Below, one piece after another: positions 1 to 64,000 of a DNA stretch of 64,000 nt. The position numbers and the translations under genes are program-made. How positions within the stretch are numbered: the stretch's first letter is position 1; each line of letters starts with the position of its first letter. The DNA is taken from positions 1 through 64,000 of the forward strand of contig NZ_AORI01000012.1 in assembly GCF_000367765.1 (NCBI RefSeq), read 5' to 3'. The notes below the pieces were generated by a model. That model was not told the origin of the DNA. It saw nothing but the letters and a program-made list of their open reading frames with translations, and ran no database searches. This DNA is from Metamycoplasma auris 15026 (GTDB lineage Bacteria; Bacillota_I; Bacilli_A; Mycoplasmatales; Metamycoplasmataceae).

Positions 1-248
1 AAAAACTAAAAATTCATTGAAAAAAGATTCAAGATTCAATCTTTTTAAATGAATTTGAAATAAAAAGACTATTTGGGTATCAAATTGATAACTACATAAT
101 CGTTTTATAAGTTTGATCAATCTGAAGTAGAAAATAAACTTTTCTAGTTTAAGGTTAGTTATTTATTCTTACAAATTACTTAAAAAATGCATAATTTATT
201 AAATTTGTTTTTTTCAATTTATAAACTATATAAAATATTAAATAACTT
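1..248. other. AT-rich intergenic stretch at window start
   Basis: No open frame or RNA gene was recognised here. The last 20-30 bases contain overlapping -10-like hexamers (TATAAA at 229-234, TAAAAT at 231-236) that may drive the S41-like gene starting at 249. No Shine-Dalgarno sequence precedes that ATG. Confidence 0.5.
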
Positions 249-2144
249 ATGAAACATAAATCATTGAAGTTTTTTTCTTATATACCATCTCTTAGTTTAA
301 TACCACTAAGTGGTATTTTAGTTAGTTGTACTAGAAATAATCTAAATGATAGAGAAGAAAGAAAACCAATTCTTCCAAATACTACTAATCCTTCCATTAA
401 TCAAAACCAATCTAATGAAGATAACTATAATAACTCTTTGCATCCAATTGCAAATAACTTAAATGATGAAAAATTAAGTATTCATACAACAAAACATTCA
501 TTTAAGAATTTCAATCCTGACTATTTAGTAACCAATAAAGAGGATATATTAGTTTATAGAATAGAAAATGAAGAGGAAAATGCATATATTGATTTAGATG
601 CTTTTTTTGATGTTTTAAGCGGTTTTTTTAATCCAGGTGCAATTGATAGTAAAACCTTAGATGAAAAAGAAGGCAAAAAAATCTATAGTTCATACAATGG
701 TTTGCATTTAATCATTGATTGAAAAAACAATCAAATAAAAACTAATTCTTCCTTCTTTTTCCAATCTTTATTAGAAGCCCCTTTACAATCAAATGCAGCA
801 AGATTTTTAAGTATTTATAATTCTTATCCAACTAGTTATAGAAAATTAAATGAAGAGCCTTATGTCATATTTGATTTAAGCAAGTATAAAATGGATATTC
901 TTTATTATCAAAAAAAGATTTTAATTCCTTTTTTTGTGTTCAATACTTTATTTGTTAGTCAAACTTTTAATAACATTTATTTTAATAATGAAACGTTTAG
1001 TCTAATCCCAAGTGGACTTGATTCCTACTCAGCACATAAATTACCCTTAGAAGCAAAGAAGCGTATAAGAAAGAAAAGGCAAAATCCACCAACAAAAAAA
1101 GAAAGAGAATCTAATTTTAATCACTTGGCTTTTGTTATGGATTATTTTTATGGACTAAAAGAATATAAAAAAATTAAGTCTTTTGAAGACTGAATTACAC
1201 CTCAATATAAGCAAAAACTTCTTTCAACTAATAAAGAAGAATTTCATAGTGCTTATATTGATATCTTTCACAAAAAACTTAATGATTTACATACAAGAAT
1301 TGATACATTATCCTATTATGATACTTTTAGACTTAAACCCATAGCATATGAGATTTTTGCTAAAAAACCTAAAGAATATTATGGTGATTTTTATAACAAA
1401 TTTATTGAAACTAAAAACAATCTAGTAAAAGATTTTAAAACTAAAGTAAAGAAAGAAATATCTGATTTTGAATTAGATGACCATATTAGATTTCATAATG
1501 AAACAGCAATTATTAGTATCTTTAATTTCCTTGATGCAACTAATGAGCAAATAAATAAAGATGACACATGAAAATATGATACATATTTCTTAATGCAAGA
1601 ATTAATGCATTTAATTAAAAAAAGAAATATGCAAGCATTAAGTAACAATCAAAAGCAAATTAAAAACATTATTCTTGATTTATCTTTAAATGGCGGTGGT
1701 AGTGTTTTTGCAATGATAAAAACACTAGGTTTCTTAACAAATAAGCACATTGTTTCCCATGATTATTTTGCTTTAGATAAAATCAGTATTAATTCTAATT
1801 ACAAGGTTGATGTGTATGGCAATTATGCATTTCAAAAGCATAATTACGAACAGTACAATTGAAATCTTCTGATTGGAATAAATACATTTAGTGCAGCTAA
1901 CCAAGCTGCAAATATTACAAAAGAGATGGGCATAGCTAAAATAATCGGCCAAAAAAGTGGTGGTGGTATGGCTTCTATTATGCCTGTTGTTTTAGAAGAT
2001 GGAACCACTATTACAATTAGTTCTCCTAACCAAGTAAGAAATGCAAATAACAATGAAATTGAAAGCGGTATTGAACCCGATATTTATTTAGACTATAAAA
2101 ACTTTTATAATGATGCAGTTTTTGAAGAAATTTTCACTAAATAA
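249..2144 (+). CDS. S41-like serine protease lipoprotein
   Basis: A 631-residue protein when UGA is read as Trp. Residues 1-27 form a lipoprotein signal peptide ending in a lipobox (GILVSC, Cys27), so it should be anchored on the outer face of the membrane. The C-terminal third has the crotonase/ClpP-like fold signature of S41 C-terminal-processing peptidases: a GGGSV loop, NTFSAANQAA around candidate nucleophile Ser548, then GQKSGGG. The central FYGLK and DLHTRID segments recur in the proteins at 57417-59612 and 59720-61714, so the three are paralogues. S41 peptidases cleave exported proteins; the substrate here is unknown. It is followed by a hairpin terminator. The conserved motifs are present, but activity is not shown. 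Confidence 0.8.
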
Positions 2145-2192
2145 AAAAGAAAAACTACAACAAAATTTATTTGTAATGAATTTAATTTCATT

Positions 2193-2236
2193 CAAATGCC
2201 TATTTCTTAAAAAAGGCATTTGATTTTTAATTTTTT
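2193..2236 (+). terminator. Rho-independent terminator after S41-like gene
   Basis: The 9-bp stem CAAATGCCT (2193-2201) / AGGCATTTG (2214-2222) is followed by a T-rich tract. It ends the unit of the 249-2144 gene. Confidence 0.7.
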
Positions 2237-2307
2237 TAAAAATTTCTTTTTAATTCAAGGGGTTTTCTAAAGTAGTTGATGCTTTATTTGTGTATTGTTA
2301 AAAATGG

Positions 2308-2313
2308 TAAAAT
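2308..2313 (+). promoter_or_regulatory. -10 box of cdd, probably leaderless
   Basis: TAAAAT ends 9 nt before the cdd ATG at 2323. With a start site about 7 nt downstream of the box, the mRNA would begin almost at the start codon. No Shine-Dalgarno sequence is present. No clear -35 at standard spacing. Confidence 0.5.
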
Positions 2314-2322
2314 ATTTATATT

Positions 2323-2730
2323 ATGGAACTAAAAGATAAAGAAGTTTTAAAAGAAAAATTAAAATTTGCTTTTGCACCATATTCAGGCGTGCATGTGGCT
2401 GCATTAGCAATTGATGATAAGGGAAATCATTACTACGGAGTAAATGTTGAAAATGCAGCTTATCCTAGCGGACTTTGTGCTGAAAGAGCTGCTTTATTTG
2501 GCTCAGTAGTACATGGGGCAGCAATTGGAAGCTTTAAGGAATTACATATCATTAGTAATTTAAATAAAATTCTATATCCATGTGGTGCTTGTAGACAAGT
2601 GATGTTACAATTTCTAAAAAATGATGCCAAAGTAGTGCTACATTCAACTAATTTGCAAGAAGAAAGAATTTTTATAATGGATGAACTTCTTCCTGGTGGT
2701 GTCAAAGATAGTGATATCAAGTCTGCTTAA
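2323..2730 (+). CDS. cdd: Cytidine deaminase
   Basis: This 135-residue protein has the usual length of the tetrameric cytidine deaminases, which convert cytidine and deoxycytidine to uridine and deoxyuridine in pyrimidine salvage. The zinc site is complete: Cys52-Ala-Glu54 in the motif GLCAERAA, with Glu54 as proton shuttle, and Cys87 and Cys90 in PCGACRQVM. The NVENAAYPSG segment forms the usual substrate-binding region. Mycoplasmas lack de novo pyrimidine synthesis, which fits a salvage role in the cytosol. The start codon has a -10 box 9 nt upstream but no Shine-Dalgarno site. The next gene begins 14 nt after the stop and has a good AGGAG site, so the two are probably co-transcribed. Confidence 0.95.
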   Translation: MELKDKEVLKEKLKFAFAPYSGVHVAALAIDDKGNHYYGVNVENAAYPSGLCAERAALFGSVVHGAAIGSFKELHIISNLNKILYPCGACRQVMLQFLKNDAKVVLHSTNLQEERIFIMDELLPGGVKDSDIKSA

Positions 2731-2744
2731 AAAAAGGAGATTAA

Positions 2745-3794
2745 ATGGAACTTAAGCATATTTGCGATTTAACTCATATTCATCTACATGGTCTAACTTT
2801 TGGCGAAGAAATTCTTTATTATTTGAATAAATTTTCTATGTCCCAAAAAGAACTAGCTCAGCGCTTAGGACTAAGTACGCAATATATTTATATCATTATA
2901 AATAGCAAACAAAATCTTAATCTAAGTATTGGAATTCTTGAAGGGCTTGAAAATATTTTTAATCTTGAATTAGGTACTCTTTCAGAAGTTTATTCAATTT
3001 ATAGCAGCAAAGACCGCGCTGAAAATGAGGATATTGAAAAACTTCTTTTAGACTATGGGCATGATTTTATTATTGAAAATCCAAGTTTGCCATTAATAAG
3101 CAACATTAAACTATCAAATGATATGCCAATTAGTAAGAAATTGCTGATAATGAATCGCTTTTATGGTGTTTCTGATTTAAAGAATTATTATTCATATTTA
3201 AAAGAAAATGCTTTAGCAGATGAAGATATTTATGCATCTCCAAATAGTCGTGTTTGAATTAGATTTTGTGAAATTTCATCCTTAAAAACGCTTAAGAATA
3301 AAAAAATAGGTGTTTTTAGAAAAAACACATTTGATAGTATTTTTAAAAAAGTTTTAAAAATTATATGTGCAGCAGAAAATAGTTTTGAAAACAAAATTGC
3401 TTCTTTAAAAACATATCTTTTAACTAAAGGAATTATTCTTATTACAATGCCTTTTATAGAACATAGTGATATAGGAGCAATTACATTCCAAAAAGGCGCA
3501 CAGAGACTTATTTTTGTTTCTGATATTTATAATTGCGAAGCTTTTATTTTTAATTGCATTCTTCATGAATTAACACACTGCTTTTTTACACAAAAAAATG
3601 AAGAAGAAATTAATTTAATTTATATAAAAAAATACTTCGAAACAAAAAATGAATTAGCCTTCAAATATGAAGGCATCGAAGATGCTATTAATTGCTTAAA
3701 TGAATGCGATGCAATGCATCATAAAAGTAAGCAAGGCGAAGCTTGTGAAATAACTAAAAAAGTATTTAAGAAATACAAAAAAGTCTTTTTCTAA
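2745..3794 (+). CDS. HTH (XRE) and ImmA/IrrE-like Zn-peptidase fusion regulator
   Basis: A 349-residue protein with two recognisable parts. Residues about 20-80 form a Cro/C1-type helix-turn-helix (MSQKELAQRLGLSTQYIY). The C-terminal half resembles the ImmA/IrrE (DUF955) peptidase domain, with the zinc motif HELTH at residues 274-278. The order HTH first, peptidase second matches the HigA/XRE-ImmA regulators found in mobile elements and toxin-antitoxin loci; family members cleave repressors or act as antitoxins. Here it follows cdd by 14 nt, with an AGGAG ribosome site, and no toxin-like partner is adjacent. Two Trp residues are encoded by UGA or lie near such codons. The target is unknown. 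Confidence 0.8.
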
Positions 3795-3800
3795 AATAAA

Positions 3801-3840
3801 AAATGAAGTTAACTTTCTTTAGTAAAACTTCATTTTTTTA
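3801..3840. terminator. Bidirectional hairpin terminator
   Basis: The 10-bp stem AAATGAAGTT (3801-3810) / AACTTCATTT (3826-3835) is flanked by A- and T-runs. It lies between the convergent regulator gene (plus) and the lipoprotein gene at 3850-4320 (minus) and can serve both. Confidence 0.8.
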
Positions 3841-3849
3841 TTAGTTTTC

Positions 3850-4320
3850 TTAATACAAATCAAGGAATATATATTCTCGTGCTTCAGTTAGTCTTTTACC
3901 ATTTTGAATTCTATCTAGACACCAAATTGTATATTCAATAGCTGGTTTACCATTTTTCCTTGTGATTTTGTATTCAATAGTATGATTGGCATTTATATAT
4001 ACTCTTTTAAACAAAAAGTATTTTTTAAAGTTAGGATTTGTTTCTACTTCATTGAAGTTATTTCTTGCATTAGCCATAATTTCATCAAATATTTTATTGA
4101 TTTCTTCAGGTGTTTTTTTCTTTCCTTCTTCTGATAATCTAAAGAAATGAAAATCTTTGATTTGTTCTAATTGTGAGGTACTTAATAATTTGTTAGATTT
4201 AAAGGCACGATTTATGAATGAACTTGTATCAATTGAAGCAGTATTAAAACAAGATACAGTAATCAGTGGCATTACTGGAAGTAACAATCCCAATATTACT
4301 CAAGATCTTGTTTTCTTCAT
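3850..4320 (-). CDS. Small lipoprotein, paralogue of neighbour
   Basis: A 156-residue predicted lipoprotein, with signal peptide residues 1-24 and a lipobox ending ITVSC (Cys24). The true start lies 27 nt upstream of the first standard-code ATG frame, because Trp7 is encoded by UGA. No catalytic motif is visible. It aligns with the protein at 4391-4867: LLSTSQLEQIKDF against LLDNSQKKTITDAF, and a C-terminal AIEYTIWCLDR against IIKYNVLCMDL with a shared Cys. The two look like a tandem duplication. A TACAAT box 8 nt upstream of the ATG suggests its own, leaderless promoter. Function unknown; probably surface exposed. Confidence 0.75.
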
Positions 4321-4328
4321 GATTTAAA

Positions 4329-4334
4329 ATTGTA
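4329..4334 (-). promoter_or_regulatory. -10 box of small lipoprotein gene
   Basis: TACAAT on the minus strand lies 8 nt upstream of the ATG at 4320. No Shine-Dalgarno sequence is seen. Confidence 0.4.
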
Positions 4335-4390
4335 ATACTTTAATTCATTTAAAGTTTAATTTTATTACTCGGTGGTTGAAAAAGATTGAA

Positions 4391-4867
4391 TTATCATTGA
4401 CTTGACAACTGAACTTCAACATCTTTGCTAAATTCAGGCTTATTGTTTAAATCCATACATAAAACATTATATTTAATGATAGGAATGTCATTTTTCATAT
4501 CTAATTGAAATTTATATTTATGCGATGAACCAAAACCGTTTAATTTATGATATTGCACTTTGAAATACTCATTGAATTTGAGATTTTTTTCCCCTTCGAT
4601 GATTCCTTCAAGTATAAATGCATTATTTCCAAATTCCCTTCTTATTTTATTTCAATATGAAATTCATTCTTGTTTATCCATATGCTTAGCTTGGTCTGTT
4701 AATTCAAATCTGAAAGCATCTGTGATTGTCTTTTTTTGGCTATTATCTAAAAGTCTTACATTTTGTCTTTGTCTTAATGAAGAAACATCTATGCATGATA
4801 TTGAAATAAGCGGTAAGGTTAGAGGAATTGCAAGAAGAGGTAGGGCTACTAATTTAGTTTTTTTCAT
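4391..4867 (-). CDS. Small lipoprotein coupled to OppA-like gene
   Basis: A 158-residue predicted lipoprotein with signal peptide residues 1-25 (lipobox ISISC, Cys25). Its ATG overlaps the stop of the upstream gene in the sequence TAATG, and AAGGAGG stands just before it, so translation is probably coupled to the OppA-like lipoprotein. It is a diverged tandem paralogue of the 3850-4320 protein and keeps the same layout: a helical N-terminal half and a strand-rich C-terminal half with one Cys. Three Trp residues use UGA, including the last residue. No enzyme motif is seen. A role alongside the OppA-like lipoprotein is suggested only by the coupling. Confidence 0.75.
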
Positions 4868-7209
4868 TATATATCCTCCTTAATTTTTATATCTTGGAAA
4901 TAATTTAAGTCATTTCAACCAATTGGTTTTATTAAATGTTTTTGATAAATTACTTTTGAGAAATTATCAACATTAATTTGGGATTGAAAATTAATTGTGT
5001 AACTTAAAAGGTTATTAATTTCATTAATCAAATTTAATTGACTTTCAACATTTAAATTTTTTAAATAAATTCTTAATTCTCTTGCGTCTTTTAATAAAGA
5101 ATTATTTAATTTTGCTAGTTCTTTATAAATTTGTTGCAGATCTTTGTTTTTTTCTATTAGAAAGATTAGTGATTTTAAATTACTTTTTTCATTAGTTAAT
5201 TGATTGGATAGATATTCAGAAACATTACCTTCAAAAATCCTAAAACTAAATTCTTTATATATTGAATTGTTAGATTTGAAAAATTCATTGTATTTTTCAA
5301 AATCATTTATTAAAGTAATATCAACTTTTAATTTCGCATGAATTGATTTTAAAATATCTTTAATATTAGATATTTTTTGTAATGTAATTTCGTTTTCATT
5401 ATGAATTAAAATTGGAATATTTACATAAATGTTTTCTTCATTCTTATTTGTTTTATAGAAATTTTCAATCATTGCAGAAAGTTCCTTTTTAATATCATCA
5501 AATCAAACAGATTGAAGCTTATTTTTATTTGTAATATTTTTAGGATCTCTTATTTTTTCTTTATTTTGAAATTGAAAAGTTTCATTGAATTTCTTAGTTT
5601 TACTATCGATTATTATCGGTTTTAAAATTTGGTTATATATATCTTTTAATTCCACAACATTTAAAGATTTGTTTTTAGCATCAATATATAAATTTTCTGG
5701 TGCTTGTGATAATCAAGCATCATTATTGCCATCAACAATGCCATATGGGTTAATTAAGTTATTAAATAAAGATTGGAAAATCAGGTTGTCTTTTTTTAAG
5801 CTATATTTCTTTTCATTTTCATTTCAGCCATAATATAAAGCTAAAAAATTCTTATTGAAATATCTACTATTTGAGTTTGGTTTGTGGTTTATTATAATTG
5901 TATTATTTAACTTAAAACGGTTATTGTTTTTTTGGTATGAGAAATTGTAATTATTAAAGTTTTTTAGAATCTCTTGTTTTTCATTTAGATTTAGATTTTC
6001 ATATTCTAATTTGGAAATGATATTTTGTTTAAATGCATTTGTTGATTGTAAAGAAAAAGTTGTATTTGCAAGAGGAAGTGGATTATATTGAATAGAAATT
6101 TGTTTTAAAATTGAAGAAGAAAAATCTTTATAATAGTCTTCATTCAATTTTAAAATTGTTTCATTATTATCCATTTTATTTATAAAATATGGTGCAGCAT
6201 AAAATCTATTTAGATATGTTTTTCCATATGTAAAGAACCAATCTAAGTTGCTTTTAAAGTCTTTAAAATCATTAAGCTGATATTGATTTTTTAATCATTC
6301 ATAAGGCATTCCATCAAAGTAGTTTTGCAAAATAAAAACATTTTCAAATAAGGAAATAAAATCAATTTTTTTATTATTTTTAGATTCCAAAACTATTTCA
6401 TTTTCATTACTAAAATCAAAAAGTTTTTCTAAGTTTATATTATTGTCTTCTAAATATTTAAAAAGATTAAAGCCATCTAAATTTTCATTTTGATTTTTGA
6501 ATGCATCACTTAATTTACTATTATTTTTATTAATAATTAAGTTACGATAATCTTTATTTTTTAGCATCTTAGCTAGTAAATTCAATTTAAAGGAATTTGC
6601 ATTAAGAATGTTGTTATTTTTTATTTTTTTCCCTTGATAATCAACTCAAATATCTTTTATAGATGCTACTTTTATTTTTATACTTTTAGCACTGCCTAAA
6701 GCTTCTTTAAATGTAAGACTATTAATTGAATTAGGTTCAGAGGACGGAATGAATAAAAAAGGACTATTAAAACCATTTCCTTTATCTTTTTTTGGTCTAA
6801 AAATACCTTTTTTTTCTTTAGAGTTTTGTGTTTCATATGAAACTATATCAGTTTTATCACTGCTAAATTCTTTGCCATCAATTACAATGGTATTAGCAAA
6901 TTCGAATTTGTATGATAATTCCGAAGGAAATAAAACAATGTTATCTCTAAAATCAATAGAAGGGTTTTTTTCAGATTTAATTCTTATTAGTTTTGAAGAT
7001 GTTGCTAGATTAATATTTTGAATATTCTTTGAAACAAAGTTATCTTCAAGATATGAAAAATCTTTGTAATCATTTGCAAAGTTATTTTTTTCAATGTAAT
7101 GAAATTTGTTTGGATTGAAGTTATTTTTTTGGCATGAAATTAAAAAGACAGGAAAAATTGCACTTAGACTAGATAAAGAAATAAGTAATTTAGTTAATTT
7201 TTTATGCAT
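4867..7209 (-). CDS. OppA-like solute-binding lipoprotein without a transporter
   Basis: A 780-residue predicted lipoprotein (signal residues 1-26, lipobox LISC, Cys26), preceded by AGGAAA. No database name is obvious, but segments line up with OppA at 21437-24298. NLIFQSLFNNLIN then DAWLSQ corresponds to GLIFRTLLNAAIN then KAWLAK, and YVNIPILIHNENEI corresponds to YINIPATYKEAFNN. YAAPYFINKMDNNETI resembles the GPYYI strand of family 5 binding proteins. I infer a diverged peptide- or ligand-binding surface protein. No ABC permease or ATPase gene is adjacent; it may share the Opp permease or act as an adhesin. It is followed, with a 1-nt overlap, by a small lipoprotein gene. Confidence 0.65.
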
Positions 7210-7235
7210 AGTTTTTCCTTTCTTTTTTTTAATTT

Positions 7236-8171
7236 TTAATATTGATGGGTGTGGAAGCTTAAAAGAATGATTGTAAAAGCAATTGATAAAGCAAAAACAC
7301 TTAGAGTTATATAAAGAGTTTTAAGATCTTTATTTCTTATATGAATAAATTCCGGTACTAATTCAAAAACGGAAGTAAAAACAATGATTGCACCTCCCAT
7401 TGTTAAAAGAGCTGATTGAATTCAAGATAAATTTGTGCTTATTACAATGCCACTATATGCCCCAATAAAAATAAATGGAATAATCAATAAGAATGTTAAG
7501 AAGTTATATAGAATTGCCTTTGATTTTTTTTCACCGTATTGAATTTGGCGAAAATAAACAATTGCCATTTCAATTAATATATGAATTGTAAAAGTAATTA
7601 GTAGCACAATTGAACTTGAAAAAGTATTGTTTGCATATCAAATTCGAAATACTGCATATCCAATAAAAAATCCGTCTACAATTCGATGACTTAAAAGCAT
7701 AATAATAGCAAGTCAAGCAGCTTTTGGATTATCAATATCTTTAAATGAAATTAAGTGATCTGAGTGGCTGTGTTCTATATGTTCTTTATGTGGGTCAGTC
7801 TTACTTGCTTTAATAAAAATGTATCTTCCGCCAATAGCAATTGCTAATCCTATCAAACAACTAACTCCCATAATTGCTGATAAAACTGCTGTTCTGCCAA
7901 TTTCTGAGAAATTTAAATAAGAATGGGTAAATACTTTTGCAATTTCATAACCTTCGCGCATAAATCCAAAAGTTCCAATCATAAGAAACATTCCAGTTGA
8001 GAATGAATACATATAAACTAAACCGTTGCCATTTTTGCTTTGATTTGGCTTATTTTTAAACAATGCAAAAATGCCAAGCATTACTAAAGGAAGTGCAACT
8101 ATAATAGAAATATATACTACTAAGTTTAAAAATAAACTAAGATTGCCATTTTTAATAGATGCAAAAAACAT
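7236..8171 (-). CDS. ZIP family metal transporter
   Basis: A 311-residue membrane protein with about eight hydrophobic segments. The ZIP signature is visible in the second half: LLSHRIVDGFFIGYAVF and HILIEMAIVYFRQ supply the His, Asp and Glu metal ligands of the two core helices, and GGAIIVFTSVFELVPEF is a late conserved helix. The loop before them is histidine-rich (DPHKEHIEHSHSDH), typical of the cytosolic metal-sensing loop. ZIP proteins import Zn, Fe or Mn. AGGAGG precedes the ATG. It lies 27 nt upstream of the OppA-like lipoprotein gene on the same strand and may be co-transcribed with it. The metal cannot be assigned from sequence. Confidence 0.85.
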
Positions 8172-8286
8172 AAACTAATTTATTACCTCCTTTTTTTAAA
8201 ATAAACTAACTTTAATTAAATTTAATAAATTTAAGAGTCCACTTTTCATGCTCTAAAACGCATTTATTATACAATAATTTTATAAC

Positions 8287-8292
8287 TATAAT
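8287..8292 (+). promoter_or_regulatory. -10 box of 649-residue lipoprotein gene
   Basis: TATAAT ends 10 nt before the ATG at 8303, with no Shine-Dalgarno site. This decides the start in favour of 8303 over the in-frame ATG at 8321, because the mRNA probably begins at about 8300. Confidence 0.45.
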
Positions 8293-8302
8293 TATAAAAA
8301 AA

Positions 8303-10252
8303 ATGATAAAATTTAGTTCTATGAGAAGAATTTCAAAGCTTTTATTTCTATCTGCAACAGCAATTATTCCTAGTTCGCTTTTTGCTATAAGTTGCATAAA
8401 AACAAAAGATATCTATCTAGATATCAATAAGGCTTCACGTCTTTTTTTAAATCGTCTGACACTTAATCAAATTGCCTCAATTGAAAAAGATTTTAAGAAT
8501 GAATTTGGCAATGGAAACGGTTTATTTTTCTATTTTGATAAAAAAGATAAAAAAGACCATATCAAATATTTTGATGATGTAAAAATAGAAAAAAATGACA
8601 ATGAAGAACCTAAAATGTTTTTAAAAAAAGGCAATGAATGACTTCAATATATTCCTGATTTTATTTATAAAAAAAACTGAAAACAAGAAGTAACGACTAA
8701 CAATAACATTCGTGTTCTGCATTCAACAAAAAATTCCAATATCAAAGATTTTTTAACCGAATATGATTTCAATGAAATCGATGATTTATCAAATGATTAT
8801 GAAGAGTGACTTATAAATTTATTTGCCAAAAAAAATAGCGATTTTAAGCCTCAACAATATGAGTATCCTGAAGATTTACAAAGCATTATTTTTCGTTTAA
8901 ATAATGATATAACAAATAATTTCTTCATTATGAATCGAAACTACATTAAAAATGCAAAAAATGAACAAATTTTGTTTTTAGATTGAATGCAACCACATTA
9001 TATCCAAGCTAAAGCTTTTTTAGATGATGAACATACAAAGCAAAGAAAAACTTTTGAAAAAATCCTAAAACTTTATTTAAACCAATTTAATCTTAATGTT
9101 GCAAGTATAGAAATTAATTGAGATAAAAATAAAGTAAAAATAAAAAAATCAATTACTTCTTCTCAAGACTATATTGTTTTTAATTTTAAAAGCATTAAAG
9201 ATTGAAATGGCAAAGAACTTTTAAGTGAAGAAGATAAAAACACAAACTTCTATCTAAATGGATTTCGTAGTTATGCTTCTAATGGTAAATTTGGGGTTGG
9301 ACTGCAAGGTTTAAAAGAAGAACTTCCTCTATTTAATGACTATGTAGAAAATCCACTTTTATATATGGATGGAAAAGAATATTTAACAATCATAGATAAC
9401 ATTAATCATTTTATTAAAGCTCCAACTTCGCCAGAATATTGAAATTCCAAAGGATTGATGCATTTATTTAACCAATTTAAGGATGAAATCTTTACAATTT
9501 TAGTTCCTAAATACCGTCAAAAAGATGACTTGTCATACAAAATCATTGATTTTGAATTCAGTGATTATTTAGGAACAAATCAGCTTTTTAAGGCAATTGT
9601 AGAAGTTACAAAAAAGGATAACACAAAGAAAAAATATGTTTGAATTAGCTCTAATTTTGATGACCATGGACATAGACTAAAAGGCATGATACATAAAAAT
9701 ACAAAAACTCCAGTTCCAAATGATATCTATTCTTTTAACCCAGGAAATAAAGGAAATCCTAAAGGCATTAAATTAGATGAATTTATTTCAAAAAACCCCT
9801 CTTCAGCATTCATGAATGCCCTTAATAATGCATCAAAAAAATTAGATTTGTTTAATTATTGAAATAATGACAGTCGCCAAAACTTTGATGCGAATTTATT
9901 AAACAAAAATTCTTTCCAAATCAAAGTTTTTAATTCATATTTAAATAATTATTTGTTAGCTTATGCTTTGGAAGTTAAAGAAAAAATTCCTCTAAGTGGC
10001 ATTAAAAAAATAGATATTGAACTTGATGCTGAAAAAAATAAATTAGGTAGTTTATATTTCAAACTTAAATTTATTGGTTTTGGTAATCCGCATGATTATA
10101 AATATGAAAGTAAAGACGAAAAACTAATAGCTGAAGTGCAGTTATACTGAAATTATTTTAAAGGTTATGATTCTAAATTAGAACAAGAAAACTTTAGTTT
10201 CTTTGATGATAAGAAAAAAATTATTTGGATAGATAAAAATGAAAAAATTTAG
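8303..10252 (+). CDS. Large lipoprotein of unknown function
   Basis: A 649-residue predicted lipoprotein (643 if the ATG at 8321 is used), with a signal peptide ending LFAISC (Cys31). At least ten Trp residues are encoded by UGA, so the gene appears broken under the standard code but is intact. The mature protein is Lys-, Asn- and Phe-rich. I see no transmembrane segment after the signal, no protease or nuclease motif and no tandem repeats. The 3' end overlaps the next lipoprotein gene by 14 nt, so the two form one unit. It is probably a surface protein; I do not recognise the family. Confidence 0.75.
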
Positions 10253-11276
10253 TATTTTAAAAAACTTCATATTTCTAAGTGTAATTAGTTTACCCTTAGT
10301 TAGTGTCTCGTGCATTCAATATCCAAATGATGATGAAAATTTAGTTTTTGATGCACCTTTTTCTAATGAATCTAAGAATATTGAAATTACTTTAAAAAAT
10401 CATGAATTAAATGACATTAAAAACCTTTATTCAAAAGAAATTCTAAATTTAATTGAAGAAGTTAAAAGTGCATTTCGTAACTATAAACTGAAATATTTTA
10501 GATTAATAAGAAAAATAAGATCCCTTGAAAATAAGGTAAATAATTTAATTCCAATTCAAGAAGAAGAGCATGCTAAAAAACTTGAAGAATTTTATAACAA
10601 ATGATTTAATAATAGCTCTAAAAATAAGACTAGATTAGCAGGCTTATTAGAAAAATATCAACTTATTTTTAATGACGTTGATGCCGTTATTGGTGATTTA
10701 AATTTAAATATTGATAGCCAACAATTTCTTAAAAGAATTAAAGTAATTGATAATCGTTTAACTGGAAAAGATATTAATTTAGGACAGTTAGAAGAAAATA
10801 TTATTTCTTCTTGAAACTTCCTAAAAAGTAATTTATTTAATCTAGATAACATAACAAAAAAAGAAAATATTGAAAAAATCAATCTTGATGCTGATAAAAA
10901 TTCCCACACCCACTCCCATGCCATTGTCAATTTAGTTAATGAAATGGGACTATGACACCAATTTTTAAAAGAAAATGTTGGTTCTAAAAATCAAAATATC
11001 ATCGAACTAAAAAAAGACTATGAGGAATTTAAAGACAATGTACGCATTAACATTGACCATTTAAATTATGAAGATGATTTTACTTATATTATTAAAGTTT
11101 TTGAAAGCAATTTAGAATTTGAAGATAAAAATAATTTGACCAAACAAGAATTTCAAACTAAAGCTAAATCATATATGGATAAAATCAAAGAAATTTTTTT
11201 AAATATAGCAAAAAAAGAAGGGCTTTCTAACCAAAGCATCACTTCTGCTTTAAACTGAAAAACTGAAACAAAATAA
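10239..11276 (+). CDS. Helical lipoprotein, second gene of pair
   Basis: A 345-residue predicted lipoprotein with signal peptide residues 1-25 (lipobox VSVSC, Cys25). The start lies inside the end of the previous gene, which indicates coupled translation. Most of the protein looks alpha-helical, with Lys/Glu-rich heptad-like stretches, and there is a local histidine cluster (NSHTHSHAIV) near residue 225. The cluster could bind metal, notable because a ZIP transporter gene is 2 kb away, but that link is only suggestive. Family not recognised. Confidence 0.75.
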
Positions 11277-11317
11277 CTCATTAGTTTCATAAAATAAATA
11301 AAAATCGCTGAAATAAG

Positions 11318-11365
11318 TATAATTTCCTTAACAAAATCAAAGTCAGTTAAGGTAGGAGTTTTTTT
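11318..11365 (+). promoter_or_regulatory. truB promoter and leader hairpin
   Basis: A TATAAT box at 11318-11323 is followed by the perfect 7-bp inverted repeat CCTTAAC (11326-11332) / GTTAAGG (11346-11352), and then by AGGAG, a run of seven T and the truB ATG at 11366. The right arm abuts the ribosome site, so the hairpin could limit access to it or act as a weak terminator of the upstream unit. Confidence 0.4.
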
Positions 11366-12244
11366 ATGTTTTTTAAGATTAATAAAAAAAGAGGCGAATC
11401 TAGTTTTTATGCAATAAAAAAATTTGCCAAGCAAAATAACATTAAAAAAATTGGTCACAGCGGTACACTTGATCCTTTAGCAGAAGGACTTTTAATTGTC
11501 GCTACTGATGAAGATACAAAACTTTTATTTAAACTTGCTAATGATACAAAAGAATATTTTGTAAAAGCTACCTTTCATTGTTATTCAAAAAGCTATGATG
11601 AGGGTGAAGAAGTTTTTTATTTAGAAAATAAAAAATTAATTACAAAAGAAAAACTAATTGAAGCCTTGCAAGAAATTAAAAAACAAAAAAAACAAATTCC
11701 TCCTATTTTTTCAGCTAAAAAAATTAATGGAATAAGAAGCTATGAACTAGCTAGAAAAAATGTTGAATTTTCATTAAAAGAATGTGATATTGAAATTTTT
11801 TCTATACGACTTGATTCTTTTGATTATGAGAGGCAATCCTTTTCATTTTATGTAAAAGTATCCAAAGGAACATATATTCGTTCCCTTGTGCATGATATCG
11901 GTTTACTTTTAAATACAGATGCAGTTGTAAATGTATTAAAACGTGAAGCAATTGGCAATATTAGCCTTGGAAATGTCCAAGAATATAAACCAATAAATGA
12001 GATAAAAAGTCTTTTTAATATACAATTATATACACTTGAAGCTAATGAATTAAGCCAAATTAAATCTAAAAGTTTATATTTAGATAGGTTTAAAAACATT
12101 ACAAGTGACGGAATATTTCTTTACAATAATCAAATAATTGCAATAGGCAAAATAGCAAACGGTTTAATAAGTTTTGAAAAAATCTTATTCAACCGTCTCT
12201 TTTTGTCACCACTTGAGGAGAAAGATCATGAATTCAAAATATAA
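11366..12244 (+). CDS. truB: tRNA pseudouridine-55 synthase
   Basis: A 292-residue TruB, the enzyme that isomerises U55 in the T-loop of tRNAs. The catalytic motif GHSGTLDPLAEGLL carries the nucleophile Asp36. FKINKKRGESSF matches the N-terminal KPxGxTS strand in altered form, and KGTYIRSLVHDIG is the family's second conserved motif. The ribosome site AGGAG precedes the ATG. The C-terminal tail is short, without a full PUA domain. The 3' end overlaps the HAD phosphatase gene by 17 nt. In many Firmicutes truB is paired with ribF, and ribF follows here one gene later, which supports the call. Confidence 0.95.
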   Translation: MFFKINKKRGESSFYAIKKFAKQNNIKKIGHSGTLDPLAEGLLIVATDEDTKLLFKLANDTKEYFVKATFHCYSKSYDEGEEVFYLENKKLITKEKLIEALQEIKKQKKQIPPIFSAKKINGIRSYELARKNVEFSLKECDIEIFSIRLDSFDYERQSFSFYVKVSKGTYIRSLVHDIGLLLNTDAVVNVLKREAIGNISLGNVQEYKPINEIKSLFNIQLYTLEANELSQIKSKSLYLDRFKNITSDGIFLYNNQIIAIGKIANGLISFEKILFNRLFLSPLEEKDHEFKI

Positions 12245-13034
12245 AATGGTTGTTTTTGACATCGATGGTACTTTGCTACCTTTTGGTGTCACAGAATTAA
12301 GTCAAAGAACAAAGGAAATGTTTAGAAAGCTAAAAGAAGCTGGATATATTAATGTCCTATGTTCTGGTAGAGATATTTTTACTGTTGGCAATCAAATTCA
12401 TAACCCATATGTTGATTACTTTGTTGGTGCAAATGGTACCTTCATTTTAGATTTAAAAACAAATGAATATATTTTTGAAGAAGTTATTAACTATGAAGAT
12501 TTCCTTAAGTTTCGTAAATATGCCCAAGATCACCAATTAGCATTTTCATTTGTAGGAAATAAATGAGGATACTATAATGAATTATTTGATATCAATACTT
12601 GATTCTATTATCCATACAAAGATAAATTCATATCAGAAAAAGAATTTGAAGCCCAAGATGACAAAAACTACTTAATTACAATAAGTACAAATAAACCAGA
12701 AGAATGAGCTAAAAAACTTAATGAATTTTTTACTAAGAACAATATGAATATGTGAGTTCTTGCCACTTGAAATTCTGGAATATTTTTATCAGCTAGAGGC
12801 ATAACTAAAGCAGTAGGTTTAAATATGCTTGGCGATATTTTGGATATCAAATTAAAAGAAATGGTTGCCTTTGGAGATTCAGAAAATGATATTGAGATGC
12901 TTAAACATGTCGGTTTAGGAGTAGCATTGGGAAATGGTGAAGATATTACGAAAGATGCAGCTGATTTAATTTGTTTGCCAGTAACTGAAGATGGGCCTTA
13001 TTTTAAATTAAAAGAAATGGGATTTTATGATTAA
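12228..13034 (+). CDS. Cof-type HAD hydrolase
   Basis: A 268-residue protein of the Cof/YidA subfamily of haloacid dehalogenase-like phosphatases. Motif I is FDIDGTLLP with nucleophile Asp11 and acid/base Asp13; motif II is the CSGRD region; the late motif GDSENDIEML holds the Mg-binding Asp residues. The type IIB cap lies between, from about residue 85 to 190, and includes five UGA-coded Trp. These enzymes dephosphorylate sugar phosphates, flavin nucleotides or pyridoxal phosphate; the substrate cannot be read from sequence, though its place between truB and ribF makes FMN a possible one. GAGGAGA precedes the chosen ATG. The frame extends upstream inside truB, but that part is not conserved. 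Confidence 0.88.
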
Positions 13035-13060
13035 AAATAAATTCCATTTTTATTTTTAAA

Positions 13061-13066
13061 TAAAAT
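13061..13066 (+). promoter_or_regulatory. -10 box of ribF
   Basis: TAAAAT ends 7 nt before the ribF ATG at 13074. No Shine-Dalgarno site is present, so a leaderless transcript is likely. Confidence 0.45.
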
Positions 13067-13073
13067 TATTGTT

Positions 13074-13922
13074 ATGAAAATTTTTGAATGAAGTTTTAGC
13101 GAAAATTTTGAACTTAATGAAGAAATTACTATTGTCCTAGGAACTTTTGAAACTCTGCATTTAGGCCATTATGAACTAATTAAAATTGCCCAAGATTTAA
13201 AAAATACTTACCCGCAGCAAAAACTAGCAATTATGCTTTTTAGTAATTCATATAAAAATTTATTTAATAATGAAAAAAAGGCTTTACAAACAAAAATAAG
13301 ACTCTTTACTTTATTTAATCTTTCATTTGACTATGTTTTTTTGGTAGATATTAATAAAGACAAACTTGCTACTTCCCATGCTGATTTTGTGCAAAATTTA
13401 AAGCTTAATGGCATTAAAAATGTTGTATGTGGACCTGATTTTAAATTTGGTTTTCGGAAACTTGGAGATATTGATTATTTAAAAAAATATTTTAATGTTT
13501 ATGTAGCAAATGAAAGAAAAATTCAAAAGCAAAAAATTTCAACTTCTTTAATTAGGGAATTAATTATGGAAGGCAAAATTAATGCCATTAATAATTTAAT
13601 GATTGAAAAATATGCCTTCATTACGAATCTTGAGAAATTTAAATTTAAATTTCCTAACAATCTTCTTAAACTAAAAAGTGGCATTTACATCGTTAATTGT
13701 GTTATTGCTGACATTGAATATCATGGTCTTATAAAAATTGGTAATAATTTAGAAGATGAAATGGATAATGAAATTTATTTATTTGATTTGCAATTAATTC
13801 CAAGTAAATATGAAGAAGTTTTCATTGAATTAGAAGAAGCAATTAGATTTATTAATTTCAATCATGAAAATATGATTACTGAGTTTGATATTGAAGTTAC
13901 AAAAAAGTGGTTTTTAAAATAA
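13074..13922 (+). CDS. ribF: RibF-type FAD synthetase / riboflavin kinase
   Basis: A 282-residue protein resembling bifunctional RibF, which makes FMN and FAD from riboflavin. The N-terminal nucleotidyltransferase motif reads GTFETLHLGH (residues 23-32) in place of the usual GxFDGxHxGH, but His29, Gly31 and His32 remain. GPDFKFGFRKLGD and the STSLIRELI loop also fit. The C-terminal part, about residues 180-282, looks like the beta-barrel kinase domain (LKSGIYIV, HGLIKIGNN), but the usual PTAN motif is not evident. The adenylyltransferase step is therefore better supported than the kinase step. The start at 13074 adds 53 residues relative to the first standard-code frame because Trp6 is UGA. 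Confidence 0.85.
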
Positions 13923-13955
13923 AAGAATCAGGAAAGTCCCTGATTCTTATTTTAT
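13923..13955. terminator. Bidirectional terminator between ribF and tpiA
   Basis: A perfect 10-bp stem, AAGAATCAGG (13923-13932) / CCTGATTCTT (13939-13948), lies between convergent genes. The tpiA stop codon (13947-13949) lies partly within the hairpin arm. Confidence 0.85.
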
Positions 13956-14675
13956 TTTTAAAGCTAAATCAACAAACTTAGCAGCATTTAGACTAGCTCC
14001 TCCTACTAAATAGCCACTTAAATTTTTAACTTGCTCTAGAATCTCAATATTATTTAAAGAAACAGATCCACCATAAAGCACTGGAATTTCATTATCTAAA
14101 AGACAGTGGATAAAATCAACAACTTTTTTTATATGAGAAGCTTCTGGAATAATTCCATTCCCAATGCAATATACAGGTTCATATGAAATAATGAGATTTT
14201 TATTATCTTCAATATTAGCAAGAGCACTTTTTATTTGTTTTTCTAATACTAAAAAAGTTTCTCTATTATTAAATTCTTCAAGGGATTCACCAACACATAA
14301 AATCGGAGTGATTTTTGTTTTTTCTAAATGCGCAATTTTTTTATTAATTAATTCGTTTGTTTCATTAAATAGACTGCGACGTTCGCTGTGTCCGATTAGA
14401 ATGAAATCAATATCCGCAGCAATAGCAACATTTAGCGAAACTTCGCCTGTATAAGCGCCATTTAGTTCATGATAGATATTTTGTAATCCAAATAAAAAGT
14501 TGCGATTTGGATGCATATAAGATAAATGTGTACTATCAAAAGAAGGAGCAATGCCTATTTTTATATTTTTTAGTTTATCTGCATTTTTTTCAATTAAATA
14601 ACTTAAAGCTTCAATGTATGATTCAACTTCAAAAAAAGTTTTGTTCATCTTAAAATTACCAATCAAATATTTCAT
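13947..14675 (-). CDS. tpiA: Triosephosphate isomerase
   Basis: A 242-residue TIM-barrel enzyme of glycolysis that interconverts dihydroxyacetone phosphate and glyceraldehyde 3-phosphate. The active-site residues are all present: Lys in GNFKMN (residues 6-11), His in LIGHSERR, Glu in SYEPVYCIG and the phosphate-binding LYGGSVS. AAGGAG precedes two consecutive ATG codons; the second, at 14675, has the better 7-nt spacing and gives the usual MKYLIGNFKMN start, although 14678 is also possible. It is convergent with ribF, and its stop codon lies in the shared terminator. Confidence 0.95.
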   Translation of the reverse strand: MKYLIGNFKMNKTFFEVESYIEALSYLIEKNADKLKNIKIGIAPSFDSTHLSYMHPNRNFLFGLQNIYHELNGAYTGEVSLNVAIAADIDFILIGHSERRSLFNETNELINKKIAHLEKTKITPILCVGESLEEFNNRETFLVLEKQIKSALANIEDNKNLIISYEPVYCIGNGIIPEASHIKKVVDFIHCLLDNEIPVLYGGSVSLNNIEILEQVKNLSGYLVGGASLNAAKFVDLALKIK

Positions 14676-14727
14676 CATCTAACTCCTTTTTAATTAATTG
14701 AAATAAGTTATTTTTTTGTTATTTTTT

Positions 14728-15225
14728 TTATGCAAATTTCAAACAAACAACACCAATAATTAAAATTAAAACACTAATTGTAATCAATAAATATGAAGCT
14801 AAATTGGTTGATTCATTTTTTTGTTTTTCTAAGTTTTTTTTGTTTAGTTCATTGTTATACTTAGTGCGTTCTTGGTTAAGAATCTTATCTTTTTCAAATT
14901 GATTCATGCCATCTTTATATCTAGTTTTTGCTGACGCAGAAATTTTGTTATTATGATAAGCTGAAACTAGGGGACTAAAGATTTTTTTACCAAAGCCACT
15001 TTTTGCAATAATAACAAAAAAAGCAGTGGCAATTATAAGCACACAACCTACTGTAATGGCATTTGACCAAGTAATTCTTTTTTCATTTCCTTTTTTAAGA
15101 AAACCAACTAAAAGAATGATTAATAATAAAAGAAAAAGGCTAATAAAAAAATAAAGAATATTGCCCAGATTTCAACTTCTTTTTCAATAATTTTTTGCAT
15201 TAAAAGTGCTTTTTGTTTTTTGCAT
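14728..15225 (-). CDS. Membrane protein, DUF3899-like
   Basis: A 165-residue protein reading through UGA-coded Trp near its N-terminus. It has hydrophobic segments at about residues 23-43, 57-75 and 142-162, separated by a charged loop rich in Lys, Asn and Gln. The layout and the SGFGKKIFSP segment after the second helix resemble DUF3899 membrane proteins of mollicutes, but I cannot confirm this without a profile search. A TATAAT box lies 14 nt upstream of the ATG. It sits upstream of tpiA on the same strand. Function unknown. Confidence 0.7.
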
Positions 15226-15261
15226 AATTAATGAAATAAATTATATAGACTAAATTCTAAA

Positions 15262-15290
15262 ATTAAAAAAATTAGGCCGAAGCCTAATCT
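15262..15290 (-). terminator. Terminator of the opp operon
   Basis: On the minus strand, ATTAGGC-TTCG-GCCTAAT is followed by a T-run. The TTCG tetraloop makes a stable hairpin. The oppF stop codon (15284-15286) lies inside the stem. Confidence 0.85.
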
Positions 15291-17824
15291 TCTTTTTTAT
15301 TGGATAAAACAGAAGTTCATTTTTTAATTTGGTCTTTTGTTCCGTATATATAGTGGTTATCTTCTGCTTTATAAACTTCAGGAATATTTGGGAATTGTTG
15401 TTCTTGAATGTAATCTAATTCAAATGAAACTTTGTGGAATTTTTCGTTAGCATTTGATATCTTAGGAATTGCTTTAAATAAACTAATTGTATATGGATGA
15501 AGAGGGTTGTTATAGATAGCTTCAGTTTGACCACTTTCTACAATTTTTCCAAGGTGCATAATTTGGACATTATCAGCAACATATTCAATCATACTTAAAT
15601 CATGTGCAATAAAGATTAATCCGATATTCTTTTGAATACATAAATCTTTAAGTAAGTTAACAACTTGGGCTTGAATTGAAATATCAAGTGAAGCAATTGG
15701 TTCATCGGCAACTATAACTTTAGGTTCGGTTATTAAAGCTCTTGCTATAACAATCCGTTGTAGCTGTCCGCCACTAAATTCATGTGGATATCTATAAGCA
15801 AATTGCTTTAGAAGCCCAACGTCTTCTAGTGAACGATAAATAGTCATCTTGTAAAGTAGCTCTGAGATTAGATATTTAGCAATTGGAAGTGAAATTTTAT
15901 AATCAAAGAAATTAAATCTTTTTGTTCATTTTGTATGGAATTGTTTACCATCTTTGGTTTGATTTTCATTTAAGATATTGTTTCTAATATTTAGCTCAAC
16001 TCATTTGTAATCAATGCCAAGTAAAACATAAATATTTTTTATATCTTTATTTAAATAATCTCTTTCAATCTTAAATGATTTTAGCGTATCTTCTTTTAGA
16101 GTGATATCTGAGTTGTACATCTTAAATGCAACATCATGATCTTTTTCAAGTTGCTTAGTTTTAAGAGTAATTTGTTTAATTCCTTTTTTTAGTTTTTCTT
16201 TATCAGCAGATTCATCCATTAATTTAGCTAATAAATCTTCTTTTGTTTTTTGCAATGCTGTAATTTTTTCATCAAAGGAATTTCTTAGGTGTAAAAAGAA
16301 TTCGTTTTTAAATTTTTTATATGCTTCATCACACATTGTTTGGGAGGAAACTAAAAATAAATACTCATCTTTTTCTTTTTTAATTTGTTCGTATAAATCA
16401 TTGATTTTTTGTTTGTAATCAACTAAGAAATTAGCTCTTCCTAAAAGATATTTTTCTTTTGATTTATTTAGATCTTCTTTAGCTTTTTGTAGCTCATCAA
16501 ACGAAACTTCAGGAGCTTCTTTAATTTGTAGTTCATTTTTAAGGTTTGAAATTTCTTCGTCAAGTTTTTTTAGTTTATCTTCAAACTGTTTGGCATTTTT
16601 TAATGAAATAGTTTGGTATTTAGAAAAATCAAAGTTGAATTTTGTATTAATTGTGTCTTTAATTTCTTGCTTGATTGTTTTTGAAAATTGAATAGCTGAA
16701 AGTTCTTTTTCATAGAAGTTTTTTACATATGCTTCAAGTTTTTTAACTAAATCTTTAATGTCTTCAAACTCTAAGTGTTTAAGGGTGCTTTTTAGACTTT
16801 TTAGCACTGCTACACGTTTTTGGAATAGATATTCATTTTTTAGATTATATGAATAGAATTCTAGGTTTGTTGACATTAATTTAGTGATATTAGTTAAACT
16901 TTTTTCATTCTTATTTTCAATGCAATAGTTAGAAAAAACATTTTGAGATTCTTTAATTTGGGAGTGGTAATTTGCAATTAAAGCTTTTCTTTTAGTCTGT
17001 AATTTAGCTAATTCTTTTTTTAGTTTAAATTGGTTTTTTGATATCTTACTTAATATTTTAACTTCTTCAAAACGTCTAATTGCTTTATTAAAGTTAGTTT
17101 CTTCAACAGTTAATTCTTGGTTACGATATTTAGATTGCATTTCATAATAATAATTAATCAATGTGGAAGCATTTGAATACATATTATTAATAATCAAGCT
17201 TTCCATTTTTTGCTTTTCTTCTAAATATGCATAGAAACTTGAGAAATTATCTTCAATGCTCAATTCTTTGTCAAATTTAAAGTTTTCAAATTTCTTTACT
17301 CAGAAACTAAAGAAAGGACGTGCTAAGTTATTAATTTCTTTAAGGTTTTCTAACTCAAGTTTCATTGCCTGAATTTGAAATGTATATTTAAATGTTTTTT
17401 TAACTTCAAGTCAATCACAAAAAATATCTTTGATTTTATTTTTCATAATACCATTAACTAAAAGAGGCTCTTTTAGAATGTTATAAACGTTTTGTTGACT
17501 ATTTAGCGAAGCGTGTGGATCTTGGAAGATCATTTGCACATTTTTACGTAAATATTTTTTTAATGTGTAACTTATGCTTTTTCCTGAAATAATTTTGTCA
17601 TCCAAAATTACAAAGCCATTATATTCATCATAAAGTCTTAAAAGAGTACGCCCTACTGTTGTTTTTCCTGAACCTGATTCCCCAATTAGCCCAACAATTT
17701 CACCTTCATGCACATCAAAAGAGACACCATCAACTGCTTTGTTGATAATACCGTTATTTATAAAATATTTTTTTAGATTGTCAATTGATAAAATAACTTT
17801 TTTATCTTTATTTGTCTGTCTCAT
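15284..17824 (-). CDS. oppF: Oligopeptide ABC transporter ATPase OppF, with large insertion
   Basis: An 846-residue OppF, against about 310-330 in most bacteria. The N-terminal part carries Walker A (GESGSGKTT) and the Q-loop (QMIFQDP); the C-terminal part carries the ABC signature FSGGQLQRI, Walker B (KVIVADEP) and the H-loop (IAHDLS). Between Q-loop and signature, at about residues 140-660, lies a roughly 500-residue Lys/Glu-rich segment with strong coiled-coil character and no hydrophobic helix. Oversized OppF proteins occur in some mycoplasmas; the role of the insert is unknown. The start overlaps the end of oppD by 17 nt. With OppD it powers peptide import through OppBC. Confidence 0.93.
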
Positions 17825-18989
17825 TGTTAAATGCCTTCTTAAATAAATCTAGTCTCTTTTGTAAATCTTTTGATAACTCAATTTTAGGTGCATTGGGACT
17901 TAAAAGTCATGTTGCAGCATAATGTGTTTCAGTAATTGGAATTAAAGGGGGCTCTTTGATGAAATCAATTTCAAGCGCATAATCATTCCGAGGGGCAAAT
18001 GGATCACCAACTGGCAAGTTAGCCATGTCAGGTGGTGTTCCTTTAATGTTATAAAGCTTTTCTTCTTTGGATTCAGGAATTGCAGAAATTAAAGCTCAAG
18101 TATAAGGATGTGCTGGTGCTGTAAAGATTTCTTCTTTTAAACCTCTTTCAACTATTCTTCCAGCATACATAACATAAATATAGTCACAGAATTTAGCAAT
18201 AACTGAAATGTTATGACTAATTAAAATAATTGAAATTCCCATTTCTTGACGGATATTTTCAAATAACGCTAGCACACTAGCTTGCACAGTTGGATCTAGT
18301 GCAGTTGTTGGTTCGTCAGCAATAATTAAATCAGGTTTTAGGGCCACTACCATTGTTATAACAATTCTTTGTTTCATCCCACCAGATAGAGTATGTGGAT
18401 ATGTACCAAAGATTTTTTCAACGTCTCTTAGACCAAAAGTTTTTAATAAACCTAATAGATATTCTTTCTTTTCAGTATAAGTTTTATCAATTCAATCTGG
18501 GTTATTGTTTAGTGCATCAAGAAGTTGTTTACCAATTGTTCTTGTTGGATTTAGAGAAGTTAGAGGATCTTGGGGGATATATCCAATTTTTTGACCTCTT
18601 ACTAACTGTCAATGTTTTTCTTTTTTTAGGATTGAACTTAATTCTAGATTATCAATTTGGATTTTATCTGCACTAACAATGCCATTTTCATTAACATTGA
18701 TAAGTGTTTTGGAAGTTACAGATTTCCCTGAACCAGATTCGCCAACTAATCCAACAATTTCACCTCTTTTAACAACTAAATCAACACCACGAACAATGTG
18801 TATTGTTTTTTTACGACCCACAGGAAAACTTACATGTAAATTTTTAACTTCTAGAAGCTTATTTTTATCTAATTTTTCAGGCGCTTGGATTTTTTCAAAT
18901 AATAGCTCTCTTTTTCTTAAGATTTTTTCTTTCTTATTATTCTTAATTGACTTCATTGTCTTTTGCTTTTTTTCTATTTGTTTTTCCAT
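17808..18989 (-). CDS. oppD: Oligopeptide ABC transporter ATPase OppD
   Basis: A 393-residue ATPase with a Lys-rich N-terminal extension of about 45 residues before the ABC domain. Walker A is GESGSGKS, the Q-loop is YIPQDPLTSLNP, the signature is LSGGMKQR, Walker B is LIIADEPTTALD, and the switch His follows in ILISHN. The C-terminal APAHPYTWAL and PPDMANLPVGDPFAPR match the oligopeptide-transport C-terminal domain, although the usual Cys residues of its Fe-S-like motif are absent. One of the two ATPases of the Opp importer. It starts 3 nt after the end of oppC and overlaps oppF by 17 nt. Confidence 0.95.
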
Positions 18990-18992
18990 ATG

Positions 18993-20297
18993 TTATTTCT
19001 TTCTTCCTTTAATAACTCTTGGATCCAAAGCATCATGAATTCCAATTGCCATGAAGTTTAATGATAATGTTAAGAATAATAAGATTAATGTTGGAAGTAA
19101 TATAATTCAAACATTTTGTCCAGCTTCAGAAGCTGATTCGATTAATATTTGACCTAAGTTTGTATCTTTTCCATCTCTAAAGAATCCTAAGAATGCTAAT
19201 GATGCTACTCATAGAATTACACCTGGAACATTTTTAACAAATGAGTTAGCAATTTTTCCTACTATTGCTGGTAGAGCATGGACAAAGATTTGTCTTGGAG
19301 TAGAAGCACCAATTGCTCTAGCTGCACTTATGTATTCTTCGTTTTTAACTGTGATTACATACATTCTTGTTAGCCCAACAAATAAAGGTCATCCAGCTAA
19401 TGATAAAGCAAGAATTAATGAAACTTGGTTTGTTCCAAAGATACCTACTAGAATTAGAATTCATATAATTGTTGGAGGTGAGTTAAAGATATTGATAATT
19501 CTCATCATAATAGTATCAAATAACTTTCCAGCATAGAATCCTAATATAGCTCCCAAAGTAACACCAAAGATTGCTTGAATTAAGGTTGTTATAATTGCTA
19601 TTTCAATTCCTCTTCATGCAGCATATCAAGTTGTCACTCAGATATCATATCCAGTAGAAGAAGTTCCTAATAGAGTTGTTAGAGGCACTACTTGTGCTCT
19701 TATTGCACTAATGTCTACATTCTCAAATGTTGTTCAATTGTTTGTTGCTTTTGATAGCAATTCATTAAACACACTAGCTTCATACAATGCATATGCATTA
19801 TAAGTTAGAAATATTTGTCCATCAACTGAATAAGTTTTTGCTGAAGTAAGAAAGAATTCAAATGCTTTTTGTAATTGAGCTTTCTGACTAGCATCTTTAA
19901 TGCCATCAATTGAATTAACGATATTAAAGTAAAACTTATAGTATGGATCTGTGTTGGATACTGCTCTTGTTACTATTGGTTTGTAAATTGGTGGTAAAGA
20001 TTCAATAAATGAATAGTTATTGATTGGAGAATTAGGTTTATATTTTGTTGCTAGACTTGATGGAACAATCAATGAAGCTAGCAATATAAATGTAAATATT
20101 AATAAAGAAATTACAACAATTGGATTAGAGAAAAATCTTTTGGTAATTTCGATTCACATTTTCTTAGGACGTCCGGCAATTGAAGAAGTCTTAATTTTGT
20201 CAGAACTTTGGACAAAATTAAATTTTGTTGCCATCTCAGCATTGATTTTATAATGCTTGTTAAAGTCTTTTATCTGACTTTCTGTACTACTTTGCAT
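18993..20297 (-). CDS. oppC: Oligopeptide ABC transporter permease OppC
   Basis: A 434-residue permease. The first membrane helix is at about residues 57-77, followed by a long extracytoplasmic segment of some 130 residues before the remaining helices, which is longer than in typical OppC and known in mycoplasma homologues. The EAA coupling loop reads YISAARAIGASTPRQIFVHA. The C-terminal LNFMAIGIHDALDPR is the usual OppC ending. Pairs with OppB to form the transmembrane channel for peptides. AGGAGG precedes the ATG at 20297, which is 19 nt after the oppB stop. Confidence 0.95.
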
Positions 20298-20316
20298 AAA
20301 TTTCTAATCCTCCTTT

Positions 20317-21444
20317 CTAAACTCTTTTTTCAGCATTAGTTTGTGCTGCTAATAATTGTTTTTTGTGTAAATCTTTTGCTAATCTTCTTCTTTCTAGATA
20401 AGCTTTGAAGAATAGTCAGTAGTTTTTCTTGCTTCTTGAAGCAAATGTAATTTTTGGATCTAGTACTGCAAACATCACATCAATTAGTATTTCAGCTGCT
20501 AATGATAAACCTGTAAAAAATAGCGTTGAAAACATAATTATGTTGATTTCCCCAGTTGGGAAGGCTTTGGCAATAACTTGACTTGTTCCTGGAACATCTC
20601 AGTATTTTTCAATAATAATTGATCCAGATAAAAGACCTAAAAATGATCCTAAAAGTAATCCAAATAAAGGAATCGAGATATTTCTTAATACATATTTAAA
20701 GAATATTTGTGTTGCACTTAAACCTTTTGTTTTGGCAATTAAAACATAGTTTGATGTTAAAACTGTTATAACTTGGTTTCTTGTGTAACTTACATACACA
20801 GCCATAGATGCTAAAGTTATTATTAAAACAGGTGGTAAGTAAGATACAAATAACTCTCCAAATGAAGGTTCAAGAGCATCTCTTGGTACTGTTACAGGAA
20901 TTCCTATTTTTAGTGATATTGTTATTAGAATTGGCGCTAAAACAAAGGAAGGAACTGCTATAAATAACAATACAAATACGTTAGCTGCTGAGTCAAATAA
21001 TTTTCCTCTTTTATATCCTGCAAATACTCCTAATGTAATTCCAAAGACTGAACTTACTAAGAATGCAGGAAGTGTTATTCTTATTGAGTATTTTAGAGGG
21101 ATGAAAAATAATTTTTGGATGGTTGTATATTCAGATGGACTTGGGTTATTTGCTGCATTTATTATTGTTCCAAAGTTTCCTTTAAATACATTGCCTAAAT
21201 AAATGAAGTATCTAGCAATAATTGGAATAGCATTTCCATTAGCATCTCGCAGACCATACTGCTTTTCTAAATTAATAGTCAACTCCGCTGGCGATAATCT
21301 GTTTTTTGGATCTGCTATTGCTTTTTCAATTAATGACTTAATTGGACTTGGTCCAAATGCACTAACTAAAACAAAAACTACTAATGTAATGATAAACAAA
21401 GTTAGAATTGCAAATAGCACTCTTTGTCTTATATACCTAAACAT
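20317..21444 (-). CDS. oppB: Oligopeptide ABC transporter permease OppB
   Basis: A 375-residue permease beginning MFRYIRQRVLFAILT, the typical OppB start, with about six membrane helices. The EAA loop is YVLIAKTKGLSATQIFFKYV. The tail after the last helix is Lys/Arg/Ala-rich, about 45 residues, and cytosolic. Its ATG overlaps the oppA end by 8 nt and has AGAGGAGG upstream. Forms the channel with OppC. Confidence 0.95.
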
Positions 21445-24298
21445 TTGAACCTCCTCTCTTTGTCTTTATTCTTCAATCAGCATAAATTGTTGCCCCAGTT
21501 GGTGAATCATCAGGAACAATAAAATGTTTTTGAACTAAGAAACGACCAAATTCATTTTTTTGTTTGAAATGACCATAGCTGAAATCAACGTTGAAGAATG
21601 TTGTAAATTCAGTCATTAATTTAATAGCTTCTTCATTTGTTAAGGATGAAATGTAGTTCAATCAGAATTGTGCTGATCAGGCATACATATCTGTTGGATG
21701 TTGTCCATTACTTGGACTTCATTTTTTAGGATTTCCCTTGTCATCTTTTTGAAGTACATAGTGACCTGAACTATCTTTTTTGAATTCAAACACTGTTGTT
21801 GTTGATAAACGTTGTCCCATGAAATCATTATGTACTAAATGAAGTTCTTTGAATGGAACTGAACCAACTCATTTATGTGCATCATTTTCTGAACGTTTTA
21901 CCATTTCAGTTGCTAGCTTATGAATTGAGGGAAAATGAGTCTTAAATGTTTTATTTTTGCCATCACTATCGTGAGCTGCAATTCAAGTTAATGTTGGTAC
22001 CAAGTTACCATTTCATGAAAGCCCATCATAACCTGAACCTATGGAATCATAGTCATATCCTCAAGAAACTAAATTAGTTCCATTAGCTCCACCAGTTCTA
22101 AATGCATCAAATTTAGGATCATCTTTGTTAACTGTTTGGAAAACTTTAAATTTAATTCTTGGGTTCAAGTCAGAAAATGTTTTTTCAATATTATTAAATG
22201 CTTCTTTGTAGGTTGCTGGAATATTAATATAAGGGAATAGATATTCGTATACAAAGTCTTGGCCTTTTAAATTTGGATTTTCTTTGTCGAACTTCTCAAA
22301 CAATTTTTTAATTTCGTCTTGAATTTGCTTAAATCCAGCTGATTTCAAACGATCATTTTTATTTGATATATTTTTTACATTATTATCGTTTACTGAAGGA
22401 AGAAGTTGTTCACTATCACCAAATTTCAGCTTAGAATTTCCATCTGATGAAATGGCAAATAGTGAGTTAATTTGTTCTTCAACATCTCCAGGTGTTTTTT
22501 CTTTAGCGCTATCTTGGTCTTTTCCACCAATGCTTGAACCATCAGCAATCTTAGCAAGTCAAGCTTTTCCACTTCCACCTGTAGCTTGGGATGCTAATTC
22601 ATTTCAGTTAATTGCAGCATTAAGAAGAGTTCTAAAAATTAGTCCATCTCCTGCAATGTATGATTGCGGATCATTAGTTCCTTTTGCTAATTCAGATCTA
22701 GTTCCCCCAAACATTAATTTTGCATAGGCATCATTAAATCCATAGAAATCTTCTTTGTTACCTTTTGGAAGAGATTTAATAAATGGTTGTAAGAAGACTC
22801 TGTAGAATGGATCTGTCTTGTTTAATCTTCTGCTGAAACGAAGTCCATAGTAAGAACTACGTTGCAAGATTTCAGATTGCTGTGCTGGTTTTAACTGACT
22901 GAAACTAATTTGGGAAACGCTTCCTTGTTTGTAATTGTTAAAACCAGTTCTTGCAAATGTATCTGGATCAGAATCAGTGTAGTATTTTTGAATAATTTCA
23001 TCAACAGTATCTTCTCTTTTTACTCATTCTTTGTCATAGTAGTATTTGTTTTTTCTTAATTTAAGCTCTTGACCTGTTTGTGGAAGAATGTAGTATGGAC
23101 CAATATAAAAAGTATTTTTTAAACTAACTCCATATCAATAAGAACCAGATATGTACATCAATGACTTTTTGTCTAGATTTCTTATTTTTTTCTCAAAAGC
23201 TTCTGTTTCATTAGTTTGTTTGCCAATGTAGCTATAAACTGGTAGTTTTTCTCCCTTTTGAGCAGCTTCATTTGTTGCATCAATATATTGTGAAGGAGCA
23301 GGTAGGAAAGTGTAATCTTTCATTATGGCAGAAACTAGGAATTTATTGAAATCAGTTTCTTCTTGTTTAACGCTTGCAAGTTTTTCAAAAGTAACTGCTT
23401 CTTGACCTTTAAATTGTCCATCAGCAACTCTTTGGATAAACTCATTTTCCTTACTAAACTTAGTGTAGTCAATTCCAAACAATGTAAAAATGTATTCGTT
23501 GCTATATTCTTGTCTTTCAGTTAGAATTACTGAGGATGGATCGGATAGAGCTTTTTGGGCTTCTTTGTCTAGTTCTTCGCTTCCACCATTATCAGCTCTA
23601 AACTCTGTTTTAATAGATAAAGTCTTTAATCATGAATAATAGAAATCTTTAGCTTGTGCTACATAAGGTTTGCCTTCTTTATTAAGAATAGGTTCACCAT
23701 CTTCACCAACTCAAGGAATATCTTTTCTTACAGTAAATTGAATCTTAGTTGCTTTCTTTAATTGCTCTTGGAATTCATCACTATTGATTGATCTTTTATT
23801 TTTAGATTTCAAATAAACAGATGGATTTTGGTAAACTTTAATTTTTTTACCATCAGGTAAAGATTCTTCTTTACTTTTTGTTTCATCCATGTCATAATCA
23901 TCTTGATCAAAAACATGAATTTTATTTTGCGAATCTGTAAGAATCACTGCAGAAGCTAGCCCTAATCTTTTAACTACAAAGGAAGGTTTTGTTAGATATG
24001 TTTTAATATCATAAATTCTTCCTCCGTTATCCTTTAAGTCGACATGTTTTACTTCTGGTTCATTCAATGACTCAAAGCGCAACAAACCTACAGAAGTGTG
24101 TTGACTAACTGAGCTATCTTGGAATGCACCATATGATCTAGAAGCATCCTGCGAAAAAGCTTGAGCATTATATGGGGAGCTATACTCAAAAACAAATCTC
24201 CTTAATCTTGGAGTAGTACATGAAATTACAAACAGAGGTATTGTAGCTGCCGACATTGCGAGGGCAGATAATAAGCTTATTTTACTTTTCTTTTTCAT
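21437..24298 (-). CDS. oppA: Oligopeptide-binding lipoprotein OppA
   Basis: A 953-residue lipoprotein with signal residues 1-27 (lipobox FVISC, Cys27). It is first in the operon, directly upstream of oppB, as expected for the substrate-binding subunit. Its length is close to that of mycoplasma OppA proteins and much larger than the ~540 residues of classical OppA. Segments such as SLKNTFYIGPYYIL and VSWGYDYDSIGSGYDG fit the solute-binding family 5 fold. M. hominis OppA is also reported to be an adhesin with ecto-ATPase activity; whether that applies here is not shown by sequence alone. GGAG precedes the ATG. Several UGA-coded Trp residues interrupt the frame under the standard code. Confidence 0.93.
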
Positions 24299-24374
24299 TT
24301 TGAATCTCCATTTTTGCTTTCATAAGTATTTAGATTTTTGTATATTAGAAAATGACTTATGAAATATAAAAATA

Positions 24375-24380
24375 ATTATA
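24375..24380 (-). promoter_or_regulatory. Possible -10 box of the opp operon
   Basis: TATAAT on the minus strand lies about 76 nt upstream of the oppA start. No convincing -35 is visible. Unlike several other units here, oppA has a leader with a ribosome site. Confidence 0.35.
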
Positions 24381-24864
24381 AATTATTTTCATCTTTTTTA
24401 GATGTTTTGAGACTCACTTAGCATATGGTTTTAAGCATTGCAAAATGTTTTATTTTTTATCTAAAAAGTCTTCTTTTTTTGTGCTTTTTTTGCTTATTTT
24501 GAATTATTTTTTTAACAAAAATACCTAGAATTTTTTATTGTAATAGCTGCTATTATTTAGGATTTTTTGCCTATTTATTCTATTAATTTTTATTATTTTT
24601 AGGAACCTTGAATTAAAACTAAATTTCTTATAAAAATTTATATGTTAATTCATACAAATGTGCTTAATAATTCCATCAAGAATCTTATTAATCTTAATAT
24701 TCATATTCATATTCTTGTTGAAATTAATAATTCACATAGCGAAAAATGCAGCAATATTTGCTGAGAACATATTAGACTTTAGATTGTTTCTAACTAAATT
24801 TGTGTTCATCATTTTCCTTTATACAGAAACTATTTTAGCATTTTTTTAAATAATAAAAAAAATT
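24381..24864. other. Non-coding AT-rich stretch upstream of opp
   Basis: About 480 bases with no convincing gene. A 63-codon plus-strand frame at 24658-24849 exists, but it is hydrophobic by base composition alone, has no ribosome site and resembles nothing. The segment contains long T- and A-runs. Confidence 0.5.
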
Positions 24865-24879
24865 TATAGTAAAATTTTA

Positions 24880-24998
24880 TTAATTCAATCATAAGTTGAT
24901 TGGATTAACGCAAGTTAATATCTTATCCAAAGCTATATGCTTATTTCCCATGAATAATTAAAACTAGAATCCGCGGAGTCTAGTTTTTTCTTTTTTAT
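24880..24998 (+). ncRNA. Candidate small non-coding RNA
   Basis: An isolated, unusually structured stretch of about 115 nt between divergent units. A -10-like TATAGTAAAAT (24865-24875) precedes it. Inside are the inverted repeats CAATC/GATTG (24886-24902), ATTAAC-gcaa-GTTAAT, and AAGC/GCTT. It ends in a strong terminator hairpin AAAACTAGA/TCTAGTTTT with a T-run at 24983-24998. No start codon with ribosome site lies within it and the next gene is on the other strand. It does not show the conserved loop of 4.5S/SRP RNA and is too short for RNase P RNA or tmRNA. The terminator is clear; the identity of the RNA is unknown. Confidence 0.5.
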
Positions 24999-25046
24999 TT
25001 AATTAAGTAAGAAATATTTTGTTGATTTTTTAATAATAAAGAAACC

Positions 25047-25868
25047 TTATACTTTTTTAGTGGCAACGATTGCTATTACAATGATGATTAGAATAGCAAT
25101 AAAAATACCTAAAGCAATGCCTACTAATTTTCTAACATCAAGAAATTTAAAGTTTTTTTCTAGTGTTTCTTCGCTTTCTTTTGCTTTTTTTATTTTTTCT
25201 AGAAAATTAAGCGGCCCATCTGGCATTTTTTCTTGGTTAGAAAAGCCTTTCATTTTGTCATATTTTAAATATCGTTTAATTTCATTAAAAAACTCTTCGT
25301 TATTTTTAATCGATCAACCATATTTTCTATTGGACCGCGATGATGTTAGAATCTTATCGCAGTCCCCTTTTTTTCTTATATTTAAAGATAGTAAACAAGA
25401 TAAATATAATTCCTTTTTATCTTTTACTAATAAAGCGATTTCTTTATCTTTATTATTAGTATAGTTAATACCTGAATAAATGTCATTAAGTTTTGGAATT
25501 ATAATTTTATACATCTTATCAACTTTTGTAGAGGTTTCATTTTTTATTTTGATAAATAAAAGTAGATATTCCAATAAATTACAATAGACTAAACTTTTTC
25601 CTTCTTGATATTGAGGATACAAATTAATATTTGATTTTGAATTTAAATTTGGAATGTAATATTCATGAACATGGTGAATATAGAGTCCTTCATTTTCTTT
25701 GTTTATATTTTCATTGATTATAATATCCCCAAAATTAGAAATGCTAGCATATGATTCCTTAATTCCTCCATACTTTTTTCTTAAATAACTTACATACATA
25801 AAATAAGACATATTTAGTAAGTTATATATGACATTTGGATTGATTTTGGTTTCAGTTTTTTTCTCCAT
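25047..25868 (-). CDS. Tail-anchored HNH-like protein, copy 1
   Basis: A 273-residue protein, with one UGA-coded Trp in its middle. It has no signal peptide; a single hydrophobic helix at about residues 247-269 is followed by TKKV, so it is probably tail-anchored with the bulk in the cytosol. It is a paralogue of the next gene (25887-26648): both share KYGG, NEGL(Y/F)IH, LVYCNLLE, LNDIYSGI, and GWS...FFNE...KYDK. The segments EGLYIHHVHE and SLVYCNLLEYLLLFIKI resemble the His-His and NLVxLxxxEHxxxH parts of phage-type HNH nucleases, but here the second-site histidines are replaced by Tyr and Phe. The nuclease relation is an inference. It lies 18 nt downstream of its paralogue. Confidence 0.7.
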
Positions 25869-25886
25869 AATTTAGTACCTAAAGAC

Positions 25887-26648
25887 TTATTTTTTAATTA
25901 AAAATGTAACAATTAAGGCTCAGAATATTGCATTAAGAATAATTGTGCCAAAAACAATAAGAAAAAGTTTGGTTCTTATTCTTGTTTTTCAAGTGTCATC
26001 TTTTCGATTACCAGTTTCATAATCAACAAAAGAATTTACATAAGGTGATTTTCATCTAGCTAACTTATCATATTTAAAATACTCTTTCATTTCATTAAAA
26101 AAAGCCTCATTTTTTTGCTTCGATCAACCAATTTTTTCATTTTCTTTGGAAGATAATAAAAGAGCATCAACTTCATTTTTTAGATCAACTTTTAATTTAG
26201 ACAAACAAAATAAATAATCATCCTTATAATTTCTAACTAAACTAGCTGCTTTGTTTTTTCATTCTTCTTTATAAACTATTCCTGAATAAATATCATTAAG
26301 TTCAGGAATTAGTTGACTAAATAAATATCCACCGCTACGATTTGTAGCCTGTCAGATTTTAATATGAAGCACAAGATGCTCTAAAAGATTGCAATAAACT
26401 AAGTTACTTTCATCATCATATTCAGGATATTTTCTACTTACATCTGCCCTTGTTAATCAATCAATGTTCATTTCTTTTTTATTATGAATAAAAAGACCTT
26501 CATTTCTTATAAAAGAAAAGTCATTCATTCTAAAATTACCTTCATTATCAAAACTTAAAATAGGTTTTGAAACACCGCCATATTTATGTCGCAAATAGCT
26601 AATACACTGCTCATAATTTAATTCCAAAAGTTCTTTTATTTCAGTCAT
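25887..26648 (-). CDS. Tail-anchored HNH-like protein, copy 2
   Basis: A 253-residue paralogue of the 25047-25868 protein, with a C-terminal hydrophobic helix at about residues 228-250 ending LIKK. Here the first motif reads EGLFIHNKKE, one His of the HH pair being lost, while the second reads NLVYCNLLEHLVLHIKI, keeping both His residues. The two copies therefore preserve complementary halves of an HNH-like pattern. TATAAT lies 7 nt upstream of the ATG, with no ribosome site, which suggests a leaderless message starting a two-gene unit. Divergently oriented to the large helicase/nuclease gene. The function is inferred only from motif resemblance and context. Confidence 0.7.
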
Positions 26649-26655
26649 ATTTTTA

Positions 26656-26661
26656 ATTATA
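26656..26661 (-). promoter_or_regulatory. -10 box of the HNH-like gene pair
   Basis: TATAAT on the minus strand lies 7 nt upstream of the ATG at 26648. No Shine-Dalgarno sequence is seen. It sits in the 190-bp divergent region shared with the helicase gene at 26839. Confidence 0.5.
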
Positions 26662-26838
26662 TTAATTTTTTTATTTCCTTCTTTAATCTAAGAAAACTAA
26701 CAAAGAAATTTCAAGAAAATAACTAAGAAAATTAAGGCTTTTTAAAAGCTTAAAAAGCTTACAAAAAACTTCTTATTTTTTATTCTCTTAAGTTTAAAAT
26801 TTAATATAGAAAGGTTTTAATAAGACTTTATTTTTATT

Positions 26839-29808
26839 ATGGAAATTAATCTTAGCTTTGAACAAGAAGAATTTATTAAGCTAGCCCTAGAAGGAAATAA
26901 TATTTTAGTTGATGCTTGCATTGGTAGTGGTAAGACTACTTCAATTCAGATGTTGTGCGATAAGTATTCTAAAGAAAAAAGAATTTTGTATCTTACATAT
27001 AGCAAATTATTAAAATTTGATGCAAAGCAAAAAATCAAATCAAGCAATACTTCTGTTTTTTCATTTCATGGTTTTGCTTATTATATGTTAAAACAAAATG
27101 GCATTAATAGTTCTAATGACAATGCAATTAAGCTTTATTTAGCAAATCAAATTATTCCCTTAAAATACGATGTGTTAATCATTGATGAATATCAAGATAT
27201 TGATACTGAAATGTCTAATTTACTTCTAAGCATTAAAAAGCAAAATCCAAATATTCAAATTATTGCTGTTGGGGATATGGACCAAAAGATTTTTGATAAA
27301 ACTACTTTAGATATTAAAGAATTTATTACTTCCTTTTTAGATTCACATATTAAATTATCTTTTACATTTTCATATCGAATTTCTAACAATCATGCGGCTA
27401 TGTTGGGGCGGATTTGAAATAAAGAAATTAATGGCATCAATGATGAATGCAAGATTGAATATAAAGATGCGTCACAAGCTCTTAAATTCCTAATTGAACA
27501 AAATCCGTCTGAAATTCTTTGTTTAGGTTCAAGAAATGGTCTTATGACTAGAGTTTTAAATATTCTTGAAGAAGTAGCAACGCATAAATGAAATAAAAAA
27601 ACTGTGTATGCTAGCATTAAAGATGTTGACCAAAATGTCAAACCCAATAGTGATACAGCAATTTTTACAACATATGATAGTGCTAAGGGACTTGAAAAAC
27701 CAATTTGTTTAGTTTTTGATTTTAGCGAACAATATTGAAATTTGCGTTTGAATCATCTTGATAGCAAATATGAAATTTTAAGAAATGTTTTTTGTGTCGC
27801 TGCTAGCCGTGGAAAAAATCATATTATTTTTGTACATTCTCAATTTGAAAACCCATTAACTGAAGAAATTTTAAGGATTTCTAACAATAATAAAGATAAG
27901 AAATCTCAAAATACATATTTAATATCAGAAATGTTTGATCATAAATATGAAGAAGATTTAACAAAACTATATAGTTATTTAGAAATAAAAGAGGTTGAAA
28001 CGGCAAATAATTTAATTATTGATATCAAAACAAATGATGATTTAATTGATTTGTCTCCTTGTATTGGTGTATATCAAGAAGCTTTGTATTTTAATCAATA
28101 TAAAATTGAGAATGAAATAAATAAGTATCTTGAAGTTGAAAATGAAAAATATTGGATTGATTATTACAAGAAATTTAATGCAAATAACAATCGTTCAATC
28201 AATGAACTTATTTTGTTTTTTATTGCCTTGCAAACTAAACAACAAAGATATATCAAACAAACAAATATTGAATTTGTTAATGAATTTGAAAAACTAGCAA
28301 TTAATAATCGTCTAAAAACTTTGTTTACTAAAGATGAAAATGTGCAAGTTAGCTGCCATATTGCTTTTGAAAAAGATAAAAATAATCTAGAAATATTTGC
28401 AATCGGTTTAGCTGATGTGCTTATGGATAATGTCGTTTATGAACTTAAATTTGTAAATGAATTAAAGAATACACATTTCTTGCAAACTGCAGCTTATATG
28501 CTTGCACTAGGTTTGCAAAAAGGAATGCTATGAAATGTTCGCAATAATCAGCTTTTTGAAATTAGAATCAAAAATAAGGATGAATTTAAAAAATACATTG
28601 CATATACAATTACCAAACATAGATATCTTATTGATAAGAATATTGAATTAGAAAACAATAATGATTCAATGCTTGATACTAAAAATGAATTATCAAATTC
28701 TTCAAATTCAAATGATTTAATTGATAATAGTAAGACTGTAACTTTATATACTAAGTTCAATGATATTGATACCTCAAACAGCAATATTGAAAACGAATTC
28801 AATTTTGCTGTTATTGACGTCGAAACTAACTTTTTTGATAAGGTTATTTCAATTGGAGTAGTAATAGCAAAAAGCAATGATTTTAAAGTAGTTGATACTA
28901 ACTATTGAATAATCAAGGAAAATTCAAAATTTCCTGCAATATATAGCAAAAGCCTACTGGGACCGCTATGCAGATATGACCATTATACCGGTTATGATAT
29001 TGAAACATATGACTTAGCAATTGAAAAATTGATTGATTTTTTAAATAAGTACAATGTAAAACATTGATTTTCATACACATCCTTTGATTATAGACATCTT
29101 CCAAAATTAAGCAATATCTTTCAATATCATGATATTTCAATCGTTGCTAAAAACAAAAATTTCAATGATTTTATTCCAGATTATTTTGAAACTTTTAGAA
29201 ATGGTGCTCTAAAAAGAGGTTATGGAGCAGAATCAATATATCGTCTTGTCACAAAAAATGATGAGTATTTTGAAACTCATAATGGTCTAATTGATGCGAT
29301 TGATGAATTAATAATCATGTATGCTTTAGAGTTAGATATTGAATCATTCATACAAAATAAAAGATTAAAGAAAAAAAGAGGAGACATTGATAAATATATT
29401 GAAACAAATTTTAGTATCAACCTTATATTAAATAAAATAAAAAATAAAAATTCAAATAATATTAAATATTCTAATAGAAATACTAATGAAACTAACCTGC
29501 TAGTTTATAACAGACTAAAAGATGGTTATATAGATACTAAAGATAGTAATGTTTCTGATGAATCAAATAATAAAAGATATCTAGATGATACCAATTTAAA
29601 ACAAAAAGAAAATAATTATATTAATACATCTAAAATTAATTTTCCAATACAAAAAAAGACTAGTCCAAAAAATCCTCATATAAATATTAAAAGCAAAAAG
29701 AAGCTTAGCAAGAATACAAAAAATGACCTTATTAAATTAATAATTGTTATTCCTATTGCAGTTATTGTACTTATTATTTTTCTTGCTATTCACTATTCTA
29801 GAAAGTAG
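26839..29808 (+). CDS. Tail-anchored SF1 helicase, PD-(D/E)XK nuclease and DEDDh exonuclease fusion
   Basis: A 989-residue protein built of four parts. Residues 1-380 are a UvrD-like SF1 helicase: Walker A GSGKTT (29-34), Walker B IIDEYQD (114-120), motif III VGDMDQ, motif V TTYDSAKGLE (277-286) and motif VI VAASRGKN (320-327). Residues about 440-610 carry a RecB/Cas4-like PD-(D/E)XK pattern: GLAD (Asp526), ELK (Glu535, Lys537) and Q549-x3-Y553. Residues about 655-830 are a DnaQ-like exonuclease: Asp660 and Glu662 in IDVET, Asp750, and His814-x4-Asp819. After a low-complexity Asn/Lys/Ser linker comes one hydrophobic helix (about 963-984) ending HYSRK. It starts divergently from the two HNH-like genes, which are also tail-anchored. 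I know of no named system with this architecture. Confidence 0.85.
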
Positions 29809-29822
29809 TTTCTAAAAGAAAT

Positions 29823-29864
29823 AAAAATCACTTGCAACCAAATGGATTACAAGTGATTTTTTTG
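29823..29864. terminator. Bidirectional terminator, helicase gene and rRNA operon
   Basis: The stem AAATCACTTG / CAAGTGATTT with flanking A- and T-runs separates the converging helicase-fusion gene and the rRNA operon, so it can end both. Confidence 0.8.
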
Positions 29865-29870
29865 TTCTCT

Positions 29871-29886
29871 GAAAACTGAATATCGA
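29871..29886 (-). repeat. 23S processing stem, 3' arm
   Basis: These 16 bases are perfectly complementary to 32919-32934. The two arms flank the 23S gene and should pair in the precursor, forming the usual RNase III substrate. Confidence 0.75.
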
Positions 29887-29919
29887 TTTTTTTATTTTTA
29901 GATTTCTTCTATAGAATTA

Positions 29920-32826
<2,907 letters not shown>

Positions 32827-32918
32827 AGTAGTATAAGACCTATTGTTTGTCTTTTTTGTATGATATATTCTATAGGTTGATCTAAACTTTGAAATATTAA
32901 TAATTTAATTTTTCAATG

Positions 32919-32934
32919 TCGATATTCAGTTTTC
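32919..32934 (-). repeat. 23S processing stem, 5' arm
   Basis: Perfect complement of 29871-29886, flanking 23S. Confidence 0.75.
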
Positions 32935-32962
32935 AAAGAACAAAAAGAGAGATAATTCTCTC

Positions 32963-32979
32963 AAAACTGGATACAAATA
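32963..32979 (-). repeat. 16S processing stem, 3' arm
   Basis: These 17 bases are perfectly complementary to 34596-34612, flanking the 16S gene. Confidence 0.75.
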
Positions 32980-33009
32980 ATGTTTCCATAACAAAGATGT
33001 ACTCCGTAT

Positions 33010-34532
<1,523 letters not shown>

Positions 34533-34544
34533 ATTTGGTTAGTG

Positions 34545-34560
34545 TTTTTTTTTTTTTTTT
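34545..34560. repeat. Homopolymer run upstream of 16S
   Basis: Sixteen T on the plus strand (A on the transcribed strand) lie about 13 nt before the mature 16S 5' end. Runs of this length in mycoplasmas are prone to slippage. Confidence 0.8.
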
Positions 34561-34595
34561 GAATTATTTTTTGTAAAAATAAATTGACGTTATGG

Positions 34596-34612
34596 TATTT
34601 GTATCCAGTTTT
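34596..34612 (-). repeat. 16S processing stem, 5' arm
   Basis: Perfect 17-base complement of 32963-32979 in the 16S leader. Confidence 0.75.
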
Positions 34613-34634
34613 CAAAGAACTATTTCAAAATTTA

Positions 34635-34666
34635 ATCTATGCTATTTATTTTAAATTAGCATAGAT
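34635..34666 (-). other. Hairpin in rRNA operon upstream region
   Basis: A perfect 10-bp inverted repeat, ATCTATGCTA (34635-34644) / TAGCATAGAT (34657-34666). A TATACT hexamer lies at 34670-34675 on the minus strand; if it is the -10 box, transcription would start within the repeat, so the rRNA promoter may be further upstream. The rest of 34676-34810 is AT-rich without a gene. Confidence 0.45.
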
Positions 34667-34810
34667 ATAAGTATATACAAAAATAAAAAACTTTTAAAAA
34701 AATAAATATTTTTTTTGCTTTTAAATTCTGCAAAATACTTTTAATTGCAACCTTTTATTTAAAAAGGGGTGACAACCTTTAAAAATAATACACTAAAATA
34801 ATTTTTTTAA

Positions 34811-34840
34811 TAAAAAAACTAACTATTTTTTTAGTTAGTT
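34811..34840 (-). terminator. Terminator after greA
   Basis: On the minus strand, AACTAACTA / TAGTTAGTT (arms 34832-34840 and 34817-34825) is followed by a T-run. It lies about 70 nt past the greA stop and separates it from the rRNA operon. Confidence 0.7.
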
Positions 34841-34910
34841 TCAAATTTTTTCCAATTAATCTAATTTAGAAATTTTTAGTGAGATTTTATTAGTTAAATA
34901 CTAAAAGAAA

Positions 34911-35381
34911 TTACATAATTGATTCAATTTTTACTTTGTATTTTTTTGGTGCATCAACTTCGAGAACTTCGTCAACTTTATGACTTAAAATTGCTCTTGC
35001 TAATGGCGAAGAATTAGAAATTTTATTATTAAATGGATCAGCATCAAGTGCACCAACGATTGTCACACTAATTACTTTATTAGTTTTTAAATCTAGCAAT
35101 TTAACAGTTGAACCAATTTTAACAATATGTGTCCCTAAGTTATCTTCATCAATGATAATAACATTTTCTAAAATGTTTTGAATTTGCAAAATTTCATTTT
35201 CAATAGCAGCTTGCTTATCACGTGCTGCATCATATTCAGCATTTTCAGATAAGTCCCCTTGATTTCTTGCTTCCTTAATTTCTTCAATAACTGCAGGTCT
35301 TGCTTCTTCTTGCAAATAAATTAGTCTTTTCTTATATTGTTCAAGACCTTCTTTTGTTAAATAGTGTTTATTATCTTCCAT
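34911..35381 (-). CDS. greA: Transcription elongation factor GreA
   Basis: A 156-residue protein, the usual length of GreA. The N-terminal coiled-coil finger ends in the acidic tip sequence GDLSENAEYDAARDKQ, whose Asp/Glu residues reach the RNA polymerase active site and stimulate cleavage of backtracked RNA. The C-terminal globular domain has NKISNSSPLARAI, matching the conserved SPLGxAL loop. ATG at 35381 is preferred over the upstream TTG because it gives the normal N-terminus. It overlaps the upstream gene by 11 nt and is last in the mnmA-alaS-ruvX unit, echoing the alaS-greA order of Bacillus. Confidence 0.95.
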   Translation of the reverse strand: MEDNKHYLTKEGLEQYKKRLIYLQEEARPAVIEEIKEARNQGDLSENAEYDAARDKQAAIENEILQIQNILENVIIIDEDNLGTHIVKIGSTVKLLDLKTNKVISVTIVGALDADPFNNKISNSSPLARAILSHKVDEVLEVDAPKKYKVKIESIM

Positions 35382-36129
35382 AAACTTCGCCTTCTTTTTC
35401 TTCAAGCATTTCTTTTATATTATTTTTTGCTAAAAGTATAACATTTTTATTTTTGAATTTTAATGTTTCATATCTTAAATTAAAGGATAAAGCAACTTCT
35501 TTTATCTTTTTAATTTTTAGATTTTGATTATTTTCAATAATTAAAATTCCATCAGAAGCTAAAAAGTCAATGTGCTTTTTAATTTTTTCATTTAAAGTGT
35601 CGTTATTATTATTTAAAAGAATAATTAACTGCGCAATAAAATTCAGTTTTTTAGTGTTTTTAATTGCTAAAAAATCTAATTCTTGAAATTCAAGTTGGAT
35701 TTTTTTATTTAATTCCAAATCAATAATACCATTTCAATGAATTTCTTTTTTTGTAAGATTAGCTAAAGAAAGAGCTAAATAATTATTTTTATCTTCTAAA
35801 TAGATGTTTTGGTAGTTATTTAAATAAATAGTATTAATAAGAAAACAAGTAAAAAAATCATCTATAGAATGCGTATAAAATTTTTTAATGCCATCTAAAA
35901 CAATGCCATAGTTAGGATTTCTTTCTTTTAGTTTAGCAATCTCTTCTTCTTGGTTAGGAAGGATATATTTTTTTGTCATTCTTTTTTTATAGATGAAACT
36001 TAGAATTAAAACAATAATAGCAATGCTTAAACCAACAAAAAGCGAAATTAACAAACCTAATCTTACATTTGGTGATAATTTTGAGCTTTTGGTTGCAAAA
36101 ATTGCTGATTGATAAGTTAGTTGGAACAT
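35371..36129 (-). CDS. Membrane-anchored putative methyltransferase-like protein
   Basis: A 252-residue protein with one N-terminal hydrophobic helix (about residues 25-46) and a cytosolic domain. The domain looks like a degenerate class I SAM-dependent methyltransferase: the late motif HIDFLASDGILIIEN and the final strand NVILLAKNN fit, but a glycine-rich motif I is not visible. I recall a mollicute family named BC85_0335 putative methyltransferase with this layout; I could not check it. Position supports the idea: in Bacillus the order alaS-yrrK-yrzB-...-yrrM(methyltransferase)-...-greA is similar. One UGA-coded Trp joins what appear to be two frames. Activity is doubtful. Confidence 0.55.
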
Positions 36130-36144
36130 CCCTAATTTACCTTC

Positions 36145-36465
36145 TTATTTGGTTTCTTCAAATGCTTCGTCATTAAAGTAATTATGCGTAATAATATTAC
36201 CTTCTTTGTCAACTAGGTCATTTTCTTCAAAGAATTTTTCTAGAACATCAAATAAAATGTCAATGATTGCTTCATCTTCAATTTCAATGATTTCGTCCTC
36301 TTTTCTTTGAGCAAAAATTAAAGCTTCATGTGTTGCAAAAACTGCAAAAATATTACCATTTTCTTCTATTTCAAAAACACTATAAATTTTTTCATCATCT
36401 TCAAGAATAATTTCTCTTTCAGCTGAAAAAATGTTGATTTTATTTTTTTTAGTTTCTTTTATCAT
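36145..36465 (-). CDS. DUF1292 (YrzB-like) acidic protein
   Basis: A 106-residue, strongly acidic protein. EREIILEDDEKIYSVFEIEENGNIFAVF and the EDEAIIDILFDVLEKFFEE segment resemble the DUF1292 family. Its place directly after ruvX (2 nt gap) is the same as that of yrzB after yrrK in Bacillus, which supports the call. Role unknown. Confidence 0.75.
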   Translation of the reverse strand: MIKETKKNKINIFSAEREIILEDDEKIYSVFEIEENGNIFAVFATHEALIFAQRKEDEIIEIEDEAIIDILFDVLEKFFEENDLVDKEGNIITHNYFNDEAFEETK

Positions 36466-36467
36466 TA

Positions 36468-36896
36468 CTAATTTATCCTTTTTAAATAATCTTCCAAAAT
36501 CACTTGTGCAGCAATACCATCTTTTAGAGGTTTCATTTTTTTTGTATTATATCCTAAATCAAAAAGAATATTTTGGGCAGCTATTGTGCTTTCTCTTTCG
36601 TCTTGTAAAACAATTGGTATATCAATTTCTTTTTGCAATCTTGCATGAAATTTTTCAACCATAACTGTGCGACTGCTTTTTGATAAATCCATTCTTAAAG
36701 GATATCCTAAAACAATACAATCAATTTCATTTTGATACTGACTCTCATATAAGTAGTGCTTAAGACGCTTAATTACCTCAACAAAATGCCACTGCTCAAA
36801 AAAGAAATTCTCAAGAAAAAAGGCAATTTTAGCTTCTTTATCACTAATTGCAAAGCCACAAGTTTTAACTCCTAAATCAAGGGCAATTTTACGCAT
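36468..36896 (-). CDS. ruvX: Holliday junction resolvase-like RuvX (YqgF)
   Basis: A 142-residue RNase H-fold protein. The first acidic motif is [15 protein letters not shown], the second is VLGYPLRMD, the third is [11 protein letters not shown], and a final Asp lies in [13 protein letters not shown]. YqgF/RuvX has been linked to Holliday junction cleavage and to processing of pre-16S rRNA. Its ATG overlaps the alaS end by 8 nt. RuvX is the usual alaS neighbour in Firmicutes. Confidence 0.92.
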
Positions 36897-39549
36897 TATT
36901 TATTTCCTTAAGTTTTGCAATTAAGTCTTCTTCATTTAAATTTGTTGTAATTGAACCTTGGGAAACTAAAGGATTTCCACCACCTTTGCCATTGAATTCC
37001 TTTGTAATTTTGTTAAAAATTACTGAAGAATCATGTGTTTTGGATGTCACAAGTAAAAAGTAATTTGTTTCTTTGGTTTGTAAAAATCCTATAACAATTG
37101 CATCTTGGTTATTTTCTCTTAATGCAATTGTTATCTTTCTTAATTGGTTAATATCATTATTACTTACAAAGAAAAATTCCTTGTTATTAATTAATTGTGA
37201 TTGATATTGGGAAATATCAACTGCTTCGCTATTTTTTTGCTTTAGGAATTTTTTGTAATCATTGCGAATTTCTCATTCAATTTCTTCATATTTATCTAAA
37301 AGAGCCTCTTTATCAAAAACACAGTTAGGAATATTTAAATCAAATTCGAATTTATAATCTTCTTTTAAGTCTTGGTTATTTTTTATTAAAGTAAATAAAA
37401 GATTTTGTTTTTCTTTAATTTCATTAGTTAAATATTCATTAACAAGTTCTTTAGAAGTAATTACTCTTAGACGGTATATGCCACTTCCTTTGGAATCCAC
37501 AGAAACAATTTTGAAGTTCTCAATCACACCACTACTTGCAACGTGAGTTCCCCCACACAAATCTTTTGTAATCCCTTCAAATTCCACAACTCTAACTTGG
37601 TTTGCATCATGATATTCAGATTCTTCGATTGTCATATATGCGCCTAGCTCTTGAGCTTTTTTAACAGAAGTAATAATGTAATTTCTTTTAGCATCCATTG
37701 TTATATATTGATTCATAATCTTTTCAATATTACGAAGCTCAGCTTTTGTTGGACGATGATCAAGTCCAAAGTCAAATGTAAAATGGTCAAAGCTAATATT
37801 ACTTCCAAGTTGTTCAATAACATCATTTTTATATGTTTGTCTTAAAGCATGAAACATAATATGTGTTGAACTGTGATTTCTTGCATAATTAATTCTTTTT
37901 TTAGCATCAACATAACAAGAAACTTCCTTATTTTTATCTATTTTTCCTTTAACCATGTGCACATGATTTCAGAATTTATCTTTAAAAACATCAAGAACAA
38001 TGATTTTGTTATTATCTTGTAGAATATATCCAAAATCATGATTTTGTCCACCACTTGTTGCATAAAAAGGAGTCTTATCTAAAATTACATAAGAAATTTC
38101 TTCATCGTTTTTTGTGTTTTTTATTTCATTTTCTTCATCTAATAAATATAGAATTTTGGATTTGGATTCTAAGAAATCGTAACCAATAAAGTCAGATACT
38201 TTATTTGGAATTAAAGCTAAGGAATTAATTACTTTTTGCATACCAGCAACAGCTGCTGACTTAGATTTTTCTTGGTGTTCTTTTAGTTTGGCATTAAATT
38301 CATCAAGATTAATTTCAATATTTTTTTCTTTTAAAATTTCTTGGGTTAATTCAATTGGAAAACCATATGTATCAAACATTTTAAAAGCAATATTGGCATC
38401 AATTTTTTTGTTTTTTTGTAGTTCATTTTCTAACAATTTTTCACCATCTTTGATAGTTTTGGCAAATAACTCTTCTTCTTCTTTGATAATGTTTTCAACA
38501 TTTTTTATATCAATATCATAAATTAGAGTATCTTTAACAGTTTTAACTAATTTATATAAGAAAGATTTTTTCTCAATACCAAGGGATAACCCTGCACGAT
38601 ATGATCTACGAATTAAACGTCTAATGATATAGCCTCTTCCAACATTAGAAGGTTTTACTCCATCATTGATTGCATTAACACTTGCTCTAATATGATCAGC
38701 AATAATTTTAAAAAGGGTGTTAATTTTTGTTTGTTTTATGTCTTTTGTAAAATAGTTATTTATATCATAATGAAATTTTGTTAATGCTTCAATTTCTTTG
38801 ATTATTGGTAAAAATAAGTCAGTATCAAAGTTGGTTGGTGCATCTTGCAATATTGATACAATTCTTTCAAGTCCAGCTCCTGTATCAATATTCTTAGTAA
38901 TTAATTCAGTGTAATTATTTTCTCCATCATTATTAAATTGGGAAAAAACAATATTTCAAATTTCAATATAACGGTCATTTTCAATATCATTTTTTAAAAG
39001 TTCAATGCCGCGACTGTCATATTTATCTCCACGGTCATAAAAAATTTCCGTATCAGGTCCACAAGGACCTTGTCCAACGTCTCAGAAATTTTGTTCTTTT
39101 GTTCCCTTAATTAGATGATCTTCTTTGATGCCAAGTGAAACTCAGCAATCATAAGTTTCCTTATCTTCTTCAAAATATGTTATGTAGATTCTTTCTTTTT
39201 CTAATTTTAAAATACTAAAAATAAATTCATAAGCGTAAGTAATTGCCTCTTTTTTAAAATAATCACCAATTGAAAAATTTCCAAGCATTTCAAAAAAAGT
39301 ATGATGTCTCGAAGTCACACCAACATTTTCAATATCATTAGTTCTAATAGAGGCTTGGGAATTTGTTAGCCTTTTTGCAGGTGGGATTTTTTTGCCACTA
39401 AAATAATCCTTTAATGTTGCTACTCCGGAATTAATTCAAAGTAGCGAAGGGTCATTTTGGGGAATTAGTGATTTCGATTCTACTACTAGATGATTTTTAG
39501 AAGCAAAAAAATCCAACCACATTTTTCTTATTTCTTTGGAAGATAGCAT
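36889..39549 (-). CDS. alaS: Alanyl-tRNA synthetase
   Basis: An 886-residue enzyme of normal full length. The N-terminal class II catalytic core is recognisable from [25 protein letters not shown] and DTGAGLERI. The editing domain retains [11 protein letters not shown] and CGGTH, the four metal ligands needed to clear Ser- and Gly-tRNA(Ala), so editing seems intact. The C-Ala domain carries the [11 protein letters not shown] loop. GAGG precedes the ATG at 39549. mnmA lies 52 nt upstream and ruvX overlaps the 3' end. Confidence 0.97.
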
Positions 39550-39601
39550 AAATTACCTCGCTTGTTTTTTAAATTTAAATGAATTTATTTTTAATTTAAT
39601 T

Positions 39602-40714
39602 TTATAAATAATCTTTTTTAATTCCATTATAAAAGATTTGGTCGATGATAGCAGCGCCTATTACTTTGTTATCTTCATAAATAACAACTTCTTGACCTGG
39701 AGTGACAGCTTCTGTATCTTGATATATAACTTCAATTTGATTATTTTCTAATAATCTTATTTGACATTTAATATCAGCTTGACGGTAGCGAAATTTTGCG
39801 CTTAGATTATCCTTGTTATATTCATTTGCTAATGGATTTCAATTAATGCCAATTAGTTTGTTAGACAATAGATATTCTTTGTGGTCTTCATTAGTAACAT
39901 AAATAACTTTTTTTTCAAGATTATGACCAACTACAAAATATGGTTTTTCATAGCCACCTAGATTAAGCCCTTTTCTTTGACCAATTGTATAATACATAGC
40001 TCCCCTATGTTTACCAACAACTTTTTTAGTATGAATATCAATAATTTCACCGGGCTTTGCTGGAATGTAGTTTTCTAGGAATTGTGTGAATCTTCTTTCT
40101 CCTATAAAACAAATTCCTGTAGAGTCTTTTTTTGAGGCCACTGCTAAATTTAATTTTTTAGCTATTTCTCTAACTTCAGTTTTTTCATAATCTGCTAAAG
40201 GAAAAAGAGTTTTTTCTAGTTGACTATTTGAAAGTTGTGCTAAAAAATAAGATTGGTCTTTGGAGTTATCTTTTGCTTTATACAAAAAACCATCCTTAGT
40301 TTTTGCATAATGTCCCATAGCAATATAGTCAGCATTTAATTTTTCAAAAGCATAATCAGCAAAAGCTTTAAATTTAATATATTTATTGCAAAAAATATCA
40401 GGATTAGGTGTTCTTCCTTTTTTGTATTCGTCAATCAAATATTGGAATACATTATCCCAATATTCTTTTACAAAGTCAATCCGGTGTAACTTAATATTAA
40501 GTTGTTTTGCAACTGCTTGTGCATCTAAATAATCTTGCTCTTGAGGACATATATCATTACTAATATCTTCATTCCCTAAAAAATCATTATTTAGCATGGA
40601 ATCCCAATTACGCATAAAAAGACCTTCAACATCATATCCTTGCTCTTGAAGTAAATATGCACAAACACTTGAGTCAACCCCACCGCTCATTCCTAAAATT
40701 ACTTTTTTTGCCAT
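39602..40714 (-). CDS. mnmA: tRNA-specific 2-thiouridylase
   Basis: A 370-residue MnmA that puts sulfur on U34 of tRNAs for Lys, Glu and Gln. The PP-loop SGGVDSSV starts at residue 10. The catalytic Cys pair appears in [10 protein letters not shown] and [20 protein letters not shown] and the C-terminal barrel also fit. AGGAT precedes the ATG, and a TATAAT box sits about 30 nt upstream. It leads the unit mnmA-alaS-ruvX-DUF1292-methyltransferase-like-greA. Confidence 0.96.
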
Positions 40715-40794
40715 ATTTTATCCTATAAAAATATATAAATTATAAAGTTTTTTTAGCACCTAAAAACCATTTTTTTGCTTTTTAAAAAAGAATT

Positions 40795-40822
40795 AAAAAA
40801 GGAACTCATTATTGAGTCCTTA
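40795..40822 (-). terminator. Terminator after the YitT-like gene
   Basis: The minus-strand hairpin GGACTCA-ataa-TGAGTTCC (one bulge) is followed by six T. The YitT-like stop codon (40820-40822) abuts the hairpin. Confidence 0.65.
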
Positions 40823-42244
40823 ATCAACAAAGGAAGTATCAAATTCCCCTGATATATTATGAATATTAGAAATTGTAATTCAAGCGCTCTTGTCAACTTT
40901 TTTAACTTGTTCTAAGATAATATCTCTTTCGAAAAATAGTGCTACTGTTTCGATCTTACCAAATTCATTATGACTAAAACCACCTACACCATTAAAGATA
41001 TTAAATGGGTGAACATAATTAATTTTCTTAAATTGTTCAGCAATTAATTCTGGATATTTAGAATAAATTTCAATCTTAACTTTTTTGTATTTTGGATAGA
41101 ATTTATTAACTAAAAATGTAAAGATAAATAAGTAAGCTATTGTTCCTAAGATTCTCATTAAAAATAAAGATGAATCCCAAACGTGGCCTGTAATATTTTT
41201 AGTGTATTCTAATGAACCTACAACAATTGTTGAAAATGCTGAGAAACAAATGGAAACTAATAAGAAAGCATTACCAACTGGCTTTTTGTTTTTGTAGGCA
41301 ATATAGTTAGAAATTACTGAAGCTCCTCCTATAGATCCTCTTTGTCTTCAAGCAACAATAGAAGCAAATCCTTCAGCAATTCCCCCTAAAAATGCATACA
41401 CAATTACAGGTCAATTTTGTCCATTATAAACACCATAAAACTTAGTTTTTGTTTCTCCGTTTAGTAGCAATGGAATTAATTGATTAATTTGAATACTATG
41501 AATTGTTTGGCCTTCTTTTAAACTATCTAATATATTTTCTAAATTAGATATAACTGCTTTTAAATCAGTTTGATTAAATTGATTTTTAAAATAAGTAACA
41601 ATTTCTTTTCCAGCTAGACTTAAGTTATTAATTCCTTCATTACTATTAGATTTAATAACATTAATTATATTTTTTAGGTTATCACTTTCAGCATACATTT
41701 TTGTAACAATGCGTGTGTCTAGGCCAAATGGATCTCAATAGTATTTAGCTTGCCCAATTGGATTATAAAGTGAAATTTTTTGGTTAATGAAATTAACAAT
41801 TGGATTAGAACCTCTTCCTGCATATTCAACAAAAACAATTTGGACAATTACTTGGAAAATCATTCAGTAATATGTCACAACCATAAACATCCGCGGATTA
41901 AGTCTTCAGAATGCAAACATTAAAGGTAAATTAACTAAAACATAAAACAAACCATAATATTGGGCAGTAGTTGGTGCTGTAAATGTAATAATTTGTGATA
42001 GTGAAGAAGTTCCTGAAGCAATTGTGGCAGCTTTCTTTAAGAAGACAGTTAAAGCAATGTTATATAAAAATGCACTGACAAACATTCAAAAGATTTTCTT
42101 TGGATATTTTTTTCAAATATTAAGAATATTAACTTGTAGTGGATTAAGGGCAGCAATTCTTTCTTCCTTAAGACGTTTTTTTTCTTCAAGACTTAGTTTC
42201 TTTTTTGCAATTTTTTTATCTAATATTTTTGTTTTTTTCTCCAT
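40820..42244 (-). CDS. YitT/DUF2179-like membrane protein
   Basis: A 474-residue multi-pass membrane protein with about six hydrophobic segments, a Lys-rich cytosolic N-terminus and a central soluble segment of about 140 residues (about 150-290). The segment EGFASIVAWRQRGSIGGASVIS parallels the YitT motif of an arginine followed by STGGTD, and the C-terminal 100 residues fit a diverged DUF2179 domain. The substrate of YitT proteins is unknown. It begins 3 nt after dnaB and is the last gene of the gdpP-rplI-dnaB unit. Confidence 0.75.
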
Positions 42245-42247
42245 TAA

Positions 42248-43693
42248 TTAATCTTCTTTCATTCTTCTTATGCCATCAAGTTGTGATTTTATTTTATCTT
42301 TTGGTTCTTTGTCATAAATAAAGCGGTTATATTCAGGTACAAAAAGAAGCTGTATTGTCTTAGTTGCCCCATGACGGTTTTTGGCTACAATTACATTTGT
42401 TAAAGATGCATGCACTTTATCTTTAGTGCCATATGCAACAATATCTTTTTCTTGCTCACCTGTTTTTTTATTTTTATAATAGTCATCCCGATGTAAAAAG
42501 ACCACACGGTCAGCATCTTGTTCAATTGCCCCAGATTCTCTTAAATCTGAAATTAAAGGTGTTTTATCTTCTCTTTTTTCAACACTTCGACTTAGTTGAC
42601 TTAAAGCAATTACTGGACATTCTAATTCTCTTCCTAATTGTTTTAGAGAACGTGAAATTTTTGCTACTTCAAGTTGTCTATTTTCTTGCGAGCGTTTTGA
42701 TGAATCTCCTATTAATTGCAAATAATCAACAATAACAAGGTCAACTTTTGCATTTCTTGCAAAACGTTTGGAAAGAGTGGATATATCTGAGATGCTTAAA
42801 GTAGCGCGGTCATTGATATAGATTTTTCAATTTGACATCTCTTCAACTGTGTGCATTAAATTTCTTTGGTCTTGGATATCAAGTTCTTTTGTTTTTAGTT
42901 TTGCAATTGAAACAGTAGAATCAATTGCCATCATTCTTTGAACTAATTGGGGATTTGACATCTCTAAACTAAAAAATAAAACTGTTTTCCCTTTTTTTGC
43001 GACATTGTTAGCAATATTTAATGCAAAAGCAGTCTTTCCCATAGCAGGACGTGCTGCTAAAATCATCAAATCCCCTTTGTTAAGTCCCAATAAAACTTCA
43101 TCTAACTCAGGGAAACCAAGTTGCAAGCCCACTCCGATATCACTATCTAGTTTTCTTAGAATTTGTTGCAAAATACTTTCAGCAGTATCACCAATTTTTT
43201 CATATGTGGAATTAATTTCAGAAATATCAATATTAATAAGGGAAAGTTGAATGTGTGAAAGCAAATCTGAAACATCAAATGTTTTGTTTGCTATTGTATC
43301 GCTTACTTCATTTAGTAAATTAGTAAGACAATCAACCTTATATTGGTCAATGATATTTTTTGCATAGATTTCAATTTCTGAATCAAAACCTGGATTTTCC
43401 ATTAAATAAGCAATGTATTCTGAAGAGCTCATCATAAAGGAAGCTACTTGGTCAAATTGCTTTTTTTGTTCTAAATAAGAAATTAAAATTGGCAAATCGA
43501 AGTTTTTTGAATTATTGATAACTTCTGCAATTGCCTCATATAAAATTCGATGGCTAGGAAAATGAAACATTTCAGGACGAATGATTATGCCAATTTTTAC
43601 ATAAGTATCAGGATTGACTAAAAGAAGACCCAATAATGCAACTTCATTATTGGCTATTGCTATCTCTCTTGAACTTAATGAATTATTTTGCAT
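42248..43693 (-). CDS. dnaB: Replicative DNA helicase DnaB
   Basis: A 481-residue hexameric helicase that unwinds DNA at the replication fork. The N-terminal domain (SREIAIANNEVALLGLLL) is followed by the RecA-like motor: Walker A ARPAMGKTAF, H1a FFSLEM, Walker B VDLVIVDYLQL, and the DLRESGAIEQDAD and KNRHGATKT loops near the C-terminus. GGAAAG precedes the ATG. It follows rplI by 22 nt. The order gdpP-rplI-dnaB matches yybT-rplI-dnaC in Bacillus. Confidence 0.97.
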
Positions 43694-43715
43694 CTTTCCT
43701 GCTTTTTCTTATTTT

Positions 43716-44153
43716 TTATTTTTCTTCGAAAATTTCAATTAATAAAATTGCTGTTACTTCTGGGTGTAATTTCACATTAATATAATGTCTTCCAAAAGTA
43801 TTATATGAATCTTTTTCAAGTGCATGTGCACCAATTTTAATGTTATTTTTTAAAAGTTCTCTTTCAATTGCTTTGTTAGTAATTGAACCATGAACGATAT
43901 TTCCATTTGATTTTAAATGGAAATTTAGAGTTAACATTTCAATTTTTTCTTTTAAACTTTTTGCTTTTTCAACTTCGTTTTGATAGTCTTCTGCAATATT
44001 ATGTTTTACTCTTTCTAAATTCGCTAGAGTTTGTTTATTTACAGGTTGTGCATAACCGTTTTTGATTAAAAAGTTTTTTGCAAAACCATCATTAACTTCA
44101 ATGATTTGATTTAATTCATATTTGTCATATTTTTTAATTATTATTACTTTCAT
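43716..44153 (-). CDS. rplI: Ribosomal protein bL9
   Basis: A 145-residue L9. The N-terminal domain (YELNQIIEVNDGFAKNFLIKNGYA) is the conserved rRNA-binding part; a long connecting helix leads to the C-terminal domain (LHPEVTAILLIEI). Its start overlaps the end of gdpP by 10 nt. Confidence 0.96.
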   Translation of the reverse strand: MKVIIIKKYDKYELNQIIEVNDGFAKNFLIKNGYAQPVNKQTLANLERVKHNIAEDYQNEVEKAKSLKEKIEMLTLNFHLKSNGNIVHGSITNKAIERELLKNNIKIGAHALEKDSYNTFGRHYINVKLHPEVTAILLIEIFEEK

Positions 44154-46105
44154 TTTCCCACACTCACAATTGCTTGTCTTAAATTGTCAACAAAGACTTC
44201 AATTTTTTCGTCACTTTCAGCGGCCGCACTACTAAAATGCCCACCGCCATTAACTGCCTCAGCAATAAGTTGCACATTTGTATTAATTCCTCTTGCTGAC
44301 AATTTGTATTTCTTTTGTCCAACTAGCCCACCAATTACAAACGCTGCTTTTCTACCATTAACTCTTAAGATTTCTTCTGCAGCAATAGAAATTACATCAG
44401 GAGAAACTTTGATATCTTTATATGCTAAAAAATATCCTGGTTTGACTTCTTCTAAATTTTCTAGTAACTCAAAAACTTGGCTAAATACTTCTTCATTTAT
44501 TTTTAAGTTATTGACAGAAATAGAAATTTTTGCTCCCCATTTTTCTAATAAGGCTGCTGCTGAAAATGTTTTTGAGGAAGTTTGTTTTTGAAAGTTATTT
44601 GTATCAAGGTAGATACCATCCAATAAACGTTGTGCTGTTTCATTATCTATTTTATCATTGTTATTAGTAATTGCAATAATCTCAGTGACAATTTCAGAAG
44701 CTGAGGATGCTAGGGAATCAATGTATAAATTTTCTTTATAAATAAAATCAGGATTTGTACTTAGACGGTGGTGATCAAGAATAATAATATTTTCTTTTTC
44801 AATGTTTTTAAAAGCGTTTTTATTTTCAATCCGATTTTCTACAGAAGTATCACAAATAACAACAAGTGTTTGGGCATCATTCATAGATGTTGCTTCTGAA
44901 GGACTAATAAAAGCTTGCTTATCAATAGGACTTAGGGCATTATATGATTTTTGGGTTGTTTCATCAAAAGTTTTGTTTTGAATGAAAGCATCTTTACCAA
45001 ATTCTTTAGCTAGTTTATAGATAGCTCATGATGAACCAAGTGCATCTAAATCTGCGTTTTTGTGTCCATATACTATTACTTTAGTAATGTTTTTTGATTT
45101 TAATTTACTAATTAAGATTTTTGCAATGTAAGAGACATTTGTTCTTGACATATCCACATCAATTTCTGATATTGAACCATAAAAACGTGGACTTTCATTT
45201 TTTGTTAAAACAGTAATTTGGTCTCCACCACGAGTTTTAGATTGCAAAATCGCTTCTTTTGCTAATTCATCTAAAACACTAAATTTATAAATACCATAAG
45301 CAAAACCACCAGAAAGAGTAATTGAAATTTGCTTGCTTAGATTTTTAACATTTAAATCTCTAAAAACATCAAAATTATCTTTTTCAAATTGGTCTAGTGT
45401 TTCTTTATTTGTAATGATAAAAAATTGTCCATTTTCATATTGGTGATAAACAATGTTATATTTTTTGGATATCTCATCAAATAAAAGCGCTAAGTTACTA
45501 TAAATTTTATATAAATCTTCTTGAGGTAAAGATACTTGATATAGATTGATATTATCAATATGCAATTCCCCTAAAACTATGGATTGTTTTTTGTAATCAT
45601 TTAATAAATTAGTTTGAAATGTAACATCCTTAACAATCACAATATTTTTTTCAAAATTTACATGAATTGAGTATTCATAATTTTCTTTTTTAAATGCAAA
45701 ATCATAGTTTGATTCATTTCAATCTTTGACGCTAAAAATTTCATTAATATTTTTCCCAATAATTGAACTTCCAAAGCGACTTAAAATAAAAGTTGTCGCT
45801 CAAATAATTTCTCCACTATTTAAAAAAATAAAAATTCCAGTTCCTGATTCACTAATTTCATTTTGAATATATTGACTTAGTGTCCTATTAATAAATAAAG
45901 ATTCTTTTAGAAACTTTTTAATAATGAAAGCACTATAAATTCCTAAGGCTACAATTAAAAATGAATATATTGCAACAATGGGAATTCTTCATTTGCTAGG
46001 AAGCACAAAAATACCTGCAAAAAAGATAATTGTAGGAATAATAAAGAATGCCAATATTTTAATAACAAATATAGCTAATCTTTTTTTATCTTCTTTTGTT
46101 TTCAT
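44144..46105 (-). CDS. gdpP: c-di-AMP phosphodiesterase GdpP-like
   Basis: A 653-residue protein with two N-terminal membrane helices (about 10-33 and 40-62), a PAS-like segment, a degenerate GGDEF domain, and a C-terminal DHH/DHHA1 phosphodiesterase. The DHH motifs are VYGHKNADLDALGSS, ICDTSVENR, LDHHRLS and GGGHFSSAAA. GdpP cleaves c-di-AMP to pApA and thereby tunes potassium and osmotic balance. The stop is 6 nt past an in-frame TGA that would be taken as stop under the standard code. TATAAT 7 nt upstream of the ATG suggests a leaderless message. Confidence 0.92.
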
Positions 46106-46112
46106 AGTTTAA

Positions 46113-46118
46113 ATTATA
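46113..46118 (-). promoter_or_regulatory. -10 box of gdpP-rplI-dnaB unit
   Basis: TATAAT on the minus strand ends 7 nt upstream of the gdpP ATG at 46105. No Shine-Dalgarno sequence is present. Confidence 0.55.
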
Positions 46119-46180
46119 CAAAAAATACATTAAAAAAAGGAATACTAGAAACCTAAGAAATCCCTTAATTTTAATTAAAA

Positions 46181-46222
46181 AAATAACGCGTCTCAAAAAG
46201 ATTTTTAAGAGGCGTTATTTTG
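46181..46222 (-). terminator. Terminator of tsa-ysxC unit
   Basis: The 9-bp stem AAATAACGC (46181-46189) / GCGTTATTT (46212-46220) lies 20 nt past the ysxC stop. Confidence 0.75.
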
Positions 46223-46241
46223 AAAAAGGAAACTAAAAAAA

Positions 46242-46793
46242 CTATAAATTATAATGTTCAATAATATCATTTAGACCAATAGATTTTGAAGATGAGACTA
46301 AAAAGATATTAATTTCTTTTTGAAAACTTAGAGCTTGTTTTTTTACTAAATGACGTTGTGATTGGTTTGCCTTATCTAATTTTGTGACAATGATATCAAA
46401 AGGAATATTTAGACTTTGTATATATTCAATCATTTCCAGATCGATGGCACTAAAACCAATTTTTGCATCAATTAAAAAGCAAACTAATTTCTTACTTTTG
46501 GCATTTCGAAAATAAAAATCAATGATACCAGCAATTTTTTGTTGGTCTTTTTTTGACATTTTAGCATAACCATAACCTGGCAGATCCACAATGATTTTTT
46601 TGTTTGTTGTTTCAAAGTAATTAATTAATCTAGTGCGTCCTGGCGTTGAAGAAGTTTTTGCAATCTTAGTTTTTGATAATGCATTAATTAATGAAGATTT
46701 ACCAACATTTGAACGCCCTCAAAAAATAATTTCTTCATTATTTTCAAGCATTCAATTTTCTTGTGAAGTTGAGCTTTTTATAAATTTTCACAT
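46242..46793 (-). CDS. ysxC: Ribosome-biogenesis GTPase YsxC/EngB
   Basis: A 183-residue small GTPase. G1 is GRSNVGKSS, the G2 threonine is in TSSTPGRTR, G3 is DLPGYGYA and G4 is TKLD. This family acts in assembly of the 50S subunit. The second codon is TGA (Trp), so the standard code hides the true N-terminus; with UGA read as Trp the gene starts at 46793, 4 nt after the tsaD stop. Last gene of the tsaE-tsaB/tsaD/ysxC unit. Confidence 0.93.
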
Positions 46794-46797
46794 TGTC

Positions 46798-47742
46798 TTA
46801 TTTCCTTACTTTTTCATATGCCATTCTAGCAATCATCATAGCATTATCAGTTGTATATTTCATCTCAGGTAAATACACATTTTTATGCAATGTTAAAAAC
46901 ATATTTCTAATTCCCACATTAGCACTAACTCCCCCAGCTAAAACAATCAAATTAGGATTGAATTTGTTAATTGCTTTTTTTAGGGTATTTTTTAAATATA
47001 AAATAACTGTATTTTGAAATTCAGTAGCAATTTGGTTAATGTTTATTTCTTCATTTTTTTGGTTTAAGCTATTAACTCTATTAATAACGGCAGTTTTTAT
47101 ACCACTGAATGAAAAATCAAATTCATTTTCTGTTTTTGGAATGGAAAAATGGTTAGGATATAAATCTTTATTTTCTTGCCAAATTTTATCAATTATAGGG
47201 CCTCCTGGAAAACCTAGATTAAGTTTTCTAGCAATTTTGTCATAAACTTCTCCGACTGCATCATCAAGAGTTTCACCAATAATTTCAAATGAATCTTTTT
47301 TTGAATAAAGCATTAACTGTGAATGCCCTCCTGAAATAAGCAAACAAAGAGTAGGAAATTGCAATTCTTTTTCAATAAAGGCTGAATAAAAATGTCCCTC
47401 CAAATGATTAAGCCCTAAAATTGGTTTTTTATATATCATTGCCATAGTTTGAGCAACTATATATCCAATTTGTAAAGAGCCAATAAGTCCAGGTTCTTTT
47501 GTATAAGCAATATAATCAAAATTCTTGCAAATTTCTTTGTTATCAATTTTAGTTTCAATTAATTCTTTAATTAATATAAGAATATTTTTTACATGCATTC
47601 TAGAAGCCAATTCGGGAATTGTTCCGCCGTATTTTTTATGAATTTCAGTTTGGGTAATTGTTTTCATTCAAAGAGGTTTATTATCTTGCAAAATTGCAAA
47701 CGAAGTGTCATCATGTGATGATTCAATGGCAAAAATTTTCAT
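46798..47742 (-). CDS. tsaD: tRNA threonylcarbamoyltransferase subunit TsaD
   Basis: A 314-residue TsaD, the catalytic subunit for N6-threonylcarbamoyladenosine at A37 of ANN-decoding tRNAs. The family signatures are AIESSHDDTSFAI (start), PELASRMH, HLEGHFYS (metal ligands), LLISGGHSQLM, DDAVGEVYDKIAR and AGGVSANVGIR. Its ATG overlaps the stop of the fused tsaE-tsaB gene in TAATG. A UGA-coded Trp at residue 25 would otherwise suggest a later start. Confidence 0.95.
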
Positions 47743-48701
47743 TACAAACCTCCAATTTGTGGATCAGATGCATAAATTAATTCTTCTTCTAAAGCATCTT
47801 TAGATTCTTTAAATAAAGATAGATATCCTTTTGTATCTTGAATAAACAATTGGTAATCAAAATGATTGATTTTTTCAATTTCATCAGTTAGATTGATTGA
47901 AATTTTTTCATTTTCCTTACTTACTTCATAGGCTTTATATTTGTTTGCTTTGATATAAATTTTATTTGTTTTTAATTGATAAAAATACAAATCATATGTT
48001 GGAGTTAGGAATATTTTTAGGTGATTATTTAAAATATGATTGTGCAGCATTCAATTTGTTGAAGCAAAAGTAAAACCTAATCTTGATCCTGTAAAACTCC
48101 CTGGCCCTTTTGTTGTATAAATAGAATCAAAATATTCAATTAATAAATTATTTTTTGCAAGTACTTCGTTAATTACACTAAAAAATAAATCAGTTTTTTT
48201 AACAAGTTTTTCTTTTATTATGTAATCAGTTACTTCGTTATTTTCAATAATGGCAACAAAGAAATCTTCTAGTGATGTTTCAATAAAAAGACTTTTATTG
48301 ATTGTTTTTTTTGTTATTTCAAAAACATGGTAAATTTCATTGTCAATAGTTTCAAGTGTAACATTGATAGCAATGAAATTTCTAAAATTATTAGTGATAT
48401 TTTTGGATCATTCTATAACGACTAATTTATTTTCAAAATATTCTTCATAAGCAAACAAATCACCCTTAAGTTTATATGCATCAATATGCACTAATTTATC
48501 ATAACAAAGCATCGTATTAAAAGTGGGAGAAACAATTGTTTTTTCTTCGCCAAGCTTTTTAGCAATTGCTGCTGTTAGAGTTGTTTTTCCAGCCCCAAGT
48601 TCTCCATCTAACAAAATAGCTTCTAAATTTTTAAAAGAAACTAAGTAATTAACTAGCGTATCTAGTGGTTCATTTTCTTTAAAATAAAATTTATTTTTCA
48701 T
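47742..48701 (-). CDS. tsaE-tsaB: TsaE-TsaB fusion protein for t6A synthesis
   Basis: A 319-residue open frame joining two proteins that are usually separate. Residues 1 to about 125 are TsaE: Walker A DGELGAGKTT (32-41) and the VSPTF motif. From about residue 136 the chain is TsaB: KSLFIETSLEDFFVAII matches the TsaB N-terminus, and TKGPGSFTGSRLG is its hallmark. I read every codon from 48410 to 48048: the only would-be stops are TGA codons and no ATG lies near the junction. TsaB scaffolds TsaD and TsaE is the complex's ATPase, so a fusion is functionally sensible. The stop overlaps tsaD by 1 nt. Confidence 0.85.
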
Positions 48702-48763
48702 AGTATTTCAAACTCTTATTTCAGTAATCAAATTCAATTTATTTTTCTTATTTAAATAAAATA

Positions 48764-48810
48764 AAAAAGAAGAAATTTAGAGATTAAAAATCGCTTCTTC
48801 TTTTTATTTT
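48764..48810 (-). terminator. Terminator after coiled-coil lipoprotein gene
   Basis: The perfect 11-bp stem AAAAAGAAGAA (48764-48774) / TTCTTCTTTTT (48795-48805) follows the stop at 48814. It also separates the tsa unit. Confidence 0.75.
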
Positions 48811-48813
48811 TTA

Positions 48814-49608
48814 TTAAGATTTTTTCTCATCAAGATCATTAAGAATTTTTTTCAAATCATAGATTGCTTTATCTAAAATTTCAGACTTTGCTTTATTTAT
48901 TTCTTTAGAAACTTTTGAAGATTCATCAAATTGTTTTTGTAAATCAGCTTTAATTTTGTTAAATTCTTCTTGAGTTAATTTTCTTTTATAGTCATCATAT
49001 TTAAGGGATTTTAATTTAGACTCTGTTTCCTTAACTAAATCAGGCAAGTATTTCTTATCAAGTTCAGTCTTTTTCTTTTCAATTTCAGTAAGAATCTTTT
49101 GTAGCCCAGCAATGTATTCTTTAGTTTTTTTGTCATCGTATTCAATAGACTTAATTTTGCTGTGCATCTCTTCTTTTTCTTGATATTGCTTAACCAATTC
49201 AGCCTTTAAACTATAATAATCTTTAGTTAATCCACTTAATTTTTCATGGCTATATTGTTTAAGTTTGTCAATTTCTTTTAAAACATTATTTTTGTTTTTT
49301 TCATGTAAAGACTTTTTATCTTCAGTTTTCTTTGTAACTTCATCAATAACTTTTTTTAGCTGAGCAATCATTGGATTAAATTGTTTATTTGAGGATTTAG
49401 GGTCGTTTAAAACTTGGGTTGCTTTTTCAATTATTTCTTTTAGATCCTTTTTAAATTCATCAAATTCAAGAGTCACTAATCTTTCTTGGGCATTTTTAAT
49501 TTCGTTTGCTAATGTGGATTTTTGATTTGAACAAGAAATTGCAAGAAGTGGTAAAATTGCTGTTGAAATGCTTCCTAATCCTAATAAAATTTTTGCTGAT
49601 TTTTTCAT
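48814..49608 (-). CDS. Coiled-coil lipoprotein
   Basis: A 264-residue predicted lipoprotein (signal residues 1-26, lipobox LAISC, Cys26), with GAGG before the ATG. The whole mature part is Lys/Glu/Leu/Asp-rich with heptad spacing and almost no aromatic or proline residues, so it should form long coiled coils projecting from the membrane. Two stretches are similar: LVTLEFDEFKKDL and LKSLKYDDYKRKL, which hints at internal duplication. No enzyme motif. It may be an adhesin or a structural surface protein; function unknown. Confidence 0.75.
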   Translation of the reverse strand: MKKSAKILLGLGSISTAILPLLAISCSNQKSTLANEIKNAQERLVTLEFDEFKKDLKEIIEKATQVLNDPKSSNKQFNPMIAQLKKVIDEVTKKTEDKKSLHEKNKNNVLKEIDKLKQYSHEKLSGLTKDYYSLKAELVKQYQEKEEMHSKIKSIEYDDKKTKEYIAGLQKILTEIEKKKTELDKKYLPDLVKETESKLKSLKYDDYKRKLTQEEFNKIKADLQKQFDESSKVSKEINKAKSEILDKAIYDLKKILNDLDEKKS

Positions 49609-49734
49609 AGCTTAAAACCTCTTTAAATCTTAATCTTCAATAAAATGAATAATTCATAATTATACAATAATTATGCATATCTGCTAACTTTTGAAACTTA
49701 GAAAATGCTAAAAAAACTTATATAAAAAATATGC

Positions 49735-50307
49735 TTAGCCGCATATTTCTAAATCACTATAAGAAAATTCAGTTGGAACTTTTCTACCAAATTGTTCAAT
49801 GTTAACAAAGGCTTTTTCTTCACGGTCATTATTTTTAATAATTTCGCCGATTTCATCTTTGTAAATACCACTTTTAATTCTTACAATTGTGCCTTCTTTG
49901 AATGCAGTTTCAATATCTCCTGCTTCAAATTTCTCAATCAAAAATCTTTCTTTTTCAACCATTTTATCAAATGTACGTTTGCTAATTGGTGTTGGTTTTG
50001 CTCCCTTACCAGATGATCCGATTAATCCAGTTACATATTGAGTGTTACGCACTAAATATCAAGATTCATCAGTCATAATCATATTAATAAAAATATAACC
50101 TTTATAGATATTTACATAAGTAACTTTGAATTCTTCGCCCTTAGTTTTCTTTTCAAGTTCTTTGTTTGAAAGATGTGGCATTTTAAAAATTCTTATATCT
50201 TTAAAAAAATCATCCATTTTTTGTGAAGAAATTTTATTTCTTAAGGCTTCAATAACATTATCTTCTTTGCCAGATACAGTTGAAACCATATATCATTTAA
50301 AATCCAT
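49735..50307 (-). CDS. nusG: Transcription factor NusG
   Basis: A 190-residue NusG. The NGN domain (YKGYIFINMIMTDESWYLVRNTQYVTGLIGS) and the KOW motif (GTIVRIKSGIYKDEIGEI) are clear. The start at 50307 adds six residues, including a UGA-coded Trp5 (MDFKWYMV), compared with the standard-code frame. It follows secE by 34 nt. NusG modulates elongation, pausing and Rho- or ribosome-coupled transcription. Confidence 0.93.
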
Positions 50308-50341
50308 ATTTTTTATAATTATCTCCCTTTAAATTAAAAAA

Positions 50342-50632
50342 TTAAACCTTAATTCCAACAACATTTCATAAACTAGTAAATGCTAGTGAGACTAAAAAAC
50401 AAAATAAAGCCATAACAACTAAAAAAGCAATTGTGATTCCGAATCATTTTCAGCTTTTTGAACTTCTAGGTCAAACAACTCTTTTAATTTCTTTAATTCA
50501 ATTTCGAAAAGTATAAAGTCTTGATTCTTTTGCTAATTCTTTTTTTTGCATTCTCAATTTCTTTTTTAATTTTTTGTCATACTCTTTTTTTGCTTGTAGT
50601 TCTTCTTTAGTTAACTTATTATTTTCATTCAT
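50342..50632 (-). CDS. secE: Preprotein translocase subunit SecE
   Basis: A 96-residue SecE with a Lys-rich cytosolic N-terminus (a Lys/Glu amphipathic helix) and one membrane helix at about 65-88. IKEIKRVVWPRSSKSWKW is the SecE hallmark: a WP preceding the helix. Part of the SecYEG channel. Its start lies 2 nt past the rpmG stop, and three Trp use UGA. The order rpmG-secE-nusG is widely conserved. Confidence 0.9.
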
Positions 50633-50634
50633 AC

Positions 50635-50781
50635 TTATTTTTCCTCTTTATGCAAGGTTTGAGAATTGCAAAATTTACAGAATTTTTTAATTTCTAGACG
50701 CTTTTCATTGCTTTTATTGATTGAATAGTTTTTATGTAAACAAACTTGGCATGCTAATGATACTTTTTTTTGTTTTTTCAT
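50635..50781 (-). CDS. rpmG: Ribosomal protein bL33
   Basis: A 48-residue L33 with the zinc ribbon CQVC and CKFC (the C+ form) and [12 protein letters not shown] as the conserved middle. Too short for a length-filtered ORF list but unmistakable by sequence and by position before secE. It starts 8 nt downstream of a TATAAT box with no ribosome site. Confidence 0.9.
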
Positions 50782-50789
50782 AGTACTAA

Positions 50790-50795
50790 ATTATA
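50790..50795 (-). promoter_or_regulatory. -10 box of rpmG-secE-nusG
   Basis: TATAAT on the minus strand, 8 nt before the rpmG ATG at 50781. A leaderless transcript is likely. Confidence 0.5.
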
Positions 50796-50982
50796 TAGTT
50801 TTTTTATTATTATCATATAAACTATAAAACTTAAGAAATTTCATTATTTATTAACTAATGATTTATAGATTAATAAACTAGATTTTTAAGGTTCATTTGA
50901 TAAAGAAATAATTGATTTTTTTGCTTATTTTTAACCTTAAAATCTAAGAAAAAAATCATTTTTTAATGACTTTGAAATGTAA

Positions 50983-50988
50983 TATAAT
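50983..50988 (+). promoter_or_regulatory. -10 box of thiI
   Basis: TATAAT lies about 93 nt before the thiI ATG at 51082. The leader carries a ribosome site, GGAGAG, 7 nt from the ATG. The rest of 50796-51081 is AT-rich and empty. Confidence 0.45.
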
Positions 50989-51081
50989 ATTTAACAAAAA
51001 TAAGTTTATTAAGCTTATTTAAATTTAAAAAAGTATTCAAATTAAGCAAATAATATAAAAAATAATTGGAGAGATAAAAAA

Positions 51082-52236
51082 ATGGAAAGCCAAGTTGAAA
51101 AAGAAATTTTAATTAGATATGGTGAATTAACATTAAAGGGTGAAAATAAAAAAGATTTCATTAAACAATTAAGAAAAAACCTTGAGTTTTATATTAAAAA
51201 AGATGAAATTAAAATGGAATATGATAGAGCTTTTTGTAAGTATTCGCCTTCTAATTTAGAAGCTCTAAAATACATTTTTGGTATCTCTTCTTATTCAGTT
51301 GTTTATAAAACTTCCATTAATTTAGAAGATATTGAAATTCTTATAAAAAAAATTGCAAATGAAAGTAATTTTTCTTCATTTGCAATTAACGCAAGAAGAC
51401 ATAATAAAAATTATCATATGACTTCATCCCAACTTAATATGCATTTTGGACACTATATTTTAAGTAATTTTGCTAATAAAAAAGTTGACTTATCCAATCC
51501 AGATTTAATTTTTTATATTGAAATTCGCGACAAATTTAGCTATATTTTTACAAGTTACATTGAAGGTTTAGGAGGTCTTCCTACTTCTTGTTCAGGAAGA
51601 AGTTTACATTTAATTAGTGGCGGTATTGATTCACCTGTTGCTGCTAATTTACTCCAAAAAAGAGGGCTACATATTACATTTTTAAATTTCATCACTCCAC
51701 CACACACTGATAAAAAAACTACAGATAAAATTAATGATATTGTTTCCCTTCTAACCAAATATCAAGGAGAAGCTACCTTATTTCAAATTAACTATACAAA
51801 AATAATGAACTACATAGGACTAGTGTCCAACCAAAAATATAAGATTTGTCTAATGCGCCGTAGTTTTTATCGGATTGCACAAAAAATTGCGCAAAAATAC
51901 AACATAAAAGCAATCTCAAATGGTGAAAATCTAGCCCAGGTGGCCTCCCAAACACTTGAATCCATTTATACAATCCAAGAAGTTTGCAGCTTACCAATTT
52001 TGCGCCCGCTTCTTAGCTTTGATAAAAATGAAACAATTGCCATTGCTAAAAAAATTAAAACAATGGATATTTCAATCATTAAAGCTTGTGAAACATGCGA
52101 ATTATTTGCCCCAAAATTCCCAGTTACTAAACCAAATCGTGAAACTGCAAGGGAACTTGAAAATGAACTAAGTGACCTAATTAAATTAGAAAATGAAATT
52201 TTAAATGAGATTGAAATTATTAAATTTAAAATCTAA
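51082..52236 (+). CDS. thiI: tRNA 4-thiouridine synthetase ThiI
   Basis: A 384-residue ThiI: NFLD and THUMP domains (about 1-165), then the adenylating PP-loop SGGIDSPVAAN (about 178-188). The rhodanese domain of the enterobacterial enzyme is absent, as in Bacillus ThiI, where sulfur is passed on by a paired NifS-type desulfurase. CETCELFAPKFPVTKP near the C-terminus matches the family. ThiI makes s4U8 in tRNA; a thiamine role is unlikely here. Confidence 0.95.
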   Translation: MESQVEKEILIRYGELTLKGENKKDFIKQLRKNLEFYIKKDEIKMEYDRAFCKYSPSNLEALKYIFGISSYSVVYKTSINLEDIEILIKKIANESNFSSFAINARRHNKNYHMTSSQLNMHFGHYILSNFANKKVDLSNPDLIFYIEIRDKFSYIFTSYIEGLGGLPTSCSGRSLHLISGGIDSPVAANLLQKRGLHITFLNFITPPHTDKKTTDKINDIVSLLTKYQGEATLFQINYTKIMNYIGLVSNQKYKICLMRRSFYRIAQKIAQKYNIKAISNGENLAQVASQTLESIYTIQEVCSLPILRPLLSFDKNETIAIAKKIKTMDISIIKACETCELFAPKFPVTKPNRETARELENELSDLIKLENEILNEIEIIKFKI

Positions 52237-52241
52237 AAAAT

Positions 52242-52281
52242 ACTCTTAATTTAAGCCAAAAAAAGAGTGTTTTTTATTTTT
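52242..52281 (+). terminator. Terminator after thiI
   Basis: ACTCTT (52242-52247) / AAGAGT (52263-52268) is followed by a T-run. Confidence 0.6.
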
Positions 52282-52372
52282 AAAAATCGCCTTTTTCAAA
52301 ACGCAAATAAAGAGTAGCAGTCATCTAATATTTATAAGAATTCTAATTTATTTTAATTTAAATCAAAATATA

Positions 52373-52378
52373 TATAAT
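52373..52378 (+). promoter_or_regulatory. -10 box of parE-parC
   Basis: TATAAT ends 9 nt before the parE ATG at 52388. No Shine-Dalgarno sequence is present. Leaderless mRNA is likely; this supports the ATG at 52388 over the in-frame ATG two codons later. Confidence 0.5.
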
Positions 52379-52387
52379 TTAAAAAAT

Positions 52388-54307
52388 ATGAGTATGTCTA
52401 ATTATGAAGCAAATGATTTAAAAGTTCTAAAAGGCTTAGATGCAGTAATAAAAAGACCTGGAATGTATATTGGTTCAACTGATTCAAATGGACTGCATCA
52501 TCTTATTTGAGAAATTTTTGATAATTCTATTGATGAAGCACTTGCTGGATTTGCTGATAGTATAAAAGTTACACTAAAAAAAGATAATTCAATCATCATT
52601 GAAGATAATGGCAGAGGCATTCCTATTACCAAGCATGAATCTGGAAAAAGTGGTGTTGAGTTAGTTTTTACTGAGCTGCATGCCGGAGGTAAATTTGGCA
52701 ATGGTGCATATAAAACAAGCGGTGGTCTTCATGGAGTTGGGGCTTCTGTTGTTAATGCTTTAAGTGCCAAATTAGAAGTTAGTGTATTTCGAGATAAAAA
52801 AGAATATTTTACAGCCTTTAGACAAGAAGAAATTACAACCAAAACAACCTTAATTGGACCTAGTTTAAAAAAAGGAACTAGAGTCCAATTTTGACCTAAT
52901 TATGATATTTTTAAGAAAGCCAAATTTTCTTCAGAAATCATTAAAGAAAAATTAAGAGAGGCTAGTTTTTTAATTTCCAATTTAAAAATCAATTACATTA
53001 ATGAAATAACAAACGAAAATATTGTTTTTCAAACTAATGAAGGCATTAAAGAATATATAAATTTTGTTGGCGAAGGAAAAAAATTTATAAGCAGTATTTT
53101 TTATGCTTCAGGAGTTACTAAAAATAACATTGAGATTGAAATTTCTTTAGCTTATACTGAAAGTTATAGCGAAACTATTTATTCATTTGTTAATAATGTC
53201 AAAACAAGAGATGGTGGCACTCATGAAACTGCCTTTAAGGCTGCTCTAACAAAAACAATTAATGAATGATATGCAAAAAATTCCAATTCAAAATCTAAAA
53301 TAAGCTTTGATGGTCTTGATGTAAGGGAAGGAATCATTGCTGTTGTTTCTTTAAAAGTTCCGGAAAATATTCTTGAGTTTGTTGGTCAAACCAAAGATAA
53401 ATTAGGATCCCCAGAAGCTCGTGAAGCAGTGGAAGATTTCTTTTCACAAAAGTTTAATTTTTATCTAAATGAAAACAAACAAGAAGCAAATAAAATTCTA
53501 GAAAAAATTAAACACACTTATGAAGGAAGAATTGCTGCAAGAAATGCAAGAAACGAAGCAAGAAAAGTAAAAAATAAACTTGATACAAAAAAAATTTTAT
53601 CAGGTAAACTAACTCCCGCACAATCCAAAATTGCTTCTGAAAAAGAATTATTTTTAGTTGAAGGTGACTCCGCTGGGGGTTCGGCTAAAATGGGGCGTGA
53701 TCGGAAAACGCAGGCAATTTTGCCTCTAAGAGGAGTTGTAATGAACACTGACAAGGCAAAATTGATTGATATTTTAGCAAATGAAGAGTTAGCTACAATA
53801 ATTAATACAATTGGCGCTGGTATTGGTGAGGATTTTGATTTAAAAAATTCCCAATATGGAAAAATTATCATCATGACTGATGCCGACGTTGACGGCGCTC
53901 ACATTCAAATGCTACTGTTAACTTTCTTTTGAAGATATATGAAGAAATTAATTGAAGCTGGAATGATATATATAGCTCTTCCTCCTCTTTATAAGATAAC
54001 AATTAAAAACGCAAATAATAAAAGTTTTTATGCATGAGATGAAGATGGTTTAAGAGAAATAACTTCCCAATACCAAAATTACGAAATTCAGCGTTACAAA
54101 GGGTTAGGTGAAATGAATGCAGATCAACTCTGAGATACAACAATGAATCCCAAAACAAGAAATATTCTTAAAGTAAACATTGATAACCAAGCTTTGACTG
54201 AAAGAAATATCACTACTTTTATGAGTGATAATTCAGAAGCTAGAAAAACATGAATTAATGAAAACATTGACTTTTCAAGTATTGATGAATTTGAAATTCA
54301 AAAATAG
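52388..54307 (+). CDS. parE: DNA topoisomerase IV subunit B
   Basis: A 639-residue ParE. The GHKL ATPase site shows [21 protein letters not shown] and [18 protein letters not shown]. The TOPRIM domain shows [27 protein letters not shown] and [32 protein letters not shown] is the C-terminal signature. With ParC it decatenates daughter chromosomes. Assigned to ParE rather than GyrB because it is paired with parC 12 nt downstream; the gyrase pair is not in this window. Confidence 0.93.
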
Positions 54308-54319
54308 GATAAAAAATCT

Positions 54320-57112
54320 ATGGCAAAAGATAAAAAAAATGAATTCGAAGAAACAATTGAAAACATTATTGAAAAAAACATGATTGATATCATGAATACA
54401 AGTTTTTCACGTTTTTCAAAATATGTTATTCAACAAAGAGCAATTCCTGATGCAAGAGACGGACTTAAGCCAGTGCAAAGAAGAATTCTTTATTCAATGT
54501 GAAATTTGAAATTAAGAAACAAAGATCAATTCAAAAAGTCAGCAAGAATCGTTGGGGATGTTTTAGGGAAATATCATCCTCATGGCGATAGTTCAGTCTA
54601 TGAAGCTATGGTAAGAATGGCACAAGAATGAAAAAGTAACTATCCACTTGTGCAAATGCATGGAAACAAAGGTTCAATTGATGATGATCCAGCTGCAGCT
54701 ATGCGTTATACTGAATCAAGACTTGAAAAAATAAGTGAATATATGCTTATGGATTTAGAAAAAAAAGTTGTACCAATGATACCTAATTTTGATGATTCAG
54801 AATATGAACCCACTGTCCTTCCTACTTTATTTCCTAATTTACTTCTAAATGGTGCAATTGGAATTGCTTCTGGATTTGCAACACAAATTCCGCCACATAA
54901 TTTAAATGAATTAATTGATGCCACTATTGCAATGATTAAAAATAAAAATATTAGTGTGCAACAGTTAATGGAATATATAAAAGGTCCAGATTTTCCAACT
55001 GGCGGCGTCATTTATGGAATATCAGGCATTGAAGATGCATTTAATAGCGGAAAAGGAAAAATTAGTCTTTCAGCCAAATATGATTTTATTAAAAATAAAA
55101 AAGATAAGATTATAGGCATTGAAATTACTGAAATTCCTTTTGGTGTAATTAAATCAAAATTAGTTTTTGAAATTGATTCAATCATTGCTGCAAAAACAAT
55201 ATCAGGCATTAAAGAAATAAGAGACCAATCTGATCGAGATGGGCTATCTATCTATATTGAACTTGAAGAAGATAGCAGCGCTGAAGCTATCATTACATAT
55301 CTAATGAATAAAACAAAATTACGGATTAATTATGATTACAATATGATGGCAATCTACAAAAGTGCGCCGACACTTCTTTCATTAGATAAAGCAATCTATG
55401 CATTTTTAGAACATCTAAGTTTAATTAATACTAAAGCCATTAAATATGACTTAAAAAAATACAAACTGCGTCATGAAATTATTGAAGGATTTATAAAAGT
55501 CGCTGAAATTTCAGACCAAGTTATTAAACTTATTAAAGAAAGTGATAATTCAAAAAAAGGTGTAATTAATGCCCTAATGGTTGAATTTAATTTTTCAGAA
55601 ATTCAAGCAACTGCTATAGCGGAACTTAGATTATATAAACTATCTAAAATAGACCAAATTGAATTTCAAAATGAAAAAATATCGCTTGAAAAATTAATTG
55701 CAAATTGCAAACTTCTTTTAGACAATGAAAATGAATTTAATAAATATTTAATTAAACAACTAAATAACATTAAGAAAGAATTTGGAAGAGAAAGAAGAAC
55801 TGCAATTCTTAATGAAATTGCAAACAAAGAAGTTGATTATAAATCCTTAACTAAAAATGAAGACTTTTATTTCTTTTTTTCCCAAGATGGTTACATTAAA
55901 AAAATTACACCAAAAATCTTTAATTCTAATGACCTAAGTTCATACAAACTAAAAAATGATGATGCAATTTTCTATTACAATAAAATTAATTCTTTTTCAA
56001 AAATTCTATTTTTTACAAACAAAGGAAATTTCTTTATTTTAGAAGCGCACATTCTAAAAGATAATATCTGAAAAGAATTAGGTATTCATATTTCTTCTTA
56101 TATTAATTTAGATATAAATGAAAAAGTTATTCGAATTATGGAAGTTTCTTCTTTTGATAATTATCTTAATTTAATTATGATTACTAAATTAGGATATGCT
56201 AAAAAAATTAAATTTTCTGATCTAGAATCAAAAATTTATAATCGTAAAAGAAGTTGCATTTCCTTTAAAAATGAAGATGATGAATTAGTTGATATAAAAA
56301 TTGGCAATGATGAAAAAGATATTTTTATTCTTTTAAACAATGGCCTTTATTTCTTAATTAATGAAAATGAATTTTCTTCAACTCTAACACTAAAAGCCCA
56401 AGGAATTAAATTACTTCCAAAACTAAATAAAACATATGTAGCCGCTTTTGCTACAGTTTCAAAATTTAACAAGATTTTAATGCTAACTCAAGATGGACTT
56501 ACGAAAATTTGAAATGCATCTGATTTAGCTTATACAAATCGTAGTAACAGAGGAACTTTCTTATTCAATGTTTTAAAGAATGTCAATTGCATTCCTAAAA
56601 ATCTTGAAGTAATTACTAATAATCTTGAATTTCTTTATACAAATAAAAATAATGAAGTTACTGAATTTAATCTTAATAACATTGAAAATAGCAATAAAAG
56701 AATTGATAAATTATCCAATAATTACATTGAAAGCAATAATTCAGGATACCTAATTCAACATTTAAAAATTGAGCAATTAAATGATCCTGATGATAAAGAA
56801 AGAAATGAACTAAAAAATTATTATCTTAAAAAAATTGAAGATAATAAAATGCTTGTTTCTGATATTAAAGAAACAATGTTACAAAGATATTATTTTATTG
56901 ATGAAAATGTTTATGAATTAAAATCAAATTCAGCAATTTCCAACCTCAAATCTAATGAAAAAATCAGTATTTTTGATTTAGATAAAAATGAAGAAAATTT
57001 TGCAAATAAAATAGATTTAATGGAACACAATTTAGAAAATAAACTAAGAGCAATGGAAGATTTAGATCTTGATTCTATAGAAGAAAAAGTCAAGCAAATT
57101 ACAAAAAAATAG
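54320..57112 (+). CDS. parC: DNA topoisomerase IV subunit A
   Basis: A 930-residue ParC. The catalytic tyrosine is Tyr130 in AAMRYTESR. The quinolone-interacting region is [12 protein letters not shown], with Ser91 and Glu95, the residues corresponding to E. coli ParC Ser80 and Glu84; both are the unmutated type. A coiled-coil segment follows about residues 380-470, and the C-terminal beta-pinwheel begins near 500. The last 80 residues are Lys/Glu/Asp-rich and helical, which is unusual for the family. The start has AGGA upstream. Several UGA-coded Trp residues split the frame under the standard code. Confidence 0.93.
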
Positions 57113-57178
57113 TTATAATTAATAATTATCTTTTTTGTCTTTTTTAAGTTATGAAAAACAATTTTTGAAAGGAAAGCT

Positions 57179-57304
57179 ATGAGAAAAGATGTCAGACTAG
57201 CTAACAAAGTTAAAGCTGAAAAAAGAGCACATAAATTAGCTAAAGAAAAAGCTAGAGACCAAAGAAGAGCAGCAAGAAAAGCTGAAGCTGAAATGCAAGC
57301 ATAA
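57179..57304 (+). CDS. Small basic protein of unknown function
   Basis: A 41-residue ORF with a clear ribosome site (GAAAGGAAAG, 3 nt before the ATG) and a perfect terminator 26 nt downstream, so it is likely real. It is Lys/Arg/Ala/Glu-rich, wholly helical by composition, and lacks aromatic residues except none. It does not match bS21 or other small ribosomal proteins I know. A basic helix of this type could bind RNA or ribosomes; that is a guess. Confidence 0.6.
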   Translation: MRKDVRLANKVKAEKRAHKLAKEKARDQRRAARKAEAEMQA

Positions 57305-57329
57305 AAATTCCTGATTTTTTTAATTTAAG

Positions 57330-57360
57330 AAGTGCAACAAGGCACTTTTTTGTTTTTTTC
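57330..57360 (+). terminator. Terminator after small basic ORF
   Basis: AAGTGC (57330-57335) / GCACTT (57342-57347) is followed by TTTTTTG and further T. The convergent S41-like gene ends at 57417 and may also use the hairpin. Confidence 0.7.
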
Positions 57361-57416
57361 CTTAAATATTGCTTGTTTTAAGACAACAAAACAAATCTAA
57401 TGAATTTTTAGAATTT

Positions 57417-59612
57417 TTACTGCTTAGTTTTTTTCTTTAATTTTAAGACTAGAAATACAATAACTAAAATGAGACTTATTACTAATAAAGACCCAAAAAT
57501 TCCTAAGATAATTCTTAATGTTTTTTTATTTTTAGGCCTATTTTTATCAGCATTATTTTTATCTTTTTCATTTCTATCTTCAGTGTTACCATTTGGATTA
57601 AATGGTTTAGCATTTTCTTCTAGACTAAAAATAAGTTTGATAGTTCCAAAATAATTTGTATTATTATCCTTTATTTTTAAGGATACTTCATACTCATTTT
57701 TTTCATTAGGAATTTTATTAATTGATTGAAATTCAAGATCATCAAAAGCAATATTGAAATTAGGATTCTTATTCTTTAAGGCTTCATATAAACTAACAAA
57801 ATCACTAGATTTTAATAAGCCTAAATTTGGATTTTTAATTAAAAAAGAAATATCTTGTTTAGCTTCTTCATTTGTTTCTTTATTTACTATTTGTTGAATG
57901 TAATTTAAGTCATACAATTGGTCTTGATTCTTATAAATATCTTCTTCAAAAAAAATATCAGGTTTAACACCAAATTCAATATTATTGAAGTTCTTATCGC
58001 TAAAAACATGGTTACTACTAATCTGAATAATATCTCCAGTAGGAAGAATTGCATAATTGATTGCAGAAGCTCCCCCATGAGTTTTATAACCTATTACTTT
58101 GGCTACTTTGTTATCTTTTACCATTTGAGCCAAAATATTGGCAGCTGAAAAAGAAAAGGGCGAAGTTAAAATAAAGTAATTAAAGTCATACTTTTTATAT
58201 TTGGATTTGATTTCTTCAACACTTTTTTCTTGCGATAAAGGATTATATGTGTAAGAATAAAAAGGTTTATTTGTCATAAATCCCATAATCTCAAAAGCAC
58301 TTCCAACATAGCCACCTGAATTAACTGTTATATTGAAAACAATGTTTTTAATTCCTTCATTTTTAGCTATCTCTAAACTTTTCTCAATTCCACTAGCTGT
58401 CATTTTATCAAATGCCCTAAATGAAATAATACCTGTTTTTCTGTCAGGTGTATATGTAATACTATATTCAATTTTTCCAAAATCTCTTTTTCCTAATTCA
58501 TTTTCAATCTCAGCTCTTTTTCTTATTCTTCTTATTTTCCTAAATTCTTTTTCAATGTTTTTAATGGCATCATTATCATGATTATAATAGCCATCAATAA
58601 TTGAAGTTGAATGCAAATCACCTAGGTCATTAATAATATCTTTGGTTGCTAAATAATGATTATCATTTTCAGCTAATATATCATCTTCATAAGTAGCAAA
58701 AAAATTCTTGTAAGATTGATTATTTTTATTCTTAATTCCATAGTAATAATCAAATAAAAAAGGAAAATATTTATATTGAAATTCTTTTAGACCTAAAGGT
58801 ATATTTTCATTGTTTACATTTGATTGTTTCAGCAGTGCAGGACCATAAGAACTTCCTAATGTTTCAAAATAATTAAATAAATTAAAGTATTCACCATTGA
58901 AATATGTTTGATAATTTGATTCATTTAAAAGAATTTGATTTAGGAGTACTACTGGTAGATATAAATCTTTTTTGTCTTTTAAAATTTCAATGTCATACTT
59001 ACTTAAATCATAAGAAAAATGAGTTTTTTCATTGAGATTTTTTTTGGACAAAAATTCAATTTGTAGCTCTTCTTCACCTCTTTTGTAATCTTTTAAAATT
59101 TCAGTAAAAAACTTATAATTTGAAACATTGATTTTCTTTGTTTGAAAATCAATTTCAATGCTGTATTTATTTTGAATTTGGTCATCTGGATCGCTGTCAT
59201 TAACAAGTTTATTAATAACATTAAGAGTAACTTTATTATCTTTAAAATTATGTTCCAAATACTTTTGTTTTTTGTATAGTTTGTTATTTAGTTTTATTCA
59301 ACTAAAACTATAATCATTGAAATTAGTAACTGTTTTTGTTGCTTTAAGGAACTCTTTAATTCCAATGTAAGCTACATCATTATATAAACCGAGTTCAATC
59401 TTTTTTAACTCATTTGAATTATTTTTTGTTAAATCAGAAAATTCATATTCTTTTAGTTTAAAAGTTGAACTGGAATTGTTCTTTAAAAGCTTATTTTTAT
59501 TATTCAGACGTTTATTTGTATTCTTATTTTGAACAGAAAAAGATAAAAGAGACATTGGTAGAATAGCATTTACCAACAAAGAAAAGATAAAAGTTTTTTT
59601 ACCTAATTTCAT
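57417..59612 (-). CDS. S41-like protease, membrane anchored at both ends
   Basis: A 731-residue protein, paralogous to those at 249-2144 and 59720-61714. The C-terminal catalytic part has NSGGYVGSAFEIMGF, SPFSFSAANILAQMV around candidate nucleophile Ser489, and GYKTHGGASAINYA. The signal segment (about 8-27) has no lipobox Cys, so unlike its paralogues it is not a lipoprotein. It has a C-terminal hydrophobic helix (about 704-725) before a Lys-rich tail, so it is anchored by that helix. The DLHSTSIIDGYY segment corresponds to DLHTKVL in the neighbour. TAAAAT lies 8 nt upstream of the ATG. Confidence 0.8.
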
Positions 59613-59620
59613 TAATTAAA

Positions 59621-59626
59621 ATTTTA
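59621..59626 (-). promoter_or_regulatory. -10 box of S41-like gene
   Basis: TAAAAT on the minus strand lies 8 nt upstream of the ATG at 59612. No Shine-Dalgarno sequence. A leaderless message is likely. Confidence 0.45.
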
Positions 59627-59719
59627 CAGTAAAAATTAAACTGTATTAATTAGCAAGTCATTTTACTAATGTTATTTATGTAATTAATTGAAGTCTTGAG
59701 AATAAAATTACAATAAAAT

Positions 59720-61714
59720 TTAAGAATTTTTATTAACTATGTTTTCGATGTAGTTTAAATCGAATAAGTTTTTATATGAGGCATTTTTATCATTTGCAAA
59801 ATTAATATCAGGTATGACACCATTTTCATAGGAAACAAAATCTCTGTTGGTTAGAACATTATTACTACTTAATCGCAATATGTTGCCGCTTGGTAAACAT
59901 GCAAATCTTACAATAGAAGCGCCACCTGCTGATTTATATCCAATAATTTTAGCTAACTTATTTTCCTTTGCAGTGGCGGCTAACATGTTACTTGCAGAAT
60001 AGGTTTTAGGAGAAATTAAAATAAAATACTTAAAATCTTGTTTACCAACATTTGATTTAATTTGTGTGACAATTTTTTCATTTGTTAAAGGATTATACTC
60101 AAAGTATTTAAAGTATTCATTGCTCATAAAACCAAGTAATTCATAAGTAGCTTGAACTGAGCCACCTCTATTTAGTGTTAAATCAAAAACAATATTTTTA
60201 ATTCCATCTTTTTCGGCTTGCTCAAGATCTTTTTTAACTCATTCTTTTGTTTCTCTTGTGATGACATCAAAACGAATAATTCTAGTTTTATTATCTTGTG
60301 TATTTCTAATTCATTTTCCTTCTAGTTGTAATTGAGTTTCCAAGTTATATAATTCATCATCTACTAAATAAAATTTCTTAACTCTTTCTTTAAAATTTTT
60401 TTTCTTAGTATCAATATCAACTGAAGACATGTAGCTTTCTTCTTTTTCATATAATCCTTGCATCAATACTTTAGTGTGTAAATCATCTAAACTATTAATT
60501 AAATCATGCAGCGCTAAATAATGCTCTTTATTATTGCCTAAAAACTTATTTTTATAAGAAGATAGCAATTTCAAATATGATTCATTGTTTTTTGGTTTAA
60601 TGCCATAAAAATTATCAAGTAAGAAATGCAAATAATTAAACTGAAATTCTTTAAGATTTTTTGGCATTTCTTTATTATCTAGATTATTTTTAGTAAGAGT
60701 TTCTTTAATTCTTTTAAATGAATTTCCTGCAGAATGTATGTCATGGTAACTAATCAAAAAGACTTCTTTTTCATTAAAATAAAATGCATTTTCATACTCA
60801 TTTAAAACAATTAAATTTAACAAACAAAAAGGCATATAAATTTGATTGTTAATTTCAAGCATTTTAAGATTGTATTTATTTAAATCAATAGTTATTTGTT
60901 TTTTAAAATCTTGGTATTTAAAATCTAAATTAGATTCAGTTTCATAAGGATTAATTTGCTTAAAAAAAGAATAATCTGAAACAATTATTTGATTATTTAA
61001 TGCATCAAATTTGATTGATGAATTAAAAGAAAAATCTGAATTTTTTTTATTTTTTGATTGATATCTACTTAATAAATTAATAAGCAATTCTTTATTCTTA
61101 TTAAAATAAGTCAAATGCTTTGTTAAGTCATATTTATTTTCATTAAACTTTAGATTCTCAATCTTTTGTGCAATGAAAGTAACTTCCTTTATTAAATTAA
61201 AGAAATCCTTAATTTCAACATAACAGATATCATTATCTTTAAGCATTTTTAAATTTTTGGTTTTAGGTTTAATTGTATCTATCAATGAAGTAACTGAATA
61301 GTTAGAATATGGAAAATATCTTAAATACAAATTTAAGTCTTGTGTTATAACTAAGTTATTTGGTAGTTTATTCTTAAAATATTTATCCAAATAATAAGAA
61401 TCAAAAAAATAGCCTTCTTTTTCTATTAGTTCAGGTTTAAAAATACTATTAGATTTAATTTTTTCAGATTTGAATAACTTATCATTAAAAAAGTAATTTA
61501 CATTATAAAATTCTTGCTTATTTTTATTTTTATTTGGAGTAGGATTAGAAGGAATTGAAGGAATTAAATTGGTTCATGGAATTTCGTGATGTGAATGGTT
61601 ATTATAAATATTTTGATTATTTGTATTATTACAAGATACTAAAGAAATTGGAAAGAAACTCAAGGCTATTGCTGAGCTTAATCATCAATGATTTTTTAAT
61701 TTATTCTTCCTCAT
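59720..61714 (-). CDS. S41-like serine protease lipoprotein
   Basis: A 664-residue predicted lipoprotein with signal peptide residues 1-28 (SLVSC, Cys28); Trp10-Trp11 are two consecutive UGA codons. The C-terminal part shows LNRGGSVQATYELLGF, SPKTYSASNMLAATA with candidate nucleophile Ser573, and GYKSAGGASIVRFA. The segment FYGIKPKNNESYLKLLSSY is close to FYGIKEYKK and YYGIKNKNNQ of the other two paralogues. It lies 107 nt upstream of the 57417-59612 gene on the same strand, a tandem duplication. A TATAAT box is 15 nt before the ATG. Surface-exposed peptidase; substrate unknown. Confidence 0.8.
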
Positions 61715-61971
61715 CTTTTAAATAACATAATTATAAATAAGTTAGATTATTAGTACTTAAAATAAGTAAAAAAATAAGAAAAATAAAGCTAATCAAATCT
61801 TATTTTTTAGTTATTTTAATTCTCTAAAACTTTAAAAATTGTTTTGCTTTCATGTCAAAGATAGTTATTTATCCTTAGTAGCAAATTCAATTTATTTTTT
61901 GATGAATTTTTAGTTTTTTAAGTGAGATAATTTTTATTTTAAATGTATTGTTTTAGATGAGAGGAATGTAG

Positions 61972-62445
61972 ATGTCTGACAATGACCACTCAGTTATTTG
62001 AGATGGACCTAAGGAACCTAATCAAAGAAGAAACGAACCAAATAACTGAGAAGAATATGAGTCTGATGAACCAAAATATAACGGACGTAAAAATAAGTTC
62101 GTTATGGCTATTGAGTATATAGTTATATTTGTTGCAATTGTTACTATTTTTTCTTCAGGATATGTTTTAGCAACTTGAAAATCACTTGCTACTCCTGAAG
62201 AATTAAAAGTAATTTCACCTTTTGCAATCAAAAGTTTTTTAGTAGCATTTCAATTACTTAGTATTGCAGTATGTATATTAATGATACTGTCATTGACTAA
62301 GAAATATTGTACAAAAACGCCAATTGTATTAACGGCATGAATACTTGCTATACCATTTATAATGGCTGCATCATTTATTATGATTTTTATTTTATTTATA
62401 TGATTATTTTCAAAATCAGCAATAAGAAATGCAGCTAATTCTTAA
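61972..62445 (+). CDS. Small membrane protein of unknown function
   Basis: A 157-residue protein with an acidic, hydrophilic N-terminus (about 45 residues) and four hydrophobic segments (about 45-68, 82-107, 115-130 and 132-150). GAGAGGAA lies upstream of the ATG. It was missed by standard-code ORF calling because of five UGA-coded Trp residues. A bidirectional terminator separates it from pepF. Not recognised. Confidence 0.7.
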
Positions 62446-62455
62446 TGAAACTAAA

Positions 62456-62492
62456 AAATAATAGACCACCTTTTTTAAAGTAGTCTATTATT
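62456..62492. terminator. Bidirectional terminator
   Basis: The perfect 10-bp stem AATAATAGAC (62457-62466) / GTCTATTATT (62483-62492) is followed by a T-run, between convergent genes. Confidence 0.85.
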
Positions 62493-62514
62493 TTTTTTCT
62501 AGAATTAATTTCTT

Positions 62515-64000
62515 TTATTTTTTAAATATCTCATTTCCTAGTTTAATATATTCATCAACTTTTTCATTTAAAAGAGAAAACGCTAAGTCATAAATTTCTT
62601 TAGAATAAACATCAATTCCTGCTTCTTTTAGAATAACTGCAGGTCAATCTCTATCTCCAGCACTTAGAAACTTATTAATGTAATCTTCTAGAGCTTTTGT
62701 TTTATCTTTTTTATATTTTTGGAAGAAAACATTAGCAACAATATAGCCAATTGCATACTTATAAACATAGAAATAATAATAGAAATGTGGCACCATAATG
62801 CTATATACATTTGCTACATCATTGATTTGTGGTTCTTTGTTCGTAATTGCATAATCTTTTGAAATATTTACATACAACTCTTCAAGAGCCTCATAAGAAT
62901 TAAGAGGTTCGTTTTTATCAATTTGGTTATATAGTTCAAACTCATAATTAGCTCATTGAGTTTGTCTTAAAACAGTACCAATAAAATCATTAATACTTTC
63001 ATTTAATAAAAAGAATTTTTCTTCTTTAGTTTTGGCTTTGGAAATCAAATAATCATTTAATAATAACTCATTAAAAATTGAAGCAATTTCAGCTAGAAAA
63101 AGTGGATATTGGCTTCGAAAAACACTTTGGTTCTTATTTGAAAAATATGAATGCATCGAATGTCCCATTTCATGGCATAAAGTATTTATTGAATTAATTG
63201 TGTTATCTCAGTTCATTAGAATATAGATTTTATTAATTCCATGTGAGCCACCAATGGAATAAGCGCCGGATCTTTTCGAAGGCACATTTATATAGTCAAT
63301 TCAGTTTTCATTGATTGCTTTATCGACAATTTCTTTGTATTCAAAAGGCATAATAGCGCTTATTTCTTTAAGAATTTTTTGACCATCTTCAATTGAATAT
63401 TTATTTTTGATTTTAACTAGATCAATAGCACTATCTCAAAGTTCCATTTTCTTATTAAATTTAGCTTCAAAGAATTTTGCATGTGCGTTTCAATATTTCC
63501 TAAAGATAGAAATGTTATTTTTAACATTAGAAAAAAGAATTTCTAAAAGTTTTTTATCAATATTATCTGATATTAAGATTGATTCAATTGATGAAGAATA
63601 ATTTCTTGAAAGAGCATCAACAGAAATTGATTTAATATGTTGATATAACATTTTTGCAAGACTTTGTTTATGTTTTAGGTATGCATTTGCATAATTAAAA
63701 TATGTTTCTTTTCTTACTTTTTCATCAGAATTTTTTAAAAGATTAAGTCTACTTCCTTCAGTAATTTTAAATCTTCTACCCCATTTATTTGATGCGTATC
63801 CATAATCAATTTCACTATCTGTTAAAACACTAAAAAGCTCTTCAACATCAGGTTCGCCATTAGCAGTAGCTGCTAAATAGTTTTCAATTTTGTCATCTAA
63901 TTTGTGATCAAGTTCATTTAGCAATGCTTCAAGGTCTTTTTTTACTTCTTTAAGCTCAAGTAGCTTAATTCATTGCAAAATTTTTTCTTTGTTTTTAGCA
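62515..64000 (-). CDS. pepF: Oligoendopeptidase F, partial (N-terminus outside window)
   Basis: The last ~494 codons of an M3B zinc metallopeptidase are present. The HEMGH zinc motif is encoded at 63160-63174, followed by HSYFSNK and then AEIASIFNE, which supplies the third ligand Glu. The N-terminal part ([36 protein letters not shown]) matches the helical domain of PepF. Cytosolic oligopeptide degradation fits with the Opp import system encoded in this window. The start lies beyond base 64000. Confidence 0.9.

What the first reader, a model, noticed from the sequence alone, without database searches (positions are those of the whole stretch)
25047..29808. A three-gene, tail-anchored DNA-processing cluster between the opp operon and the rRNA operon
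Two HNH-like paralogues and, divergently, a helicase/nuclease/exonuclease fusion each end in a single C-terminal membrane helix with a short basic tail. Shared topology suggests that all three sit on the inner face of the membrane. Neighbours are housekeeping genes, so the cluster looks like a self-contained module. It could degrade incoming DNA (phage, plasmid or scavenged), process imported nucleic acid, or perform membrane-linked recombination repair; mollicutes usually lack RecBCD/AddAB. I know of no named system with this composition. The fold calls rest on motifs I can see; the function is inference.
Basis: partly seen in the sequence, partly recalled or inferred. Interest (0 to 1): 0.88.

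Follow-up and report, generated by a model that had tools for sequence, protein, structure and literature searches.

The report
Membrane-tethered helicase-nuclease with tethered partners
This mycoplasma carries a horizontally acquired DNA-shredding enzyme (helicase, nuclease and exonuclease in one protein) pinned to the cell membrane by its tail, next to two smaller tail-pinned proteins of an unstudied family whose predicted active sites are partly lost; it is most likely a barrier to incoming phage or plasmid DNA, which nobody has tested.

Summary
The three genes exist as described, and they are the only tail-anchor-like proteins among 40 window ORFs. The 989-aa protein is an SF1/UvrD-like helicase, a Cas4/RecB-like PD-(D/E)XK nuclease and a DEDDh exonuclease with a C-terminal membrane helix; all catalytic motifs are intact. 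It is not unique: the fusion is common in Clostridia (about 50% identical), usually alone, with a C-terminal membrane helix (3) or a short MinD-like basic amphipathic tail (7). Mycoplasma copies form one clade.

The two 'HNH-like' genes belong to NCBIfam SAV1803_dom. HNH homology is unproven, and each copy has lost histidines conserved in nearly all 29 relatives.

The cluster is not a conserved operon: it fills a variable site that lacks it in the nearest relative. Yet across 135 family genomes, membrane-anchored SAV1803 proteins occur only in the three that also have a membrane-anchored helicase/exonuclease (Fisher p = 1e-5, uncorrected for phylogeny).

Best reading: an accessory, membrane-tethered 'mini-RecB' that degrades DNA as it enters, with tethered partners of unknown role. 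Defence is inferred, not shown. New variant of a known kind.

The parts
26839..29808 (+). 989-aa fusion (P0003): SF1/UvrD-like helicase + PD-(D/E)XK nuclease + DEDDh exonuclease + C-terminal membrane anchor
26839..27888 (+). helicase domain (aa 1-350): Walker A GSGKT 29-33, DEYQD 116-120, GDMDQ 145-149, SRG 323-325; catalytic residues invariant or nearly so in 27 homologues
   Evidence: Foldseek best matches PcrA/UvrD/Rep, AdnAB, FBH1, Gabija
28276..28629 (+). PD-(D/E)XK nuclease domain (about aa 480-597): D526, E535-x-K537, Q549-x3-Y553 (Cas4/RecB-type QxxxY)
28801..29358 (+). DEDDh exonuclease domain (aa 655-840): D660, E662, D750, H814, D819
   Evidence: a homologous stand-alone copy matches Pfam Rv2179c-like 3'-5' exonuclease at 1.6e-4, below that family's cut-off
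29713..29802 (+). C-terminal transmembrane helix (aa 959-988) after a Lys-rich, disordered linker (aa 859-958)
   Evidence: similar Lys-rich stretch plus helix in G021, G084, G093
25887..26648 (-). P0002, SAV1803_dom protein, 253 aa, tail-anchored
26355..26501 (-). P0002 conserved core (aa 50-98): H55 kept, H56 replaced by N (the only one of 29), H91 and H95 kept
25896..25967 (-). P0002 C-terminal transmembrane helix (aa 228-251)
25047..25868 (-). P0001, SAV1803_dom protein, 273 aa, tail-anchored; sister copy of P0002, 18 bp downstream
25062..25130 (-). P0001 C-terminal transmembrane helix (aa 247-269)
26649..26838 (.). 190-bp divergent intergenic region between P0002 and P0003
29823..29861 (.). 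terminator-like hairpin (17 pairs, T-runs on both sides) between the 3' ends of P0003 and the 23S gene; the scan reports it on the - strand
   Evidence: sequence
24866..25000 (+). conserved structured RNA-like element marking the left edge of the insertion; not part of the module

Best explanation
An accessory, horizontally acquired DNA-degrading machine held on the inner face of the membrane. The SF1 helicase unwinds a DNA end, the Cas4/RecB-like nuclease and the DEDDh exonuclease degrade the strands, and the C-terminal helix on a ~100-residue flexible Lys-rich tether confines this to the membrane, where phage, plasmid or conjugative DNA enters as linear or single-stranded DNA while the chromosome is mostly spared. 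The two tail-anchored SAV1803 proteins, which have lost conserved histidines and are probably not ordinary nucleases, would be membrane partners (sensing, DNA capture or recruitment). Shown by sequence and comparison: the architecture, intact motifs, tail anchors, patchy distribution, fusion shared with Clostridia, co-occurrence of the anchored forms. Inferred: enzymatic activity, orientation (positive-inside rule), the partnership, and defence as the purpose.
For: Intact helicase, PD-(D/E)XK and DEDDh residues in nearly all homologues. Membrane tethering recurs: C-terminal helix in 3 Clostridial fusions (L031, L042, L056; two of them with an added HTH_17 domain), in G084 and G093 fusions and on the separate exonuclease of G021; a basic tail such as KRKRGILSWLFGDRRD or KKGIWSRVFGKKKSRG in 7 others and in none of the other ORFs of those loci (pattern written after seeing the tails). 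Anchored SAV1803 only where an anchored helicase/exonuclease exists: 3/3, Fisher p = 1e-5 over 135 genomes. Accessory behaviour: 15 of 135 genomes, decayed copies (G083, G068, G066, G067), up to three copies (G068), placement in a variable site. The genome has its own PcrA/UvrD. Immediate neighbours of Clostridial copies include pPIWI-RE, type IV and type I restriction enzymes and JetD. UvrD-Cas4-like fusions are predicted components of defence systems (PMC5704561), and SNIPE shows that a membrane-bound nuclease can cut phage DNA during injection (PMC13190303).
Against: No activity or phenotype data. Most Clostridial neighbours are housekeeping genes and no baseline for the defence hits could be run. 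Many Clostridial copies have no membrane tail, and the Mesomycoplasma helicase-exonuclease pairs have no membrane helix. The co-occurrence rests on only two lineages. G084 has the anchored fusion and no SAV1803 gene.
Confidence: 0.45

Rival explanations
1. Two unrelated accessory genes in one hot spot: the helicase fusion and the SAV1803 pair landed side by side by chance in a variable region and do not work together.
For: Unlinked in G021 and G093, no SAV1803 gene near any Clostridial fusion; the opp-rRNA junction is variable in the genus (0.6-5.6 kb, different genes); SAV1803 genes elsewhere sit in many contexts without this helicase.
Against: Anchored forms co-occur 3/3; tail anchors are otherwise almost absent near these genes.
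Confidence: 0.25
2. A repair enzyme: the fusion replaces the missing AddAB in end resection for recombination, with membrane attachment reflecting a membrane-linked replication or segregation site.
For: AddA-like order helicase-then-nuclease; no AddA above cut-off in this genome; mollicutes lack RecJ, RecG and mostly PriA (PMC1193525); FBH1, AdnAB and RecBCD among structural matches.
Against: Absent from about 89% of family genomes; no AddB/RecC-like partner seen; membrane tethering and duplication/decay do not suggest a core repair role.
Confidence: 0.15
3. Processing of imported or scavenged nucleic acid at the membrane for nucleotide salvage or transformation.
For: Membrane location and exonucleases fit; mycoplasmas depend on imported nucleotides (general knowledge).
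Against: An ATP-driven helicase is costly for salvage; the family is commonest in Clostridia; patchy distribution.
Confidence: 0.1
4. A gene carried by phages or mobile elements (replication, recombination or exclusion of rivals) left behind in chromosomes.
For: Two of the full-length homologues are on viral contigs; SAV1803 relatives occur on plasmids and viral contigs.
Against: No phage genes around the cluster; only weak helicase matches in 50,697 phage records; no conserved neighbours.
Confidence: 0.05

Closest known systems
UvrD-Cas4-like helicase-nuclease fusions (PMC5704561)
   Same: UvrD-like SF1 helicase fused to a Cas4/RecB-type PD-(D/E)XK nuclease in one protein; often stand-alone; linked there to defence
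   Different: Here a DEDDh exonuclease and a membrane tail follow; no type III R-M or Dcm/Vsr context at the window gene; whether it is the same clade was not tested
AddA / RecB / AdnAB helicase-nucleases
   Same: Helicase followed by a C-terminal QxxxY nuclease; structural similarity to AdnAB and RecB
   Different: About half the length of AddA before the exonuclease, no AddB/RecC partner, no AddA-level score, extra DEDDh domain, membrane tail
SNIPE, membrane-bound GIY-YIG nuclease (PMC13190303)
   Same: A nuclease held at the inner membrane; homologues swap different membrane-targeting parts
   Different: SNIPE has N-terminal membrane parts, DUF4041 and GIY-YIG; here C-terminal anchors, a helicase and two other nucleases
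Gabija GajB helicase
   Same: UvrD-like helicase; GajB profiles match all 27 homologues aligned
   Different: Match confined to helicase motifs; no GajA found beside the gene; GajB has no nuclease fusion or anchor
SAV1803-related proteins (NCBIfam NF053682)
   Same: P0001 and P0002 pass the curated cut-off; SAV1803 itself is a conserved hypothetical at the edge of the S. aureus vSa-beta island (PMC6805111)
   Different: Most relatives are soluble; only the mycoplasma copies in G000, G021 and G093 have a C-terminal membrane helix, and the window copies lack conserved histidines

Membership tests
UvrD-Cas4-like helicase-nuclease fusion | UvrD-like SF1 helicase motifs | tested here: met
UvrD-Cas4-like helicase-nuclease fusion | Fused RecB/Cas4-type PD-(D/E)XK nuclease with QxxxY | tested here: met
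   D526, E535, K537, Q549, Y553; Cas4 profile 0.0042
UvrD-Cas4-like helicase-nuclease fusion | Nuclease of the pfam12705 branch and monophyly with published fusions | not tested
   Pfam reports PDDEXK_3, not pfam12705; no published sequences were aligned
AddA (AddAB) | Score above the addA_Gpos cut-off (707.65 bits) | tested here: not met
   Best genome match 56.7 bits, on the PcrA/UvrD gene
Gabija | GajA (OLD-family nuclease) next to GajB | tested here: not met
   Neighbours are SAV1803 genes, opp and rRNA; no PADLOC match for P0001/P0002
SNIPE | GIY-YIG nuclease with DUF4041 | tested here: not met
   No such Pfam match in any of the three proteins
SNIPE | Nuclease held at the inner membrane | tested here: inconclusive
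   Hydropathy and model predict anchors; localisation not measured
SAV1803-related family (NF053682) | Score above the curated cut-off of 40 bits | tested here: met
   98.9 and 83.8 bits
HNH endonucleases | Detectable homology to HNH profiles | tested here: not met
   hhalign probability 1.3% and 2.1%; no Pfam HNH match among the scanned SAV1803 members
HNH endonucleases | Complete His active site in P0001 and P0002 | tested here: not met
   P0002 H56N; P0001 Y and F at the H91 and H95 positions; these positions are conserved in 28/29, 27/29 and 27/29
HNH endonucleases | beta-beta-alpha arrangement around the histidines | tested here: inconclusive
   Model order strand 52-56, strand 83-86, helix 88-102, but no structural match in PDB
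DEDDh exonucleases | D-x-E, D, H-x4-D motifs | tested here: met
   Kept in the 18 homologues that have the domain

The most novel reading that the evidence does not exclude
A previously undescribed defence system: a single-protein helicase-nuclease-exonuclease tethered to the membrane (by a transmembrane tail in some lineages, a MinD-like amphipathic tail in others) that destroys DNA as it enters, teamed in some mycoplasmas with membrane-anchored SAV1803 proteins that have turned from nucleases into sensors or recruiters.
Probability: 0.3. Interest if true: 0.85.

Novelty: new variant of a known kind. Interest (0 to 1): 0.62.

Why it matters
If true, location at the membrane would be how a broad DNA-degrading enzyme tells invader from self, a principle shown so far for SNIPE and proposed for Zorya and Kiwa, now with a RecB-like engine. 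It would also give a function to the unstudied SAV1803 family, which marks the edge of a major S. aureus genomic island, and show how mollicutes, which lack RecBCD/AddAB, deal with free DNA ends.

Tried and rejected
HNH assignment of P0001/P0002: Pfam, PDB profile search, Foldseek and hhalign against two HNH alignments all failed; kept only as a motif resemblance, with one SNF2-helicase-SAV1803 fusion (G449) as indirect support. Conserved operon: rejected by synteny. Fusion unique to mycoplasma: rejected. Gabija, AddA and SNIPE membership: rejected. A general hydrophobic-moment score for the amphipathic tails did not separate them from background (24 of 240 soluble ORFs also passed); only a pattern written after seeing the tails did, so that claim is weak. 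Phage origin: little support. Papers: nothing found on this three-domain architecture or on tail-anchored helicase-nucleases.
Full report
Observation. Under genetic code 4 the window holds three intact genes at the stated coordinates: P0001 (25047-25868, -, 273 aa), P0002 (25887-26648, -, 253 aa) and P0003 (26839-29808, +, 989 aa). The neighbours are the opp operon (oppA starts at 24298, -) and a 23S-16S rRNA operon (23S ends at 29919, -). P0001 and P0002 are 18 bp apart; P0002 and P0003 diverge from a 190-bp gap. Each protein has a single hydrophobic segment at its very C terminus. With one hydropathy rule (last 45 residues >=1.9, rest <1.7) exactly these three of 40 window ORFs qualify. The same rule picked six of 226 ORFs around relatives: five members of these two families and one ORF that I take to be spurious.

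The large protein. Pfam finds an SF1 helicase (AAA_19, 3.6e-13) and a PD-(D/E)XK nuclease (PDDEXK_3, 1.7e-4); PADLOC finds GajB-type UvrD helicase motifs and, weakly, Cas4. The relatives P0004 and L042 also pass the UvrD-helicase cut-off. AlphaFold2 on 27 homologues (mean pLDDT 77.6) gives confident helicase, nuclease and exonuclease domains, low-confidence linkers at 600-650 and 859-960, and a final helix at 959-988. Foldseek places the helicase with PcrA, UvrD, Rep, AdnAB, FBH1 and Gabija. All 27 homologues keep the Walker A, DExQD, GDxxQ and motif VI residues, PD-(D/E)XK residues are kept in 26-27 of 27, and all 18 that have the exonuclease keep its D, E, D and final D. A stand-alone homologue of the exonuclease matches Pfam Rv2179c-like 3'-5' exonucleases at 1.6e-4, below that family's cut-off.

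Where the fusion occurs. A scan of 84,980 species genomes found close to 40 near-full-length relatives at roughly 41-52% identity, nearly all Clostridia, one Solobacterium and one Mesomycoplasma ovipneumoniae, and two viral contigs. About half carry the exonuclease in the same protein. They have no conserved neighbours and no SAV1803 gene within reach. In 135 genomes of the window's family, full-length or decayed copies occur in 15: G000 (the window), G021, ten genomes of the Mesomycoplasma-like genus g6, and G083, G084, G093. In G021 and most g6 genomes the exonuclease is a separate gene directly downstream; in G000, G084 and G093 it is one protein of 959-996 aa. Mycoplasma copies are one clade (support 1.00), nested among the others with the Solobacterium copy as sister (0.92).

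Membrane tails. A C-terminal membrane helix is present in G000, G084, G093, on the separate exonuclease of G021, and in Clostridial L031, L042 and L056. L031 and L042 also have an HTH_17 domain before the helix. Seven other Clostridial fusions end in a short basic pattern such as KRKRGILSWLFGDRRD, KKKDLFKRIFNRKKK or KKGIWSRVFGKKKSRG, which resembles the MinD membrane-targeting tail as I remember it; a pattern written after seeing these hits seven family members and none of the other ORFs in the same loci. A general amphipathicity score did not separate them from background. At least five Clostridial fusions have no tail, and the g6 exonucleases end in Lys/Ser/Thr-rich stretches. Tethering is therefore recurrent but not universal.

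The small proteins. Both belong to NCBIfam SAV1803_dom, found in 7 of 135 family genomes and 15 of 395 genomes of the class, and on Firmicute plasmids and viral contigs. Contexts vary: beside a C5-methyltransferase, GHKL ATPase, Z1 and DUF4420 set in G091 and, by my reading of the sequence only, an HsdR-like gene in G033; SAV1803 itself is at the edge of the S. aureus vSa-beta island (PMC6805111). One relative is fused to an SNF2-type helicase (G449). In 29 aligned sequences, H55, E59, C86 and E90 are invariant (P0002 numbering), H56 is kept in 28, H91 and H95 in 27 each. P0002 is the single exception at H56 (N); P0001 has Y and F at the H91 and H95 positions; the G021 copy has R at H91 (alignment). 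The order strand-strand-helix around these residues in the P0002 model looks like HNH, but no library, PDB search, Foldseek search or profile comparison supports homology. I treat them as HNH-like in motif only, and the window copies as probably inactive as nucleases or changed in function.

Linkage and co-occurrence. Adjacency is seen only in the window. In the nearest relative found, G021, the same opp-rRNA junction is 987 bp and lacks the cluster, while its helicase/exonuclease and SAV1803 genes lie about 440 kb apart; the junction varies from 0.6 to 5.6 kb among ten genomes and holds other genes such as a dCMP-deaminase-like gene or an IS30-like transposase (gene names there are my reading). 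However, the three genomes with membrane-anchored SAV1803 proteins (G000, G021, G093) are three of the four with a membrane-anchored helicase/exonuclease (Fisher p = 1e-5). Helicase copies without an anchor never co-occur with SAV1803. This is the best evidence that the two anchored families work together, but it rests on two lineages and the test ignores phylogeny.

Function. The chemistry is that of DNA-end processing. The genome has its own PcrA/UvrD and nothing above the AddA cut-off. The gene is patchy, sometimes duplicated (up to three copies in G068) and sometimes decayed, as expected of an accessory gene. Among 80 immediate neighbours of Clostridial copies there are strong hits to pPIWI-RE, type IV and type I restriction enzymes and JetD, but most are housekeeping genes and no baseline was available. 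UvrD-Cas4-like fusions have been linked to defence (PMC5704561), and SNIPE shows that membrane location can direct a nuclease to injected phage DNA (PMC13190303). I therefore favour membrane-located destruction of incoming DNA at 0.45, coincidence of unrelated genes at 0.25, and repair at 0.15.

Verdict. What is new is the three-domain helicase-nuclease-exonuclease with recurrent membrane tails, and its co-occurrence with membrane-anchored, active-site-degraded SAV1803 proteins.

Noticed in passing
window 24866-25000 (+): Unannotated structured RNA-like element: TATAAT-like box, conserved core GGATTAAC-TAGTTAATGTCTTATCC, hairpins with compensatory changes (9 of 33 pairs) and a terminator; found in at least 8 genomes of the genus, in several within about 0.9 kb of oppA; no Rfam match at the gathering score.
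   Followed up: partly
window 15284-17824 (-): OppF (846 aa) appears to carry an insert of several hundred residues between its Walker A and ABC signature regions (read).
   Followed up: no
opp-rRNA junction in G000, G001, G006, G009, G010, G011, G015, G016, G020, G021 (L258-L266): Variable site of 0.6-5.6 kb beside an rRNA operon holding different genes in different species; a possible insertion hot spot.
   Followed up: partly
L155, L157, L158, L161, L162 (genus g6): A second helicase-nuclease copy without exonuclease, in the same genomic neighbourhood in each, ending in the hydrophobic-basic tail KKRSWSIWKLLRINKLLIWIKNLL or close variants.
   Followed up: no
L192 (G449): SAV1803 domain fused to the C terminus of an SNF2-type helicase in an open frame of about 1000 aa.
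   Followed up: no
L168 (G091): SAV1803 gene directly beside a C5-methyltransferase, HATPase_c_3, Z1-domain and DUF4420 gene set, resembling a MORC-type restriction system.
   Followed up: partly
L165, L166, L174, L175 (G129, G132, G113, G004): A more distant family of roughly 890-945 aa helicase proteins in other mycoplasmas matches the same profile; two of them end in a DEDDh-like H-x4-D motif.
   Followed up: no
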